Assembly: GCF_025971925.1 (NCBI RefSeq)
Contig: NZ_JAPDHV010000002.1
Span: forward strand, 554,003-618,002
DNA: 64,000 nt
Direction: 5' to 3'
Source of the DNA: Chryseobacterium oryctis
Lineage (GTDB): Bacteria > Bacteroidota > Bacteroidia > Flavobacteriales > Weeksellaceae
Each line of letters starts with the position of its first letter. Position 1 is the stretch's first letter. The notes under the pieces are model-generated. The model was not told where the DNA came from and ran no database searches. It saw only the letters and a list, made by a program, of their open reading frames with translations. Positions 1-64,000 of the stretch are shown here, piece by piece. The position numbers and the translations under genes are program-made.

Positions 1-731
1 TTCATCCCTTTTTACTTTCCGCGTTAGATTGTGCGTATTGGGATTTGTTTGGGAAACTGGAAAACAAAAGTTTTATAGACTTAAATAATTTGCCTTCCGA
101 CAATTTGGCTGAAAGTTCAATCACGATTTCCGTGGACGAAATAGATAACCAGATTAAGAAAATTGAAAAAAGTAATTGGAAGAAATTTAAGGTAAAATGT
201 AAAGGATTAAATCAAAACAACATCGAAAAACTTTTGCAACTGAACCAAAATATAGCTTTGGATTCCAATGCAAGTTTTACTGAAGAAGATTGTCTTTGGC
301 TTCAGGAAAAAGATGAGGTTCAAAAATTTTCTTACCTCGAACAGCCAAGACCTATAGATAACTATAAAATTCTAAAAAAGAATGGTTTTGCCAATTGGAT
401 GGCTGATGAAGATTGTCAAAGTATTGAATCTTTAGATGAATTGATTCCGTATTATAAAAGCATCAATATAAAATTGATGAAATGTGGAGGTTTGACACCT
501 GCTTTAGAAATGATTAAAAGAGCCAGAGAATTAAATTACAAAATAATGATTGGTTGTATGACGGAATCAAGCATTGGTATTTCTGCAGGTTGTGCTTTAA
601 CGGGATTGGTTGATTATGCAGATTTGGATGGTGCTAATCTTATTTCAAATGATTATGCAGTCGGAAGTTTTGTAGAAAACGGGAAAATAATGCTTTCTCA
701 AAAATCAGGACTGGGAATTGAATTAAAATAA
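1..731 (+). CDS. Dipeptide epimerase (L-Ala-D/L-Glu epimerase type), 5' end outside window
   Basis: The frame is open from base 3, so the gene begins upstream and only about the last 242 residues are visible; a TTG at 45 is not the real start. The first visible residues, HPFLLSALDCAYWDLFGK, match the enolase-superfamily segment that precedes the catalytic barrel. Barrel motifs follow in order: a KVK lysine pair, Asp in ALDSN, Glu in LEQPRP, Asp in ADEDC, Lys in KLMKCGG, and a C-terminal DLDG (DxD) typical of dipeptide epimerases. The family epimerises L-Ala-D-Glu and related dipeptides released from peptidoglycan. It converges on a cytochrome lipoprotein gene with a shared terminator. Family assignment is firm; the exact dipeptide substrate is inferred. 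Confidence 0.87.
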   Translation, partial: HPFLLSALDCAYWDLFGKLENKSFIDLNNLPSDNLAESSITISVDEIDNQIKKIEKSNWKKFKVKCKGLNQNNIEKLLQLNQNIALDSNASFTEEDCLWLQEKDEVQKFSYLEQPRPIDNYKILKKNGFANWMADEDCQSIESLDELIPYYKSINIKLMKCGGLTPALEMIKRARELNYKIMIGCMTESSIGISAGCALTGLVDYADLDGANLISNDYAVGSFVENGKIMLSQKSGLGIELK

Positions 732-766
732 AAAATAGACTTTCTAAGAAAGCCTATTTTTTATTT
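726..766. terminator. Bidirectional terminator between convergent genes
   Basis: Nineteen-base arms (726-744 and 748-766) pair with one G-U, around a three-base loop. The hairpin overlaps the stop codons of both convergent genes and has T or A runs on either side, so it can serve both strands. Confidence 0.75.
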
Positions 767-1041
767 ACAGAAATTAGATAATCATAAACCATTTGATGCT
801 GGTCGTCACTTAGCTTAGCTTTCGGAGCCATTCTACTCAAAGTTTTTATCCAGCCATTATTATCATGCTTTGCTGGGTCTGGTAATTTGTGACATTTGTT
901 GCATGAGTTTTCAAAAACGGTTTTTCCTTGAGCCAACTGTTCAGAAGAACTGTACTTTGGTCCTGTTACCGCTACACTTTTTGGTCCGCATGATACCATA
1001 AATGCAGAGCAAACAATCATTCCTAAAATCAGTTTTTTCAT
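754..1041 (-). CDS. Monoheme c-type cytochrome lipoprotein
   Basis: A 95-residue exported protein. A short hydrophobic signal ends in a lipobox with Cys18 (MVSCG), predicting a lipid-anchored periplasmic or outer-membrane protein. A single heme c site, CNKCH, lies at 47-51, and Met71 in MAPKAKL is the probable distal heme ligand. This is the minimal cytochrome c fold, so a role in electron transfer is likely; the partner is unknown. It follows a close paralogue (1060-1353) by 18 bases on the same strand and is probably cotranscribed with it. Confidence 0.82.
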   Translation of the reverse strand: MKKLILGMIVCSAFMVSCGPKSVAVTGPKYSSSEQLAQGKTVFENSCNKCHKLPDPAKHDNNGWIKTLSRMAPKAKLSDDQHQMVYDYLISVNKK

Positions 1042-1059
1042 AATAATATTTTTTGGTGA

Positions 1060-1353
1060 TTATTTTTTCACAGAAACTACATAATCATAAACCCATTGAT
1101 GTTGTTCATCTGTAAGTTTTGCCTTTGGAGCCATAGAATTCATAATTCCTACCCATTGTACAGAGCTAAAAGCAGTTGGTTCAGGCAATTTATGGCATTT
1201 TCCGCATGAATTTTCAAAAATTGTTTTTCCTTGGGCAATTTGTTCTGCTGTTGAAGTTGCAGGTCCCACAGGAGCAGTTGATGTTTGAGTTTTAGGTGTA
1301 CAAGACGCTAATAAAATAGCAGTAAATGAAGCTACAGCAATTATTTTTTTCAT
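1060..1353 (-). CDS. Monoheme c-type cytochrome lipoprotein (paralogue)
   Basis: A 97-residue protein when started at the Met that gives MKKIIAVASF; the longer frame to 1401 would bury the signal peptide. The lipobox Cys is residue 18 (LLASCT), then a short Thr/Pro-rich spacer and a CGKCH heme site at 50-54. The C-terminal half (QGKTIFENSC, MAPKAKL, DEQHQWVYDY) is nearly the same as in the next gene, so the pair arose by tandem duplication. The two differ mainly in the spacer after the lipid anchor. Electron transfer in the cell envelope is the expected role. Confidence 0.82.
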   Translation of the reverse strand: MKKIIAVASFTAILLASCTPKTQTSTAPVGPATSTAEQIAQGKTIFENSCGKCHKLPEPTAFSSVQWVGIMNSMAPKAKLTDEQHQWVYDYVVSVKK

Positions 1354-1549
1354 GTTTTTACTTTTGACTAAAAAACAAATGTAACAAATTACTTTAGGCA
1401 TTGATGAAAATAAATGTATTTTTAATTTAGAAGAAATAAAAATAAAAAAGAAGCAAAGTACTGAAGTGCTAATACTTAAAAAATGGTTTTCTAATCTTTA
1501 CAATTAAAATCAAGAAAGAATATAAGAACTACGAATTCTTTATCTACAA

Positions 1550-1580
1550 TTGATAATTAAACTTTTAATTATTATTTTTG
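1550..1580 (+). promoter_or_regulatory. Predicted promoter of the meaB-type gene
   Basis: TATTTTTG at 1573-1580 matches the Bacteroidota -7 consensus TAnnTTTG. A TTG at 1550-1552 lies 20 bases upstream, as expected for the -33 element. The -7 box ends only five bases before the chosen ATG (1586), which would give an almost leaderless mRNA. Confidence 0.5.
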
Positions 1581-1585
1581 AGTCA

Positions 1586-2572
1586 ATGAAAATTTCTACA
1601 GAAGAATTAATTAAAGGTATACAATCAGGAAACAAACGCTTGATTGCAAAGGCTATTACGTTGGTTGAAAGTAAAAAGGCTGAACACAGAATTCAGGCAG
1701 AGGAGCTTTTAAAGAAAATAATGCCATTTACAGGAAATTCTATCAGAGTAGGGATTACAGGTGTTCCGGGAGCTGGAAAATCCACTTTTATTGAAAGTTT
1801 TGGAAGATTAGCCATTTCTAACGGAAAAAAAGTGGCTGTTTTGGCAATCGACCCGAGTTCAGCGATTAATAAAGGAAGTATTTTAGGGGATAAAACCAGA
1901 ATGGAAGAATTGGCGAAAGAAGAAAATGCATTTATTCGCCCTTCTCCAAGTTCAGGTTTTTTGGGTGGTGTTGCCAATACAACTTTTGAAACGATGCTGA
2001 TTTGTGAAGCTGCAGGTTATGATTATATTTTAATTGAAACAGTTGGTGTTGGTCAGTCAGAAGTTTTGGTTGCTGATATTACGGATGTTTTTCTGTTTTT
2101 AAAAATCATTGGAGGAGGAGATGAACTTCAAGGGATAAAACGAGGAATTATGGAAATGGTTGACCTTATTTTTATCAATAAAGTTGATTCTGAAAATATT
2201 CAGAAGGCAAAAAATACAAGATTAGAACTAAAACGTGCTCTTGATTTTATTCCTCCCAAAGAAAAAGATTGGAAAGTTTCTGTTTTGCTTGGTTCTGCAT
2301 TGAATAATGAAGGTTTAGATGAAGTTTATGCTAAGATTGATGAATTTATTAATCTTAAGAAGAAAACCAACCGTTTTGAAGAAGTGAGAACTCAACAGGC
2401 TGAAAAACGCTTTGAATATTGGGTTCAGGAATATATTTTAGCTATGATGAAAAGAAATGAATCGTTGGAAGAGGCTTATCTTCAGCATAAAAAAAATGCT
2501 TCAGCAATGGTTTCAAATCCAAGTACTGAAGCTAAATTATTTGTTGAAAATTTTCTAAATAAGAAATTTTAA
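1586..2572 (+). CDS. meaB: MeaB/ArgK-type P-loop GTPase (methylmalonyl-CoA mutase chaperone)
   Basis: A 328-residue protein, the usual family length. I start at MKISTEEL; the frame extends upstream to 1550, but those residues do not look like the family. Walker A GVPGAGKST is at about 59-67, followed by DPSS, the GVGQSE switch region and the guanine-specificity motif NKVD near residue 200. MeaB proteins load and protect adenosylcobalamin-dependent acyl-CoA mutases; no mutase is visible in this window. The 3' end overlaps a convergent DUF4251 gene by four bases, and a copy of its last ~80 bases recurs at 3211-3293. Family is certain; the partner mutase is inferred. Confidence 0.93.
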   Translation: MKISTEELIKGIQSGNKRLIAKAITLVESKKAEHRIQAEELLKKIMPFTGNSIRVGITGVPGAGKSTFIESFGRLAISNGKKVAVLAIDPSSAINKGSILGDKTRMEELAKEENAFIRPSPSSGFLGGVANTTFETMLICEAAGYDYILIETVGVGQSEVLVADITDVFLFLKIIGGGDELQGIKRGIMEMVDLIFINKVDSENIQKAKNTRLELKRALDFIPPKEKDWKVSVLLGSALNNEGLDEVYAKIDEFINLKKKTNRFEEVRTQQAEKRFEYWVQEYILAMMKRNESLEEAYLQHKKNASAMVSNPSTEAKLFVENFLNKKF

Positions 2573-3153
2573 AGTTCAGATTTAGTAGTTTTCGGTTCTT
2601 CATTTTTAGAAATATATCCGTGATAGGACATAGTTGTTCTGCTATTTTTTTTAATGGATGAATATATATTTCCTCCTTTGAAAACGGTTATATCAATTTC
2701 TTCTATTTTGTTTATATCTTTAGGTTTTATTTTTACAGACCAAATTCCGTCTGGCTCTTGAATTTTATCAATAGTAAAGTTTTTGCTTGTGTACCTATTT
2801 TCGGTTTCTCCCAGATTTATATAAACCAATGAATTGTTAGAAGGTCTGTTAAAAGAAGGAAGGTATAATTCTACTACATTTGGTTTTACGCTGATTCTAT
2901 AATCACCTATTAAATCAGGCATTTTTGGTATTGTAGAATTAGAATTTTGGAAGGAATTTTTTATATTATTCTTGATATCATTGAACGTATTATTATTTGG
3001 GGGAATTACATCTTTTATATGAAATGTGAATTCTTCAGATTTTACCAGCTCACTTATCGTGTAAGCATCTATTGTAGTATAGTTTTGTAAAGAACAGCTT
3101 TTAAAAAAGTAGAAAAGGCTTAAAATAAATATAATTGGAATATATTTTTTCAT
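2569..3153 (-). CDS. DUF4251 domain lipoprotein (copy 1)
   Basis: 194 residues. The signal peptide ends at lipobox Cys20 (FFKSCS). The mature part has the DUF4251 pattern: an N-terminal SEEFTFH strand, a central ELYLPSFNRP segment, a KDFTI/KNFTI strand, and a C-terminal SxRxxMSYxGYIS motif. DUF4251 is a Bacteroidota family of unknown function, predicted to be periplasmic or outer-membrane attached. It shares the signal peptide, strand order and the last residues (NEEPKTTKSEL) with the gene at 3290-3847, so the two are tandem duplicates. Its stop overlaps the meaB stop. Confidence 0.8.
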   Translation of the reverse strand: MKKYIPIIFILSLFYFFKSCSLQNYTTIDAYTISELVKSEEFTFHIKDVIPPNNNTFNDIKNNIKNSFQNSNSTIPKMPDLIGDYRISVKPNVVELYLPSFNRPSNNSLVYINLGETENRYTSKNFTIDKIQEPDGIWSVKIKPKDINKIEEIDITVFKGGNIYSSIKKNSRTTMSYHGYISKNEEPKTTKSEL

Positions 3154-3210
3154 AGCATTAAATATTTACTAGTTTTCACAGCAAAAAACGTACAAATCAA
3201 AGGTTTTCTC

Positions 3211-3293
3211 AAAAAAAATGCTTCAGCAAACGGTTTAAAACCCAAGCTGAAGCTAAATTATTTGTTGAAAATTTTCTTAATAAGAAATTTTAA
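3211..3293 (+). pseudogene. Relic of the meaB 3' end carried along by tandem duplication
   Basis: About 83 bases repeat the last part of meaB (2490-2572). The final ~45 bases differ at only one position; the upstream part has several changes and an indel that breaks the frame. There is no start codon and the likeness stops in an A-run at about 3211. It sits at the 3' side of the second DUF4251 gene just as the real meaB end sits beside the first, so it marks the edge of the duplicated unit. Confidence 0.85.
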
Positions 3294-3847
3294 AGTTCAG
3301 ATTTTGTGGTTTTCGGTTCTTCATTTTTAGAAACATACCCATCATAAGAAATAGGTTGTCTGTCATTTCCTCTAATGGAAGTAAATGCTTTTCCGTTTTT
3401 GAAAACCTCAATAATGATTTCATCAACATAATTTACATCATTAGGTTTTATTTTTACAATCCAAGTTCCTTTTTTGTTTTGTGATTTGTTGATAGTAAAG
3501 TCTTTACTTGTAAATCTATATCCGGCTTTTTCCGTATTTCCATAAGATGAAGAATTGAAAGTTCTGCCAAAATAAGGAAGATAAGATTCAAGAGTTCCAG
3601 ATTTTATTGTAATTGTATAGTCACCACTCAAATCAAGTATTCTCGTTGCTGTAGAATTCGGAATAGAATTCATTACTTTGATTACATCATAATTTGTAGG
3701 ATTTGCCCTTTGTGCATGAAACGTAAACTCCTGAGAATTTACCAGTTCATTAGTAATATGGTTGTCAGTAGCAGAACTTTGGGAAGAGCAGCTTTGAAAA
3801 AAGAACAAAAAACTTAATACAAATATGATTGAAATATACTTTTTCAT
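3290..3847 (-). CDS. DUF4251 domain lipoprotein (copy 2)
   Basis: 185 residues from the MKKYISII start at 3847; the frame runs to 3880 but that adds residues before a normal signal peptide. The lipobox Cys is residue 20 (FFQSCS). It shows the DUF4251 motifs more canonically than copy 1: SQEFTFHA, ESYLPYFGRT, SKDFTINKS and ISYDGYVS. Upstream bases resemble those upstream of copy 1 for roughly 50 bases, so the duplicated unit included leader DNA. Function unknown; envelope location is inferred from the lipobox. Confidence 0.8.
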   Translation of the reverse strand: MKKYISIIFVLSFLFFFQSCSSQSSATDNHITNELVNSQEFTFHAQRANPTNYDVIKVMNSIPNSTATRILDLSGDYTITIKSGTLESYLPYFGRTFNSSSYGNTEKAGYRFTSKDFTINKSQNKKGTWIVKIKPNDVNYVDEIIIEVFKNGKAFTSIRGNDRQPISYDGYVSKNEEPKTTKSEL

Positions 3848-3955
3848 AGTATTAAAATAATTATTAAATTTAGATAGCAAAATGTATGCAAATATACTGT
3901 TTCGAGAATTTTTGGAATAGAAATTGTAAATGATGAATTAATAACACTCAAAACT

Positions 3956-4765
3956 ATGAAATTAGCACATCTTTTTTTAGGAATAGGAGCGGTTGCTCTA
4001 TCGGTTGCAGCTTGTACTACGAACCCGATTACGGGTAGATCTTCTCTGCAATTAGCAAATAATTCTGAGATATTGACAATGTCTTCTCAAGAATATAAAA
4101 CTACATTGTCTAAAGGTAAAGTGATAACCGGAACGGCAGACGCAAAAAGAGTAGTAAGTGTTGGAAGCAGAATAAAAGCAGCAGCAGAAAAATATTATCA
4201 AAGTATAGGCAGATCAGCAGATTTAGCAAATTATAACTGGGAATTTAATCTTTTACAGAGTGATGAGCTGAATGCTTGGTGTATGCCAGGTGGTAAAGTA
4301 GCTGTTTACACAGGGATTTTGCCAACAACTAAAAACGATAATGGGCTTGCTGTGGTGATGGGGCATGAGGTTTCTCATGCTTTAGCAGGACATGGTAACG
4401 AAAGAATTTCTCAGGCAATGGTTGCACAATATGGTGGGGCTATTTTGGGAGGAACAATTTCTAATGCTCAATGGGCTGGTGTTTTTGAAAAAGTTTATCC
4501 TATTGGTTCTCAGGTTGCATTATTAAAATATGGTAGAAATCAGGAGTCTGAAGCAGATAAAATGGGACTATATTTAATGGGAATGGCAGGATACGACCCA
4601 AGAGAGGCAATCCCTTTCTGGAACAGAATGGAGTCAGCTTCTAAAGGAGCAAAACAGCCGGAATTCTTATCAACTCACCCGAATCCTGAGACAAGAATTT
4701 CAGATATTAATAAAGATTTACCTAAAGCGCTAGAATATTATAAGGCTGCAGGAGGGAAACTATAA
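3956..4765 (+). CDS. M48-family metallopeptidase lipoprotein (LoiP/YcaL-like)
   Basis: 269 residues. The signal peptide ends at Cys20 (SVAACT), followed by TTNPITGR, a hallmark of this lipoprotein subfamily. The zinc site HEVSH is at 137-141 and the third ligand lies in ESEAD at about 197-201, so the protease should be active. Relatives are membrane-anchored periplasmic proteases that trim or degrade misfolded outer-membrane proteins. The gene is followed by its own terminator, so it appears monocistronic. The enzyme class is secure; the targets are not known. Confidence 0.92.
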   Translation: MKLAHLFLGIGAVALSVAACTTNPITGRSSLQLANNSEILTMSSQEYKTTLSKGKVITGTADAKRVVSVGSRIKAAAEKYYQSIGRSADLANYNWEFNLLQSDELNAWCMPGGKVAVYTGILPTTKNDNGLAVVMGHEVSHALAGHGNERISQAMVAQYGGAILGGTISNAQWAGVFEKVYPIGSQVALLKYGRNQESEADKMGLYLMGMAGYDPREAIPFWNRMESASKGAKQPEFLSTHPNPETRISDINKDLPKALEYYKAAGGKL

Positions 4766-4789
4766 ATTAGGATTTTAATATTAGATATG

Positions 4790-4829
4790 GCCTTATTAAA
4801 TTTTCACTAAATTTGATAAGGCTTTTTAT
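4790..4829 (+). terminator. Rho-independent terminator after the M48 gene
   Basis: GCCTTATTAAATTT (4790-4803) pairs with AAATTTGATAAGGC near 4809-4822 with one G-U, followed by a T-run. Confidence 0.8.
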
Positions 4830-4855
4830 TTTACCACTTAAAATAATCACATATT

Positions 4856-5173
4856 ATGAAAGGTTTATCGCTTACAGGACTTGTACTTCTTGCTATATCT
4901 ATATTGTTGTTTTATTTAACGACAAATGGTTTTACGGCTAAAGAGATTGGTTTGCCCCATATTATGGGAATCATGGGAGGAATTGGTATTGGACTTATCA
5001 TTGGCGGAATGGTTGGGTATATAAGTAAAGGAAGCGCTATGAAAGCAGAACAAAAGAAAAAGGAGTTTAAGCAATTGCAAAAAGATAAAGTTGAGCTGGA
5101 AAAGAAGGCCGCAGAAATTGCAAAACGTGAAACCGAAATACAGTCTCAACAAAATCAAAATCCTCAAATCTGA
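4856..5173 (+). CDS. Small membrane protein with C-terminal coiled coil
   Basis: A 105-residue protein I cannot assign to a named family. Two hydrophobic segments (about 5-22 and 30-55, the latter Gly/Ile-rich) are followed by a highly charged stretch (about 60-100: KAEQKKKEF, KVELEKKAAEI) that should form a cytoplasmic helix or coiled coil. A terminator precedes it and another overlaps its stop, so it is a single-gene unit. The reading frame is well formed and bounded by terminators, which supports it as real. Confidence 0.65.
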   Translation: MKGLSLTGLVLLAISILLFYLTTNGFTAKEIGLPHIMGIMGGIGIGLIIGGMVGYISKGSAMKAEQKKKEFKQLQKDKVELEKKAAEIAKRETEIQSQQNQNPQI

Positions 5174-5189
5174 TGACTTGAGGATTTTT
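5157..5189. terminator. Terminator overlapping the end of the small membrane protein gene
   Basis: AAAATCCTCAA (5157-5167) pairs perfectly with TTGAGGATTTT (5178-5188), followed by a T-run on the plus strand. It may also stop minus-strand transcripts coming from the outer membrane protein gene. Confidence 0.75.
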
Positions 5190-5216
5190 CTTAGTTGTTA
5201 TTTTTCGAATAATTAA

Positions 5217-5834
5217 TTAAAATTTATAACCCACACCTACCATAAATAAATTAGGTCTGTTGTCATATCTAATTTCTTGCTCACTTCCAGCAACAGTATT
5301 TATGAATTTTCTTGAATCTTTGCTAAACGCACCTTCATATCTTGCATTAAGAATAAGTTTTTTGATTTCAAATTGGGCTCCGAACTGATAACCTACTGTG
5401 AAATTATCTCTGGAGTTTTCTTTAAAATCATTATAAGTATCTTCTTTGCTTAGATTGTAACTTGCAACCGGTCCTACAAAAGCACTTAAAGTATTTCCCC
5501 AGATATTATATCCTAAAAGAACCGGCAAATCCATACGATTGCTTTTTATATCAAATGTTGTTTCGCTTGTTGTAAATTCATTCTTAAAATGTGTATAATA
5601 CAATTCCGGCATTACATAAAATGAACCGGGTAATTGTACTTTTAATGAAAGACCTACATTGAATCCAGCATTGTTTTTTCCGCTACCTTCAACTGCTTCA
5701 TTTACTGTTCCTTTAATGTTTTTCCAAGAAGGTGAACCAGTAGGAAAGATTAAGTTTGCTTTTCCTGCCAAAGAAATCTGTGCATAAGCAAATAAAGAGA
5801 ACCCTATTAATGCTATACTAAATACCTTTTTCAT
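5217..5834 (-). CDS. Outer membrane beta-barrel protein (porin-like)
   Basis: 205 residues. The signal peptide is about 18 residues long with cleavage after AYA and before QISLAGKA. The rest alternates polar and hydrophobic residues with aromatic strand ends and finishes in GVGYKF, a C-terminal aromatic typical of barrel proteins. This fits the small PorT/OmpW-like barrel families of Bacteroidota. It overlaps the upstream mlaF-like gene by 17 bases, so it is probably translationally coupled and may act with the lipid transporter. That link is inferred from position only. Confidence 0.75.
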   Translation of the reverse strand: MKKVFSIALIGFSLFAYAQISLAGKANLIFPTGSPSWKNIKGTVNEAVEGSGKNNAGFNVGLSLKVQLPGSFYVMPELYYTHFKNEFTTSETTFDIKSNRMDLPVLLGYNIWGNTLSAFVGPVASYNLSKEDTYNDFKENSRDNFTVGYQFGAQFEIKKLILNARYEGAFSKDSRKFINTVAGSEQEIRYDNRPNLFMVGVGYKF

Positions 5835-6633
5835 TATTATCTATTTTTGTTATTGTATTATCAATAGTTTTGTTATTTTCAAGCAAATATTCTCGAAGCT
5901 CTTTGAATAACTCTGATGAATAAACGAAGTCTATTAGATTTTTATTGCCTGCCGTAATCAGAATATCCTTATTCCCTTCCCATTCTTTAATTCCTAATCT
6001 TAGGTAAACAATCTTTTCGCCAATCGTCATTACAGAGTTCATGTCATGGGTGTTGATGATTGTTGTTGTGTTATATTCTTTTGTAATTTCAAGTAATAAA
6101 TCGTCGATTACATTAGAAGTATATGGGTCAAGGCCTGAGTTTGGCTCGTCACAGAAAAGATATTTTGGGTTGTTTACGATAGCTCGGGCAATAGCAACAC
6201 GTTTCTGCATTCCTCCTGAAATTTCTGAAGGGAATTTTTTGTTGGCTTTATCTAAATGTACTCTTCCGATAACTTCAAAAACTCTTCTTTTCTTTTCTCT
6301 AAAAGTGAGATTGGTGAACATATCGAGAGGAAACATGATGTTTTCTTCCACCGTCAAAGAATCAAACAGTGCACTTCCTTGAAATACGGTTCCGATTTCT
6401 GAACGAAGGTGTTGTTTTTCTTCTCGAGTCATAATATTGATGTCTCTTCCATCAAAAAGGATTTCACCTGATGAAGGTTGATAAACATTTAATAAACTTT
6501 TTAAAAAAACGGTTTTTCCTGAACCACTTTGCCCAATTATCAAGTTTACTTTTCCTTTCTCAAAAGTTGTTGAAATGCCTTTAAGAACTTCAACTTCGTC
6601 AAAACTTTTTTTAAGATTTTTTACCTCAATCAT
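5818..6633 (-). CDS. mlaF: ABC transporter ATP-binding protein, MlaF type
   Basis: 271 residues from MIEVKNL at 6633; the longer frame would run into mlaE. Walker A GQSGSGKT is at 34-41, the ABC signature SGGMQKR near 140, then Walker B ending in LFCDEP and the H-loop in NTHDM. The GGM-type signature and the GxxFQGSALFDSLTVEEN Q-loop region are typical of ATPases for retrograde phospholipid transport. Its ATG overlaps the stop codon of the permease gene by one base. It is predicted to power phospholipid movement between the membranes; the MCE partner is likely the gene at 19721. Confidence 0.9.
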   Translation of the reverse strand: MIEVKNLKKSFDEVEVLKGISTTFEKGKVNLIIGQSGSGKTVFLKSLLNVYQPSSGEILFDGRDINIMTREEKQHLRSEIGTVFQGSALFDSLTVEENIMFPLDMFTNLTFREKKRRVFEVIGRVHLDKANKKFPSEISGGMQKRVAIARAIVNNPKYLFCDEPNSGLDPYTSNVIDDLLLEITKEYNTTTIINTHDMNSVMTIGEKIVYLRLGIKEWEGNKDILITAGNKNLIDFVYSSELFKELREYLLENNKTIDNTITKIDNNEKGI

Positions 6634-7385
6634 TAGCTTAATATTAATTGGGTTAATATTAATTCGGAAATAATAATAAATACCATTGTCCAAACCACAG
6701 CTTGTGTACTTGCTCTACCAACTTCGAGAGAACCTCCTTTTACATTGTATCCGAAATATGAAGGGACTGTGGCAATAATAAATGCAAAGACGGCCGTTTT
6801 AATAAATGCGTAATAAATAAAAAGATTAGGCATATACATTTGAATACCTGTTATATAGTCGTTGGTCGTCCAGTTTCCTGTTAAGATTCCGGCAATGTAG
6901 CCTCCCCAAATACCGAATACAATACTAATGGCAATAAGTAGCGGATTAAAAATAATACAGGCTATGATTTTAGGAAAAACTAAAAAATTTTGAGAGTTTA
7001 CACCCATAATATCCAGCGCATCAATCTGTTCGGAAACTCTCATTGTTCCGATACTTGAAGCAATATATGAACCTACTTTTCCGGCTAAAATCAGACTGAT
7101 AATAGTGGGTGCAAATTCTAAAATTAGAACCGCTTTAGTTGCATAGCCTACAAATGCAGGAGGAATAGGAAAGGAAGAAGCATCGAAGTTGTTAAACATC
7201 TGAATGGCAACTACTGCTCCAACAAATATAGATGTGAAAATTACCAACCCAAATGAGTTGACTCCTAAATCATTAATTTCTCTCATTAATAGTTTCCAGA
7301 ATACTCCCATTTTCTGAGGTTTCTGGATAGATTTACCTAGAAGGAGGATGTATTCTCCGACTGCTGTAAAAAACTTTCTTAACAT
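6633..7385 (-). CDS. mlaE: ABC transporter permease, MlaE type
   Basis: A 250-residue polytopic protein of standard MlaE length. It has a GLVIFTSIFVGAVVAIQ membrane segment, the conserved LAGKVGSYIASSIGTMRVSEQIDALDIM-like cytoplasmic loop with E-x-L-A-P/T elements, and a C-terminal pair of helices. It is first in a three-gene minus-strand operon with mlaF (one-base overlap) and an outer membrane barrel gene. The predicted role is the inner-membrane channel of the MCE lipid transporter. Confidence 0.9.
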   Translation of the reverse strand: MLRKFFTAVGEYILLLGKSIQKPQKMGVFWKLLMREINDLGVNSFGLVIFTSIFVGAVVAIQMFNNFDASSFPIPPAFVGYATKAVLILEFAPTIISLILAGKVGSYIASSIGTMRVSEQIDALDIMGVNSQNFLVFPKIIACIIFNPLLIAISIVFGIWGGYIAGILTGNWTTNDYITGIQMYMPNLFIYYAFIKTAVFAFIIATVPSYFGYNVKGGSLEVGRASTQAVVWTMVFIIISELILTQLILS

Positions 7386-7496
7386 TCTGCTAAATTAGAC
7401 TTTTTTATTGAATTGAATAAAGATTGAGGTAAGGACTGAGGTATATTTTAATGTTAAAATTTTGTTTCTCCGAATCTTAACTTTATTTAAAGAATA

Positions 7497-8867
7497 TTAC
7501 TTTGCGTTTTTATCCCCTCCTATTACTAATAGAACTGTTTTCAAGATAATAACCAAATCAAGCACAAAACTCCAATTTCTTACGTAAAATGCATCTGCTA
7601 AAACACGTTTTTTCATTTCTACTTCTACATTTCCGGAGTCTCCGCGCAAACCATTTACCTGAGCAAGACCTGTAATTCCCGGGCTTACCATACTTCTTAA
7701 ACTGTATCTTCCTATTTTGGGTTTGTAATAATTATCAACGGCCAACATGTGAGGTCTTGGTCCTACAATTGACATTTCACCTTTTAAAACATTTAAAAAC
7801 TGAGGCATTTCATCAAGGCTTGTTTTTCTTAAAAACTTACCGATTTTGGTAATTCTTGAGTCGTTTTCACTGGTTGTTTTGGTGGTCGATTCCTGATTTA
7901 CAACCATTGTTCGGAATTTAATGCAATTGAAAACTTCTTCATGAAAACCATATCTTTTCTGTATGAAGAAAATCGGTCCTTTTGAAGTTGATTTTATCAA
8001 AATTGCAATAATTGGAAAAAGCCACGAGCAAATTCCTAATAACACAAATACTGAGAAAAGTATATCAAATGTTCTTTTTAGTAAAAAGTTAGAATAATAA
8101 TCTAAAGGGTATTTTGCCTGATTTAAAACCGGCTGAGTTTGGATATATTCTAAATCATACAGGAAAAAATCACTTTGTGTAATGCTCGGAATAAGAGTGA
8201 TATGAACTTTATTTGCTTCCGCTAGTTTGAAGATATCATCTTCTTTTTCTTCTTCAAATGAGCTTTCTGAAGGAATAAATAAAGTGTGGATGCCATTGTC
8301 TTTCCAGAACTTCACAAGTTTTTTCGCATCAATATCAGAATCTCCATATTCGAAAATTTTGTAACCGTAGTCTTTTCTTTCTTTAAATATATTTTTTAGA
8401 ATTTCAGTGGAGCTGTTTTCATTTAAAAACATTATATTTCTGTGATTAACCCCCAAACTTCGGAAATATTTGATGCCGAAATAAACAATTGATTTTTCCA
8501 GAAAAATAAAGAAAAAAAGGTAGAATGATAGCCAATAAATATCGGAATTGAAAAAAACATTATAACTTACTTTCCCAATAAGAAAAACACCAAGTATAAA
8601 TAAAATGAAATGAATTAAAAGGCGCTCAAGAAATAAGGTATAGGTTAAATTCCTCGGAATGTCATAAATCTTCGTTCTGCCACTCAAGAGCATCCAGAAC
8701 AAAAATAATAAAATTAAGGAAAAGATATTTTGATACCATGTTTCCTGATCGTGTTTTAAATCTTCGTTTCTACTTATAAAAAAGAATATAAAAATAGATG
8801 CAATAACCAGAAGGTCAAGCAAAATGATAATCGATTTCAGGTACCTAGAGTATCGAATTCTTTGCAT
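7497..8867 (-). CDS. Polyprenyl-phosphate sugar-phosphate transferase (WcaJ/WbaP type)
   Basis: 456 residues. Four or five N-terminal membrane segments (to about residue 130) are followed by a Rossmann-like soluble region, one more membrane helix, and the bacterial sugar transferase domain. That domain carries KRTFDILFS, GPIFFIQKRYG, FNCIKFRTM, TSLDEMPQFLNVLKGEMSIVGPRP and the Gln-rich PGITGLAQVNG end, all family signatures. Such enzymes start capsule or O-glycan repeat units by moving sugar-1-phosphate onto undecaprenyl phosphate. No other glycan gene is adjacent; the nearest are at 22967-28375, so it may be a stand-alone initiating enzyme. Confidence 0.9.
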   Translation of the reverse strand: MQRIRYSRYLKSIIILLDLLVIASIFIFFFISRNEDLKHDQETWYQNIFSLILLFLFWMLLSGRTKIYDIPRNLTYTLFLERLLIHFILFILGVFLIGKVSYNVFFNSDIYWLSFYLFFFIFLEKSIVYFGIKYFRSLGVNHRNIMFLNENSSTEILKNIFKERKDYGYKIFEYGDSDIDAKKLVKFWKDNGIHTLFIPSESSFEEEKEDDIFKLAEANKVHITLIPSITQSDFFLYDLEYIQTQPVLNQAKYPLDYYSNFLLKRTFDILFSVFVLLGICSWLFPIIAILIKSTSKGPIFFIQKRYGFHEEVFNCIKFRTMVVNQESTTKTTSENDSRITKIGKFLRKTSLDEMPQFLNVLKGEMSIVGPRPHMLAVDNYYKPKIGRYSLRSMVSPGITGLAQVNGLRGDSGNVEVEMKKRVLADAFYVRNWSFVLDLVIILKTVLLVIGGDKNAK

Positions 8868-8910
8868 CTATTACTATATAAACGGATACGAAGAGCTAAT
8901 TTACGGATTT

Positions 8911-9540
8911 TTACGGGATATTAAGATATTTATGAGTCTGAACAGAAGCCCTCCATTCAGGATGTTCCAATATAAAATCTGTTATTTTGGGATACATTTC
9001 ATCTCGTTTGCTCCACTCACTTTGAAGATACAAAGTACAGTTTTCTGAAACTTTTGCAGCCTGTTCCTGAGCAAATTTAAAATCATTATTATTGAAAACG
9101 ATGACTTTAAGCTCATGAGCTTTAGAATAAATTTCTTCTTTTGGAAGTCCTGTTTTTTTAGGAGAAAGGGTTATCCAGTCGATATGTCCGCTCATAGGGT
9201 ATGCTCCGGAAGTTTCAATATGAATTGTGCATCCCAATTCTTTTAGTTTGGATGTTAAAATTTCAAGATTCCACATTAAAGGTTCGCCTCCTGTTAAAAC
9301 AATTGTTTTACAATGTTTTGTTGCTACTTCTGCAATTTTTTCTGCATTCATTAGCGGATGCAGGTTAGGATCCCAGCTTTCTTTTACATCACACCAATGA
9401 CACCCGACATCGCAACCTCCTAATCGTATGAAATAGGCTGCTTTTCCGGTATGTGCTCCTTCTCCCTGAAGAGTGTAAAAATGCTCCATTACCGGGAGCA
9501 TTTTACCTTCTTTTAATAAAATATCTTCTTCTTTGTTCAT
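8911..9540 (-). CDS. queE: 7-carboxy-7-deazaguanine synthase (QueE)
   Basis: 209 residues from MNKEEDIL at 9540; a further-upstream Met would run into folD. It is a radical SAM enzyme of queuosine biosynthesis. The substrate-loop motif TLQGEG and the iron-sulfur binding CDVGCHWC (CxxxCxxC) are near the N-terminus, followed by TGGEPLMWN. It converts 6-carboxytetrahydropterin to 7-carboxy-7-deazaguanine. It begins seven bases after the folD stop and is probably cotranscribed with it; no other queuosine gene is in view. Confidence 0.93.
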   Translation of the reverse strand: MNKEEDILLKEGKMLPVMEHFYTLQGEGAHTGKAAYFIRLGGCDVGCHWCDVKESWDPNLHPLMNAEKIAEVATKHCKTIVLTGGEPLMWNLEILTSKLKELGCTIHIETSGAYPMSGHIDWITLSPKKTGLPKEEIYSKAHELKVIVFNNNDFKFAQEQAAKVSENCTLYLQSEWSKRDEMYPKITDFILEHPEWRASVQTHKYLNIP

Positions 9541-9547
9541 TTTAAAA

Positions 9548-10432
9548 TTAGTCGTTATAGACCGAAGTTTTGTAAGCAATGATGGTGTTTTTCATCAACA
9601 TTGCTCTTGTCATAGGTCCTACTCCTCCTGGTACAGGGGTAATCCAACTTGCTTTTGCCGCACAGCTGTCAAAATCTACATCACCTGCCAAATAATATCC
9701 TTTCGGAGAATCGTCATCTACTCTCGTAATACCTACGTCAATAATAACAGCACCTTCTTTAATCATTTCACCTTTTAGGAAGTGAGGATCTCCTAAAGCT
9801 GTAATCACAATGTCTGCCTTTTTTGTATATTCTTCGATGTCTTTTGTGTAAGAGTGTGTAAGAGTAACGGTAGAATTTCCGGGGAAATCTTTTCTTCCCA
9901 TCAAGATACTCATGGGTCTTCCTACAATTTTACTTCTTCCAATAATTACACAGTCTTTACCTTTTGTTTCAATATTATATCTTTCTAATAATGTTAAAAT
10001 TCCAAACGGTGTTGCAGGTAAGAAAGTATCCATTTCCAATGCCATTCTTCCAAAATTTTCTGGGTGGAAACCATCTACATCTTTTCTAGGATCGATCGCG
10101 TTGATGATTTTTTCCTGATCAATCTGGTCAGGTAAAGGTAATTGAACGATAAATCCGTCAACTGCTTTAGATTTATTTAACTCGTCAATTTTTTCCAATA
10201 ATTCAGACTCGGAAACTGTACTTGGAAATTTTAAAAGGGTAGAACGGAATCCCACTTCTTCACAGTCTTTCACTTTAGAGTTTACATAAGCCTTACTTGC
10301 TCCGTTGTTCCCTACAAGAATAGCAACCAAATGTGGTGCTCTTCTTTTCCCTTCAAGGATTTTGTCAACTTCAGCCTTGATTTCTTGTTTTATTTCTTTG
10401 GATACTTTTAATCCGTCAAGAATTTGTGCCAT
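9548..10432 (-). CDS. folD: Methylenetetrahydrofolate dehydrogenase/cyclohydrolase (FolD)
   Basis: 294 residues, the usual length. Family signatures are YVNSKVKDCEEVGF with the catalytic Lys, GFIVQLPLP, the NADP-binding IIGRSKIVGRPM, and the C-terminal PVPGGVGPMTRAM. The enzyme interconverts methylene-, methenyl- and 10-formyl-tetrahydrofolate for purine and formyl-Met synthesis. It sits between pgi and queE on the minus strand with short gaps (35 and 7 bases), which suggests one transcript. Confidence 0.97.
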   Translation of the reverse strand: MAQILDGLKVSKEIKQEIKAEVDKILEGKRRAPHLVAILVGNNGASKAYVNSKVKDCEEVGFRSTLLKFPSTVSESELLEKIDELNKSKAVDGFIVQLPLPDQIDQEKIINAIDPRKDVDGFHPENFGRMALEMDTFLPATPFGILTLLERYNIETKGKDCVIIGRSKIVGRPMSILMGRKDFPGNSTVTLTHSYTKDIEEYTKKADIVITALGDPHFLKGEMIKEGAVIIDVGITRVDDDSPKGYYLAGDVDFDSCAAKASWITPVPGGVGPMTRAMLMKNTIIAYKTSVYND

Positions 10433-10467
10433 TTTACTTTTTATTAGAGATTTATTTACTTTCTTTT

Positions 10468-12108
10468 TTACTTATTTTCTTTGTAATAGTTGATTAGCCC
10501 GTTTGTTGAGCTGTCGTGAGAATTAATTGTTTCATTATTCTCAAGTTCAGGCAAAATTTTATTAGCTAAAACTTTTCCTAATTCTACACCAAATTGGTCG
10601 AAGCTGAAAATATTCCAAATTACTCCCTGTACAAAAATTTTATGTTCATATATCGCGATTAACTGTCCTAATGAAAAAGGAGTTAATTCGTTGAATAATA
10701 TTGAGTTAGTGGGCGTGTTTCCGTGGAAAACTTTATAGTTTAATAAGAAATCAATTTCTTCCTCAGATTTTCCTGAATTTTTTAATTCTTCTTCGGCTTC
10801 TTCCTCAGTTTTTCCAAATGCAAGAGCTTCAGTTTGAGCGAAAAAGTTAGCTAAAAGCTTGTCTTGATGGTCAGAAACTTTGTTGGGACTTTTTGTATAT
10901 GCAATAAAATCAGCAGGAATAAGTTCAGTTCCTTGGTGAATTAATTGATAAAAAGCATGTTGTCCGTTTGTTCCAGGCTCACCCCAGATGATAGGTCCTG
11001 TTTCATACTCTACAAACTCACCATTTCTGTCGACACATTTTCCGTTACTTTCCATATCTCCTTGTTGTAGATAAGCCGCAAATCTGTCTAAGTATTGAGA
11101 GTATGGAAGAATAGCATAGCTTGTTGCTGCATAAAAATTGCGATACCAAATTCCTAATAATCCCATTAAAACCGGAATGTTTTCAGAAAAATTTGCTGTT
11201 TGGAAGTTTTGGTCTGTATCATAAGCTCCTCTCAATAATTGCTCGAAATTTTCATAACCGACAGCAAGTACGATGCTTAGACCAATTGCGCTCCATAAAG
11301 AATATCTTCCTCCAACCCAATCCCAAAACTCGAAGATGTTTTCTTCTGCAATTCCGAAGCTTTTAACGGCTTGAATATTAGTTGATAAAGCTACAAAATG
11401 TTTTGCTACATCTTCTTGTTTTCCAGCTTTTAAGAACCAATCTTTAGCAGAATTGGCATTGGTCATTGTTTCTTGAGTGGTAAATGTTTTAGAAGCAATG
11501 ATAAATAATGTAGTTTCGGGATTTAGGTTTTTAACAACTTCTGCAATGTGATTTCCGTCTACATTTGATACAAAATGAACATTTAATCTTGTTTTAAAAT
11601 GTTTCAAGGCAGAAACCACCATTACCGGACCCAAATCTGAACCTCCAATTCCAATATTTACAACATCAGTAATCTCTTTTCCACTGAAACCTTTGTGTTC
11701 TCCTGAAATAATGCTTTCAGAGAAAGATTTCATGTGTTCTAGAACAGACTTTATTTGAGGCTTTATATTTTCTCCATCAACAATAATCTCCTTATCGGAA
11801 AAATCTCTTAAAGCTGTATGAAGAACTGCTCTCCCTTCTGTTTCGTTGATTTTATCTCCTGAAAACATTTTGGAAATCGCATCTTTTAATTGACATTCTT
11901 CGGCAAGATTCAATAAAAGCTCTTTTGTTCTTACATCAATAAGGTTTTTTGAATAATCGAATAAAAAATTATCTCTTTTTATAGAAAATTCTTCAAAACG
12001 ATTAGGGTTGTATGTAAAAAGGCTTCTCAGATCAAAATCATTGTTTCCAAAGTGTTCATCAAGAGCTTTCCAGCTATTTGTATGGGTAGGATTTATTTTT
12101 GATAACAT
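10468..12108 (-). CDS. pgi: Glucose-6-phosphate isomerase
   Basis: A 546-residue full-length enzyme. Recognisable segments are [14 protein letters not shown] (phosphate binding), the [14 protein letters not shown] signature, the catalytic region [13 protein letters not shown], and the C-terminal [11 protein letters not shown]. It interconverts glucose-6-phosphate and fructose-6-phosphate in the cytoplasm. It leads a probable pgi-folD-queE transcript. A possible -7 box lies 72 bases upstream. Confidence 0.97.
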
Positions 12109-12179
12109 AAATTAAGGCTTAAATTAAAGAATTTCAAGGTGGTTTTAATGAAACTTTCCCTGATTTATATTCTAATTTG

Positions 12180-12187
12180 CAAATTTA
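12180..12187 (-). promoter_or_regulatory. Possible -7 promoter box upstream of pgi
   Basis: CAAATTTA on the plus strand reads TAAATTTG on the minus strand, an exact TAnnTTTG match 72 bases before the pgi ATG. No well-spaced -33 element is seen, so support is moderate. Confidence 0.35.
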
Positions 12188-12243
12188 AGGAAAAAATGAA
12201 TGGGGTGAAGCTATCAAAATGATAAGAAATATTTAAATCGTAA

Positions 12244-12276
12244 AAATAATAAAACCTCCACATAAAATGGAGGTTA
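12244..12276 (-). terminator. Terminator after the DUF4349 gene
   Basis: AACCTCCA (12253-12260) pairs perfectly with TGGAGGTT (12268-12275); read on the minus strand it is followed by a T-rich tract. Confidence 0.65.
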
Positions 12277-12318
12277 GTAAAATCTAAAATTATGATGATA
12301 ACCGAAAGGTTAGGATAG

Positions 12319-13227
12319 CTAAATTTGATTGGTTTTTCTAAATAGTTTTTTCTTTCTTATGACATAAATAGCGATGATTATAATTAAAGATATTGGCCAT
12401 ATTGCAACTACCCCAATCAATATTCTTTGTATTAAATAAAATCCTTCTACAAAAGCGTTTTTGACATCATATAAGAAATTCGATTTGTATTTGTTGTCTA
12501 TACTTTTTGTGTTGGTGATGGCGATTTCAGCGATACGAAGTTTGGGCTCATTGATGTAGATATCAACTGTGCTGTATTTTAGGTTGTCTGCAATATCCAT
12601 ATTGGCAAGTTGTTGCAGGTTGCCTTCAGACATGTTTTCATCACCCATTTTTACCTTGTCTTTATTTGCCTTCAGCTGGGAGATGTTTTCACCTGTTTTT
12701 TCAATTCGTTTTGCTTCTAATTTAGCGTATTGTATACCTGAAGTCACATCTTCTGCATTAATGATTCTTGAGTTGAGAAATAGTTTCTTGTCATTAATTA
12801 AAGTTAAAAGTTCACCCAATCTTTCTGTAGGAACACGAACCTGCATTGTGTTTTCTGTCTTATATTTCTTTATCAACATTGCGGTTTCGTCGGATGTATT
12901 ATAGGTATCTTCTGAAACTACGTTACTCTGTAAGTTACTTTTGGTAACAAAGCCTCCTAATTCCTGAACAGATTTTTCAATGGAAATTGTAGCGTCATAC
13001 ACATCTTTTACTTCCATATTTATATCTGCAGTTTTTATGAATTGTTTGTCCTTTATTTTCATTGTCGCGGCGGAAGAAACACTATCAGAAACTATAGCAG
13101 CTGCTGAATCTGCTTCTGTATAACTTTTATATTCTGCATCTGATATTGTTGCTTCTCCTTTTTTACAAGAATAAATTCCTAATAAAAGTGCACTTGCCAA
13201 TGATAATTTTATGTAAGTAGTTTTCAT
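12319..13227 (-). CDS. DUF4349 domain lipoprotein with C-terminal membrane helix
   Basis: 302 residues. The signal peptide has a lipobox (GIYSCKK, Cys near 21). A Ser/Ala-rich spacer leads to the DUF4349 core: KTADINMEVKDV, the ELGGFVTKS segment and MQVRVPTERLGEL. A central helical region is followed by one strong membrane segment and a basic tail (VIRKKKLFRK) at the C-terminus. DUF4349 proteins are envelope proteins of unknown function. A lipid anchor at one end and a helix at the other would hold the domain against the inner membrane. It has its own terminator downstream. Confidence 0.82.
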   Translation of the reverse strand: MKTTYIKLSLASALLLGIYSCKKGEATISDAEYKSYTEADSAAAIVSDSVSSAATMKIKDKQFIKTADINMEVKDVYDATISIEKSVQELGGFVTKSNLQSNVVSEDTYNTSDETAMLIKKYKTENTMQVRVPTERLGELLTLINDKKLFLNSRIINAEDVTSGIQYAKLEAKRIEKTGENISQLKANKDKVKMGDENMSEGNLQQLANMDIADNLKYSTVDIYINEPKLRIAEIAITNTKSIDNKYKSNFLYDVKNAFVEGFYLIQRILIGVVAIWPISLIIIIAIYVIRKKKLFRKTNQI

Positions 13228-13454
13228 AATGTTGATTTTTAATGTTTTGCTTATCCCAAAGTTCTAAAGGAATCATTTGTAATGTTTGAAAATGAGAAGT
13301 AAAAAGATTGTAAAGCAAAATTGTATTTTAAATTACTGAAAATCATGTTTTTGTAAAACTAAATAAAGGCTTGGATTTTATTGTAAGATTGATTTTTACA
13401 AACTAATAAGAACTTTTATAAGAATTATTAATAAGTTAAGATTTGGATAAAAAG

Positions 13455-13490
13455 AAAAAAGCATTCAAATTTTTTGAATGCTTTTTTTAT
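13455..13490. terminator. Terminator after the AI-2E family permease gene
   Basis: A strong hairpin (AAAAAGCATTCAAA pairing with TTTGAATGCTTTTT) with T-runs on both strands. It lies just past the stop of the permease gene on the minus strand. The rest of the 288-base gap up to 13515 is AT-rich with no gene visible. Confidence 0.75.
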
Positions 13491-13515
13491 TGTTTGGCGT
13501 AGTTTAGATAATTAT

Positions 13516-14628
13516 TTAATCCATTTCTTCTAAAGTTATATTCTTAGAAATTTTATATTTCTTTTTCTTTTTATTGGGCTGCTCTTCTTCGCCGAGAAGT
13601 TTTCCCCAAGGTCGTAGACCCTCTACTCTTTCAAAGATAATTTTGAGTATTGCCATTGCGGGTATGCATAAGAACATTCCTGAGATTCCCCATAAATGTT
13701 CGCCTATTAAAATCCCTATGAATGAAAATAACGCATTAATTTTCACCTTAGAGCCTACAACAAACGGAAGGATGATATTGCCATCAATTGCGTGTACTAT
13801 TATATAACCAATGATTACATAAATACATTGTGTGGGTGTGCCAGTTGCAAAGGCTATAAAACAAGAAATTAACATTGATAAAAGTACTCCTATGTACGGA
13901 ATTACATTTAAAATACCTGTTAGAACTCCCAAAAGAATAGCATATTTTACACCTATAATAGACAATGTTATTGAGGTAAGCATAGAAACAATTATAATTT
14001 GAATGCAAAGACCTGTAATGTATTTTTTGGTCATACTTTGTATTTCGTTAACGATTTCACGTACCTTCCCTTCATGTTTGTCATCAAAAACATTAATAAT
14101 AAAACTATTAAGAAGTCTTCTGTAGTTTAGAATGAATATGAAAAATAAAATACAGAAAAAGAAAAACCCCAAACTTGTAGAAAAAATACCTAAAGTAACC
14201 CCTAAAATGACTCCGGATGAGGAAAGGAGCTTATTAAGAGCCTGATTAATGTATTCAAACTGTTCTTTTGTGTTTACGTTGAAAGTTTTTGATATCCATT
14301 GTTGCAAATTATTAAATACATTAGTGAATTGTTTTTCTAATTGTGGAACGTCTTTACTGAAATTTGAAAGTTGTGATCCAAAAAAATAAATTAATCCTGT
14401 CAAAATAACCAACATAATCATTACAGAGGCTATTGTAGATAATGATCTTGGGAATCTCAATTTTTTTTCTAGAAAATTAGCAAAGGGTAAAAATAACATT
14501 GCTATCAAAAATGCTAAAAAGAAGGGTGCTAAAATACTTTGACCCAACGCTAAAAGGTAACCAAGACCGATAATAGAAATGATGACCAAGGTAAGTTTTA
14601 CTAAAAAAGGGATTTTAAGAATATTCAT
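13516..14628 (-). CDS. AI-2E family transporter (PerM/TqsA superfamily permease)
   Basis: 370 residues with about seven to eight membrane segments in the AI-2E exporter arrangement: two N-terminal helices separated by an Ala/Phe-rich turn, a soluble central loop (about 80-150), then a cluster of helices with GVLTGILNVIPYIGVLLS, the most conserved family segment, and HAIDGNIILPFVVGS. The C-terminus is strongly basic. Members have been tied to autoinducer-2 or ion export, so the substrate cannot be read from sequence. Probably monocistronic. Confidence 0.87.
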   Translation of the reverse strand: MNILKIPFLVKLTLVIISIIGLGYLLALGQSILAPFFLAFLIAMLFLPFANFLEKKLRFPRSLSTIASVMIMLVILTGLIYFFGSQLSNFSKDVPQLEKQFTNVFNNLQQWISKTFNVNTKEQFEYINQALNKLLSSSGVILGVTLGIFSTSLGFFFFCILFFIFILNYRRLLNSFIINVFDDKHEGKVREIVNEIQSMTKKYITGLCIQIIIVSMLTSITLSIIGVKYAILLGVLTGILNVIPYIGVLLSMLISCFIAFATGTPTQCIYVIIGYIIVHAIDGNIILPFVVGSKVKINALFSFIGILIGEHLWGISGMFLCIPAMAILKIIFERVEGLRPWGKLLGEEEQPNKKKKKYKISKNITLEEMD

Positions 14629-14707
14629 GATTTGGAGTAATAGATAGTATAAAAATAAGAAAAAGGATAAAATTTTTAAGATTTATTTTAAATTCTTTGT
14701 CATTAAA

Positions 14708-14747
14708 TTAAAAGCACGTCTCATGTTTTTTTGAAACGTGCTTTTGT
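14708..14747 (-). terminator. Terminator after lon
   Basis: AAAAGCACGT (14710-14719) pairs with ACGTGCTTTT (14736-14745) and is followed on the minus strand by a T-rich tract. It lies about 30 bases past the lon stop. Confidence 0.65.
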
Positions 14748-14775
14748 GTTGAGAAGTTGATATGTTTATTATGAA

Positions 14776-17181
14776 TTATTTTTCAATTGCGATGTCAATT
14801 ACTTCTTCCATTCGTTTTACATAATGTACTTTAAGGTTTCTTAAGTAATCTTTTTTAATTTCTTCAACATCTTTTCTGTTGGCTTCACAAAGAATTACCT
14901 CTTTAACTCCTGCTCTGGTCGCTGCCAAAAGTTTTTCTTTAATTCCTCCTACAGGAAGTACTTTTCCTCTTAGAGTAATTTCGCCTGTCATAGCAAGATG
15001 TGATTTTACTTTCTTGTTTTTAAAAGAAGAAACCATTGATGTTAACATTGCAATACCTGCAGATGGACCGTCTTTTGGAGTGGCACCTTCCGGAACGTGA
15101 ACGTGTATATTTTTCTTATCTAGATCTTCCTGAGAAATTCCAAGTTCATCATGTCTAGCCTTGATGTATTCTAAAGCAATGGTTGCAGATTCTTTCATGA
15201 CAGTTCCTAGATTTCCTGTCATAGTCAAAGTTCCTTTTCCGCTGCTTAAAATACTTTCAATGAATAGGATGTCTCCGCCAACGCTTGTCCAGGCAAGACC
15301 TGTCACTACACCTGGTGAATCTGTGATTTCAGATAAGCTTTTTGGTCTCGGAACGCCTAAAATTTCATCCACTTTTTCAATCGAAATTTTAGGCTCGTAT
15401 TCTTTTGATAAAGCAGTTTGTAAAGCTACCCATCGAGCAATATTTGCAATTCTTTTTTCTAAGGTTCTAACACCGCTTTCCGAAGTATGGGCTTCGATAA
15501 TATGTTTTAACTCAGGATTTCCAAGTTTGAATGATTTTGAATCCAAACCATTTTCTTCCTGTTGTTTTTTTATTAAATGTCGTTTAGCAATCTCAATTTT
15601 CTCTTCCAAAGTATAACCCGCAATCTGAATGATTTCAGTCCTATCCAAAAGAGGTGTCTGGATTGTTGAAAGTGAATTTGCCGTTGCAATAAACATTACT
15701 TTAGACAAGTCGTAACCCATTTCTAAGAAATTATCATAGAATGAGCTATTTTGTTCAGGGTCAAGTACTTCTAAAAGTGCTGAGCTTGGGTCGCCATGCA
15801 ACCCTTGTCCGATTTTATCCATTTCGTCCAAAACAATTACAGGATTCGAAGTTCCTGACTTTTTAATGGATTGAAGGATTCTTCCCGCCATTGCCCCGAT
15901 GTAAGTTTTTCTGTGTCCACGGATTTCGCTTTCATCATGAAGACCACCTAAGGATAATCTTACATATTTTCTTCCAAGAGCGTCCGCAATTGATTTTCCT
16001 AAAGATGTTTTACCAACTCCCGGAGGTCCAACCAAAAGAAGAATAGGGGATTTCATGTTGTTTTTAAGTTTTAAAACAGCCATGTGTTCCAAAATTCTTT
16101 TCTTGATATCTTCAAGTCCGAAATGTGCTTTATCTAAAACTTTTTCAGCTTTTGCGATATCAAAAACGTCTTTTGTATAAGTTTCCCAAGGAAGATCGGT
16201 GAAAAAGTCTAAATAATTTCTCTGAACATTATAATCGGGAGAGTTAGGGTTTTGGCGTTGAAGTCTGTTAATTTCTTTTTGGAAATGCTCTTCAACTTCC
16301 TGACTCCATTTCTTAGATTTTGCTTTATTAATTAAATCTTCAATATCTCCTTCAGGACCGCCTCCAAGTTCTTCCTGAATGGTTCTTATTTGTTGATTTA
16401 GAAAATACTCTCTCTGTTGTTTGTCGAGATCTTTGGATGTTTTTTGATGAATTTGATTTCTTAATTCTAATTTTCTGAAATCTTCATGCATCATCTCATA
16501 ACACTTGTTGGCTCTTGCCATCAGGTTTTTCTCTTCAAGCAGTTTTTGCTTATCTGGTGAAGAAAAATTAGCATTTGTACAGATGAAATTCAATAAATCA
16601 TCTTTATTGCTAATGTTTTTTATCGCAAAATTTGCCGCATTTGGAATATTGGGGTCGAGCTCAATGATTTTTGAGGCCAAATCTTTTACATTCTCTAATA
16701 ATGCTTCATATTCTTCCCGGTTTTTAGGCTTTGAATCTTTCAATTTTGAAATTTCAGCTTTGAAATAAGGTTGGTTTTCAACGATTCTTTTAATTTTAAA
16801 ACGATGAAATCCTTTTGTTATTGCCGTAATATTTCCTTCAGGAAGTTTTATGATTTTTATAATTTTTGCCAGAGTTCCGACTAGATATAAATCTTTATCG
16901 GAAGGGTTTTCCAAATCTGAATTTTTCTGGCTTACAATTCCTATAAGTTCTCCGTTTTTTTGAGCTTCCTCTAGAAGTTGTATTGAGGTTTTTCTTCCTG
17001 CTGTAATAGGAATTACAACATTTGGAAACATTACCATGTTTCGTACAGGAAGTATAGGGAATATTTTTTGTTCGGAATTTTTGTTGGTTTCCGACAGATC
17101 CGAAAGGTCGATTTCCTCAGTCACAATGTCAAATCCTTCACCAATCATTTCCTCTAAATTAATATCTTCAAATTCTGTCAT
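14776..17181 (-). CDS. lon: ATP-dependent protease La (Lon)
   Basis: 801 residues from MTEFEDINLEE at 17181. The LonN substrate-binding domain begins at ILPVRNMVMFPNVVIP; a coiled-coil region follows. The AAA+ module has Walker A GPPGVGKTS near 390 and Walker B VIVLDEMDK. The C-terminal protease domain holds the catalytic Ser in DGPSAGIAM and the Lys in GIKEKLLAA. Lon degrades misfolded and regulatory proteins in the cytoplasm. It is divergent from a PpiD-like chaperone gene. An 8+1+8 palindrome lies immediately upstream and may be an operator. Confidence 0.97.
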   Translation of the reverse strand: MTEFEDINLEEMIGEGFDIVTEEIDLSDLSETNKNSEQKIFPILPVRNMVMFPNVVIPITAGRKTSIQLLEEAQKNGELIGIVSQKNSDLENPSDKDLYLVGTLAKIIKIIKLPEGNITAITKGFHRFKIKRIVENQPYFKAEISKLKDSKPKNREEYEALLENVKDLASKIIELDPNIPNAANFAIKNISNKDDLLNFICTNANFSSPDKQKLLEEKNLMARANKCYEMMHEDFRKLELRNQIHQKTSKDLDKQQREYFLNQQIRTIQEELGGGPEGDIEDLINKAKSKKWSQEVEEHFQKEINRLQRQNPNSPDYNVQRNYLDFFTDLPWETYTKDVFDIAKAEKVLDKAHFGLEDIKKRILEHMAVLKLKNNMKSPILLLVGPPGVGKTSLGKSIADALGRKYVRLSLGGLHDESEIRGHRKTYIGAMAGRILQSIKKSGTSNPVIVLDEMDKIGQGLHGDPSSALLEVLDPEQNSSFYDNFLEMGYDLSKVMFIATANSLSTIQTPLLDRTEIIQIAGYTLEEKIEIAKRHLIKKQQEENGLDSKSFKLGNPELKHIIEAHTSESGVRTLEKRIANIARWVALQTALSKEYEPKISIEKVDEILGVPRPKSLSEITDSPGVVTGLAWTSVGGDILFIESILSSGKGTLTMTGNLGTVMKESATIALEYIKARHDELGISQEDLDKKNIHVHVPEGATPKDGPSAGIAMLTSMVSSFKNKKVKSHLAMTGEITLRGKVLPVGGIKEKLLAATRAGVKEVILCEANRKDVEEIKKDYLRNLKVHYVKRMEEVIDIAIEK

Positions 17182-17191
17182 AGTTATATAG

Positions 17192-17208
17192 AATGACAAA
17201 TTGTCATT
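17192..17208. promoter_or_regulatory. Perfect 8+1+8 palindrome upstream of lon
   Basis: AATGACAA and TTGTCATT flank a single A, ten bases before the lon ATG. The symmetry and place suggest a binding site for a dimeric repressor acting on lon; the regulator is not identified. Confidence 0.5.
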
Positions 17209-17441
17209 TCTGTTTTAGTTCATTAAAGTGAAATATCATAATATACCCTGAAAATGTATTGTATACAATGATGGACTAAATTGCACAATACTTATGCCAT
17301 TTGTTTTTTTATAAAAAACATGGTCAAAATTTCCTTTTTTTTATAAATTGGATTTTAATGTCTTAAAAAAAGAACTTAGATTTCTGTAATTTCTTAAAAA
17401 TGTGTATTTTCGCAAACTGATAAAAAACTATAATTTATATA

Positions 17442-19583
17442 ATGGCAATTTTAGGACAAATTAGGAGTAAGCCTTGGCTATTGATGGGAGTAATTGCATT
17501 AGCGCTTTTAGCGTTTTTGGTAAACCCTGATAGCATTGATAAGGTTTTTGGAAAAAATCCTGATGTTTTCGGAAAAGTAAATGGTGAGAAAATTACTCGT
17601 GAAGAGTTTAATGACCAGCTTTTCGTATTACAGCAGCAAGCAGAGCAGCAAGGTCAACCGAAAAATGGTCTTGAAGAGCAGGCTTGGCAATTATTGATTC
17701 AGTCTAAGCTTATCAAGCAGCAATTTGAAAAACTAGGATTTGAAATGACAGATGATTATTTCTGGAACCAAATTCAGTATGATCAAATGTTTGCTCAGAA
17801 TAAGCAATTTTTTGATGATAAAGGAAATTTTAAAACTCAGGAGCTTAAAAAGCAAATTGAAGATTTGAAAAATGCAAGTCCGGAAGGATATAATCAATGG
17901 TTGAAAACTAAAAAAACTATTGAATATAGATTGATGGCCAGACAAGTATTTGCAAATATTTCTGCGGGTATTACAACCGGGAAAAAAGAAGCTGAGGAGC
18001 TGATGAAGCAAAGAGATCAGTTAGCGGATATTGATTTTGTGAAAATTGACTATTCTGCTTATCTTCAAAAAAATAATATTAAAGTTACGACTGAAGATTT
18101 AGCAAACTATATCAAAGAGCATCCTGTAATGTTCAAAACGGAACCAAGCAGAAATATTGGGGTCGTTTACTTCCCGTCTCAGCCAAGTGCAGCAGACGAT
18201 GCTGCTGCTCAGAAAGAGATAACAAAACTTTTTTCAGGAGGAGCTGATGCAGGAGTTACAGAGAACTTCCAAAATACTAAAAACGATTCGATGTTTGTGA
18301 TGGTGAATTCTGATATGCCTTTCAATGCTCAGTATTTGAGTCCAAATCAGTTGCCACAAACTATTCAGGGGCAAATAACGTCTGCTGCTATAGGACAGAC
18401 TTTTGGTCCATATAAAGAACAAAATTTCTATGTAGTATCTAAACTTTTAGATAAAAAGACGTCTGATTCTACATTGTCAAGACATATTCTTATTGCTTTT
18501 AAAGGAAGTCCTGCAGGGGAAGGTGTTACAAGAACTAAAGAACAGGCTAAGAAATTGGCAGATTCAATTGGTGCTATTGTAAAAGCGACTCCTACTAAAT
18601 TTACAGAGTTCCTTAAGCTTTCTAATGATCCAAGTTCTGCCGCGCAAGGTGGTAGTTTAGGATGGACTACTCCTGAGACACCTTTTGTTCCTGAATTTTT
18701 ACATTATTTAGCGAACAATCCTAAAGGTGCTACAGGTGTTGTTGAAACTCAGTTTGGATATCATATCATTAATATTGAAGATAAGAAAGCTGGAGCAATG
18801 GCTTATAAAGTTGCTAATTTAGTAAAAGCGGTTAAGCCGTCTGATGCTACAGAAGCAGAGACAGATAAGAAAGCAAGAAAATTCATTCAGCAAGTACAAG
18901 GGAAATCTTTTAACGATTTTGTAAACATTGCTAAAAAAGGAAACTATCAGTTTTCTAACCCTAAACAAGCTAAGAGATTTGATGGTCAACTTCAAGGTTT
19001 GGGTACAGATAAAGATGGTGAAATCCTAGCTTGGGCTTTTGATAAAAAAAGAGAGAAAGGCAATACGGAGTTCTTTACTGTAGACGGAACAGGTGATAAA
19101 ATTGTAGTTTATTTGAACGGTAAGCAAGAAAAAGGTCTTGCAGATCCAGAGTCAGTGAGAGATCAAATTGAAGTTGTTGTGAAAAATAAATTAGCTGCGA
19201 AACAAATCATTGAAAAGATTGGTAAAGTTGGTAGCTTAGATCAAATTGCTTCAAAATTTGCAACTACAAAACAATCTGCTCAGGTGAATTTACTAAACCC
19301 TTCAGTAGCTGGTGCTATGGAACCTAAAGTTGCAGGTGCTGCTTTTGGTGTAGCTAAAGGTAAAGTTTCTAATCCTGTAGAAGGGGGAACGGGGGTTTAT
19401 GTTTTAGTTAAAAAGAATGAGACTGTAAACAAACAACCTGGAGATGCTAAACAATTTGCAGAATCTATTACTCAGAGAAATGCGGGTATGTTTGGTCAGG
19501 CTTGGCTGAAGAGCTTACAAGATAATGCAGATATTGAAGATTATAGAATCGAAATCTGGAGTAAATTGGGGTCTCAACAATAA
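17442..19583 (+). CDS. PpiD/SurA-like peptidylprolyl isomerase chaperone
   Basis: 713 residues. A single N-terminal membrane anchor (about 14-28, LLMGVIALALLAFLV) is preceded by a short cytoplasmic tail with basic residues, as in PpiD. A SurA_N-like helical chaperone region (about 40-230) follows, then a parvulin domain (about 345-450) with RHILIAF, the GGSLGWTTPE motif and VVETQFGYHIINI. A second chaperone-like segment fills the C-terminus. It should assist folding of exported proteins at the periplasmic face. TATTTTCG at 17405-17412 is a plausible -7 box. The gene is divergent from lon and ends in its own terminator. Confidence 0.9.
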   Translation: MAILGQIRSKPWLLMGVIALALLAFLVNPDSIDKVFGKNPDVFGKVNGEKITREEFNDQLFVLQQQAEQQGQPKNGLEEQAWQLLIQSKLIKQQFEKLGFEMTDDYFWNQIQYDQMFAQNKQFFDDKGNFKTQELKKQIEDLKNASPEGYNQWLKTKKTIEYRLMARQVFANISAGITTGKKEAEELMKQRDQLADIDFVKIDYSAYLQKNNIKVTTEDLANYIKEHPVMFKTEPSRNIGVVYFPSQPSAADDAAAQKEITKLFSGGADAGVTENFQNTKNDSMFVMVNSDMPFNAQYLSPNQLPQTIQGQITSAAIGQTFGPYKEQNFYVVSKLLDKKTSDSTLSRHILIAFKGSPAGEGVTRTKEQAKKLADSIGAIVKATPTKFTEFLKLSNDPSSAAQGGSLGWTTPETPFVPEFLHYLANNPKGATGVVETQFGYHIINIEDKKAGAMAYKVANLVKAVKPSDATEAETDKKARKFIQQVQGKSFNDFVNIAKKGNYQFSNPKQAKRFDGQLQGLGTDKDGEILAWAFDKKREKGNTEFFTVDGTGDKIVVYLNGKQEKGLADPESVRDQIEVVVKNKLAAKQIIEKIGKVGSLDQIASKFATTKQSAQVNLLNPSVAGAMEPKVAGAAFGVAKGKVSNPVEGGTGVYVLVKKNETVNKQPGDAKQFAESITQRNAGMFGQAWLKSLQDNADIEDYRIEIWSKLGSQQ

Positions 19584-19611
19584 TAAGAAATTATTATTTA
19601 AAGAAAATAAA

Positions 19612-19647
19612 GTGAAAAGCGACAAAAATTTTTTGTCGCTTTTTTGT
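19612..19647 (+). terminator. Terminator after the PpiD-like gene
   Basis: AAAAGCGACAAAAA pairs with TTTTTGTCGCTTTT and is followed by further T residues: a strong rho-independent terminator. Confidence 0.85.
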
Positions 19648-19691
19648 ATTTAACGCAGAGCAATAAAGAAAAACATTAATTTAAAATGTAT

Positions 19692-19699
19692 TATATTTG
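19692..19699 (+). promoter_or_regulatory. -7 promoter box of the MCE gene
   Basis: TATATTTG is an exact TAnnTTTG match 21 bases before the GTG start. No clear -33 TTTG at the usual distance. Confidence 0.45.
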
Positions 19700-19720
19700 C
19701 TCATTAGAAAAAATTAGCAG

Positions 19721-20671
19721 GTGAAGTTCAGTAAAGAATTAAAAGCTGGTGTAATTGCACTTTTAGCTATCGTAGGTTTCGTAGTTCTATTTCAATTCAT
19801 GAAAGGTAGAAGTCTTTTCACTACCGACAATATATTTTATGCAAAGTATGATAATGTAGAAGGATTAGCTCAGTCTTCTCCCGTTTCTATCAATGGTTTG
19901 AAGGTGGGGCAGGTTGTTAAGATTATTCCTCAAACTTCTAAGGATGGGAAAATTGATTTTATTGTAAAAATTACGGTTGATAATAGTTTTCAGTTTTCAA
20001 AAAATTCATCATTAGAGATTTTTGAGCCAGGCCTTATGTCTGGTAAAGAAATGAGGGTTAATCTTGCTTATGGAGGAGCAACGGCAAAAGATGGAGATAC
20101 ATTGAAAGGAGCTTTCAAACTAGGGACTTTGGGAAGTCTTTCTTCTCAGGTAGGTCCCGTAAAAGACCAATTACAAACTGTTTTGTATAGAGTTGATTCT
20201 TTAATGGCAAATGCAAATCAGGTTGTAAATGCACAAAATAGAGAAGAAATCAGAGCATTGCTTTCCAATCTTAATAAAACAGTGGGTGCATTAGAAACAA
20301 CAGCGGGGAGTGTAAATTCATTAGTTGGGCACAATGATCCGAAACTTCAAAAAGTATTGGATAATGCAAGTGAAACAATGCAAACAGGTAAAACTACTCT
20401 AGATAAATATGGTAATTTGGCAGAAAGTATTGATACTAAAAAATTGAATGCTACAATTGCAAGTTTAGATGCAACTGTTGGAAAACTGAATCAGGTTATT
20501 GGCGGGATTGATAACGGACAAGGTAGTTTAGGTAAATTAATGAAGGATGAACAACTTTATAATAATCTGAATTCAGCATCAAACAACCTGAATACTTTGA
20601 TTGAAGATATGAAAGCAAATCCGAAGAGGTATATCAACTTCTCTGTTTTTGGAAAGAATAATAAGGACTAA
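19721..20671 (+). CDS. mlaD: MCE-domain lipid transport protein (MlaD type)
   Basis: 316 residues, with a GTG start giving MKFSKELKAGVIALLAIVG; no in-frame ATG fits before the membrane helix. One N-terminal membrane segment (about 9-26) is followed by an MCE domain (about 35-115: YAKYDNVEGLAQSSPVSINGLKVGQV). A long C-terminal helical region follows (SLMANANQVVNAQ, TTLDKYGNLAES) that in relatives forms a tube or helical bundle. It likely binds phospholipid as the periplasmic partner of the MlaE/MlaF pair, which is 12 kb away. The separation of mlaD from mlaEF is notable. Confidence 0.88.
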   Translation: MKFSKELKAGVIALLAIVGFVVLFQFMKGRSLFTTDNIFYAKYDNVEGLAQSSPVSINGLKVGQVVKIIPQTSKDGKIDFIVKITVDNSFQFSKNSSLEIFEPGLMSGKEMRVNLAYGGATAKDGDTLKGAFKLGTLGSLSSQVGPVKDQLQTVLYRVDSLMANANQVVNAQNREEIRALLSNLNKTVGALETTAGSVNSLVGHNDPKLQKVLDNASETMQTGKTTLDKYGNLAESIDTKKLNATIASLDATVGKLNQVIGGIDNGQGSLGKLMKDEQLYNNLNSASNNLNTLIEDMKANPKRYINFSVFGKNNKD

Positions 20672-20684
20672 CTAATAATAAGCC

Positions 20685-22025
20685 ATGCAATATATCGATA
20701 ATGTTATTTTTCTGATTTTATTAGTTGTAGGTTTTGGGCTATTTGCAAAAAGTTTACAAAAAATATACAGAAATATCCGATTAGGAAGAGAAATCAATAG
20801 AAGTGACAGAAAAAAAGAACGTTGGGCGCTTATGGCTGACGTTGCAATGGGACAAAGCAAAATGACAAGGCGTCCTGTTGCAGGGATTTTACATATTTTT
20901 GTTTATGTAGGTTTTGTCATTATTAATATCGAATTAATAGAAATTGTTGTTGATGGAATTTTCGGGACACACAGATTTTTATCTTTAATTTTCGGACATA
21001 CTTTATATAATTTTTTCACAGCAACATTAGAGGTTTTAGCTCTTCTGGTTATCATTGGAGTAGTAATTTTCTTCATTAGAAGAAATTTTTACGGAGTGAA
21101 AAGACTTACAATGAAAGAACTTTTTGGCTGGCCTAAAAACGATGCCAATTGGATCTTGGTTATAGAATTTGCTCTCATGATGGCTTTCTTTAGTATGAAT
21201 GCCTCAGAATCTATTTTACAATCAAGAAATGCAGAAGGATTTCATCACATAGGTTCTTTTCCGATTAGTGAGATGTTTTTTGTTCCGTTTTTAGATGTAT
21301 TTAGTTTTGATAACGGTTTCTTAATCTTTGTTGAGAGAAGTGCTTGGTGGTTCCATTTTGTTGGGATTTTATTCTTTATGAATTACCTTTATTATTCCAA
21401 GCATTTACATATTATTTTGGCTTTCCCAAGTACTTGGTATGCCAATTTAGAGAAAAAAGGAAAATTCAATAATCTTGAATCTGTAACAAAAGAAATCAAA
21501 TTAATGATGGATCCTAATGCTGATCCTTACGCTGCTCCGGCAGAAGGTGAAGCTGAAGCTCCGTCTAAGTTTGGTGCTGAAGATATTTTTGATTTAAATC
21601 AGGTTCAGTTGCTTAATGCTTATTCTTGTACAGAATGTGGTCGTTGTACATCTGTTTGTCCTGCAAATACAACAGGGAAAAAACTATCTCCGAGATTAAT
21701 TTTAATGAAAACAAGAGATCGTCTGGAGGAAGTAGGAAGAAATATTGACAAAAACGGAAAGTTTGTTGATGATGGTAAGAAACTTTTGAACGACTATATT
21801 ACAAAGGAAGAACTTTGGGCTTGTACTACATGTAATGCTTGTACAGATGCTTGTCCTGTATTGCTTGATCCTCTTTCTATTATTTTTGAAATGAGAAGAT
21901 TTTTGGTAATGGAACAATCTGCTGCTCCTCAGGAATTGAATCTTATGATGACAAATGTGGAAAATAATGCTGCTCCTTGGCAGTACAATCAAGCGGATAG
22001 ACTGAATTGGGCAAACGAAAACTAA
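20685..22025 (+). CDS. Membrane-bound 4Fe-4S dicluster protein (HdrD/GlcF-like N-terminal half)
   Basis: 446 residues. Five or so membrane segments in the first 250 residues resemble the NarI-type heme or quinone module. Two ferredoxin-type motifs follow near 314 (CTECGRCTSVCP) and 381 (CTTCNACTDACP), each able to bind a 4Fe-4S cluster. The next gene supplies the CCG-domain half, so together they look like a split heterodisulfide-reductase or glycolate-oxidase type electron module linked to membrane quinones. The physiological substrate is unknown. It starts 13 bases after mlaD and may share its transcript. Confidence 0.85.
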   Translation: MQYIDNVIFLILLVVGFGLFAKSLQKIYRNIRLGREINRSDRKKERWALMADVAMGQSKMTRRPVAGILHIFVYVGFVIINIELIEIVVDGIFGTHRFLSLIFGHTLYNFFTATLEVLALLVIIGVVIFFIRRNFYGVKRLTMKELFGWPKNDANWILVIEFALMMAFFSMNASESILQSRNAEGFHHIGSFPISEMFFVPFLDVFSFDNGFLIFVERSAWWFHFVGILFFMNYLYYSKHLHIILAFPSTWYANLEKKGKFNNLESVTKEIKLMMDPNADPYAAPAEGEAEAPSKFGAEDIFDLNQVQLLNAYSCTECGRCTSVCPANTTGKKLSPRLILMKTRDRLEEVGRNIDKNGKFVDDGKKLLNDYITKEELWACTTCNACTDACPVLLDPLSIIFEMRRFLVMEQSAAPQELNLMMTNVENNAAPWQYNQADRLNWANEN

Positions 22026-22082
22026 ACCAATTGATTACAACATAGGATTGGATTAATTATCATTGATAAACTGCTAATTATA

Positions 22083-22868
22083 ATGGATTTCAATATAAAA
22101 ACAATGGCAGAATATGCTGCCGAAGGAAAATCACCAGAAGTTTTATTTTGGGTTGGCTGTGCGGGAAGTTTTGATGACCGTGCAAAAAAAATTACAAAAG
22201 CATTTTGCAAAATATTAAATAAAATAGGAGTTGAATTTGCTGTTCTTGGTCAGGAAGAATCTTGCACAGGAGATCCTGCTAAAAGAGCAGGAAATGAATT
22301 CATTTTCCAAATGATGGCATTAACGAATATTGAAATTCTTAATGCATATGAGGTTAAAAAGATTGTAACGGCTTGTCCTCACTGTTTCAATACCCTTAAA
22401 AATGAATATCCAAGTTTAGGAGGAAATTATGAGGTTGTGCATCATACACAATTTCTAAAGAGTCTGATGGAAGAAGGTCGATTGAAGATTGAAGGTGGAG
22501 CTTTCGCTGGTAAAAAGATTACGTTCCATGATCCTTGTTATTTGGGTAGAGCCAATGATGAGTATGAAGCGCCAAGAATTTTATTAGAGAAATTAGACGC
22601 TGAGTTGGTAGAAATGAAACGTTGTAAAACCAACGGGCTTTGTTGTGGAGCGGGAGGAGCTCAGATGTTTAAAGAACCAGAGAAAGGAAATAAAGACATT
22701 AATATCGAAAGAACGGAAGAGGCTTTATCTTTTGAGCCGAAAGTAATCGCAACAGGTTGTCCGTTTTGTAATACAATGATGACGGATGGAGTAAAGCACT
22801 TCAACAAAAATGAAGAAGTTGCCGTAAAAGATATTGTGGAACTTCTTGCTGAAGCAGAAGATTTATAA
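22083..22868 (+). CDS. CCG-domain iron-sulfur protein (HdrB/GlcF C-terminal half)
   Basis: 261 residues with two cysteine-rich CCG repeats: WVGCAGSF with CPHCFNTLKNEYP, then HDPCYLGR with LCCGAGGAQMF and TGCPFCN. These motifs bind the unusual non-cubane iron-sulfur site in heterodisulfide reductase subunit B and its relatives. No membrane segment is seen, so it should dock on the membrane protein encoded just upstream. Both genes are read in the same direction with a 57-base gap. An imperfect terminator follows. Redox function is secure; substrate is not. Confidence 0.87.
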   Translation: MDFNIKTMAEYAAEGKSPEVLFWVGCAGSFDDRAKKITKAFCKILNKIGVEFAVLGQEESCTGDPAKRAGNEFIFQMMALTNIEILNAYEVKKIVTACPHCFNTLKNEYPSLGGNYEVVHHTQFLKSLMEEGRLKIEGGAFAGKKITFHDPCYLGRANDEYEAPRILLEKLDAELVEMKRCKTNGLCCGAGGAQMFKEPEKGNKDINIERTEEALSFEPKVIATGCPFCNTMMTDGVKHFNKNEEVAVKDIVELLAEAEDL

Positions 22869-22889
22869 AATAAAGACTATAAATATTAC

Positions 22890-22927
22890 AATAAACTCAG
22901 GAGTAATCTTGAGTTTTATTGTTTTAA
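22890..22927 (+). terminator. Probable terminator after the iron-sulfur gene pair
   Basis: AATAAACTCA (22890-22899) pairs with TGAGTTTTATT (22910-22920) with one bulge, followed by GTTTT. Imperfect but well placed. Confidence 0.55.
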
Positions 22928-22966
22928 GGATAAAATAAAACTAACTTGCATTGTATATAGACTAGT

Positions 22967-23788
22967 ATGAGGAGTATTCTGGCTTCGTTTTTCAGATTTG
23001 TTTTAAGTTTTAATTTCTTTAAAAAGAAATATTTTGCATTTCATAAATATATTTTCAGTTCTTATCGGCTGTTTAAGGGGGTAAATAAAGATGTTGTTTA
23101 TAGAAACTCAATCAAACTTAATCTGAATCTTGAAGACTGGATTCAGCAACAGATTTATTTTCTTGGAGATTACGAAAAAAATGAAATAGACTTTTTGTAT
23201 TCAAGTTTAAAAAAAGATGATGTTTTTATTGACATCGGAGGAAATATAGGTTTGTTTTCTTTAAATGCCTCTACAATCATTGGAGATAAAGGGAAAGTAT
23301 ATTCCTTTGAAGCTTTTAAGCCTAATTTTATTCAATTTCAAAATCATATTTCCATTAATAATTTTCAGAATATTCATTTAGAGCATTTGGCTGTTGCGGA
23401 CAAAAAAGGATTTATTGAAATTTTGTACAATGATGACTACAATAATGTCGGCATGGCTTCTTCTTATCTTGAAAACTACACTTCAAAAGAAAAAGTAGAG
23501 AGTACAAGTCTGGATGAATATGTTTCAGAAAAACAAATTTTAAAAATTGATTTGATAAAAATTGATATTGAAGGTGGAGAATATTCTGCCCTGAAAGGAA
23601 TGAGTAGTGTTTTAGAAAATTTAAGACCTAAAGTATTAATAGAAATAAATAATATTGCTCTTAAAAGCTCCAATCATAGTGAAGAAGAATTAATATCATT
23701 ATTTACTGAAAAAGGGTATAAAAGAACAAAAATATTAAGTAGAAATGAAAATTCTTATAATGCTGTTTTTGAATTTGACGATAAATAA
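22967..23788 (+). CDS. FkbM family methyltransferase
   Basis: 273 residues. The SAM-binding region VFIDIGGNIGLFSLNAS is near 85-101, followed by KVYSFEAFKPN (acidic loop) and IDLIKIDIEGGEYSALKG, the diagnostic FkbM segment. Members O-methylate sugars or polyketides. The gene lies directly before a small glycan cluster, separated by one conserved non-glycan gene, so methylation of a surface sugar is a reasonable inference. A basic, aromatic N-terminus (RSILASFFRF) could hold it at the membrane. Confidence 0.87.
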   Translation: MRSILASFFRFVLSFNFFKKKYFAFHKYIFSSYRLFKGVNKDVVYRNSIKLNLNLEDWIQQQIYFLGDYEKNEIDFLYSSLKKDDVFIDIGGNIGLFSLNASTIIGDKGKVYSFEAFKPNFIQFQNHISINNFQNIHLEHLAVADKKGFIEILYNDDYNNVGMASSYLENYTSKEKVESTSLDEYVSEKQILKIDLIKIDIEGGEYSALKGMSSVLENLRPKVLIEINNIALKSSNHSEEELISLFTEKGYKRTKILSRNENSYNAVFEFDDK

Positions 23789-23860
23789 AGAGTGCTTATA
23801 AGACTTACATATCTCATTTTTTGAATAAAAAACCGTAATTTTATCTAAAATTTTTCTAAG

Positions 23861-24349
23861 ATGAAAATTGAAGAATCAAACGTTGTAGAAACGAACGACT
23901 ATAGAGTTATTATATATCCTGCTTCAAGACCTTTTGAAACTAAAGAAGCGAAAGTTATTACCGAAAAATTATTTGATTTCCTGGCAACTTGGGCTGCTCA
24001 CGGTAAACCTCTGTCTTCTTCATTTAAAATTGAGAAAAATCAATTTATCGTTATTTGTGTAGATGAAGAAAAAGAGATGGCTTCAGGATGCAGTATTGAT
24101 GCTTTAGGAAAAGTGATGAGAGAAATTGATGAAGAATATCAGCTTGGTCTTTTTGATAGAATGAAAGCGAGTTTCGTGGAAAATGGAGAAGTAAAAACGC
24201 TTAAACTTATCGATTTCAAATCAAAAATCAGAAATGGAGAGCTCTCAAAAGATATTGAAGTTTTTGATTTTTCTAAAAACACGTATCTTGATTTTTTAAG
24301 TCATTTCCTTTTACCATTTGAAAAAAGCTGGGCAGCTTCTATAAAATAA
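23861..24349 (+). CDS. Conserved Flavobacteriia protein often mislabelled ABC transporter ATPase
   Basis: A 162-residue soluble protein. I recognise the family from IYPASRPF, the TWAAHGKPL segment, FIVICVDEE, GCSIDALGKVMREID and a C-terminal FEKSWAASIK. Databases commonly name it ABC transporter ATPase, but it has no Walker A, signature or Walker B motif, so that name is not supported by the sequence. No signal peptide or membrane segment. It is six bases upstream of the glycosyltransferase gene, yet the family is found in many flavobacteria without such neighbours. Function unknown. Confidence 0.8.
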   Translation: MKIEESNVVETNDYRVIIYPASRPFETKEAKVITEKLFDFLATWAAHGKPLSSSFKIEKNQFIVICVDEEKEMASGCSIDALGKVMREIDEEYQLGLFDRMKASFVENGEVKTLKLIDFKSKIRNGELSKDIEVFDFSKNTYLDFLSHFLLPFEKSWAASIK

Positions 24350-24355
24350 TTTCTT

Positions 24356-25477
24356 TTGAAAATATTGTTTATTTCTTCTTGGTTTCCAAATAAATTGGAA
24401 CTCACAAATGGCAATTTTGTACAGCGTCATGCAGAAGCTGTATCTCTATTGCACGAGGTTGAAGTATTGCATACGATAGGAGACTTCAATCAAAAAGAAG
24501 AATTTGTTTTTGATGACAAAGTGATAAATAATATAAGAACTTTGATTATTTATTACAAAAATTCAAAAAATCCGATTCAGAATTTTATCAGAAGAATGAA
24601 GGCTTATAAGAAGGGTTTTTTACAAATGAAAATGCCTGATGTTGTACATGCAAATGTTCTTCATAACAATATGCTTTTTGCAGTATACCTCAAAAAGAAA
24701 TATAAAATCCCATTTGTTTTGACGGAGCATTGGACGGCTTTACAGAAAGATAATTTATCAAGCACATCAAACAATATTAAAAGGATTGCGAAATATATTG
24801 CAAAAAACGCAAGCTATATTTTGCCGGTAAGCAATAATCTGAAGGAAAGTTTACAGATTTTGGGGGTAAAAACCCCAATGAAAGTTATTTCGAATGTTGT
24901 GGATACTGAAATTTTTGATATTAAATCAAATTCAGAAACTTCTGAAACCATAAAATTTCTTCATGTTTCAAGTCTTATACCTAGAAAACGGCCGAAAGAC
25001 ATCATCACAACTGTTCATTCTTTGTTTAAAAACGGGTATAATGTAAGTTTGGAAATTGGAGGAGACGGAGATACAAATTCATTAAAGAGTTTAGTAAAAT
25101 CTATAAATGCAGAATCATATATTAGGATATTTGATGAAATAAGTTATGAAGAGGTTGCTGAAAAAATGCAAAACTCAGATTATTTTATTCTTTTTAGCGA
25201 AAATGAAACACAAGGTTGTGTGATTTTAGAATCTTACGCTTGTGGAAAGCCTGTAATTTCAACAAAAGTTGGCGGTGCAGCCGAATTTATTATTGCTGGA
25301 CAAGGTATTGGAATTGAGAAGAATAACGTTGAGCAACTTTACAGTACTTTAGAAAAGGTTTGTAAAAAAGAGTACTCTTTTAATGAAAAATTTAAGATTA
25401 GAAAATACATAGTAGACAATTATTCAAGAGAAGCAATTGCAAATCAGTTCACAGAAATATATCAGAAAGTAATATAA
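24356..25477 (+). CDS. Glycosyltransferase family 4 (GT-B fold)
   Basis: 373 residues with a TTG start giving MKILFISSWFPN, the classic beginning of GT4 enzymes. The N-terminal domain has VHANVLHNN and LTEHW; the C-terminal nucleotide-sugar domain has HVSSLIPRKRP, GGDGD and the E-x7-E motif within SENETQGCVILESYACGKPVI. It should add a sugar to a surface glycan or lipid-linked intermediate in the cytoplasm. It abuts the asparagine-synthase-like gene with no gap, and a flippase follows, so the three form one operon. Confidence 0.9.
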   Translation: MKILFISSWFPNKLELTNGNFVQRHAEAVSLLHEVEVLHTIGDFNQKEEFVFDDKVINNIRTLIIYYKNSKNPIQNFIRRMKAYKKGFLQMKMPDVVHANVLHNNMLFAVYLKKKYKIPFVLTEHWTALQKDNLSSTSNNIKRIAKYIAKNASYILPVSNNLKESLQILGVKTPMKVISNVVDTEIFDIKSNSETSETIKFLHVSSLIPRKRPKDIITTVHSLFKNGYNVSLEIGGDGDTNSLKSLVKSINAESYIRIFDEISYEEVAEKMQNSDYFILFSENETQGCVILESYACGKPVISTKVGGAAEFIIAGQGIGIEKNNVEQLYSTLEKVCKKEYSFNEKFKIRKYIVDNYSREAIANQFTEIYQKVI

Positions 25478-27124
25478 ATGACAAAAGGGTTTTCTGTTTT
25501 TATTCATGATAATCAGGTTCAGATTAGTAATAATTTTGAACAGGGAACTTATGATTCAGTTTTTGTAGAAACACCTACCGTTTCTGTTTTAATCGAAGGA
25601 ATTATCCTGAATAAAAAAGATTTACTTAAAAACTCTTCTATAAGTTTTCAGGAATATCTGGTTGATAATTATTTGAAAAATGATTGGAGGGTTTTACAGC
25701 AATTGGAAGGAGAATTCAGAGGATGCATTTGGGATAAGCAAAAGAAAAAAGTTTTAATTTTTACCAATCCAACTTCTACACAAAGGGTATTTTATACCAA
25801 AATAGATCATAAAATTTTTGCTGATTCTGATTTGGTGAGATTAAGTAGAACAATTAAGGAAAACAGTTATTCTTTGTCTCCGGATATGACCTCGATTTAT
25901 CAGTTACTTGCAATCGGGAATCTTTTAGAAAATAGAACTCCTATTGAAAATGTCTATAAAGTTGTAGACTCTCATTTTTTAGAGATTGATTGTGAAGAGA
26001 GAATAATTACTGAAAAAGAATATTTCAATATTTCCGGAATCGAATATTACAATAAAAAAAAAGAAAATGCAGTTGATGATATTCATGAAATATTTACAGA
26101 AGCCGTAAAATGGGAATACGAAAAAGATCTTGAATTTAATACCTCTTCTTTGGCCTTTTTAAGTGGAGGATTGGATAGCAGAATGGCGATGTTATATGCA
26201 ATCCAAAATAAATTTGATATTGGTTGCGCCCTTTGTTTTTCACATTCTGGATATTTTGATGAAAAAATTTCCCGAAAAATAGCCGAAGATTATCAATTGC
26301 ATTACGAGTTTATTCCGTTAGATAATGGCAGTTTTCTGAAAAAAATAGACCAGTTAACCAAAATTTCGGAAGGAACAAGCCTTTATTCGGGAGGTATTCA
26401 TGTGCAATATGCTTTGGATAAGTTGGCTTTTCAGAATTTCTCTATTTTTCATGGTGGACAAATAGGAGACGGAATTTTAGGAGGGTTCAACTCTGAGCCA
26501 ATGAGAAAACCTCCTTCAGAATATAAAATTATAGTAAATCAGGATTTTCTTCCAAAGATTCAGTCTGATTTGAAAAGTATAATGTCAAATTACGAAAGAG
26601 AAGAAGTTTTCTTGTTACAGAATTTGGCTTATAATAGAACTGTTCTTGGCGTTCAGACATTGCAGCCGAGAGGTTATCTTATTTCTCCTTTTATGACAAA
26701 GGATTTTATAAAACTATCTTTAAGCCTTCCTGAGGAGTGGAAATTTAAGCATAAGTTTTATTTAGAATGGCTTTCAAAACACTGTAAAGAAGCAGAAAAG
26801 TATACTTGGGAAAGAACTTTGATGAAACCCAATGCTTATTGGAAAGTAGGATTTGGCGAAAAATATATTAAAAACGGATATTTGTTTTTTTATAATAAGA
26901 TTTTAAAGTCTCCTGAAAAGGCGAGTATGTATCCGTATCAGTATTATTTTGATTCTACACCAGAAATTCAGCAATATTATCAAATTTATTTTAATGAAAA
27001 TATAGGTCGACTGGAAGCTTATCCAGAATTGAGAGATGATGTTATTCAGCTGTTTGCTCAAAAATCATTCTATCACAAATGTCAGGCAATAAATATTTTA
27101 TCTATTTTTAAACTGTATTTTTGA
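25478..27124 (+). CDS. Asparagine-synthase-like protein without the glutaminase cysteine
   Basis: 548 residues. The N-terminal ~180 residues have the layout of a class II glutamine amidotransferase domain (LEGEFRGCIWD, SDSDLVRLS), but the catalytic Cys that normally follows Met1 is absent: the protein begins MTKGFSVF. The C-terminal synthetase domain is intact, with the ATP pyrophosphatase loop SGGLDS at 229-234. It should therefore use ammonia or another amine, not glutamine. Related proteins occur in glycan clusters and in lasso-peptide or antibiotic clusters (amide or lactam formation). Here the neighbours favour amidation of a surface sugar acid. The substrate is inferred. Confidence 0.82.
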   Translation: MTKGFSVFIHDNQVQISNNFEQGTYDSVFVETPTVSVLIEGIILNKKDLLKNSSISFQEYLVDNYLKNDWRVLQQLEGEFRGCIWDKQKKKVLIFTNPTSTQRVFYTKIDHKIFADSDLVRLSRTIKENSYSLSPDMTSIYQLLAIGNLLENRTPIENVYKVVDSHFLEIDCEERIITEKEYFNISGIEYYNKKKENAVDDIHEIFTEAVKWEYEKDLEFNTSSLAFLSGGLDSRMAMLYAIQNKFDIGCALCFSHSGYFDEKISRKIAEDYQLHYEFIPLDNGSFLKKIDQLTKISEGTSLYSGGIHVQYALDKLAFQNFSIFHGGQIGDGILGGFNSEPMRKPPSEYKIIVNQDFLPKIQSDLKSIMSNYEREEVFLLQNLAYNRTVLGVQTLQPRGYLISPFMTKDFIKLSLSLPEEWKFKHKFYLEWLSKHCKEAEKYTWERTLMKPNAYWKVGFGEKYIKNGYLFFYNKILKSPEKASMYPYQYYFDSTPEIQQYYQIYFNENIGRLEAYPELRDDVIQLFAQKSFYHKCQAINILSIFKLYF

Positions 27125-27127
27125 TGA

Positions 27128-28375
27128 ATGAAAGGAGGATTACAGTTTTTAAAGAATTTTTTTAGTAATCAGGGGCAGTATGTTCTTGTCTCTTTGCTAT
27201 TAGGAAAAATCTGTGCTTTTTTATCTTCTCTTTTTATTATAAAACTTTTACCTGAAAATGATTTTGGTGTAATGAGTATTGTGGCTGCGCTTTTTGCGGC
27301 ATTTGCATCATGTACCGGTTTAGGAAGCTATCAAAGTTTATTGAGGTTTGGAGCAGTTGCTGAAAGTGATGTTTTGAAACAAAAACTTTCAAGTTATCTT
27401 TTAATTAAAGGTTTTATTTACCAAATTATTCTTACTGTTATTTTTCTTGGGTGTAGTTTTTTTTACATCAAGAAATATGAAGATATTTTTTGGATTTTTT
27501 TGTTTTTTTCGATTCGTTTTGTTGGGTTTTATTTCTTTTATTTTATCCAGTCTGAGCTTAGAATTAACAATAAAAACAGAGAGTTTGCCAAGGTAAATAA
27601 TGTGGTTAATGTTTTAGGATTGATTATTTTATTAATCCTCACCTACTTTTTTCAGTTGAAAGGTTACTTGATTGCCATTGCTTTAACCCCGTTTTTATCT
27701 CTATTTTGGTTGAAGCTGTATGATATTTCAAAACCGAAACTTCCTTCTTTTTTTGATTCAAAGGAAATTTGGCGATATGCAATTCATACATCGGGAACTA
27801 CAATTCTTTCAGATGCACTATTTTCTGTAGATATAATTCTTTTAGGATTTTTATTGAACGAAAATGCGGTAGCCGGTTATAAAGTAGCTATTCTGATTCC
27901 TTCAAATGTTACTTTTTTGGCGTTGGCTTTCATGCAAAGTGATTTTCCTGTCTTAGCAAAAAATTATACGAATAAAATATTTCTTAAAAATTATATTTCA
28001 GGGTATTATAAATTGTTTATTCCTGTATGTTTGGGGATTTTTGTTGTATGCGCTCCGTTGAGTAAGATGATTCTGAAGTTGCTTTTTAAAGAAATTTATT
28101 CAGATAATTACTTACTTTTCATTGTTTTCATATTTACTTTTCTTATGAATATTTTATTCAGGAATTTATACGGAAATCTATTGTCTGCTGTAGGTAAAAT
28201 GTCATTAAATACTCAATGTTCTCTATTTTCATTAATTCTGTTGATTGTTTTGGCGTTTATTTTGGTTCCACATTTCGGAATTTTAGGAATGGCAATAAGT
28301 CTTTGTGTTACACTGCTTTGTTCGGGATTTATTTTGGCTTACTTCTTTCATAAGTACCTTAAAGAATTAAAATAA
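27128..28375 (+). CDS. Polysaccharide flippase (Wzx/MATE-like)
   Basis: 415 residues with about twelve membrane segments spread over the whole length and short loops, characteristic of oligosaccharide flippases. The N-terminal LVSLLLGKICAFLSSLFIIKLLPENDFGVMSIVAA region matches the polysaccharide biosynthesis (PST) family start. It should move lipid-linked glycan across the inner membrane. The ATG at 27128 is three bases after the upstream stop, so translation is likely coupled. No polymerase or ligase is encoded nearby. Confidence 0.88.
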   Translation: MKGGLQFLKNFFSNQGQYVLVSLLLGKICAFLSSLFIIKLLPENDFGVMSIVAALFAAFASCTGLGSYQSLLRFGAVAESDVLKQKLSSYLLIKGFIYQIILTVIFLGCSFFYIKKYEDIFWIFLFFSIRFVGFYFFYFIQSELRINNKNREFAKVNNVVNVLGLIILLILTYFFQLKGYLIAIALTPFLSLFWLKLYDISKPKLPSFFDSKEIWRYAIHTSGTTILSDALFSVDIILLGFLLNENAVAGYKVAILIPSNVTFLALAFMQSDFPVLAKNYTNKIFLKNYISGYYKLFIPVCLGIFVVCAPLSKMILKLLFKEIYSDNYLLFIVFIFTFLMNILFRNLYGNLLSAVGKMSLNTQCSLFSLILLIVLAFILVPHFGILGMAISLCVTLLCSGFILAYFFHKYLKELK

Positions 28376-28379
28376 GTTT

Positions 28380-28387
28380 TATCTTTG
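28380..28387 (+). promoter_or_regulatory. -7 promoter box of the small lipoprotein gene
   Basis: TATCTTTG, an exact TAnnTTTG match ending eight bases before the ATG at 28395, so the transcript would be nearly leaderless. Confidence 0.4.
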
Positions 28388-28394
28388 TTGGACA

Positions 28395-28898
28395 ATGAAA
28401 AATAATGTTTTCGGATTTTTAATAATTCTTTTTTCGCTTCTAAGTTGTGGAAGCGATGATGATTCTTTACAGAGAATAGACCAGATTTTTAATCTTTATA
28501 TGAAAAATAGCTCAGGACAGGATTTGTTGAATAGTAAGAAAGCAGGTTCTTATACAGCTATTTCGATGAATGATGTAAATGGGACAACAGATGTCGCTCC
28601 GGTTAATTATTCACTTAGAATGACTTCCGATTCCCTCTATTATATTGAATATCTTGCCGGTGCTAAAAGAATTACAATTGATTCAATAAGTCCTGAAGAT
28701 AGAACGTACGAATCTGAGATTGCTTTAAGATTATCAAAACCCGGAATTGGAGATGTTCCTGAAGTGACACAGGATACATTGAAAATTCAATATCATTGGA
28801 CGCCTTCCGTATTCGAAATTTCAAAAGTTTTTTATAACGATGAACTTAAATTTACGAAAGAACCAAATGTTCCGAATGTCGTTACTATCGTAAAATAA
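28395..28898 (+). CDS. Lipoprotein of unknown function
   Basis: 167 residues. The signal peptide ends in a lipobox (FSLLSCGS, Cys near 18) followed by an acidic GSDDD stretch, a common outer-membrane export signal in Bacteroidota. The mature part is rich in Thr and Asp and shows no family I can name (DGxT-like NDVNGTTDVAP, ITIDSISPEDRTYES). It has its own promoter box and lies between the flippase and serS. Probable beta-sheet envelope protein; function unknown. Confidence 0.65.
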   Translation: MKNNVFGFLIILFSLLSCGSDDDSLQRIDQIFNLYMKNSSGQDLLNSKKAGSYTAISMNDVNGTTDVAPVNYSLRMTSDSLYYIEYLAGAKRITIDSISPEDRTYESEIALRLSKPGIGDVPEVTQDTLKIQYHWTPSVFEISKVFYNDELKFTKEPNVPNVVTIVK

Positions 28899-28903
28899 TT
28901 TCA

Positions 28904-28911
28904 TAAATTTG
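28904..28911 (+). promoter_or_regulatory. -7 promoter box of serS
   Basis: TAAATTTG is an exact TAnnTTTG match 55 bases before the serS ATG. No convincing -33 element. Confidence 0.4.
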
Positions 28912-28966
28912 CAAAAGTGTTAGCATTTTTAGTGACTAACATTCTAATAACTAACATCTAAATAAA

Positions 28967-30235
28967 ATGTTACAAGTCAATTTTTTGCGCGACAACAAAG
29001 AACGCGTTTTAGAAGGTCTTAAGAAAAGACAATTCAAGAATCTTGAGTTGGTAGACGAGGCTATTGCTACTGATGAAGAAAGAAAAAAAATTCAGTTTGA
29101 ATTAGATTCTCAACTTTCCGAAATCAATAAAATCTCCAAAGAAATTGGGATTTTAATGAAAGAAGGAAAAAAAGAAGAAGCTGAATCTGCAAAATCTAAA
29201 ACTGCACAATATAAAGAGTCGACGTCGGAATTGAAGTCTCAATTAGATGTAAAAGAGAAGACTTTGTTAGACATTTTATACCAAATTCCAAACATTCCGA
29301 ATGAATTGGTTAAAAATGGTGCTTCTGCTGATGATAACGAGATTATTTATCAATCTCATGATGTTGAAGGTTTGGGAGAAGGTGCAATTCCTCATTGGGA
29401 GTTGGCAAAAAAATATAATCTAATCGATTTTGAATTGGGCGTTAAAATTGCAGGTGCTGGTTTCCCTGTTTATTTAGGAAAAGGAGCGAGGTTACAAAGA
29501 GCTTTGGTTCAGTATTTTTTAGATAAAAATGTTGAGAAAGGATATATGGAAGTAAATCCGCCTCACGTTGTAAATGAAGCTTCGGGATATGGAACAGGTC
29601 AATTGCCAGATAAAGAAGGTCAAATGTATCATATTGGTTTAGATGATTTATATTTAATTCCAACAGCTGAAGTTCCTGTTACGAATTTGTATCGTGATGT
29701 TTTATTTGAGGAGAAAGATTTACCGATTAAAAACACTGCTTTTTCTCAATGTTACAGAAGAGAAGCGGGAAGTTATGGTGCTCATGTAAGAGGATTAAAC
29801 CGTCTTCACCAATTTGAAAAAGTAGAAATCGTAAGAATTGAAAAACCTGAAAATTCTTATGCTGTTTTGGAGGAAATGGTAGAGCATATTAAAGAAATTT
29901 TAACCGACCTAGAACTTCCGTATAGAGTTTTAAGACTTTGTGGAGGAGATACAGGTTTTGCATCTGCAATGACGTATGATTTTGAGGTTTGGAGTGCTGC
30001 TCAGGAAAAATGGTTAGAAGTAAGCTCAGTTTCTAATTTTGAAACTTTCCAGGCAAACAGATTGAAGTGTCGCTATAAAGCTGACGGAAAATCTCAGCTA
30101 GTTCATACATTAAACGGTTCTGCCATGGCATTACCAAGAATTATGGCTGCTTTGCTTGAAAATAATCAAACCGAAGAAGGAATTAAGCTTCCTAAAAAAA
30201 TTGCTGAATATGCAAGATTTAATTTGATTAACTAA
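28967..30235 (+). CDS. serS: Serine-tRNA ligase
   Basis: 422 residues, standard length. The N-terminal antiparallel coiled-coil arm (about 25-105: FELDSQLSEINKISKEI, ESTSELKSQLDVKEK) that grips the tRNA long variable arm is followed by a class II core. Core motifs are TAEVPVTNLY, FSQCYRREAGSYG (motif 2), and the C-terminal NGSAMALPRIMAALLENNQ (motif 3). It charges tRNA-Ser and tRNA-Sec. It is followed by a long perfect hairpin terminator. Confidence 0.98.
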   Translation: MLQVNFLRDNKERVLEGLKKRQFKNLELVDEAIATDEERKKIQFELDSQLSEINKISKEIGILMKEGKKEEAESAKSKTAQYKESTSELKSQLDVKEKTLLDILYQIPNIPNELVKNGASADDNEIIYQSHDVEGLGEGAIPHWELAKKYNLIDFELGVKIAGAGFPVYLGKGARLQRALVQYFLDKNVEKGYMEVNPPHVVNEASGYGTGQLPDKEGQMYHIGLDDLYLIPTAEVPVTNLYRDVLFEEKDLPIKNTAFSQCYRREAGSYGAHVRGLNRLHQFEKVEIVRIEKPENSYAVLEEMVEHIKEILTDLELPYRVLRLCGGDTGFASAMTYDFEVWSAAQEKWLEVSSVSNFETFQANRLKCRYKADGKSQLVHTLNGSAMALPRIMAALLENNQTEEGIKLPKKIAEYARFNLIN

Positions 30236-30255
30236 TCAATTTTAAAATTCAATTA

Positions 30256-30305
30256 AATAAAGCTAAGAGGCTGTCTCACTTTTGAGACAGCCTCTTAGCT
30301 TTATT
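30256..30305. terminator. Long perfect hairpin (23-bp stem) after serS
   Basis: Two 23-base arms (30256-30278 and 30283-30305) are perfectly complementary around a four-base loop. The core is GAGGCTGTCTCA and its complement. T-rich ends on both sides allow it to act in both directions. The stem is unusually long and exact for an ordinary terminator. Confidence 0.75.
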
Positions 30306-30392
30306 GCTTTGTTAATAGAATATCTTTTGAAAAATTAAGGTGAACAGCATCATATTTGCTTTACATACACGTCATGTTGATAATTTTAGTTC

Positions 30393-30860
30393 TTAATCAA
30401 CATCTTTAATTTCAAGATTTGCCGCTTTTAAAATAAGTTCTGTGGCTTCATAAAATTTTCCATGATAATCTTTTGATATTCCATAAATATTGAGTTTCTT
30501 TTCTAGAGTATCTTTTTTTAGAGTTATGGAATTGTTTCCTCCATCTAAAATTCCTACAAGATAATTTTGTTTTTGAGGTACTTCTAACTCTCCTTGCTTT
30601 ATACTTAAAATAATACCAGAAACTTGCTGATATTGTTCATAAGAAATCCTTTTCTTGTCAAAAAACTCTCCTTTTCTAAAAATCTTTACTATTACAGGTC
30701 TTTTTTTCTTTTTGTGAGTAGGAATTAATGTAACGACTAATTTGTCTCCTCCTATTACAACAGCATTCATATGATTAAACTCAATGAATTCAGGATTGAC
30801 ATTTTTTATTGTGCAAGAAGTTAATAAAACTAATAAACTGATTATTAATGGATGTTTCAT
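30393..30860 (-). CDS. Small lipoprotein, last gene of the accessory lipoprotein cluster
   Basis: 155 residues from MKHPLIIS at 30860; the frame extends to 30914 but the added residues precede a normal lipoprotein signal. The lipobox is LLTSCT (Cys near 14). The mature part has NPEFIEFNHMNA, a cluster of Lys (THKKKKRP), LDGGNNSI and a C-terminal FYEATELILKAANL. It is clearly paralogous to the next gene upstream (30929-31393). No known family is recognised. Its place downstream of a large linker-containing lipoprotein could fit a protective role, but this is inference. Confidence 0.65.
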   Translation of the reverse strand: MKHPLIISLLVLLTSCTIKNVNPEFIEFNHMNAVVIGGDKLVVTLIPTHKKKKRPVIVKIFRKGEFFDKKRISYEQYQQVSGIILSIKQGELEVPQKQNYLVGILDGGNNSITLKKDTLEKKLNIYGISKDYHGKFYEATELILKAANLEIKDVD

Positions 30861-30928
30861 TTGTTTTTTTATCCCTGTAAATTCTCCTAATATCTTTTGG
30901 AGTTGTTTTATCATATCGCTACTATTCT

Positions 30929-31393
30929 CTATTTGGTAGTTGTAATATCAAACATAGCAGATTTTGTAATCAATTCACAAGCATTATAGAAAGCATTATA
31001 GAAACCATTATTATATTCCTTATTAAGAACCTGAGAATGATATTTTTTAATTACATTTCCTTTTCTATATTCAATTATATTAGAGCCTCCGTCCGCAAAA
31101 ACTATTGTTGAATCTTGACTATTCTCGTTAATTTTTAAAATAGAATCAATAATATTTTGATACTCTTTTTCGTTGATTGGTTTTCTTATATGAGTTTTTC
31201 CATGATAAGTAAGCTCAACAATCCTTTCATTGTTATGTTTTTTTTGAGAAGAAAGAATCCTAATCAGGATTTTATCACTTATTTTTAGCGTGGGACATTC
31301 ATGTTTAAATTCTACATATTCAAATTCATTTTTTTGAGATGTACAACAAGAAATGAATAATAAAATTAACAAATATAAAACCTTAATATTCAT
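30929..31393 (-). CDS. Small lipoprotein, paralogue of the neighbouring gene
   Basis: 154 residues. The signal peptide ends in lipobox FISCCT (Cys near 17). Segments shared with 30393-30860 are FEYVEFKHE, the ADGGSN turn, a central RKPINEKEYQNIID versus KRISYEQYQQVSG helix, and the closing FYNACELITKSAMFD. The two are tandem paralogues at low identity, so the duplication is old. Just upstream, at 31396-31440, is the 3' relic of a DUF6705 gene. Function unknown; envelope location follows from the lipobox. Confidence 0.65.
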   Translation of the reverse strand: MNIKVLYLLILLFISCCTSQKNEFEYVEFKHECPTLKISDKILIRILSSQKKHNNERIVELTYHGKTHIRKPINEKEYQNIIDSILKINENSQDSTIVFADGGSNIIEYRKGNVIKKYHSQVLNKEYNNGFYNAFYNACELITKSAMFDITTTK

Positions 31394-31395
31394 AT

Positions 31396-31440
31396 CTACT
31401 GCTTTATTAAAGTCATTTCTCCTCTCGGCGTTCCTTCTTA
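31396..31440 (-). pseudogene. C-terminal relic of a DUF6705 gene
   Basis: On the minus strand this stretch encodes EGTPRGEMTLIKQ then a stop, almost the same as the end of the intact DUF6705 protein nearby (EMPRGDMTLIKQ, stop at 32050). An in-frame stop lies just before it and nothing else of the gene is left. It shows that a second DUF6705 copy was once here and was lost or replaced. Confidence 0.75.
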
Positions 31441-31510
31441 CGATATATCAACTATAATTTTTAAAAATCTAATCTTTTACTGCTTATTAATTTAGATTCT
31501 GATGGTCTTA

Positions 31511-32011
31511 CTATAAACCCAATCTTTCTTTTAATGTCGTATTCTTTTTATTTAAAAATAATTTTTTTATACTTTTTCCATTTTTCCCTACAAAGCCTTT
31601 ATCATTATGTTTCAAAGCATCGAATTGATATTTCATGTGGATAAATTTTCCATCAATATTTTTTGATAAATAGAGTAAAACATATTCATGTTTTTCAAAA
31701 TCGGGTCTTCCATAGTGATCATAAGCTTCAAACTCAAGAGTATCTTTGTTTATTTTATTAAATACATTTTGTAAAACCTGATATTTACATATGAATTCTT
31801 CGTCCATATTGATTATAATTATTGAATCATTCGAATTAGGGTCTTTGATTTTTTGCTTAAAGTTCGAATTAATTTTTTTTACATCAATTTTCTTTCCAAC
31901 AAAAGCATAAAGATTCATATTACTATTTTCTTGATAAAAATTTGAACTGGTTTGTTTGTAAGAGTTACAACTCCATAAAAAAAATAATAATAACAGAATT
32001 ATTGCCTTCAT
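31511..32011 (-). CDS. Small lipoprotein of unknown function
   Basis: 166 residues. A short, very hydrophobic signal ends in lipobox FLWSCNS (Cys near 15). The mature part is basic and hydrophilic (KKIDVKKINSNFKQKIKD, DSIIIINMDEEFICKY, HYGRPDFEKHEYVLLY). No family is recognised and it is not visibly related to the pair downstream. It sits between an intact and a degraded DUF6705 copy in the same orientation, so it belongs to the same accessory cluster. Confidence 0.6.
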   Translation of the reverse strand: MKAIILLLLFFLWSCNSYKQTSSNFYQENSNMNLYAFVGKKIDVKKINSNFKQKIKDPNSNDSIIIINMDEEFICKYQVLQNVFNKINKDTLEFEAYDHYGRPDFEKHEYVLLYLSKNIDGKFIHMKYQFDALKHNDKGFVGKNGKSIKKLFLNKKNTTLKERLGL

Positions 32012-32049
32012 TCGTTTTTAATTTAAGTAATTATTTAAATAGATAATTA

Positions 32050-32586
32050 TTACTGTTTTATTAAAGTCATATCTCCTCTCGGCATTTCGTTGTAAGGTGC
32101 ACAACCGGTATCATCTGTTATTAATGTTTGTTGTGTAACGTATTTCCAGTGCATTTGTGTCTTCTGAGAATTGTCAAAATTTAAAACAACCTGCCCTTCT
32201 ATACATAAGTCTGTAAATAATAAGCGTAACCTATCCTTTGTACTATTTACAAAGCCTAAACTTTTTATCTTTGCTTTTTCTTCCGGTAAATTATATGTAG
32301 AATATAACTCATTCCCACTAGCATCCAACATTTTATAGCGACCAACAATTCTATCTTTATAATATTTACCTAAAGGTTGATAGTGTTTTATTTTAAAAAA
32401 AGTTATCACAAAAGTTTTTCCTTCAAAGGTTCCCTGCCATGTTCCTTCATAAGGATTAAGATCGTTGTTTATATCTTTATAATATGCTCCTTCTATATGG
32501 AAACCTTTGGTTCCTAATGGAATTATTTGTTGCTGTGCTGTGCAACTAATGCATATAAAACTGAGTATAAATAGTATATTTTTCAT
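32050..32586 (-). CDS. DUF6705 family lipoprotein
   Basis: 178 residues from MKNILFIL at 32586; a longer frame to 32670 would overlap the upstream gene. The lipobox is FICISCTAQ (Cys near 15). The mature part shows the family pattern: IPLGTKGFHIEGAYYKDINNDLNPYEGTW, TFFKIKHYQ, a YKDRIVGRY strand and the C-terminal MPRGDMTLIKQ. DUF6705 is, as I recall it, a Chryseobacterium-rich family of unknown function. It starts 22 bases past the stop of a large lipoprotein with a possible protease domain, so a role linked to that protein is plausible but unproven. Confidence 0.75.
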   Translation of the reverse strand: MKNILFILSFICISCTAQQQIIPLGTKGFHIEGAYYKDINNDLNPYEGTWQGTFEGKTFVITFFKIKHYQPLGKYYKDRIVGRYKMLDASGNELYSTYNLPEEKAKIKSLGFVNSTKDRLRLLFTDLCIEGQVVLNFDNSQKTQMHWKYVTQQTLITDDTGCAPYNEMPRGDMTLIKQ

Positions 32587-32608
32587 AATTAGGATAAAGT
32601 TAAAAAAT

Positions 32609-33970
32609 TTATAAACATTTATTTTCTGTTGGAGATCCATATTCATCATAATTGATTTTTTCCACCACATTGCTGCTTCCTTCTATTTTGAATAATACGA
32701 CATCCTTAAAATTCATTTTCTTCAATGTATCATTGAAGAGTTTCTGCAGATCTGTATGGGTTAATTCACCTTGTTCAGTTTGAATATCTTGAGCTTCATC
32801 CGTATACCATGCTTTTAAAGAATCTAATTGTTGTTCTGTGAATTCAGCAGGTAGGTTTGTACCATTACCTGTGTACTGTATTTGGTATATATTGGTAATG
32901 CTATCGGGATCAGAAGCTACCATTCCTCCAAAAACCTGATCCATAGGAGTGCCATTGCTCATTGCGTTCTTCAGGATAACTAGGAAAGTATTGATGTCTG
33001 CAGGAGAAAAAATCTTTACAGATACATTACCATCTTTTTTATTCAGATGCGTATGGCTGTATCCGTATGTTGTAGGAAATATACCTACTTTCATTTTGTC
33101 AGGATTGGTAGCATCCGGATTTAGTGGGTTTGTTTGTGTTGTTGGATTTCCGTCAGGTCCTGTGATGGTTGTAAATCCATATCCAGTTTCTTTGGGATCG
33201 GATACTTTTCCTTTCAAAGCTTCATATCGTGATTTTACAGCAGTGTTATTAAATATACTTTTTGCTTTCTCGCAAGGGTTTTGAACAGGAGTTTGGGGAT
33301 AAGGATACCCACCATTTCCTCCACCAGAACCGCCACCACTTCCTGTTCCTCCGCCTCCAGTTGAGCCGCCACAGCTTCCACTTTCATATATACTCTGGCA
33401 ATCTAGAGCGGGTCCGGTGCAATGGGTTTCGTAGTAGGTATATGTTGGTCCTGCGCTTCCATCTTCGTTCGTCCATGTCCAAGTAATCTCTGTAGTTAGG
33501 CAACCTTTGTTGGTTAGTGAAGTATTTGCCATTCCATCTGTTGCAGTTATTTTGTATCGGCTTCTGTCGTTAAAGACGAGAGCATTGAAGAATTTTTTAG
33601 ATTCTTCATTGTCTTTTCTTCTAAAAAATACTCTGTCACCCTCTTTTTCAACGACGAGTATAAAATTTACTTTACCATTCTTTATAACGGGAGCCTCTAG
33701 AAAGGTTTCTTTTGTTCCCATTGTTATTGCATAATCCCAATAGATGTTTCCGAAATTGGCTGTGAAATAATTTTCGTCACCATACTTTTCGAAAACTTTT
33801 ATCACGTTTTCGATGTACCTTTCATCTTCTTTCCAGAGGCTTTTAGAATGGTATTCTTTAGATTGGGGATTTACAGAGGTAGTAATCTCATCGTGTACAC
33901 AGGAGTGCAGCATAAAGGCAAATGCTGTCATCAGCAGAAGCCGAAGAACTAAATTTTTCTTCATAGACAT
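32609..33970 (-). CDS. Large lipoprotein with Gly-rich linker and possible JAB/JAMM-type domain
   Basis: 453 residues (a second Met at 33964 gives MKKNLVLR and may be the true start). The lipobox Cys is residue 24 (LHSCVH). Residues 25-200 form a Cys-containing N-terminal domain (FLEAPVIKNGKVNFILVVEKEGDRVFFRR). A linker of nearly pure Gly/Ser spans 201-221. The C-terminal domain (about 230-453) contains KETGYGF (Glu261), YSHTHL (His306, His308) and FSPAD (Ser322, Asp325), the residue order of a JAMM metalloprotease site, though the spacing after the His pair is longer than the classic motif. The two-domain layout with variable tail resembles secreted toxins or effectors. Not verified. Confidence 0.7.
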   Translation of the reverse strand: MSMKKNLVLRLLLMTAFAFMLHSCVHDEITTSVNPQSKEYHSKSLWKEDERYIENVIKVFEKYGDENYFTANFGNIYWDYAITMGTKETFLEAPVIKNGKVNFILVVEKEGDRVFFRRKDNEESKKFFNALVFNDRSRYKITATDGMANTSLTNKGCLTTEITWTWTNEDGSAGPTYTYYETHCTGPALDCQSIYESGSCGGSTGGGGTGSGGGSGGGNGGYPYPQTPVQNPCEKAKSIFNNTAVKSRYEALKGKVSDPKETGYGFTTITGPDGNPTTQTNPLNPDATNPDKMKVGIFPTTYGYSHTHLNKKDGNVSVKIFSPADINTFLVILKNAMSNGTPMDQVFGGMVASDPDSITNIYQIQYTGNGTNLPAEFTEQQLDSLKAWYTDEAQDIQTEQGELTHTDLQKLFNDTLKKMNFKDVVLFKIEGSSNVVEKINYDEYGSPTENKCL

Positions 33971-34008
33971 TTGGTGTTTTTAATTTGTTAAATATAATAT
34001 TTTTTCTT

Positions 34009-34028
34009 TAATCACAATCATGTGATTA
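34009..34028. promoter_or_regulatory. Dyad in the divergent intergenic region
   Basis: TAATCAC (34009-34015) and GTGATTA (34022-34028) form a perfect 7-bp inverted repeat with a six-base centre, between the large lipoprotein gene and the XRE regulator gene. It is a candidate operator. Confidence 0.35.
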
Positions 34029-34072
34029 TCTTTTAGCAAAACTAATTGTAATTCTGTCTTTTTATTAACAAA

Positions 34073-34095
34073 ATATTGCTATTTTTGAGCAAAAT
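34073..34095 (+). promoter_or_regulatory. Promoter box and overlapping dyad of the XRE regulator
   Basis: TATTTTTG at 34080-34087 matches the -7 consensus TAnnTTTG. It is bracketed by ATATTGCT on the left and AGCAAAAT on the right, complementary at seven of eight positions. A repressor bound there would block the promoter, as in autoregulated XRE genes. Confidence 0.4.
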
Positions 34096-34104
34096 AATGC
34101 TAAA

Positions 34105-34464
34105 ATGAGTATAGGAAGCAAAGTAAGAAAGTACAGAGAAGCCAAAGGCTTATCTCAGGAAGATTTGGCTTTTCGCCTTGATGTGGCACAAACCACGATC
34201 TCCAGTATAGAGTCTGATAAAAGTGTTCCTAATTCTATACTTCTTAATAAAATAGCTCAGGAACTGGATGTCAATATTAATGATATTTTGGATGAAGGAA
34301 ATACCCAAATTAATAATATAGAAAGAAATGAAGGGGTAATAAGTTTTGATACTAATACAGTTAATATGCTTTCAGAAAAACTTATAGAACAATACGAAGA
34401 GCGCATAAAAGAACTGAAGGAGCAGGTAGAATTTTGGAAGCATAAAGCGGGAGAAAGCAAATAA
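34105..34464 (+). CDS. XRE-family transcriptional regulator
   Basis: 119 residues. The N-terminal HTH_3 domain (1-60) has SIGSKVRKYREAKGLSQEDLAFRLDVAQTTISSIE, with LSQEDLA and TTISSIE marking the two DNA-contact helices. The C-terminal half ends in a charged helix (EKLIEQYEERIKELKEQVEFW), probably a dimer-forming coiled coil. It is divergent from the large lipoprotein gene and so is the best candidate for its regulator. A dyad overlaps its own -7 box. Confidence 0.88.
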   Translation: MSIGSKVRKYREAKGLSQEDLAFRLDVAQTTISSIESDKSVPNSILLNKIAQELDVNINDILDEGNTQINNIERNEGVISFDTNTVNMLSEKLIEQYEERIKELKEQVEFWKHKAGESK

Positions 34465-34480
34465 ATTTTTATAAAAAACT

Positions 34481-34520
34481 AAACAAATCCCATCGAAAAT
34501 TTCGGTGGGGTTTGTTTTAT
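34481..34520. terminator. Bidirectional terminator between the XRE gene and the TauE/SafE gene
   Basis: A 17-base arm starting AAACAAATCCCATCG pairs with TCGGTGGGGTTTGTTT allowing two G-U pairs. T-runs follow on both strands, so it serves both convergent genes. Confidence 0.75.
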
Positions 34521-34529
34521 CTTAAATTG

Positions 34530-35297
34530 TTAATGACAATTGGTATTGTTGTGTTGATGTGTTTTGTGGTCTCCCGGTAAATGACAGTCTCCTTGGTTAT
34601 CATTAGAGATTTTCATTGCTTCGGCCCTTGGAGAAATATAAGGAATACCCAGCTCAAGACCTCTTACAATAAATAATGCCCCCAAAACAATCATAACAAC
34701 AGGAATAACTTTTAAAACTTTTATTCTGAAAGATTGGTTGATAAGATTTCCTACCAAAACTACAGCAAACATAAAAGGAAAAGTTCCTAATCCAAATAAT
34801 GCCATATAAACAGCACCCTGCCAAATTCCACCGCTTGCTAAGCTGGCTGTAAGAGCCATGTAAACCATTCCGCAAGGTAAAAATCCGTTTAATAAACCAG
34901 TAGTAAATCTTGAGCGATAATCTGCCTTTTGAAGTAGTCTTCCTAAATTTGATTTTACTGAGAAAAGAAATTTAGAAAAAAAAGGAATTCTTGAGGCAAA
35001 ATCTTTTCCTCCAAACGAAAAAACAGCCATAATAATTAATAAAACTCCAACGGCAATTGTCAAATATTTCTGAAACCCAGCCATCTCAAAACCTTCACCA
35101 ATAATTCCTAAAATTGCTCCTAAAAGTGAGTAGGTGATTATTCTTCCGAATTGATAGGTAAGATTTTGAAGATAATAATTGGTAGCCTGTTGTTTCGTTA
35201 ATCCCATCGACAGGGCAATAGGTCCGCACATTCCGATACAATGAAATCCGGAAGCAAAGCCTAAGCCGATAGCCGATAAAATAAGTGCTATTTCCAT
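34530..35297 (-). CDS. TauE/SafE (UreH-type) membrane protein with His/Cys-rich tail
   Basis: 255 residues with about six membrane segments. The first contains GFHCIGMCGPIALSMG, a Cys/His-bearing motif conserved in the DsbD-like/UreH branch of this family; ADYRSRFTTGLLNGFLPCGMVYMAL is the second conserved element. The C-terminus is metal-ligand-rich (DCHLPGDHKTHQHNNTNCH). It overlaps fixH by ten bases and ends the cbb3 oxidase operon. A role in copper handling for oxidase assembly is inferred from neighbours and ligands; the database label sulfite exporter is probably not meaningful. Confidence 0.82.
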   Translation of the reverse strand: MEIALILSAIGLGFASGFHCIGMCGPIALSMGLTKQQATNYYLQNLTYQFGRIITYSLLGAILGIIGEGFEMAGFQKYLTIAVGVLLIIMAVFSFGGKDFASRIPFFSKFLFSVKSNLGRLLQKADYRSRFTTGLLNGFLPCGMVYMALTASLASGGIWQGAVYMALFGLGTFPFMFAVVLVGNLINQSFRIKVLKVIPVVMIVLGALFIVRGLELGIPYISPRAEAMKISNDNQGDCHLPGDHKTHQHNNTNCH

Positions 35298-35740
35298 ATC
35301 ACATCATAATCCATTCTATAGTCTGTTTTGTCTTTAGTCCACATCAATCTCAGTGTATAATTACCAAGTTTTAGTACTTTTGCCGGAATTAGAAATGATT
35401 GATTGGCATCCAGCTGCTCAGTTTTTTTAATATCTAAATTTTGGTCGTCGGTTCTGTTTAAAACAAACTTTACCGTTACGTTAGAATTGTTATAATCTTT
35501 AGGGAAAGTTATTCTAATCCCTTCTTTACTTTGGTTGTATATTGGTTTTTCCTGAAGTTCGTCAGCTCTTTTTTTAGCATCAATTACATCCTGATATTGC
35601 AATTCCTCTTCATAATAATTTTCTGTAACCATTTCCGAGTTTTTCTGTCCGTTCGGGAAGAAAAATAACATTGATAAAATGAATATTATAAAAGCTAATA
35701 ATGCAACTACAACACCGTGTCCCCAACTAAAGTTTTTCAT
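35288..35740 (-). CDS. fixH: FixH family protein
   Basis: 150 residues from MKNFSWGHG at 35740; a longer frame would overlap ccoG. One N-terminal membrane segment (GVVVALLAFIIFILSMLFFF) is followed by a periplasmic domain with ENYYEEELQYQDVIDAKKRADEL, the conserved FixH stretch, and a beta-rich end. FixH acts with CcoG and CcoI in maturing the cbb3 oxidase, probably in copper insertion. It lies between ccoG and the TauE/SafE gene. Confidence 0.87.
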   Translation of the reverse strand: MKNFSWGHGVVVALLAFIIFILSMLFFFPNGQKNSEMVTENYYEEELQYQDVIDAKKRADELQEKPIYNQSKEGIRITFPKDYNNSNVTVKFVLNRTDDQNLDIKKTEQLDANQSFLIPAKVLKLGNYTLRLMWTKDKTDYRMDYDVIWK

Positions 35741-35750
35741 TTGTAAAATT

Positions 35751-37205
35751 TTAAAATTGTAATTTGAATGGCCCTTCAAAATATGTCTGATAAGAATCTA
35801 CTAGTTTCCCCTTCATATCATAAACACCAATAGTGATATTCTGTTTAGACAGTTTCATTTCATTTTCCGGGAAGCTAATATTGATAGTTCCTTTTGTAAT
35901 TTTATCTCTTTCTACAGTTATTTTGCTTGATGCGCTATAAGTAATCTCTCCGTGAGCGGGGTCAAGAACTTTTATGGTAACGATTTTCTTTTCGTTGGTT
36001 TTATTTAAGAAAGTATAATTATAAGTGTTTGTAATTTTACCTTCTTTCACAAAAAATGTACTTCCTGCAGGTTTTATGAATTTAGCTTCCATTTCTCCAC
36101 GATTGTAAAGAAGATAGCCTAAGAATCCTACCAAAAGAACAAGAACTACAGCGAACCCTTTCATTCTTCCCGTAAACTTGAATTGAGTCTGCTTTTCAAT
36201 TTCGTTTTCAGTTGCGTATCTTATTAAACCTTTCGGAAGACCTACTTTTTCCATTACTTCATCACAGGCATCAATACAGGCTGTACAGTTTACACATTCA
36301 AGCTGTTGACCATCTCTGATATCAATACCTGTAGGACAAACCACAACACATTGATTACAATCAATACAATCTCCCTTTCCTGCAGCCTTTCTGTCTTCGC
36401 CTTTTCTCCATTTTGATCTGTTTTCACCTCTTTTAAAGTCATAGAAAACATTGATAGTATCTTTATCAATTAATACCCCTTGCAATCTACCATATGGACA
36501 AACCAGAGTACAAACCTGCTCTCTGAACCACGCAAATACAAAATAAAATGCAGCAGTAAAAAGAATCATTACCATGAAATTGGTCGGGTTGGCAAAAGGT
36601 CCTTGTGATACAATGCTGAATACTTCCTTATATCCCACAATATACATGAACATAAAGTGAGTGATAATTAAAGAAATAAGAATGTAGATTGACCATTTTA
36701 AGCCTCTTTTCCAGATCTTCTCACTATTCCACTCTTGTTTATCCAGCTTCATTTGCTTATTTCTGTCACCTTCAATAGCATATTCTATTTTACGGAAAAT
36801 CATTTCTAGGAAAATTGTCTGAGGGCATATCCATCCGCAGAAAATTCTACCGAAAGCAATCGTAAAAACGATAATAAATATTAAAGATGCAATAGCACCT
36901 AAAGTGAGAATAAAAAAGTCTTGTGGATAGAAAGGCTGTCCGAAAATGAAAAACTCTCTATCAATAACATTGAATAAGATTAAGGGATTGCCATTAATTT
37001 TTATAAATGGTATAATAAAATAAACTAGTAGTAAAATGTAGCTTACAATGTTTCTGTAGTTGGTATACTTTCCTTTGGGTTTCTTGGGATAAACCCATTT
37101 TCTCTTACCAGATTGATCCATTGTCCCTATAGAATCTCTGTAACTTTCAGGATCCAGAACCTGTCCCTGTCCGCCGCGTACTTCTTTTTCTTCTATTTCT
37201 GACAT
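35751..37205 (-). CDS. ccoG: Cytochrome c oxidase accessory protein CcoG
   Basis: 484 residues. Membrane helices near the N-terminus alternate with CGWICPQTIFLEM and CTLVCPYGRLQG; a 4Fe-4S ferredoxin-like region follows (CIDCNQCVVVCPTGI, then CVNCTACIDACDEV). A late membrane helix leads to a beta-sandwich C-terminal domain. CcoG is a membrane-bound cupric reductase needed for cbb3 oxidase assembly. A hairpin with a T-run separates it from ccoP, so it may be expressed at a lower level than the structural genes. Confidence 0.93.
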   Translation of the reverse strand: MSEIEEKEVRGGQGQVLDPESYRDSIGTMDQSGKRKWVYPKKPKGKYTNYRNIVSYILLLVYFIIPFIKINGNPLILFNVIDREFFIFGQPFYPQDFFILTLGAIASLIFIIVFTIAFGRIFCGWICPQTIFLEMIFRKIEYAIEGDRNKQMKLDKQEWNSEKIWKRGLKWSIYILISLIITHFMFMYIVGYKEVFSIVSQGPFANPTNFMVMILFTAAFYFVFAWFREQVCTLVCPYGRLQGVLIDKDTINVFYDFKRGENRSKWRKGEDRKAAGKGDCIDCNQCVVVCPTGIDIRDGQQLECVNCTACIDACDEVMEKVGLPKGLIRYATENEIEKQTQFKFTGRMKGFAVVLVLLVGFLGYLLYNRGEMEAKFIKPAGSTFFVKEGKITNTYNYTFLNKTNEKKIVTIKVLDPAHGEITYSASSKITVERDKITKGTINISFPENEMKLSKQNITIGVYDMKGKLVDSYQTYFEGPFKLQF

Positions 37206-37220
37206 TTTATTAAGGTGTTT

Positions 37221-37279
37221 AAAAAAAGAAAAACATAATTAGTTACTAGATTTTAATTTAATAACAAATTATGTTTTTC
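37221..37279 (-). terminator. Hairpin between ccoP and ccoG
   Basis: GAAAAACATAATT (37228-37240) is perfectly complementary to AATTATGTTTTTC (37267-37279), with a 26-base loop; on the minus strand a run of seven T residues follows. It may partly end transcription after ccoP or protect its mRNA 3' end. Confidence 0.5.
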
Positions 37280-37305
37280 ATATGATTTCTATTTTTCTTT
37301 TTTAG

Positions 37306-38184
37306 TTATTCCTTTTCCCAATGAGCTTCAGTACCATAAGCTGGTGCTCCCCCTTGAGCCGGAGTAATTGGAGGTTGCTCTTGGTTGATATGATAAACAT
37401 AAGCTGCTACATTCTGAATATCACGACCGGTAAGAACTCCGTTTTTACCCCAAGCCTGCATTGCAGTTCCTGTAACACCATTGTCTACAACATGGAATAT
37501 ATTTTTGAATAATTTCTTTTCAGGTTGGTTATTCCAGAAGTTATCAGTTAGGTTTGGTCCAATACCTCCTTTACCTCCTTCTGAGTGACAAGAAACACAG
37601 TTTGTTTTAAATACCTCTTCTCCAGCAGCAATATTGTCTGCTAAAAATTCAGCTGTTTCTATCGTTACAGGAGGTTGAGTTTTTTCGAACTCTGCAATAC
37701 TTGCTATTTGTTCTTTATATTCCTGGTCATATTCAGAAATTGGGTGTGCAAAGTCTGTGAAAGAGAATGCGGCAACATATACAATACAGAAAACAGTTCC
37801 AAACCAGAATAAACCTAGCCACCATTTTGGTAACTGATTATCCAACTCCATAATTCCGTCGAAACCATGGTCGATAAGGATATCTTTTTCTTCAGTAGCA
37901 GATTGTTTTTTAAATGCTGCATTATATTGTCGTCTTAAGAAAGGGATTTTCTTTTCTGCTAAATATGATGCTTTTTCTTCTTCAGATAACTTTTTGAATT
38001 TATTGTTTTCAATTAAATCTCCAATTGCACTATGGATATATGCAAGGATAGAAGCTATTACTACCGTTCCCCAGAAATAAGGAGAACTAAAAAACGCATA
38101 ACTTTGTACAAACAAATAATAAAAAACGATTAAAAGTCCGATTATTATTAAGATGTTTACAACAACAGGTGTTCTTTGTTTCAT
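37306..38184 (-). CDS. ccoP: cbb3-type oxidase subunit III (CcoP), single heme
   Basis: 292 residues. N-terminal membrane segments are followed by the CcoP signature HGFDGIMELDNQLPKWWLGLFW, then a periplasmic cytochrome c domain with one CxxCH (NCVSCHSEGG, near 197-201) and a Met-bearing MQAWG region. Proteobacterial CcoP carries two heme c groups; only one site is visible here. It passes electrons from periplasmic donors to CcoO. The gene is in order ccoNO-ccoQ-ccoP with small gaps. Confidence 0.93.
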   Translation of the reverse strand: MKQRTPVVVNILIIIGLLIVFYYLFVQSYAFFSSPYFWGTVVIASILAYIHSAIGDLIENNKFKKLSEEEKASYLAEKKIPFLRRQYNAAFKKQSATEEKDILIDHGFDGIMELDNQLPKWWLGLFWFGTVFCIVYVAAFSFTDFAHPISEYDQEYKEQIASIAEFEKTQPPVTIETAEFLADNIAAGEEVFKTNCVSCHSEGGKGGIGPNLTDNFWNNQPEKKLFKNIFHVVDNGVTGTAMQAWGKNGVLTGRDIQNVAAYVYHINQEQPPITPAQGGAPAYGTEAHWEKE

Positions 38185-38194
38185 AATAAATAGT

Positions 38195-38392
38195 TTAATT
38201 TTTTAAATTAAAATCATCCTGATCGTCCCCAAGCGGAGCTTCCTCTTCTTCTTTATAATATTTTTTAGGTCTGCTAAAAACATATATTACTAAAGCGACG
38301 AAGAACAGCATAAAGAATATCAAAGCCAGAGTTTGGTAGAAACCAGCATTTTCTGTATTTGATAATATATCTTTAAAATTTTGAGGAATCAT
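38195..38392 (-). CDS. ccoQ: cbb3-type oxidase subunit CcoQ
   Basis: 65 residues: one membrane helix (LALIFFMLFFVALVIYVF) followed by a charged tail (RPKKYYKEEEEAPLGDDQDD). Length, topology and position between ccoNO and ccoP match CcoQ, which stabilises the oxidase complex. Sequence alone would not be diagnostic at this length; the context makes the call. Confidence 0.82.
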   Translation of the reverse strand: MIPQNFKDILSNTENAGFYQTLALIFFMLFFVALVIYVFSRPKKYYKEEEEAPLGDDQDDFNLKN

Positions 38393-38414
38393 ATGATGAG
38401 CCTTTTAATGTTTA

Positions 38415-40676
38415 TTAGTTATTACTTGCTGTTTGAATTTCAGTTGTTTTGATATCTGTACCCAATCTTTGAAGGTAAGAAATAAGAGCAATAATTTCTT
38501 TTTTCTCTAATTCCCCTTGAGGTCTCTTAGCATATTCTTGTTTTAAGTCATTTGCTTCAGAGAAAATATCTTTTACGATTTTTGCAGCTTGGTTATCTGC
38601 CCATTTATTAGCAGAATCAATTTCTGCTTTTGTATAGGGTACATCAAATGCATTTTTCATCAACTTCATTTTGTCAACCATCTGATCTCTATTTAAGTCA
38701 GAAGAAATTAACCAAGGATAACGAGGCATGATAGAACCTGCAGATGTTGATCTTGGATTATACATGTGCTTGTAATGCCAAGAACTTGGGTTTTTACCCC
38801 CTTCTCTATGCAAATCCGGTCCTGTTCTTTTAGAACCCCATAAGAATGGTCTGTCATAAACAAACTCACCTGCTTTAGAATATTGACCATTTTTACCGTT
38901 GAATCTTACGATTTCGTCACGGAAAGGTCTAACCATTTGTGAGTGACAAGCATTACATCCTTCACGAATATAGATATCTCTTCCTTCTAATTCTAAAGGA
39001 GAATATGGTTTTACCGCTGATATTGTTGGTACACTTTTCTTAAGAGATAGAGTTGGTATAATTTCTACCATACTACCAACAGAAATAGTAAGTAAAGATA
39101 AAATCCCCATTAGCAAAGGCATTCTTTCTAACCAAAGGTGAGCACCTTCTCCTTCTTTACGCTTATTGCTGATATTAGCTAATGCTGGTGCTTCTGCAGG
39201 AACCTCTTTTTGGAATGAACCTCTTCTTGCAGTTGCAACAACGTTAATAACCATTAAGATTGCACCAGAAAGATAGAATAAACCTCCTACGAATCTCATT
39301 TTGAAGTAAGGAATGATAGCTGTAACAGTATCCAACCAGTTTTTCCACAATAATGTTCCGTCTGGGTTGAATTGCTTCCACATTAACCCTTGAGTAAATC
39401 CTGAGATATACATTGGTACTGCATAGAAAATAATTCCTAAAGTTCCTAACCAGAAATGCCAGTTAGCTAATTTTACAGACCAAAGTTTTGTTCTCCACAT
39501 AATTGGTACTAAATAATAGATCACACCAAATGCCATGAAACCATTCCATCCAAGTGCACCTAAGTGTACGTGACCGATTACCCAGTCTGTAAAGTGACCA
39601 ATCTTGTTAATGCTTTTTGTAGCTAAAAGCGGACCTTCAAAAGTTGCCATACCATAACAAGTAACAGCTACTACGAAGAATTTAAGAATAGGATTTTCTC
39701 TTACTTTATCCCAAGCTCCTCTTAATGTAAGAAGTCCGTTTAGCATACCTCCCCAAGATGGGGCAATAAGCATGATTGAGAAACCTGTTCCTACAGCCTG
39801 AGCCCAAGCCGGAAGAGCAGTATATTGAAGGTGGTGAGGACCAGCCCAAATATATACGAAAATTAATGACCAGAAGTGGATGATTGACAGTTTGTATGAG
39901 AATACAGGTCTATCTGCCGCTTTTGGCAAGAAGTAATACATCAAACCTAAAACCGGAGTTGTTAATACGAATGCTACTGCATTGTGACCGTACCACCATT
40001 GTACTATGGCGTCTTTTACTCCAGCATAAGCTGAATATGATTTCCATCCCGTGAAAGATAATGGAACTTCTAAGTTGTTGAAGATGTGTAGCATTGCAAC
40101 CGCAATCCAAGTTCCGATGTAGAACCAGATAGCTACATATAAGTGTCTTACTCTTCTTTTGGCAATAGTTAAGAACATGTTGATACCGAAAATCACCCAA
40201 GAAATAGTAATCAAAATATCAATTGGCCATTCGTGTTCTGCATATTCTTTAGAAGTATTAATACCCATAAAGAATGTAATAACTACAGCCACGATCATGA
40301 TTTGCCATGTCCAGAAGTGAACCCAAGATAATGTATCGCTGTACATTCTTGTTTTCAATAATCTTTGTAATGAGTAATAAACACCGGTATAAACGATATT
40401 ACATACGAAAGCAAAGATTACACTACTTGTGTGCAACATTCTAATTCTACCAAAACCAAATGCACCATGTGTGTTTATTAAGCCTTGAATATTACCTGAT
40501 GCCATACTTTTAATTGTTGTGTCATCAGTTCCGAATAAAAATTCAGGTAATTCAGGGTAGAAAAGCATTAATGCTGCGGTAAGCCCAAACAAGAACCCTA
40601 CGATTCCAAAAACTATGGTCGCGTAAAGGAATGCCCGAACAATACTGTTGTCATAACTAAACTTTTGTGTTTCCAT
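38415..40676 (-). CDS. ccoNO: Fused cbb3-type cytochrome c oxidase subunits I and II (CcoN-CcoO)
   Basis: 753 residues. The first ~480 form CcoN, the twelve-helix catalytic subunit, with heme and copper ligand histidines in MLHTSSVIFAF, GHNAVAF, AGPHHLQYTALPAWAQ and IGHVHLGALGWNGF. A linker leads into CcoO, a membrane-anchored cytochrome c with EGCNACHSQMVRPF near 575 and MPRYPW. In most bacteria these are separate genes; the fused form is characteristic of Bacteroidota. The complex reduces oxygen with high affinity and pumps protons. Confidence 0.95.
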   Translation of the reverse strand: METQKFSYDNSIVRAFLYATIVFGIVGFLFGLTAALMLFYPELPEFLFGTDDTTIKSMASGNIQGLINTHGAFGFGRIRMLHTSSVIFAFVCNIVYTGVYYSLQRLLKTRMYSDTLSWVHFWTWQIMIVAVVITFFMGINTSKEYAEHEWPIDILITISWVIFGINMFLTIAKRRVRHLYVAIWFYIGTWIAVAMLHIFNNLEVPLSFTGWKSYSAYAGVKDAIVQWWYGHNAVAFVLTTPVLGLMYYFLPKAADRPVFSYKLSIIHFWSLIFVYIWAGPHHLQYTALPAWAQAVGTGFSIMLIAPSWGGMLNGLLTLRGAWDKVRENPILKFFVVAVTCYGMATFEGPLLATKSINKIGHFTDWVIGHVHLGALGWNGFMAFGVIYYLVPIMWRTKLWSVKLANWHFWLGTLGIIFYAVPMYISGFTQGLMWKQFNPDGTLLWKNWLDTVTAIIPYFKMRFVGGLFYLSGAILMVINVVATARRGSFQKEVPAEAPALANISNKRKEGEGAHLWLERMPLLMGILSLLTISVGSMVEIIPTLSLKKSVPTISAVKPYSPLELEGRDIYIREGCNACHSQMVRPFRDEIVRFNGKNGQYSKAGEFVYDRPFLWGSKRTGPDLHREGGKNPSSWHYKHMYNPRSTSAGSIMPRYPWLISSDLNRDQMVDKMKLMKNAFDVPYTKAEIDSANKWADNQAAKIVKDIFSEANDLKQEYAKRPQGELEKKEIIALISYLQRLGTDIKTTEIQTASNN

Positions 40677-40706
40677 ATCAACTATTCACTTTTTTCTTCA
40701 ATTTTA

Positions 40707-40910
40707 TTATTTTTCTCCTTTTTCTTTTTCGTCGTCTTTTTCGTCGCCCGTTCCTTTCTCTTCCTTCACTTCATCGGAGTCAAAAAGAATTCTTACAGCT
40801 GGAGATTCATCATCTTCAAACTGTCCTTTCTTGGCATTGACTATAAAAACGACCAAGAAAACAGCAGCTAAAGAAACGCTGCAAAGGATCATTAAATATA
40901 GAATATCCAT
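40707..40910 (-). CDS. ccoS: cbb3-type oxidase assembly protein CcoS
   Basis: 67 residues. One N-terminal membrane helix (LYLMILCSVSLAAVFLVVFIV) is followed by KKGQFEDDESPAVRILFD, the conserved CcoS segment, and a highly charged Lys/Glu tail. CcoS is needed to insert cofactors into the oxidase. It is the first gene of the structural operon, 30 bases before ccoNO, and has a Crp-type site upstream. Confidence 0.88.
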   Translation of the reverse strand: MDILYLMILCSVSLAAVFLVVFIVNAKKGQFEDDESPAVRILFDSDEVKEEKGTGDEKDDEKEKGEK

Positions 40911-40917
40911 TGGACAA

Positions 40918-40945
40918 CAAAATTAACCTATTTTCGGGGTTCAAA
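40918..40945 (-). promoter_or_regulatory. Predicted promoter of ccoSNOQP
   Basis: On the minus strand TAATTTTG (40918-40925) matches the -7 consensus, with TTTG at 40942-40945 sixteen bases upstream as a -33 element. An alternative -7 box (TAAATTTG) lies at 40942-40949. The Crp-type site is 11-14 bases further upstream. Confidence 0.45.
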
Positions 40946-40959
40946 TTTAGTGAAAAATA

Positions 40960-40973
40960 ATGACATTCATCAC
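40960..40973 (-). promoter_or_regulatory. Candidate Crp/Fnr-type operator upstream of ccoS
   Basis: The minus strand reads GTGATGAATGTCAT. It matches GTGATAAATGTCAT before the divergent Crp/Fnr gene at 13 of 14 positions and has GTGA-N6-TCAT symmetry like Crp-family sites. Confidence 0.55.
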
Positions 40974-41019
40974 GAATTATGGGTTTCACTTAATTTAAAA
41001 CCAGTCTAAATAAGGGTGT

Positions 41020-43404
41020 TTAAGTACCTTTTTTAAAGTATTTTCTTTCCAATATCCACGTTGAAAGTGTAGTGAATGAAACTACCGTGATTGAGCTTGC
41101 TGGCATGATTAATGCTGCGAAAAGAGGATGCATGTGTCCTGTAACTGCGTAACTTAAGCCAATGATATTGTACAAGAAACTTATGATGAATGTAATTTTT
41201 ACAATCGTGATTGAACCTTTACAAACATTTAAGTACCTGTCTAAAGTTCCCACTTTTTCTCCGTTCATGATAACATCGGAAGATGGGGTGAAGCTATTGG
41301 AATCATCAGCAATTGCAATTCCTACATTACTTTGTTTCAGAGCTCCGGCATCATTTAGTCCGTCACCTAGCATGGCTACTTTTAAATTTTGATCCTGAAG
41401 GTTTTTTATGTAATTCAGTTTGTCTTCTGGGTTTTGATTGAAGGCCATTCCTGTATAATTTGGAATTAACTCTTTCAATTGATTTTCTTCCGAAGAATTA
41501 TCTCCGCTTAGGATAAATACTTTGTAATTGGTTAGTTTTTTGAACAAAGTTTTAAGGTTTTCACGATATTCATTCTTGAAAATAAACTTACCTAAGAATT
41601 CATTGTTTTTGCTAATGTATACTGCTGTTTCAAGATTTTTTGATTCCTGATTATTGTACTTTGCAGAGCCTATTTTGTAAAGATTTCCTCTTACGTTTGC
41701 TTCATATCCTTTTCCTGAGATTTCCAGAAAATTTTCAACTGGGAAATAGTCATCATTTACTTCTATAAACTCATAAAGAGATTTGGAAAGTGGGTGATTG
41801 GAATTTTTTAATAAAGTTTTGATATTCAGTAAATCAAATTCGTTTATTTCCGCTCCTTCATATTTTATGTTGGATTTTTTTCTATGCGTAATAGTTCCTG
41901 TTTTATCAAAAACGATAGTGTCAAGTTTAGCTATTTTTTCAATAGTTAATGTGTCTTTTACATAGAATTTGTTTCGCCCTAAAATCCTCATAATGTGTCC
42001 GAAAGTGAATGGTGCGGAAAGGGCCAATGCACAAGGACATGCAATAATTAGAATAGCAGAAATTACCTGAAACATTTTCTCTAAGTCAATGAAAGACCAA
42101 TATATTCCAGAGATTAGTGCTATGCCTAAAATTATGAATGTGAAGTATTTACTAATGTGGTTTGTAAGTGTGTCAAGTCCTGTTTCGTGTTTTTTGAAGG
42201 CTTCTTTATTCCAAAGCTGTGTAAGGTAGCTTTGGTCTACGTTTTTGATGACTTCAAGTTCAAGAGATGAGCCAATTTGTTTTCCTCCGGCGAAAATTTT
42301 ATCACCAGGTTTTTTACTGATACTTACGCTTTCACCAGTGATGAAACTATTATCAATATTTCCTTCACCATTAATAAGTATTGCGTCAACAGGGATGATT
42401 TCCTGATTTCTTACAAGAATTCTGTCGCCAACTTTTATTTCGGATAATAGAATATTGTTTTGTTTTCCTTCGAAATCAACCTTTGTTACAGCAATCGGGT
42501 AGAACGATTTATAGTCGCGGTCGTAAGAAAGAGCACTATAGGTTCTTTTTTGGAAGATTTTCCCTAAAAGCATGAAGAATAAAAGTCCGCACAATGTATC
42601 AAAATATCCGGGACCATAATCGGTTAGAATTTCATAAACACTTCGTCCGAACAAAACAAGAATCCCTAAAACGATCGGGACGTCAATGTTTACGATTTTA
42701 TTTTTCAATCCATACCAAGCTGATTTGTAATAATCTGATGCAGAATAAAATACAACCGGAATTGCTAAAATGCACATTAATAATCTAAAAAGACCTTTGT
42801 AATGCTCCATCCAATAATCTTCACCGCCTACATATTCAGGAAATGTAAGAAACATTCCGTTTCCGAAAGCAAAAGCAGCTATTGCGAATTTTATAAGGAG
42901 TGATTTATCAAGGTGATCTATGTTTTTATCAGCGGTTTCAAGGCTAATAACAGGTTTATAGCCTAAATTTGTTAAAAAATTAGCTAATTCGCTTAATTTT
43001 AAATTGTTATGGTTGAAAGAAACTTGTAAGGTCTTTCTTGTGAAATTAACCTGGGAATATTTGATTTCTTTATTAATTGTATGTAGACTTTCTAGAAGCC
43101 AAATGCAAGAAGAACAATGTATTACGGGGATTTTGAACGTGATTAAACTCGTGTTTCCTTCTGAGAAATCAGTGACTTTTTCAAAAATTTCCGGAGTGTC
43201 TAAATAATCGAATTGTGTAGAGTTTTCATCATTTGGACGAATTCCGGCTCTTTTATTTAGTTCGTAAAAGTTACTTAAGTTGTTGATATTGAGTATCTCG
43301 TAGACGGATTTGCAACCGTTGCAACAGAAAGTTTTTTCATCAAACAAAATTCTCTCTTTTTCGATACCTTGACCACAATGAAAACAGTTCTCGCTCACCC
43401 TCAT
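41020..43404 (-). CDS. ccoI: Copper-translocating P-type ATPase (CcoI/FixI)
   Basis: 794 residues. An N-terminal Cys-rich metal-binding segment (CFHCGQ and FCCNGCKSVYEI) and an HMA-like domain with HCSSC precede the P1B ATPase core. The membrane metal site CPC is in IIACPCALALSAPF near 458, the phosphorylated Asp in DKTGTITH near 500, and the hinge in GDGLNDAGAL. This is the FixI/CcoI layout: it exports copper for the oxidase's CuB centre. It faces the divergent Crp/Fnr gene and lies 109 bases upstream of ccoS. Confidence 0.94.
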   Translation of the reverse strand: MRVSENCFHCGQGIEKERILFDEKTFCCNGCKSVYEILNINNLSNFYELNKRAGIRPNDENSTQFDYLDTPEIFEKVTDFSEGNTSLITFKIPVIHCSSCIWLLESLHTINKEIKYSQVNFTRKTLQVSFNHNNLKLSELANFLTNLGYKPVISLETADKNIDHLDKSLLIKFAIAAFAFGNGMFLTFPEYVGGEDYWMEHYKGLFRLLMCILAIPVVFYSASDYYKSAWYGLKNKIVNIDVPIVLGILVLFGRSVYEILTDYGPGYFDTLCGLLFFMLLGKIFQKRTYSALSYDRDYKSFYPIAVTKVDFEGKQNNILLSEIKVGDRILVRNQEIIPVDAILINGEGNIDNSFITGESVSISKKPGDKIFAGGKQIGSSLELEVIKNVDQSYLTQLWNKEAFKKHETGLDTLTNHISKYFTFIILGIALISGIYWSFIDLEKMFQVISAILIIACPCALALSAPFTFGHIMRILGRNKFYVKDTLTIEKIAKLDTIVFDKTGTITHRKKSNIKYEGAEINEFDLLNIKTLLKNSNHPLSKSLYEFIEVNDDYFPVENFLEISGKGYEANVRGNLYKIGSAKYNNQESKNLETAVYISKNNEFLGKFIFKNEYRENLKTLFKKLTNYKVFILSGDNSSEENQLKELIPNYTGMAFNQNPEDKLNYIKNLQDQNLKVAMLGDGLNDAGALKQSNVGIAIADDSNSFTPSSDVIMNGEKVGTLDRYLNVCKGSITIVKITFIISFLYNIIGLSYAVTGHMHPLFAALIMPASSITVVSFTTLSTWILERKYFKKGT

Positions 43405-43418
43405 AAATTATTGAACTA

Positions 43419-43426
43419 CAAAATTA
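43419..43426 (-). promoter_or_regulatory. -7 promoter box of ccoI
   Basis: TAATTTTG on the minus strand, an exact TAnnTTTG match 14 bases before the ccoI ATG, in the divergent gap shared with the Crp/Fnr gene. Confidence 0.4.
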
Positions 43427-43437
43427 TAACAATTTTT

Positions 43438-43469
43438 TTTGTTTATCGTGTTAAAAAGTTCTATTTTTG
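43438..43469 (+). promoter_or_regulatory. Predicted promoter of the Crp/Fnr regulator gene
   Basis: TTTG at 43438-43441 and TATTTTTG at 43462-43469 are 20 bases apart, matching the Bacteroidota -33/-7 pair. Confidence 0.55.
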
Positions 43470-43482
43470 TGATAAATGTCAT
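43469..43482 (+). promoter_or_regulatory. Candidate Crp/Fnr-type operator at the regulator's own start site
   Basis: GTGATAAATGTCAT immediately follows the -7 box and covers the expected transcription start, so binding there should repress the gene. Read with flanks it is TGTGA-N6-TCATA, close to the Crp-family consensus, and it matches the site before ccoS. Confidence 0.55.
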
Positions 43483-43488
43483 ATAAAC

Positions 43489-44202
43489 ATGTCGCAGGAA
43501 CAACAGATTGCAATTGAAGAGAGGTTTGCCAGAGTTTTTAATGATAAATCATTTAAAGAAAGACTTTCTAGCACAGATTATGAAAAATATGCTAATGCAA
43601 AAAAGAAGCTGAGTTTTCAGAAGCATGATACTATTTTCGAAGATGGTGAAACTCCAAAAGGGGTTTTTGTTTTAGAAAAAGGAGCTGCTAAACTGTCAAA
43701 GTCGGGTGCTTTTGGTAAAGATCAGATTTTAAGATTTATTAAAGAAGGGGATATCATTGGGTATCGTTCACTACTTTGTGGTGAAAATTTTCAGGCAAAG
43801 GCAGAGGCAATGACAGATATTGAGGCTACTTTTTTGCCGGCAGATATTTTCATGTATCTTTTAGAAGTTGATTCTCAGTTGGCTTTTGTAATGCTTCAGA
43901 AAATTTCTTATGAGTTAGGAGAGTCTTCAAATACAATTACTTTCTTGGCTCAAAAAACTGTTAGAGAAAGGCTTGCCGAAATCTTACTGCTTTTGGAGCA
44001 GAAATTAGGTGTAGATCCAGAAGGATTCATTAAAATTTCTTTAACAAGAGAAGAAATTGCCAACATCATAGGAACTGCAACAGAAAGTGCAATTCGCTTG
44101 ATTTCCGAGTTTAAAGGAGATAATCTCATTGAGGTAGACGGAAGAAATATAAAAATTCTGAATCACGATAAATTAATGAAACTAGGTCACGTAGTTTTGT
44201 AA
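43489..44202 (+). CDS. Crp/Fnr family transcriptional regulator
   Basis: 237 residues from MSQEQQIAIEERF; the open frame extends upstream to 43369 across ccoI's start and is not believed. The cyclic-nucleotide-binding fold (about 30-150) has GVFVLEKGAAKL and IIGYRSLLCGE. The helix-turn-helix follows at TREEIANIIGTATESAIRLISEFKGDNLIEVDG. It lacks the Cys cluster of Fnr's N-terminus, so it is not an oxygen-sensing Fnr of the classical kind. Divergent from ccoI, it is the likely controller of the cbb3 locus. Confidence 0.9.
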   Translation: MSQEQQIAIEERFARVFNDKSFKERLSSTDYEKYANAKKKLSFQKHDTIFEDGETPKGVFVLEKGAAKLSKSGAFGKDQILRFIKEGDIIGYRSLLCGENFQAKAEAMTDIEATFLPADIFMYLLEVDSQLAFVMLQKISYELGESSNTITFLAQKTVRERLAEILLLLEQKLGVDPEGFIKISLTREEIANIIGTATESAIRLISEFKGDNLIEVDGRNIKILNHDKLMKLGHVVL

Positions 44203-44217
44203 AAATCATAAAAATAT

Positions 44218-44246
44218 AAGTCGGCAACTAGCCGACTTTTTAACTT
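44218..44246 (+). terminator. Terminator after the Crp/Fnr gene
   Basis: AGTCGGC (44219-44225) pairs perfectly with GCCGACT (44231-44237), followed by a T-run. Confidence 0.85.
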
Positions 44247-44263
44247 TATAAAAATAGATAATT

Positions 44264-45079
44264 ATGTCTGTTCACTCTGAAATTAAAAAAGTTACGACTG
44301 AAACCTTGCGTAAAATGAAATTCGACAAGGAAAAAATAACAATGCTTACGGCGTACGACTTTACAACAGCGAAAATGGTAGATGCGGGAGGTGTTGATGC
44401 TGTATTGATAGGTGATTCTGCGGCAAATGTCATGGCTGGTTTTGAAACTACTTTGCCGATTACATTAGATCAAATGATTTATCACTCCCAAAGTGTTGTT
44501 CGAGGAATTGATAGGGCTTTGGTTGTAGCTGATTTACCTTTCGGAACTTATCAGAGTAATCCTGAAAAAGCACTGGAATCTGCTGTAAGAATGATGAAAG
44601 AAGGAGGTGCCCATGCTGTGAAAATTGAAGGAGGAAAAGAAATTTCAAAATCAATTAAAAAAATTATCAATGCAGGAATTCCTGTAATGGGACATTTGGG
44701 TCTGACTCCTCAGTCAATCTACAAATTTGGAACTTACAAAGTGAGAGCAAAAGAAGAAGCTGAGGCTGAAAAATTAATTGCTGATGCACAGCTTTTGGAA
44801 GAATTAGGCTGCTTTTCTGTTGTATTAGAAAAAATTCCTTCAGATTTGGCTAAAAAAGTATCTGAGTCAATTTCAATCCCAACAATTGGAATTGGAGCAG
44901 GACCTCATTGTGACGGACAGGTTTTGGTGTATCATGATATGGTTGGGATGAATAAGGGTTTCAGTCCTAAATTTTTAAGAAGATATTTAGACCTTTATAC
45001 TGAAATCACGGGAGCGGTTGCTGAATATGTGAAGGATGTAAAAAGTGTGAATTTCCCGAATGAAAATGAAAGTTATTAA
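44264..45079 (+). CDS. panB: 3-methyl-2-oxobutanoate hydroxymethyltransferase
   Basis: 271 residues, the usual length. Signatures are [26 protein letters not shown], the metal-binding Asp in [31 protein letters not shown] and [18 protein letters not shown]. It makes ketopantoate from ketoisovalerate and methylene-THF for pantothenate and CoA. No other pan gene is adjacent. It leads an operon with a small membrane protein and an RluA-type enzyme. Confidence 0.97.
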
Positions 45080-45085
45080 AAGAAG

Positions 45086-45409
45086 ATGAATAATTCACAA
45101 TCAATACAAGGAATTTTATCAATTGCAGCTTTACTTTGTCTTGCAGCGGGATGGTTTAATTTTTTTTCACCTGAAATAAGTGAGCTTCTTTCAAAAAAGA
45201 TTTTTTATATTCTTATTGGAGTTAGCTTTTTTTTACAAGCACCGACTTTAACGAATAAAAACTTTACATATGCAATGTATGCAGCGGCTGTGGTTTGTGT
45301 GGTTGGAGCTTTTCTACCTGCAGAATCAAAATTTGCGTCATTGAAAACAGTTGGCTTATTGGCAGGTATTATTTTGTCGTTTTCAAAAAGACCGAACTAT
45401 CGTCAGTAA
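45086..45409 (+). CDS. Small membrane protein of unknown function
   Basis: 107 residues with three or four hydrophobic segments (LSIAALLCLAAGWFNFF, IFYILIGVSFFLQA, YAMYAAAVVCVVGAFL, VGLLAGIILSF). No signature residues and no family recognised. It begins six bases after panB and ends two bases before the pseudouridine synthase start, so it is almost certainly translated as part of that operon. Confidence 0.65.
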   Translation: MNNSQSIQGILSIAALLCLAAGWFNFFSPEISELLSKKIFYILIGVSFFLQAPTLTNKNFTYAMYAAAVVCVVGAFLPAESKFASLKTVGLLAGIILSFSKRPNYRQ

Positions 45410-45411
45410 AT

Positions 45412-46089
45412 ATGGAAGAACAGATTGTTTATGAGGATAATCATCTTCTGGTTATTAATAAAAAAGTAGGTCAGCTTGTACAGGGAGATAAAACCGGTGA
45501 TGAATCTTTATTAGAATCAATTAAAAAATTCATAAAAAAAAGAGATGATAAACCCGGAAATGTTTTTCTTGGGCTAGTTCATCGCATTGATAGGCCAACT
45601 TCAGGGTTGGTAATTTATGCTAAGACCTCCAAAGCTCTTTCCCGTTTGACTCAAATGGTTAAAAACCGCGAAATTAAAAAAACATATTGGGCGGTTGTTT
45701 CAAAAGAATTGATACCTCAAACCCAAAGGCTGGTGCATTATCTAAAGAAAAATGAAAAAAATAACAAAGCAATTGTTTTTCCGAAAGCAACAGATGGAGC
45801 TAAAGAGGCGATTTTGACATACAAGATCATCAAGAGTTTAGATAATTATCTTCTTCTGGAAATTGATTTAGAAACAGGAAGGCATCATCAAATTAGAGCT
45901 CAGTTGTCAAAAACGGGAGTTCCTATCAAGGGAGATTTGAAATATGGTTCGTCACGGTCAAATCCTGATGGAGGAATTAATCTTCATGCCCGAAAATTGG
46001 AGTTTATTCACCCTGTTACCAAAGAAAAAGTTGAAATTATAGCATCGGTTCCTAAAAACGATAGTGTTTGGAGAGCTTGTGAAGAATAA
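45412..46089 (+). CDS. RluA-family 23S rRNA/tRNA pseudouridine synthase
   Basis: 225 residues from MEEQIVYEDNHLLVINKK at 45412; the longer frame starting at 45295 overlaps the previous gene. The catalytic Asp is in HRIDRPTSGLVIYAKT. YEDNHLLVINKKVG at the N-terminus and GRHHQIRAQL near the C-terminus are the other family segments. No S4 domain, as in the shorter RluA branch. It isomerises uridine in rRNA or tRNA; the target site cannot be read from sequence. Confidence 0.9.
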   Translation: MEEQIVYEDNHLLVINKKVGQLVQGDKTGDESLLESIKKFIKKRDDKPGNVFLGLVHRIDRPTSGLVIYAKTSKALSRLTQMVKNREIKKTYWAVVSKELIPQTQRLVHYLKKNEKNNKAIVFPKATDGAKEAILTYKIIKSLDNYLLLEIDLETGRHHQIRAQLSKTGVPIKGDLKYGSSRSNPDGGINLHARKLEFIHPVTKEKVEIIASVPKNDSVWRACEE

Positions 46090-46116
46090 ATCCTACATAT
46101 TAATGTGGGATTTTTT
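46087..46116 (+). terminator. Terminator after the pseudouridine synthase gene
   Basis: AAATCCTACA pairs with TGTGGGATTT (one G-U), followed by TTTTTT. The rest of the 313-base gap to 46402 is AT-rich and, apart from the promoter listed next, holds nothing I can identify. Confidence 0.75.
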
Positions 46117-46347
46117 CTATTCATATTGTTTAGAAAATGAAGACTTCGCTAAATCATCTCTTAATTATTAAAAATACACTTTCGGTTATCTGTATGGTTC
46201 TTTATAATGAGCTTTCAAAAAGTGGAGTTATTTCTTTTTATGAATAATTCTTCTAAAAGAGATTTAAAAATTATATTTCGGTTTTGTTTAGTATTTGATA
46301 GTCTTTTGTGGGTTAAGGTAAATTTTCTTCACTTAGAATAAAAAAAT

Positions 46348-46377
46348 ATTGTTTTATTGAAAAAAGTTATATCTTAG
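46348..46377 (+). promoter_or_regulatory. Possible promoter of the T9SS cargo gene
   Basis: ATTG at 46348-46351 and TATCTTAG at 46370-46377, 18 bases apart, resemble the -33/-7 pair with one mismatch in the -7 box. Confidence 0.4.
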
Positions 46378-46402
46378 GAGGGTTAATTTTTAATCCAATT
46401 CT

Positions 46403-48457
46403 ATGATCCAATTTTACAAACTTTTTTCGTTAAGAAAAAAGAGAAAAAGTTTATTTAAAAATGTGTTATTAGGGATTGGGATTTTCATTGGGAATTCCAA
46501 CTCTATAGAAGCACAAGTTAATAATTATGGTTTTGCCCAATCTGTGGGTACTTTTACACCTATAACGGGAGGAACTATTTTAGAAACAGCAACAGGTACT
46601 TCGGGATTTGAAAGTTTGTATCAAGTAAATCCGTATGATGTGTCATTACCATTTAATTTTAATTATAACGGTGCTGTTTATTCAAGTATCAAAGTCTCTT
46701 CTAACGGGTATATTACTTTTGGAGCAACTGCGCCAGGAATTTCTAATACTGCACCCATATCATCAGATGAAGCTTATTCAGGTGCTATTTCTATTTTTGG
46801 TAAAGGTATAAATACATTTGCTAACTTAGGAGGAGTTACCGGAGATATCAGAACTGATGTTGTAGGGACTGCGCCTAATAGGGAAATGGTTATTCAATGG
46901 ACGAATTTTAGACCGGCTTACAGTACCTCTACCACATCTGCTTATGCGTTTTCTTTCCAGATCAGATTGAAGGAAACAAGTAATGTTATTGATATGGTGT
47001 ATAATAACGGAGCATTTGTTATAGGTTCTACTAATGTTTCCGGTAGTGTTCAGGTAGGTCTTCGTGGAGCGTCTGAATTAGATTATTATACTCGATTAAA
47101 TGCAAGTACGGTAGCATTTACCAGCTCTACTCCGGGAACGGCTAATTCAAGTACACAGTATGTGAGTACTTCATCTACTTCTGCAGCAGGAATGCCTCCG
47201 ACAGGGTTTACTTATACGTGGTCTCCACCTACCTGTTTTGCTCCAACTTTGACGACTGCTTCGTCCACTCCTAATTCCATAACAATCAACTGGAATGCTC
47301 CAACATCGATGCCAAGTAGCTATGATGTATATTATAGTACTTCTAATATTGCACCAACGAGTGTAACAGCTCCTACCCATACTAATATTACCGGAACATC
47401 ATTAACGATTGATTTGTTAGCCCCAGCAACTATGTATTATGCTTGGGTACGATCTAATTGTGGAACAGGAAATGTGAGTGGTTGGACTGCAGCTCATTTG
47501 TATGTTTCAACACTTTGTCAGCCTCCGGCAATATTAACTACGGTTGGAACTACGGTTTGTCCTAATAGTGCGGCAACTTTGTCTGCTACAGCGGAGACAA
47601 ATGCCAATATAAATTGGTATGACGCAGCAGTAGGAGGGAATCTTCTTGCAACGGGAAATGCCTATACTACTCCATCTCTAAGTACTACCACAAACTATTG
47701 GGTAGCGGCTTCAAATCTTGGTACAACCAAAAATGTTGGACCAACCACACCGGAGAGTTTAGGAACTAATGCTAGTGCAAATACAGCTTGGGATTTGCTA
47801 TTTACAGTAAACACACCTCTAACATTAAAAACAGTTGATGTGTTTTCAGGAACAGCAAACCGATCTGGAACAATTGAAATTCTTGATACGGCATCCGGAA
47901 TGCCAGTTGGTATAATTCCTTTTGTAACAGCGGGTTTGGGGAGTTCAACACCGCAGACGATAACGTTAAATGTATATTTGCCAGCGGGTAATTATGCGAT
48001 GAGAAGAAAGGGGAATGCAAATCTTTTCAGAAATTCAGTAGGAGCTACTTTTCCATACTCTACACCTGAATTGGTAATTACTGGGACAACCTTTACAAGT
48101 TATCCTGCATATTATTTTTATTTTTATAATTTAAGCTTTGAGAGTGGTTGTGGGGAGTCTCCACGTCAGCAAGTTACTGCTACTGTAGATGCGGGAGCTT
48201 GTTTAGGAACTTCTGAAATTAAAGAAAGAGAGAGTTTGAAAGTATATCCTAATCCATTCAAAGATGTGGTAACAATTACAAATATTGAAAAAGTAAAATC
48301 AATCCAGGTTCTTGATGCTTCAGGAAGAGCTGTTAAAACTATTGATGGTTTATCATCTAAAGAGATTTATTTAGGAGATTTAAAGTCTGGGTTATATATT
48401 CTTAATTTGATAATGAAGGATGGAAGTATTAGTAATGTAAAGGCAATCAAAAAATAA
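46403..48457 (+). CDS. Type IX secretion cargo protein with fibronectin III and Ig-like domains
   Basis: 684 residues. A basic N-terminus and hydrophobic core form a signal peptide (about 1-38, ending SIEAQ). A large beta-rich domain (about 40-270) leads to a fibronectin type III domain (about 280-370: SITINWNAPTSMPSSYDVYYS, AWVRSNCGTG). An Ig-like domain follows (about 375-440: TVCPNSAATLSATAETNANINWYD). The last ~75 residues are a T9SS type A sorting domain (LKVYPNPFKDVVTI, LGDLKSGLYILNL). It should be exported by the type IX system and anchored or released at the cell surface. Ligand unknown. Confidence 0.9.
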   Translation: MIQFYKLFSLRKKRKSLFKNVLLGIGIFIGNSNSIEAQVNNYGFAQSVGTFTPITGGTILETATGTSGFESLYQVNPYDVSLPFNFNYNGAVYSSIKVSSNGYITFGATAPGISNTAPISSDEAYSGAISIFGKGINTFANLGGVTGDIRTDVVGTAPNREMVIQWTNFRPAYSTSTTSAYAFSFQIRLKETSNVIDMVYNNGAFVIGSTNVSGSVQVGLRGASELDYYTRLNASTVAFTSSTPGTANSSTQYVSTSSTSAAGMPPTGFTYTWSPPTCFAPTLTTASSTPNSITINWNAPTSMPSSYDVYYSTSNIAPTSVTAPTHTNITGTSLTIDLLAPATMYYAWVRSNCGTGNVSGWTAAHLYVSTLCQPPAILTTVGTTVCPNSAATLSATAETNANINWYDAAVGGNLLATGNAYTTPSLSTTTNYWVAASNLGTTKNVGPTTPESLGTNASANTAWDLLFTVNTPLTLKTVDVFSGTANRSGTIEILDTASGMPVGIIPFVTAGLGSSTPQTITLNVYLPAGNYAMRRKGNANLFRNSVGATFPYSTPELVITGTTFTSYPAYYFYFYNLSFESGCGESPRQQVTATVDAGACLGTSEIKERESLKVYPNPFKDVVTITNIEKVKSIQVLDASGRAVKTIDGLSSKEIYLGDLKSGLYILNLIMKDGSISNVKAIKK

Positions 48458-48483
48458 TATTTAATAGAATAAGTTAATTAAAG

Positions 48484-48520
48484 AGTTCGAAGACATCAAG
48501 TCTTCGGACTTTTCATTTTT
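48484..48520 (+). terminator. Terminator after the T9SS cargo gene
   Basis: AGTTCGAAGAC pairs with GTCTTCGGACT with one G-U, followed by a T-rich stretch. Confidence 0.75.
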
Positions 48521-48538
48521 GCGAATCTTATATTTTAT

Positions 48539-48569
48539 TTTGTCTATTTAAGAAAAATGTATAACTTCG
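48539..48569 (+). promoter_or_regulatory. Predicted promoter of the thiamine operon
   Basis: TTTG at 48539-48542 and TAACTTCG at 48562-48569, 19 bases apart, fit the Bacteroidota -33/-7 pair with one mismatch. Transcription would begin just before the TPP riboswitch. Confidence 0.5.
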
Positions 48570-48577
48570 TCTCAAAC

Positions 48578-48662
48578 TTTAGGGGTGTCTGTTGGAAAAC
48601 AGGCTGAGATTTTACCCTTTGAACCTGATTTCTAGATCATACTAGCGTAGGGAAAAGTGAGA
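48578..48662 (+). promoter_or_regulatory. TPP riboswitch (THI element)
   Basis: The conserved elements occur in order: AGGGGTGTC, GGCTGAGAT, ACCCTTTGAACCTGAT, CTAG and the closing ACTAGCGTAGGGA. This is the thiamine pyrophosphate sensing aptamer. It lies 66 bases before thiS. Rising TPP should switch off the whole operon, here probably by blocking translation or elongation, since no strong terminator hairpin is visible in the leader. Confidence 0.97.
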
Positions 48663-48727
48663 TGACTTTGCTGTACTTTCTTTTGTACAATCATGGGCAT
48701 TCCTAAAGTGTATTTAAAAATTTAGGA

Positions 48728-48934
48728 ATGGAACTCACAATCAATCACACATTAAGAACTTTTAATGTACTTCCAAAAACTTTGGAGGCACTCATTTTTA
48801 TGGAATTACCTGAAAAAAAGAAAGGTATTGCTGTTGCGCTTAATAATTGCATTATTCCACAATCATTCTGGTCGGAAACAATTCTTAACAACAAAGATTC
48901 TGTCTTGATAATCACCGCAACTCAAGGTGGTTAA
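48728..48934 (+). CDS. thiS: Sulfur carrier protein ThiS
   Basis: 68 residues with a ubiquitin-like fold pattern and the required C-terminal Gly-Gly (TATQGG). ThiF adenylates this tail, which then carries sulfur as a thiocarboxylate to ThiG. First gene of the thiamine operon, directly under the TPP riboswitch. Length and ending are exactly as expected. Confidence 0.93.
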   Translation: MELTINHTLRTFNVLPKTLEALIFMELPEKKKGIAVALNNCIIPQSFWSETILNNKDSVLIITATQGG

Positions 48935-48945
48935 TAGTAATTTAA

Positions 48946-51325
<2,380 letters not shown>

Positions 51326-51350
<25 letters not shown>

Positions 51351-52063
51351 TGTCTATTGCCGGATTTGACCCAAGTGGAGGAGCTGGAGTATTAGCAGAT
51401 ATCAAAACATTTGAACAATTGAGAGTTCAGGGACTGGCTGTTTGTACATCAATTACGATTCAGACAGACTCTCAATGTATGAGCTTGAAATGGCAAGATT
51501 TAGATGAAGTTTTATTGGCAATTGATGTTTTGATGGGGAAATATTACGTTGAGGTTGTTAAAATCGGAGTGGTAAAAGATGCTGCGTTTTTAAGCCAGAT
51601 TGTAAAAAAAATTAAAACAAATAATAATGCCGTAAAAATCGTTTGGGATCCGGTTTTGAAAAGTACTTCCGAATTTTCTTTTTTTGATTTAAGTACAATT
51701 TCAGACTTAAAAAATGTTTTAAATAAAATTGACTTAATTACTCCAAACTATAATGAATACAGGGTTTTGCGAAAATTTTATCTCTTTGAAAATTCATGTT
51801 CGGTTTTAATAAAAGGAGGACATCGACACGATAAATTAGGAACAGATATTTTAATTGAAAATGGAAATAAAATTTCAATTGAACCATACAATACAAATTC
51901 TGTTTTTTATCCAAAACATGGTTCTGGTTGTGTACTTTCTTCTGCAATTGTAAGCTATTTATCAAAAAGAGAAAGTTTAGAAATAGCCTGTAGAAAAGGG
52001 AAATTATATATCGAAAAATTTTTAAAAACAAATCCGACTTTGCTTGGGTTTCATTCAAATTAA
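51326..52063 (+). CDS. thiD: Hydroxymethylpyrimidine/phosphomethylpyrimidine kinase
   Basis: 245 residues of the ribokinase fold. The N-terminal SIAGFDPSGGAGVLADIKTF is the HMP-binding signature; IVWDPVLKST and the C-terminal PKHGSGCVLSSAI carry the anion hole and catalytic region. It phosphorylates HMP-P to HMP-PP. At 245 residues it is slightly short for the family but all motifs are present. It overlaps the end of the upstream gene by 25 bases. Confidence 0.93.
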
Positions 52064-52066
52064 ATC

Positions 52067-52681
52067 ATGGAAAAACTACAATATATTTCTCAGGGTTTTA
52101 CAAGAGAAGAACAAGAACTTAATATCCGAAAAGCCCTGGATAATGGAGTAAAATGGGTACAGGTTCGTTGGAAAGAGGCTTCTGATGAAGAATTGATTAA
52201 TCTTTGTGAATCTTCAAAAAAACTTTGTTTAGAATATCAGGCAACCTGCATTGTTAATGATAGTGTCCAGATGGCAAAAGAAGTTGATGCAGATGGTGTT
52301 CATTTAGGATTGGAAGACTTATCTATACAGATTGCCCGATATATTTTAGGGGAGAATAAAATTATTGGAGGAACTGCAAATACAATTTTAGATGTACTTC
52401 AAAGAATTGATGAACAATGTGATTATATTGGTTTAGGACCATTAAGATTTACTTCAACAAAAGATCATTTAAATCCAATTTTAGGCTTCGAAGGATATCA
52501 GAAAATCATTGAGAAATTAAAGAATAAGTCAATAGAAATTCCGAAAATATATGCCATTGGAGGGGTTATTTGGGAAGATGTAGAACAATTACAAGAAATT
52601 GGAGTTTACGGAGTTGCTGTTTCGGGGCAAATCACAAATAAACCATCTATTGTCAATGAGTTTAAAAAAATATTGAAATGA
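52067..52681 (+). CDS. thiE: Thiamine phosphate synthase
   Basis: 204 residues. The pyrophosphate-binding [13 protein letters not shown] and [34 protein letters not shown], and [12 protein letters not shown] match the ThiE active site in order; AIGGV is the phosphate-binding turn. It joins HMP-PP with the thiazole phosphate to give thiamine phosphate. This copy looks the more canonical of the two in the operon. It overlaps thiG by four bases. Confidence 0.9.
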
Positions 52682-53454
52682 AAAATCAAAAATTAAAAAT
52701 AGCAAACAGAGCTTTTGAATCAAGACTGTTTTTAGGTACGGGAAAATTCGGAAGCCTTTCTGAAATGACAAAGTCTATCAATGCTTCAGGTTCAGAAATG
52801 GTAACAATGGCTCTAAAAAGAATAGATTCTGAGTCTGTAAGGGAAGATTTATTAAGTTCAATTCAGGTTACAAATGTTCATCTTTTACCCAATACTTCAG
52901 GTGCGAGAACAGCGAAAGAAGCCGTTTTGGCGGCGCAATTGGCAAGAGAAGCATTGGAAACAAATTGGGTGAAACTGGAAATTCATCCCGATCCGAAATA
53001 TTTGTTACCCGATCCCATTGAAACATTGTATGCAACTGAGGAATTGGCAAAATTAGGGTTTGTTGTAATGCCTTATATTCATGCCGATCCTGTTTTGTGC
53101 AAACGTTTGGAAGATGTAGGAACTGCTGTTGTAATGCCTTTGGGTGCGCCAATAGGTACAAATAAAGGGTTGAAAACGTTGGATTTTTTGGAAATAATCA
53201 TTAGTCAGAGTAATGTGCCTGTTGTGGTAGATGCCGGAATTGGTTCGCCTTCAGATGCGGCAAAAGCTATGGAAATGGGAGCTGATGCGGTTTTGGTAAA
53301 TACTGCGATTGCAGTTGCACAAAATCCTGTAAATATGGCAATGGCTTTTAAAGAAGGAGTGATTGCTGGAAGAAGAGCTTACGAATCGGGATTGGGAGAA
53401 ATTGTAAACCATGCAGAAGCCTCAAGTCCGTTGACGGCATTTTTATTTGAATAA
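52678..53454 (+). CDS. thiG: Thiazole synthase
   Basis: 258 residues, standard length. [13 protein letters not shown] starts the barrel; the Schiff-base Lys is in [42 protein letters not shown] is the diagnostic phosphate-binding segment. ThiG makes the thiazole from DXP, dehydroglycine and ThiS thiocarboxylate. It is translationally coupled to thiE and sits two bases before thiH, its usual partner. Confidence 0.97.
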
Positions 53455-53456
53455 AT

Positions 53457-54575
53457 ATGAAAACTTTTAAAGGTGTCTTTGAGAGGTATCAATGGGATGA
53501 AATTAAGACAAAACTAGAAAAAGTGACCTTATCGGATGTTGAAACGAGTCTACAGAAGAAAAATAAGTCTATTGAAGATTTTTTGAATTTTCTTTCCCCG
53601 ATTGCTGTCCAAAAATTGGAAGTCATGGCAAAAATGGCTCAGAAAATAACGCAAAAACGTTTTGGGAAAACGATTCAGTTATATGCACCATTATATCTGA
53701 GTAACGAATGTCAGAACATTTGTACGTATTGTGGTTTCAGTTTAGATAATCAGATTAAAAGAAAAACTCTTTCTGATACCGAATTGATGGTCGAAGCCAC
53801 GGTTTTGAAATCTATGGGTATAAATCATGTATTGTTGGTGAGTGGTGAAGCCAATAAAACAGTTGGGATTGATTATTTTCTGAATGCAATCAAATTATTA
53901 AAACTTCATTTTGCCAATATTTCTGTTGAGGTTCAGCCTTTGTCCGAGGAAGAATATTGGTTGCTGCATCAAGCTGGAGCATATTCTGTGTTGGTGTATC
54001 AAGAAACGTATCATCAGGAGGTTTATAAAGAATATCATCCAAAAGGAAAAAAATCAAATTTTAATTTTCGATTAGAAACTCCCGACAGAATTGGCAACGC
54101 TGGAATTCATAAAATAGGATTGGGTGTTTTGTTGGGATTGGAAGATTGGCGGGTTGACAGTTTTTTCAATGCACTTCACATCGACTATCTTCAAAAAATA
54201 TATTGGAAGTCTAAATTTTCTGTTTCGTTTCCAAGGCTTCGACCTGCAGAAGGAATTATTGAACCAAATTTTATTATGTCAGATAAAGATTTGCTTCAGC
54301 TAATTTGTGCATATCGAATTTGGAATGAAGATTTAGAAATTTCAATTTCAACCAGAGAGAATGAAAAGTTTAGAAATAATATTATTTCATTGGGAGCCAC
54401 TACAATGAGTGCAGCTTCCAAAACGAATCCTGGAGGTTATTCTGTTGATAAAGAATCTCTTGAGCAGTTTGAAACCAGTGATGAAAGAAGTATGGAAGAA
54501 TTCAGACAAGTTATTAAAAATGCAGGATATGATGCTGTTATGAAAGATTGGGATTCTATTTACAGTGGATTTTAA
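53457..54575 (+). CDS. thiH: Tyrosine lyase ThiH (2-iminoacetate synthase)
   Basis: 372 residues. The radical SAM cluster is NECQNICTYCGF (CxxxCxxC), preceded by LYAPLYLSNEC. LVSGEA, VEVQPLSEEEYWLL and LVYQETYHQEVYKEYHP are ThiH hallmarks. It cleaves tyrosine to supply dehydroglycine to ThiG under anaerobic-type radical chemistry; an aerobic organism using ThiH instead of ThiO fits the low-oxygen cbb3 respiration also encoded here. Confidence 0.95.
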   Translation: MKTFKGVFERYQWDEIKTKLEKVTLSDVETSLQKKNKSIEDFLNFLSPIAVQKLEVMAKMAQKITQKRFGKTIQLYAPLYLSNECQNICTYCGFSLDNQIKRKTLSDTELMVEATVLKSMGINHVLLVSGEANKTVGIDYFLNAIKLLKLHFANISVEVQPLSEEEYWLLHQAGAYSVLVYQETYHQEVYKEYHPKGKKSNFNFRLETPDRIGNAGIHKIGLGVLLGLEDWRVDSFFNALHIDYLQKIYWKSKFSVSFPRLRPAEGIIEPNFIMSDKDLLQLICAYRIWNEDLEISISTRENEKFRNNIISLGATTMSAASKTNPGGYSVDKESLEQFETSDERSMEEFRQVIKNAGYDAVMKDWDSIYSGF

Positions 54576-54585
54576 TTTATATTGA

Positions 54586-55296
54586 ATGAAAAACGGAGGT
54601 CTTTTTGAAAGGTACAGTCGACAAATTTTCATTGAAGAAATAGGGCTGGAAGGTCAACGGAAAATAATGAATTCAAAAGTATTGGTAATTGGAGCCGGAG
54701 GACTGGGAAGTCCGGTTATTCAGTATTTGGTGGCAGCTGGAGTTGGAACTTTGGGAGTTGTAGATTATGATAAAGTTGAATTGCATAATTTGAATAGGCA
54801 GGTTATTCATACTGAAGATTCTGTAGGTATTTCAAAGGTGAAAAGTGCCGAAAAGTTTGTGGAAAGACTTAATAACCAAGTAAAATTTATTGGATTAGAA
54901 GAAAGAATTGATGAATATAATATTGAAGAAATTGTTTCTCAGTTTGATATTGTTGTTGATTGCTCGGATAACTTTAAAACTAGGTATTTAGTTAATGATT
55001 TTTGCGTGATATTGAAAAAGACCTTGGTGTACGGAAGTATTTTGGGGTTTTCAGGACAAGTTGCTGTGTTTAATTATAAAGAAAGTAAAAATTTAAAGGA
55101 TATTTTCCCAGAGCCTCCTCTTGATGAAGATTTCCCGGATTGCGACAGTTTGGGTGTTTTGGGGGCTTTATGTGGAATTGTAGGAAGTATGATGGCGAAT
55201 TTAACTTTAAAAATAATAGCTGACTTACCTTTCAGGGTGAATCAATTGACATTAATAGATATTAATAAATGGCAATTTCAGATTGTAGATTTTTAG
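54586..55296 (+). CDS. thiF: ThiF/MoeB-type adenylyltransferase without rhodanese domain
   Basis: 236 residues. The N-terminal RYSRQIFIEEIGLEGQRKI, the ATP-binding GAGGLGSPVIQYLVAAGVG, VDYDKVELHNLNRQ and VDCSDNFKTRYLVNDFC are all conserved. It ends right after the adenylation core, so it lacks the C-terminal rhodanese domain of larger MoeB-like relatives, and the paired CxxC zinc motifs are not evident. It activates the ThiS C-terminus. It closes the operon and is followed by a bidirectional terminator. Confidence 0.92.
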   Translation: MKNGGLFERYSRQIFIEEIGLEGQRKIMNSKVLVIGAGGLGSPVIQYLVAAGVGTLGVVDYDKVELHNLNRQVIHTEDSVGISKVKSAEKFVERLNNQVKFIGLEERIDEYNIEEIVSQFDIVVDCSDNFKTRYLVNDFCVILKKTLVYGSILGFSGQVAVFNYKESKNLKDIFPEPPLDEDFPDCDSLGVLGALCGIVGSMMANLTLKIIADLPFRVNQLTLIDINKWQFQIVDF

Positions 55297-55320
55297 GACT
55301 CTATTATTTGGATAAAAGAA

Positions 55321-55360
55321 AAGAGTCAACAATTATTTGTTGACTCTTGTTATTCTTGAT
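55321..55360. terminator. Bidirectional terminator between thiF and the TonB-receptor-like gene
   Basis: AAGAGTCAACAA (55321-55332) pairs perfectly with TTGTTGACTCTT (55337-55348). T-rich tracts flank it, richer on the minus side, between the two convergent genes. Confidence 0.75.
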
Positions 55361-55362
55361 TT

Positions 55363-57591
55363 TTATTGTCCTTGTTGCATTACACCTCCGTTATCTTCTT
55401 TTTTAGTCTGATTCAGGATGTTGGCATCTTCCTTAGCTAATTTATTTTTAGTCGGAATCTTATAATTAATTGAAAGTCCAAAGTTTCTAGTATCATATTT
55501 ACTTTTAATCATTACAGCTTCTCCGGAAGGCGGATTAGAACGAACCTGCATTACCTGTCCGTTGAAAATGTCATTAGCAAAAACAGAAACAGTCAGGCGA
55601 TTATTCATAAATTTCTTGGTTAAAGTAATATCAAATGAATTGTTGAAAGGTTTTTCAGCCGTAAAATAGAAATACCCTGCTTTTGGAGTCAGATAACTGT
55701 AATTGGCAGTCAATTTTATATCTTTCGGTAAAATCAACTGGGTCATAATGTTGAAAATCCAAAAGCCTTTGTTATTCAGATTGTCAATTTCATGTTTCTG
55801 ATAACCAGCGTATAGATACATGAAATTAATTTTATCAGGATTAAAATTAAACTTCATAATTTCGCTCAAAGGCTTACTGAAAACCATAAACGGAACAGGT
55901 AGACCAACATTGAAATTATGAATCTTCATATTTGAAATATTTACCTGCTCGTTATACAGTTTTCTTCCGTCTTTTCTGATGATTTGAGCGACTTGGTTTG
56001 TTGCAGAACTTACGCTATATCCGATAAAAGCATAATCAAAAGCTGAAACTTTTAATTCATAATTATCAAAAATTGTGGGTTGTAAATTTGGGTTTCCTGT
56101 TACTTCTGTACTTGGTCCAGAGAAAGTCACGTTATTCGGGTTTAGAGCAGAAATACTAGGCAAACTTATTTTTTTGTTGTAATTCGCAGCAATATATACC
56201 TGATTCATGATGTTGTACTGCACACTTGCGTTCGGGAATAATTTAAATTTATTGAAAGGAATTAAGTCATCCTGAACAAGTTTTCCGTCTTTGTCAAAGC
56301 CTCTTGTAATTCCTGAAATATCATAATTCTCTGCACGTGAACCTAATATGAAATCAAACTTTTTGAGTTTTGCCTGAAATTCTAAATACGTTGAAGCTGT
56401 TTGTCTTTGATATTCCAGATTGGTTAACCCAAAACTTTCGGTATCATAATTTTGCTTTTCATATAAACCTCCGAAACTTACTTTTCCTCCGTCAAGAAGT
56501 TTTATAGGCTGAGAATAATCTATTTTGAAATTAGCAATATTCATGACAGATTTGTTATTCAGTATATCCTTTAATCCACTAGTTTTACTTTCAATAGGTT
56601 CGTTTAAAGGTGCTGCAAAATCACCATCTTGAAAGAAGTTATCTTGGGAAAACTTACTGTCTGAGCGAGTAAATCCAAATTGGAAGTCTAATTTTTGAGT
56701 TTTCTCTGCAAAACGTTTTTGATAAGTAACAACTGCTTCTTGTCTTAAATTATTAGTATGAGCAACATCCGAAGAAGTATAATAAGCTTCCCTTAAATCT
56801 TTAGGGTTATCCTGATAAGGTAAATCACCATGACCATTACTCAAAGTATAGTTATCGTTGTTATTATGGTAAATATCGTAGTTTAATAGTAGTCTGTCTT
56901 GTCCTAAATCAAAAGTTAAACCTGATTTTGCAAAATATCCACGTCCGAATCTGTTTGTATTAGTATTTAGCAATTCATCTTGTTGACCTGTGAGCATACT
57001 TTCACGATAGTTTTGTCCAACATTTAATTGCCATCCGAAGAGCTTATTTCTTGCATTTAAGTTTAATGAATTGGTTGTTCGGCTTCGGAATTTATCATAA
57101 TTTGTAAAAGAATAGTTTCCTGAATAAGTTGCCGTAAGATATTTATTAGCATTTTTATTGGTAATAATATTCATGATGGCTCCTCCTGAAGTGGCAGGAA
57201 ATTCTGCTCCAGGCTGAGTAATTACTTCTATTCTGTCAATGGAATTTGCAGGCATTCCTTCTAGGAAAGAGTTTAATTCGTTTGAAGTAATATTTAATGG
57301 TCTTCCGTTTAGGTAAACATCTAGCATTTTACCTTGATACATCATTCCTGCGATGTCTGTTGATACAAGTCCCGGAAGTTTTTTTATTCCTTCTAAAGCG
57401 TTTCCGTTATTAAGCTGTGGCTGTTCCGAAAAATCGAAAATGGTACGGTCGGCTTTTTGCTCAACGGCTTTTTTAGTTTTGGTAATAGTTACAGCTTCTA
57501 TTTGCTTTTCCTTGGGTTGATTGTTGTTTTTTTCTTGGGCATAAGTAAATAATGTCCCTAAAAAGGATAAAGCTATAATTGTTTTTTTCAT
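55363..57591 (-). CDS. TonB-dependent receptor-like outer membrane protein
   Basis: 742 residues. The signal peptide ends at FTYAQ. A short N-terminal spacer leads to a plug-like domain (ALEGIKKLPGLVSTDIAGMMYQGKMLDVYLNGRPLN, ANSIDRIEVITQPGAEFPATSGGAIMNIITNK), then a long beta-barrel region. It lacks the usual carboxypeptidase-like extension and belongs to the barrel family often called outer membrane beta-barrel family 3. The ligand is unknown. It is divergent from a LytS/LytTR pair, which may control it. The stated plug quotes are abbreviated by motif. Confidence 0.85.
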   Translation of the reverse strand: MKKTIIALSFLGTLFTYAQEKNNNQPKEKQIEAVTITKTKKAVEQKADRTIFDFSEQPQLNNGNALEGIKKLPGLVSTDIAGMMYQGKMLDVYLNGRPLNITSNELNSFLEGMPANSIDRIEVITQPGAEFPATSGGAIMNIITNKNANKYLTATYSGNYSFTNYDKFRSRTTNSLNLNARNKLFGWQLNVGQNYRESMLTGQQDELLNTNTNRFGRGYFAKSGLTFDLGQDRLLLNYDIYHNNNDNYTLSNGHGDLPYQDNPKDLREAYYTSSDVAHTNNLRQEAVVTYQKRFAEKTQKLDFQFGFTRSDSKFSQDNFFQDGDFAAPLNEPIESKTSGLKDILNNKSVMNIANFKIDYSQPIKLLDGGKVSFGGLYEKQNYDTESFGLTNLEYQRQTASTYLEFQAKLKKFDFILGSRAENYDISGITRGFDKDGKLVQDDLIPFNKFKLFPNASVQYNIMNQVYIAANYNKKISLPSISALNPNNVTFSGPSTEVTGNPNLQPTIFDNYELKVSAFDYAFIGYSVSSATNQVAQIIRKDGRKLYNEQVNISNMKIHNFNVGLPVPFMVFSKPLSEIMKFNFNPDKINFMYLYAGYQKHEIDNLNNKGFWIFNIMTQLILPKDIKLTANYSYLTPKAGYFYFTAEKPFNNSFDITLTKKFMNNRLTVSVFANDIFNGQVMQVRSNPPSGEAVMIKSKYDTRNFGLSINYKIPTKNKLAKEDANILNQTKKEDNGGVMQQGQ

Positions 57592-57754
57592 AATGTTTTT
57601 ACTACTGTTCAGTTAGACGTAGGAAAATGTATTTTGTTACAACAAAGTATTGAGAATTTGTCTTTTCCTTTTTGAGAGAAAATATACTAGCGAACTTTCA
57701 TCGATAAAAAATAAGGTTTTATCTAAATCTTATTTTTATACTTTTAATAAAGCC

Positions 57755-57762
57755 TATTTTTG
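57755..57762 (+). promoter_or_regulatory. -7 promoter box of the histidine kinase gene
   Basis: TATTTTTG, an exact TAnnTTTG match ending four bases before the chosen ATG at 57767, which predicts a leaderless or near-leaderless mRNA. Confidence 0.4.
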
Positions 57763-57766
57763 TTTT

Positions 57767-58780
57767 ATGAAAATGAACAGGCTATTTTATCTTCATCTCT
57801 TTTTTTGGGCAATTTACATTATAGGTTCAGTTGTGATACCTTATTTTCTATCTGCTGATTTTGGATTGACTATTCTGAATATTACCTTTTTTATTGCCAG
57901 TTTTGTTTGTTTTTATATAAATTATTTCTTTGTTGTTCCTCAGTTTTTTAGTTCAAGAAGATTTTACAAATCTATTTTGGCGTTTTTGTTGAGTGTTGTT
58001 TGCTTTGTTGTCGTTAGGTATTTAATGGAAGAGGTACTGCTTCCCGATTTTTATGTGTTAAACAATCATCAAAAGAATATAAGTTTCCTCAACTATTTTT
58101 TGAATAATATATTTTACAGTAGTACAACTATTTTCATAAGCACTATATTTTGGTTTCTTAAATATTTCATCAAAATAGAACGAGAGAAGATAGAATTAAT
58201 TGAAGCCAAAAAAATAGCAGAATTACAGGCTTTGAAAACACAAATTAATCCACATTTTATTTTTAATTCTTTAAATAATATTTATTCGCTTGTTTATCAA
58301 AAATCTGACAAAGCACTACCCGCTATTGAAGAGCTGGGTAAATTGTTAAGATATAGTACAAAAGATTTGGGTGAAAATTCGATTACTTTAGATAAAGAAA
58401 TAGGGTATATTGATAGTTTGATAGCTTTGGAGAAATTGAGAATTAAAAATCCTGAATTATTCCTTATTGAAAAGAATATTAATCATCCGCAATTGAATAT
58501 TTCACCTATGCTTTTAGTTCCTTTTGTTGAAAATGCCTTTAAGCATGGTGATTTCAGAGATAAAGGTATTCAAATGAAGATTTCTGATAATAATGAAATT
58601 TTACATTTTTATCTTTTAAATTTTAAAAAGGAGAGAATGAAAGATTCAGATTCAGGAATTGGGATTGAAAACGTGAAGAAAAGGCTGAATATTTTGTATC
58701 CCAAGAAGCATGAATTAAACATAAAGAGCTCAGAGACAGAGTTTATTGTAGATTTGAAAATTGATTTAAGAAATGAATAG
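57767..58780 (+). CDS. LytS-type sensor histidine kinase
   Basis: 337 residues from MKMNRLFYLHL at 57767; the upstream frame starting from a TTG at 57650 is not used. Four membrane segments in the first ~150 residues form the sensor. The phosphoacceptor region ALKTQINPHFIFNSLNNIYS is near 160 (abbreviated here by motif) and the ATP-binding site PFVENAFKHG and GIGIENVKKRL follow. This is the His_kinase/YehU type. It overlaps its response regulator by eight bases. Confidence 0.9.
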   Translation: MKMNRLFYLHLFFWAIYIIGSVVIPYFLSADFGLTILNITFFIASFVCFYINYFFVVPQFFSSRRFYKSILAFLLSVVCFVVVRYLMEEVLLPDFYVLNNHQKNISFLNYFLNNIFYSSTTIFISTIFWFLKYFIKIEREKIELIEAKKIAELQALKTQINPHFIFNSLNNIYSLVYQKSDKALPAIEELGKLLRYSTKDLGENSITLDKEIGYIDSLIALEKLRIKNPELFLIEKNINHPQLNISPMLLVPFVENAFKHGDFRDKGIQMKISDNNEILHFYLLNFKKERMKDSDSGIGIENVKKRLNILYPKKHELNIKSSETEFIVDLKIDLRNE

Positions 58781-59471
58781 AATTAAATGCATAATTGTAG
58801 ATGATGAGCCTTTAGCAATCTTGCTGTTGGAAAGTTATGTAGAAAAAGTTTCTTTTTTAGAATTGGTTTTTTCTACAGAAAACCCGATTGATGCATTAGA
58901 TTATATTCAAAAAAATGAATGTGATTTGGTGTTTTTAGATATTCAGATGCCTGAATTGACGGGAATTAATCTTATGAGAATCCTTGGAGATAAACAAAAA
59001 TATATTTTGACGACGGCGTATTCAGAATATGCTTTGGAGGGTTATGAATATAATATTATTGATTACCTTCTAAAACCAATTTCTTTTGAACGTTTTTATA
59101 AAAGTATTTTAAAGGCTCAGGAACGTTTTGAGATGAGTAAGAATAGCGAAAATTCTTATTTTTATGTAAAGGCTTCGGGGCAACAGCATAGAGTCAACTT
59201 TGAAGATATTCTCTTTGTTGAAAGCATCAAAGATTATGTGAATATAAAAACTTCAGAGCAGGAATATATTGTTTTAGATACCTTAAAATCAATGGAAAAA
59301 CAGCTTCCCGAAAGTTCTTTTGTCAGAATCCACAAATCGTTTATTATTAATTTGAATCAAATTCAAAATTTTGATATTAAGAAAGTGAATTTAGTTGATA
59401 ATAAGGAAATTCCGATAGGAGATATGTATAAACATAATTTTTTAATTAAAATAAAAAAGCAGTCTCAATAG
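58773..59471 (+). CDS. LytTR-family response regulator
   Basis: 232 residues. The receiver domain has the acidic pair in IIVDDEP, the phosphorylated Asp in LVFLDIQMPELTG and the Lys in DYLLKPISFERF. The C-terminal LytTR DNA-binding domain (about 130-230) includes VNFEDILFVESIKDYVNI and FVRIHKSFIINLNQI. It should bind direct repeats upstream of its targets; the divergent outer membrane receptor gene is the obvious candidate. A terminator overlaps its stop. Confidence 0.93.
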   Translation: MNRIKCIIVDDEPLAILLLESYVEKVSFLELVFSTENPIDALDYIQKNECDLVFLDIQMPELTGINLMRILGDKQKYILTTAYSEYALEGYEYNIIDYLLKPISFERFYKSILKAQERFEMSKNSENSYFYVKASGQQHRVNFEDILFVESIKDYVNIKTSEQEYIVLDTLKSMEKQLPESSFVRIHKSFIINLNQIQNFDIKKVNLVDNKEIPIGDMYKHNFLIKIKKQSQ

Positions 59472-59487
59472 AAACTGCTTTTTTTAT
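59453..59487. terminator. Terminator between the LytTR gene and aconitase
   Basis: AAAAAAGCAGT pairs with ACTGCTTTTTT and is followed by T residues; on the minus strand an A/T-rich tract also follows, so it may serve both convergent genes. Confidence 0.8.
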
Positions 59488-59505
59488 GATTAATCAATCT
59501 AACAA

Positions 59506-61776
59506 TTAATTTTTTTCTTGTTGCTTGATAAGGTTAAGCGCTGAACCTGCTTTAAACCAATCAATTTGTTGATCGTTGTAAGTGTGGTTTGCAATAACTG
59601 TGTCTTTAGAACCATCCGCATGAATGAATTCTAATGTTAATGGTTTTCCCGGAGCAAACTGGTCTAAATCTAAGAAGTTAACAGTGTCATCTTCTTGGAT
59701 TTTATCATAATCAGCTTTGTCAGCGAAAGTTAAACCTAGCATACCTTGTTTTTTAAGGTTTGTTTCGTGGATACGAGCGAAAGATTTTACCAATACCGCT
59801 TTTACACCCAAATGTCTTGGTTCCATCGCAGCATGTTCTCTTGAAGAACCTTCACCATAATTTTCATCACCGACAACAATTGAAGGAACTCCAGCAGCTT
59901 TGTAAGCTCTTTGTACAGCAGGAACTTCACCGTATTCACCAGTTAATTGGTTTTTTACGTTGTTAGTTTCCATATTGTAAGCATTTACAGCTCCAATCAA
60001 CATATTGTTTGAAATGTTATCTAAGTGACCTCTGTATTTCAACCATGGTCCTGCCATAGAAATATGGTCAGTTGTACATTTTCCAAATGCTTTGATTAAT
60101 ACTTTAGCTCCTTCAATATTTTTACCATCCCAAGCTGGGAATTCTTCTAATAACTGAAGCCTGTCTGAAGTAGGACTCACATTCACAACAACTGATGATC
60201 CGTCTTCAGATGGAGCCTGATATCCGTTGTCTCCTACAGCAAACCCTTTTTCAGGTAATTCAAAACCTTTAGGCTCATCAAGCTTAATTTGCTCTCCGGC
60301 TTCGTTTGTTAAAGTATCTGTAATTGGGTTGAAGTCTAGCCTTCCTGAGATTGCAACAGCAGCTACCATTTCAGGAGAAGCTACGAAAGCATGAGTATTT
60401 GGGTTACCATCAGCTCTTTTTGCAAAGTTTCTGTTGAAAGAGTGAATGATTGAGTTTTTCTCTCCTTTTTCAGCATCTTCTCTATCCCATTGTCCGATAC
60501 ATGGTCCACAAGCATTAGTGAAGATTCTGGCATTTTCAAATTTTCTGAAAGAATTTAAGAATCCGTCTCTTTCAGCGGTGTATTTTACTTGCTCAGAACC
60601 AGGGTTTATACCTAAAATAGCTTTTGGTTTTACACCTTTAGCAACAGCATCTTCCACGATAGAAGCAGCTCTTGATAAATCTTCGTAAGAAGAGTTGGTA
60701 CAAGAACCTATAAGAGCCCATTCAACTTCTAACGGCCATCCGTTGGCTTCAGCTTTGGCTCTAAACTCAGAAACAGGTGTTGCTAAATCCGGAGTGAAAG
60801 GTCCGTTCAAATGAGGAGCTAATTCGGAAAGGTTGATTTCGATTACTTGATCAAAATATTGTTCAGGGTTTGCATATACCTCAGCATCACCTGTTAAGTG
60901 TTCTGCAATTTTATCAGCAGCATCTACAACGTCTTGTCTTCCTGTAGCAGCCAAATATCTTCTCATTGAATCGTCATATCCGAAAGTAGATGTTGTAGCT
61001 CCGATTTCAGCACCCATGTTACAGATTGTACCTTTACCTGTTGCTGAAAGAGATTCTGCTCCTTCTCCGAAATATTCTACGATACATCCTGTACCTCCTT
61101 TTACTGTTAAAATACCAGCAACTTTTAGGATGACGTCTTTTGCAGAAGTCCAGCCATTCATTTTACCGGTTAATTTTACACCGATAAGTTTAGGCATTTT
61201 AAGTTCCCAAGCCATTCCTGCCATTACGTCTACCGCATCAGCACCTCCTACGCCAATTGCTACCATTCCCAAACCTCCTGCATTTACAGTGTGAGAGTCG
61301 GTTCCAATCATCATTCCTCCAGGGAATGCATAATTTTCAAGAACTACTTGGTGAATGATACCTGCACCAGGTTTCCAGAAACCGATTCCGTATTTATCAC
61401 AAACCGAACTTAAGAAGTTAAAAACCTCAGAGTTTTTATTGATTCCTTCTTGTAAGTCTTTATCTGCACCTACTTTTGCCTGAATTAAGTGATCTGCGTG
61501 AGCTGTTGAAGGAACTGCTACTTTAGATTTTCCGGCTTGCATAAACTGCAAAAGAGCCATTTGTGCAGTTGCATCTTGCATTGCTACTCTATCCGGAGCA
61601 AAATCTACATAAGAATTTCCTCGTTCGTGTGCTTGTGTAGCATTTCCTTCCCATAAATGAGTGTAAAGAATTTTTTCTGAAAGGGTAAGAGGTTTTCCCA
61701 CGATTTGTCTTGCTGCAGCAATTCTCTCAGGATAACGCTCGTACACTTTTTTGATCATGTCAATGTCGAAAGTCAT
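59506..61776 (-). CDS. acnA: Aconitate hydratase (mitochondrial-type)
   Basis: 756 residues. Iron-sulfur cluster cysteines lie in [12 protein letters not shown] and [12 protein letters not shown]. Other signatures are [16 protein letters not shown], the DHISMAGPW region and the swivel-domain [17 protein letters not shown] with the substrate-binding Arg/Ser. It has the length and layout of mitochondrial-type aconitase found in Bacteroidota, not of E. coli AcnB. It isomerises citrate and isocitrate in the TCA cycle. The 315-base gap upstream shows AT-rich leader DNA and the promoter of the divergent gene. Confidence 0.95.
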
Positions 61777-62038
61777 ATCTATTTTGATTTTTTTTAAATA
61801 AAATTTTCACTTATTAATAGCAAAATAACTTATTTACATTCATCAAATTTTGTTCCTACATTTTGTTAGAAGGCATAAATAAGATGAATGATTAATATTA
61901 TTTTCAACTATCAAGTTAAGCAAAAAATAAATTTTGATTCATTGATATAGGATAAAATAATCATAATTACTCTTAAATAGAAACATTCTAAACAAAGTGA
62001 TTTCATTTGTAAAAAGAAACTTTAAATAAAGGCTGCTA

Positions 62039-62068
62039 TTTGTTTCAAATACATTTTCTTTATCTTCG
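62039..62068 (+). promoter_or_regulatory. Predicted promoter of the gene at 62092
   Basis: TTTG at 62039-62042 and TATCTTCG at 62061-62068, 18 bases apart, match the Bacteroidota -33/-7 pair with one mismatch. The rest of the gap from 61777 shows no other feature. Confidence 0.55.
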
Positions 62069-62091
62069 TAAGTATAGTTTATTAGAACGAA

Positions 62092-63342
62092 ATGTCAAAT
62101 TCAGATTGTGAAATAATAGGGCAACTAAAAATTTTTGTTAAAAAAAGGTTTGGAAAGCCACTAAATTCCATAAAAAGTTTTGAAGAATTATCTGAAAATA
62201 CAAATCTCAGTGTTCAGACTTTAAGACGGTTTTTTGGAAAAATAGATAAAAACAAAAAAATTGGATTAACGTCACTTTCATTGCTTTGTAAATATGTTGG
62301 TTTTGCTGACTGGCAAGATTTTTCTCTAAATTTTGAAAATCAACAAAATATCTCAGATAAAGACAAAATTTACATAGAAAATATGCTTGTTTTTTTTGAG
62401 AATGGAGAACGCTACAACATCGACTATCATCAAAATACTATGATTGTAGATACTCTGAATGATTATGCTAAAGTTATTTACTATAAAAAAGAAAATTTAC
62501 AATTCTTTTACTCGCTTTATCAAAAAAATAATTGGTGCTCAGATTATTTTCTTGCATGGTTACCCAATTATAATTTTTTTGGTCAAGATTGGTTTAGAAC
62601 CATTTTAATGAATAGAATTTCTCAAACGAAAAATATTCTTGTAAAATTGGCTCTCAACAATTTCTTATTATTAGGTTTTTTTCTTTCGAATGGCGATTGC
62701 GAGTTGGCTAAAGAAATGGTTTTACTCGATAAAATATATAAAGATTATCGTGAAAATCATCAATACATGCCATATCACGAAATGCGCTATCATACAGTTA
62801 AGTTGATTTTTGCAAAAAGAAATGATGATGAGGAAAGTTTTCAAAAGATAGTTAAAGTTTATATTGATGATTTGGAGAACTCTAAATTAGAAGAAATTAG
62901 TCAACAGGAAATGCTTATTTTCTTTTGCAATACCCTTTTGTGGTTGGAAGAATATGATATAGCTTATTACTATTTAAAAAAAGCAAAACCCTTTTTGAAA
63001 TCTTTTCCAATTAAGAAAGATAAGCAAGAGGCTATGCATTTTTTTGGAATTAATATGGCTTTTGTAAAAACAACTTTTGCTTTAGCTTGGGTTGCAAATA
63101 AAGATTCTAATACAGAAGATTTTGAATTGACAGATTATGATTTTAATGATATTACAGGTTTGCTTTACAATGATTATATCAAAATAATGTATCTCGCAAA
63201 GTGCATCTTATCAGAAAACGGATTAGCTAAGAAAAGGTTTCTTTTTCAAGAATTAAAACCGTTGGTTGAAGACACAAACTATTCTCAAATATATCATCTT
63301 TTGCAAAATTTGGATTCTGATTTTTCTGAATATTCTTCTTGA
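62092..63342 (+). CDS. Large cytoplasmic protein with an HTH-like N-terminus, function unknown
   Basis: 416 residues, no signal peptide or membrane segment. The N-terminal ~75 residues have FEELSENTNLSVQTLRRFFGK and SLLCKYVGFADWQDFS, an arrangement I know from uncharacterised Bacteroidota proteins with a helix-turn-helix-like start. The remaining ~330 residues look like helical repeats rich in Tyr/Trp/Phe (CSDYFLAWLPNYNFFG, YYYLKKAKPFLKSFP), similar to TPR-like sensor regions. It could be a regulator sensing a ligand or partner. A promoter precedes it, and a partial gene follows 75 bases on. Confidence 0.65.
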   Translation: MSNSDCEIIGQLKIFVKKRFGKPLNSIKSFEELSENTNLSVQTLRRFFGKIDKNKKIGLTSLSLLCKYVGFADWQDFSLNFENQQNISDKDKIYIENMLVFFENGERYNIDYHQNTMIVDTLNDYAKVIYYKKENLQFFYSLYQKNNWCSDYFLAWLPNYNFFGQDWFRTILMNRISQTKNILVKLALNNFLLLGFFLSNGDCELAKEMVLLDKIYKDYRENHQYMPYHEMRYHTVKLIFAKRNDDEESFQKIVKVYIDDLENSKLEEISQQEMLIFFCNTLLWLEEYDIAYYYLKKAKPFLKSFPIKKDKQEAMHFFGINMAFVKTTFALAWVANKDSNTEDFELTDYDFNDITGLLYNDYIKIMYLAKCILSENGLAKKRFLFQELKPLVEDTNYSQIYHLLQNLDSDFSEYSS

Positions 63343-63374
63343 TTTTCTTTTTAAGATTGGACACGTTTGGACTT

Positions 63375-63403
63375 TTTGTTATGGCTTTCTCAGAGTATTT
63401 TTG
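63375..63403 (+). promoter_or_regulatory. Predicted promoter of the partial gene at 63417
   Basis: TTTG at 63375-63378 and TATTTTTG at 63396-63403, 17 bases apart, match the -33/-7 consensus exactly in both elements. Confidence 0.55.
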
Positions 63404-63416
63404 AGAAAAAATTTAT

Positions 63417-64000
63417 ATGAAAACAGAAGTTAAAGCATTTAAAATTACTTCATTAAAAGGAAATAATTATTTAGTCGAAGTTGTTAATGATGGAAACACG
63501 CTTCCTCAAGTGAAAGTTTTTAAACAAGTTGAAAATGCGTTTGAAGTTGCAAAAAATGAATTTGATATTTCTCCTACGATAGAAGGTCGAAAAAGTGAAT
63601 TGAATACACGAGAAATGTGGAACAAAATTTTAAAAATAATTCCGATTGTTTTAATGCTGTGTGTTTTTATCAATTCTTGTCAAAAACATGCTTCATCAGA
63701 GCCGTTAGATATAGATCCGCTTCGGAGTGTTTATTTTTATGATAATTATGGTGTTGGTTACAACATGCGAGATGCTAAAAATATTAAGGATGCAGAAGAT
63801 AGAGCAGATATTTATTTGAATAGATTAGATAAGTATTTTGAATTTTTGGCTTCAAAACCGGTTAATGGAGTAAATGAGAACCGTAAATTTGAAGCAATGG
63901 GTTATTTAGATAAATATTCGAATAATGAGGTTTTTAAAATTGAAAATCTTAGTCGTGAAGATCAGTTACAGGTTCAACAGTATATTTATAGTAAAAGAAA
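63417..64000 (+). CDS. Membrane-anchored protein of unknown function, 3' end outside window
   Basis: An open frame runs from ATG 63417 to the window end (194 codons visible) with no stop. The first ~66 residues are hydrophilic (MKTEVKAFKI, VEVVNDGNTLPQVKVF). A hydrophobic segment follows (KILKIIPIVLMLCVFINSCQ), ending in what would be a lipobox if translation began at Met67 (63615). The rest is charged and helical (DAEDRADIYLNRLDKYFEF). Two readings are open: a single-pass protein with a cytoplasmic domain, or a lipoprotein using the internal start. A good promoter at 63375-63403 favours the longer form. Confidence 0.65.
   Translation, partial: MKTEVKAFKITSLKGNNYLVEVVNDGNTLPQVKVFKQVENAFEVAKNEFDISPTIEGRKSELNTREMWNKILKIIPIVLMLCVFINSCQKHASSEPLDIDPLRSVYFYDNYGVGYNMRDAKNIKDAEDRADIYLNRLDKYFEFLASKPVNGVNENRKFEAMGYLDKYSNNEVFKIENLSREDQLQVQQYIYSKR

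Follow-up and report, generated by a model that had tools for sequence, protein, structure and literature searches.

What does an asparagine-synthetase-like enzyme without its N-terminal Cys do in a glycan-export cassette? The question is raised by a locus of Chryseobacterium oryctis within a stretch of 64,000 nucleotides (the window; contig NZ_JAPDHV010000002.1, positions 554,003 to 618,002), in which all genes discussed here lie on the + strand. A GT4-type glycosyltransferase (GT; 24356..25477, TTG start; PF00534, 89.5 bits against a cut-off of 26.4, and PF13439, 59.7 bits), the asparagine-synthetase-like protein of 548 amino acids, hereafter ASN (25478..27124, ATG start; PF00733, 25.5 bits, cut-off 21), and a MOP/Wzx-type flippase (27128..28375), which passes the family model PF01943 with 44.7 bits (cut-off 28.2), follow one another with gaps of exactly 0 and 3 bases, the compact packing noted in a preliminary description of this DNA. 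Our analysis supports that reading in part: the trio forms a tightly packed unit for glycan export, and its AsnB-like enzyme should be unable to use glutamine unaided, while the methylated, amidated surface sugar or small secreted glycoconjugate proposed as its product is conjecture. On the left lies a conserved small gene (23861..24349) present in 60/60 evenly drawn genomes of the genus; a Pfam scan assigned it no family above cut-off. On the right, a small lipoprotein-like gene (28395..28898), for which Pfam and NCBIfam scans likewise returned no family above cut-off, adjoins serS in the slot readings; this housekeeping gene (28967..30235), assigned by reading its sequence, flanks the slot at a conserved position. 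The FkbM-type methyltransferase gene that had been placed just upstream is real (22967..23788; TIGR01444, 109.4 bits), but the small gene intervenes between it and the GT.

As had been noticed, ASN has no N-terminal Cys, and it should therefore be unable to take ammonia from glutamine by itself. A Cys-containing start further upstream was sought and is impossible, since the codon directly before the ATG is an in-frame TAA. The N-terminal Cys motif occurs in 0/40 ASN homologues, the window protein included. The glutamine-binding NGE motif is absent as well: when ASN was aligned with the genome's own AsnB by hhalign, EGI (residues 40-42; 25595..25603) stood in its place, preceded by 39 residues as against 74 before NGE in AsnB. 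E40 is nearly invariant and G41 invariant in an alignment of 33 sequences (A1). The enzyme had been said to lack its glutaminase, which holds for the active site but not for the fold. The GATase_7 match reaches 20.8 bits, under the Pfam cut-off of 25, and the structure model (pLDDT 94.2) has the full-length AsnB/beta-lactam-synthetase fold, with residues 3-548 matching E. coli AsnB (1ct9) at Z 24.7 (VIA-align). The wording should accordingly speak of a glutaminase domain that keeps its fold and has lost its active site.

Across the genus, a flippase cassette of variable content occupies the slot that runs from the conserved small gene to the lipoprotein and serS genes, which the preliminary description had missed. 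That description had proposed comparing the interval in sister genomes, and its content does vary: in 57 genomes (an even draw of 60, with G021, G151 and G156 not read) the slot holds the Cys-less ASN in 4, a Cys-bearing AsnB-like enzyme in 19 and neither in 34, one of these 34 genomes having another Cys-less AsnB-like protein. Outside this draw, G137 was typed as being without ASN for the sole reason that the contig breaks off within the gene. At 25/71 loci the slot contains the Cys-bearing enzyme (TIGR01536, 418 bits, cut-off 267) together with an adjoining GT and flippase. An FkbM gene stands upstream at 13/28 loci with the window's GT type and at 0/43 with other slot types; it is an optional accessory, and methylation is no fixed part of the cassette. 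Uronate supply was tried as a correlate and proved uninformative, PF03721 being found in 171/171 genomes of the genus. The slot resembles the LFG O-glycosylation loci of Bacteroides, where, according to the published account (PMC12871550), wzx has variable neighbours beside a tRNA-synthetase gene. Those loci, as described there, begin with metG and then wzx and contain many GTs with two conserved terminal glycosyltransferases, whereas the slot has serS at its border, one GT, one flippase and an optional tailoring enzyme.

Is the synthetase half of ASN functional? The ATP loop, earlier described as intact, is so: all 33 sequences of A1 share the PP loop SGGLDSR (residues 229-235; 26162..26182) unchanged. 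By hhalign, residues 325-337 (HGGQIGDGILGGF; 26450..26488) lie opposite AsnB SGEGSDE.FGGY, and D331, nearly invariant in A1, faces AsnB Asp351. The position opposite Glu348 is not conserved (Q, S, A or H), and Lys450, in a region outside the hhalign alignment, is Lys in 34/39 rows; it perhaps corresponds to AsnB Lys449, which, like Glu348, has a role in AsnB. An Arg follows SGGxDS in 92/92 Cys-less rows and was not counted as evidence, because the scan that fetched many of these rows selected on that motif. With no conserved counterpart of Glu348 and with Lys450 varying, ASN might be a pseudoenzyme that binds ATP or a glycan without catalysis and serves as a structural partner for the flippase or the GT. 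We think this unlikely in view of the conserved PP loop and Asp351 counterpart, of the Cys-bearing enzyme that other species hold in the same slot, and of selection: ASN is under purifying selection, with dN/dS of about 0.1 (0.106 in one close pair and 0.079 in another).

If ASN is an active ATP-dependent enzyme, its family becomes the next issue. It falls below the cut-offs for glutamine-hydrolysing asparagine synthetase (TIGR01536; 58.7 vs 267.1 bits), lasso peptide cyclase (NF033535; 39 vs 525 bits) and the WbpS family (TIGR03108; 63.5 vs 816.9 bits), yet the last is its best NCBIfam match. WbpS and WbqG, O-antigen uronic-acid amidotransferases of the TIGR03108 type, are likewise AsnB-like, and their genes adjoin that of a wzx flippase in glycan loci (PMC7468200). 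The product of WbpS is a uronamide, and in P. gingivalis wbpS has wzx and wbpE as neighbours (PMC7468200). ASN differs from both in that score and in having neither the Cys nor the NGE motif. That it should be a WbpS-type enzyme making the sugar that links type IX secretion cargo to LPS strikes us as most improbable, given the distance from the cut-off and the 34/57 genomes with neither enzyme in the slot. The latter argument is tempered by WbpS being likewise dispensable for attachment in P. gingivalis, as reported in the same paper (PMC7468200).

Although the single ASN protein has no sequence relatives in the PDB, its profile finds one, the hydroxyamidotransferase TsnB9 (7ylz), which is also the top fold match (Z 26.0 over 467 residues). 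TsnB9, which we take to belong to a natural-product pathway, shares only 12% identity with ASN, starts with MCG and has an AsnB-like glutaminase region. The nearest folds also include beta-lactam synthetase (Z 25.0); with near-tied Z values for the three nearest families, the fold gives no ground for preferring one of them. Beta-lactam and carbapenam synthetases also lack the N-terminal Cys, and ASN shares their combination of a full-length AsnB-type fold with a Cys-less glutaminase domain, but they make antibiotics by internal amide closure with a Tyr-Glu catalytic dyad, whereas ASN sits in a glycan-export cassette. This kinship would suit an amide ligase proper, and so would the loss, beyond the Cys, of the motif that binds glutamine and of the residues ahead of it; such an enzyme would join a carboxylate to an amine with no ammonia involved, linking, for instance, an amino sugar with a hydroxy or amino acid. 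O-polysaccharides in which malic or hydroxyglutaric acid is amide-linked have been reported from flavobacteria (PMC4052302, PMC3210612), but their sources are Flavobacterium and Flexibacter, not members of the window's family. With the near-tied fold scores, and with the acceptor hypothetical, we hold this narrower form of our preferred explanation to be possible though rather doubtful.

Ammonia could instead reach ASN in trans from a separate glutaminase such as HisH. Genes for HisH and HisF2 do precede the ASN homologue at locus L171, but that cluster also holds WbuX, which we take to be the known client of the pair. The Weeksellaceae loci read show no HisH-like genes next to the trio (judged by cluster and length), nor is such a protein among the six of the window that were scanned, and we regard delivery in trans as very unlikely.

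How general is the arrangement? Together with other Cys-less proteins, ASN makes up a coherent group whose members come from several phyla and often have a flippase as neighbour. The genes of the trio, which might have proved scattered in relatives, are adjacent in 39/41 loci read: 37 keep the unbroken order GT-ASN-flippase, two further loci read flippase-GT-ASN, and the GT is present at all 41, being split in G118. Outside Weeksellaceae, the next gene is a flippase at 24/37 ASN loci, some of them near-duplicates (e.g. L158 and L159); this count excludes the Weeksellaceae-like L144 and L162 and also L163, where no ASN reading frame was found. No flippase lies within three genes at 12/37, some on short contigs. 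PF01943 was found in 20/49 immediate neighbours scanned, out of 155 listed. The Thermoplasmatota matches are MAGs and may be misbinned. Weak relatives in 61 further genomes of the genus (19-27% identity) were rejected as ASN, being of the Cys type where read: 9/9 that were included in a tree start with MCG, two of these being AsnB-like proteins of the C. oryctis genome itself. In the literature searched, which left most subscription journals outside, no paper came up on an asparagine-synthetase-like protein that lacks the Cys and has a flippase as partner.

On the sequence trees it is the flippase, not the GT, that stays with the Cys-less enzyme, a pairing that the preliminary description had likewise missed. 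Flippases from ten ASN-bearing loci form one clade (support 100/99.6), and a single clade is rejected for the GTs (p-AU 1.6e-34) and the flanking genes (p-AU 1.6e-5) of ASN-bearing loci, in a test framed after a first tree had been made. These 22-row trees left out G118 (broken cassette), G137 (contig end) and G016 (split flippase), as well as three loci at which the window-type GT and flippase accompany the Cys-bearing enzyme. Distance correlations across the ten loci (ASN-flippase 0.67, ASN-GT 0.64, ASN-serS 0.79) do not single out the flippase. In a second cassette family (35-row trees, without G088) GT and flippase alike divide with the enzyme; the separation of GT from flippase is thus seen in only one of two families.

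In conclusion, we give an even chance to ASN being an ATP-dependent, amide-forming tailoring enzyme that acts on a lipid-linked glycan before export, with the cassette as one allele of a variable flippase slot. The alternatives found in the slot of sister species suggest that ASN decorates a surface sugar just before export. The GT4 enzyme would add a sugar to the lipid-linked glycan on the cytoplasmic side, and ASN would activate a carboxylate of the intermediate with ATP and convert it to an amide. With the glutaminase half of ASN dead, a second substrate bearing an amine, or else free ammonia, would have to supply the nitrogen. Export of the tailored product would then fall to the matched flippase.

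More tentatively, the old and widespread glutaminase-dead group may consist of glycan amide ligases that join an acid and an amine on lipid-linked oligosaccharides, with a matched Wzx flippase reading the modification, enzyme and flippase being inherited as a pair while the GT is swapped. If so, the serS-side slot would be a natural library of modification-flippase pairs. O-antigen uronamides have so far been credited to glutamine-dependent WbpS-type enzymes; the link between a conserved Cys-less group and Wzx flippases suggests a route without direct use of glutamine. Since one genus carries at the same site a dead-glutaminase enzyme, a Cys-bearing one or none, a direct test is possible, and the natural alleles of the slot could serve to examine whether a flippase is specific to a tailoring step, a point hard to prove.

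Three genes lie side by side in the window, in the order and at the positions of the preliminary description: one for a GT4 glycosyltransferase (GT, 24356-25477), one for a 548-aa Asn_synthase protein slightly above the family cut-off (ASN, 25478-27124) and one for a Polysacc_synt flippase (27128-28375), all assigned by family scans and separated by gaps of 0 and 3 nucleotides. Because an in-frame stop codon immediately precedes the ASN start, the gene cannot be read longer to include a Cys; ASN indeed lacks the N-terminal Cys, as had been proposed. Likewise, none of 40 ASN homologues carries a Cys at the protein start. When ASN was profile-aligned with the genome's own AsnB, its EGI fell opposite the AsnB NGE, preceded by 39 residues versus 74 in AsnB; thus, the HRGPD...ERLAIVD stretch is absent from ASN.

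The AlphaFold model of ASN (pLDDT 94.2) matched TsnB9 (Z 26.0) as well as beta-lactam synthetase and E. coli AsnB, the latter two being tied (Z 25.0 and 24.7), with rmsd 3.0-3.5 over 410-467 aligned residues. These nearly full-length matches show that both domains are present. The earlier claim that ASN lacks its glutaminase therefore holds for the active site, which is lost together with Cys and NGE, but not for the fold, which is retained in the model. All 33 aligned sequences share an unchanged PP loop, SGGLDSR, and the residue opposite AsnB Asp351 is nearly invariant, while the position opposite Glu348 varies. Lys450, a Lys in 34 of 39 rows, perhaps corresponds to AsnB Lys449. Low dN/dS values in two close pairs (0.106 and 0.079) indicate purifying selection on the ASN gene.

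ASN orthologues of at least 64% identity occur in 12 of 173 genus genomes, including the genome studied here, a broken copy in G118 and a copy truncated where the contig stops in G137; 61 further genus genomes yielded only 19-27% identity matches. The family draw had ASN in 58 of its 296 genomes (E 1e-30), and the class draw of 395 genomes had it in 4, own genome included (profile, 1e-40). The best 80 of 149 relatives confirmed in a named-genome scan extend from Weeksellaceae (Chryseobacterium, Kaistella, Epilithonimonas, Cloacibacterium, Empedobacter, Moheibacter) to Saprospiraceae, Bacteroidales, Ignavibacteriota, Thermotogota, Spirochaetota and Bacillota. In a 43-row unrooted tree, one branch (100/99) separates 30 Cys-less from 13 Cys-bearing rows; the Cys-less protein of G088 is a single long row of unsure placement.

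Rather than being scattered in relatives, the GT-ASN-flippase order is unbroken in 37 of 41 loci, window included; two loci read flippase-GT-ASN, and the remaining two are the broken G118 and truncated G137. Beyond Weeksellaceae, 37 ASN loci were read: the neighbouring gene is a flippase in 24 and a GT4 in 20, with both in 13. Pfam scans of 49 immediate neighbours detected PF01943 in 20 and PF00534 in 12. In G118 (locus L066), GT and ASN are each interrupted and the flippase reads through, and near relatives have intact copies. DUF7033 or polysaccharide-deacetylase proteins and a HAD hydrolase lie near the trio in five loci (L075, L078, L083, L084, L147) from Empedobacter-like genera and one Flavobacteriaceae MAG. 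In a Lachnospiraceae MAG (L171:4248-6867), an ASN homologue lies downstream of WbuX, HisH and HisF2, genes of another sugar amidation system.

The small gene preceding GT (23861-24349) was found in all 60 evenly drawn genus genomes. Read onward from it in 71 loci (57 from the even draw), the slot is variable up to a lipoprotein gene (28395-28898 in the window) and serS. The 57 loci hold a glycosyltransferase and flippase of a second type, GT2-flippase2, with (16) or without (14, including G088) a Cys-bearing enzyme; GT-flippase (13, including G016 with a split flippase); an inverted flippase with a hexapeptide acetyltransferase (7); GT-ASN-flippase (4); or GT-flippase-Cys-bearing enzyme (3). 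This Cys-bearing enzyme begins with MCGI and contains HRGPDDEG or a close variant; one scored 418 bits against a TIGR01536 cut-off of 267. Of the 28 loci with the window's GT type, 13 have an FkbM-type methyltransferase gene upstream (22967-23788 in the window), as does none of the 43 others. In G088, the GT2-flippase2 pair is followed by a 535-aa Cys-less AsnB-like protein (L257:5983-7590; PF00733, 37.2 bits), which the ASN profile does not match and which may therefore be a second Cys-less kind. The inverted-pair loci (L236, L244, L245 and four more; genomes G003, G002, G032, G147, G095, G073, G033) hold the MOP flippase and acetyltransferase without a GT. Another recurrent protein, about 380 aa long (L218:12999-14126 plus 22 further members), is in many loci encoded directly before the small gene; at the thresholds applied, it matched nothing in Pfam or NCBIfam.

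Across 22 loci sharing the window's type of GT and flippase, those flippases that accompany ASN, ten in number, form a single clade (100/99.6), while a clade of these ten loci was rejected for the GTs (p-AU 1.6e-34) and flanking genes (p-AU 1.6e-5), in a test framed only after the first tree. Since GT and flippase are roughly equidistant from ASN, distance alone does not explain the contrast; distance correlations did not single out the flippase as the partner of ASN. In the second cassette family, loci with and without the Cys-bearing enzyme separate in the trees of both GT2 and flippase2 (100/100 each), so this family cannot distinguish GT from flippase; its flanking genes are nearly split (p-AU 0.013).

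ASN would be a tailoring enzyme that places an amide on the lipid-linked GT product before export by a matched flippase. According to PMC7468200, its relative WbpS produces a uronamide and adjoins wzx, and PMC13060819 describes that ammonia can stand in for glutamine in canonical asparagine synthetases and also in PesC, an AsnB-like enzyme. ASN might instead be a true ligase, a possible reading because flavobacterial polysaccharides contain amide-linked hydroxy acids, as PMC4052302 and PMC3210612 report. An amide-forming tailoring enzyme acting before a matched flippase is the simplest account of the trio; we infer which reaction takes place, on what substrate, and that it comes before flipping.
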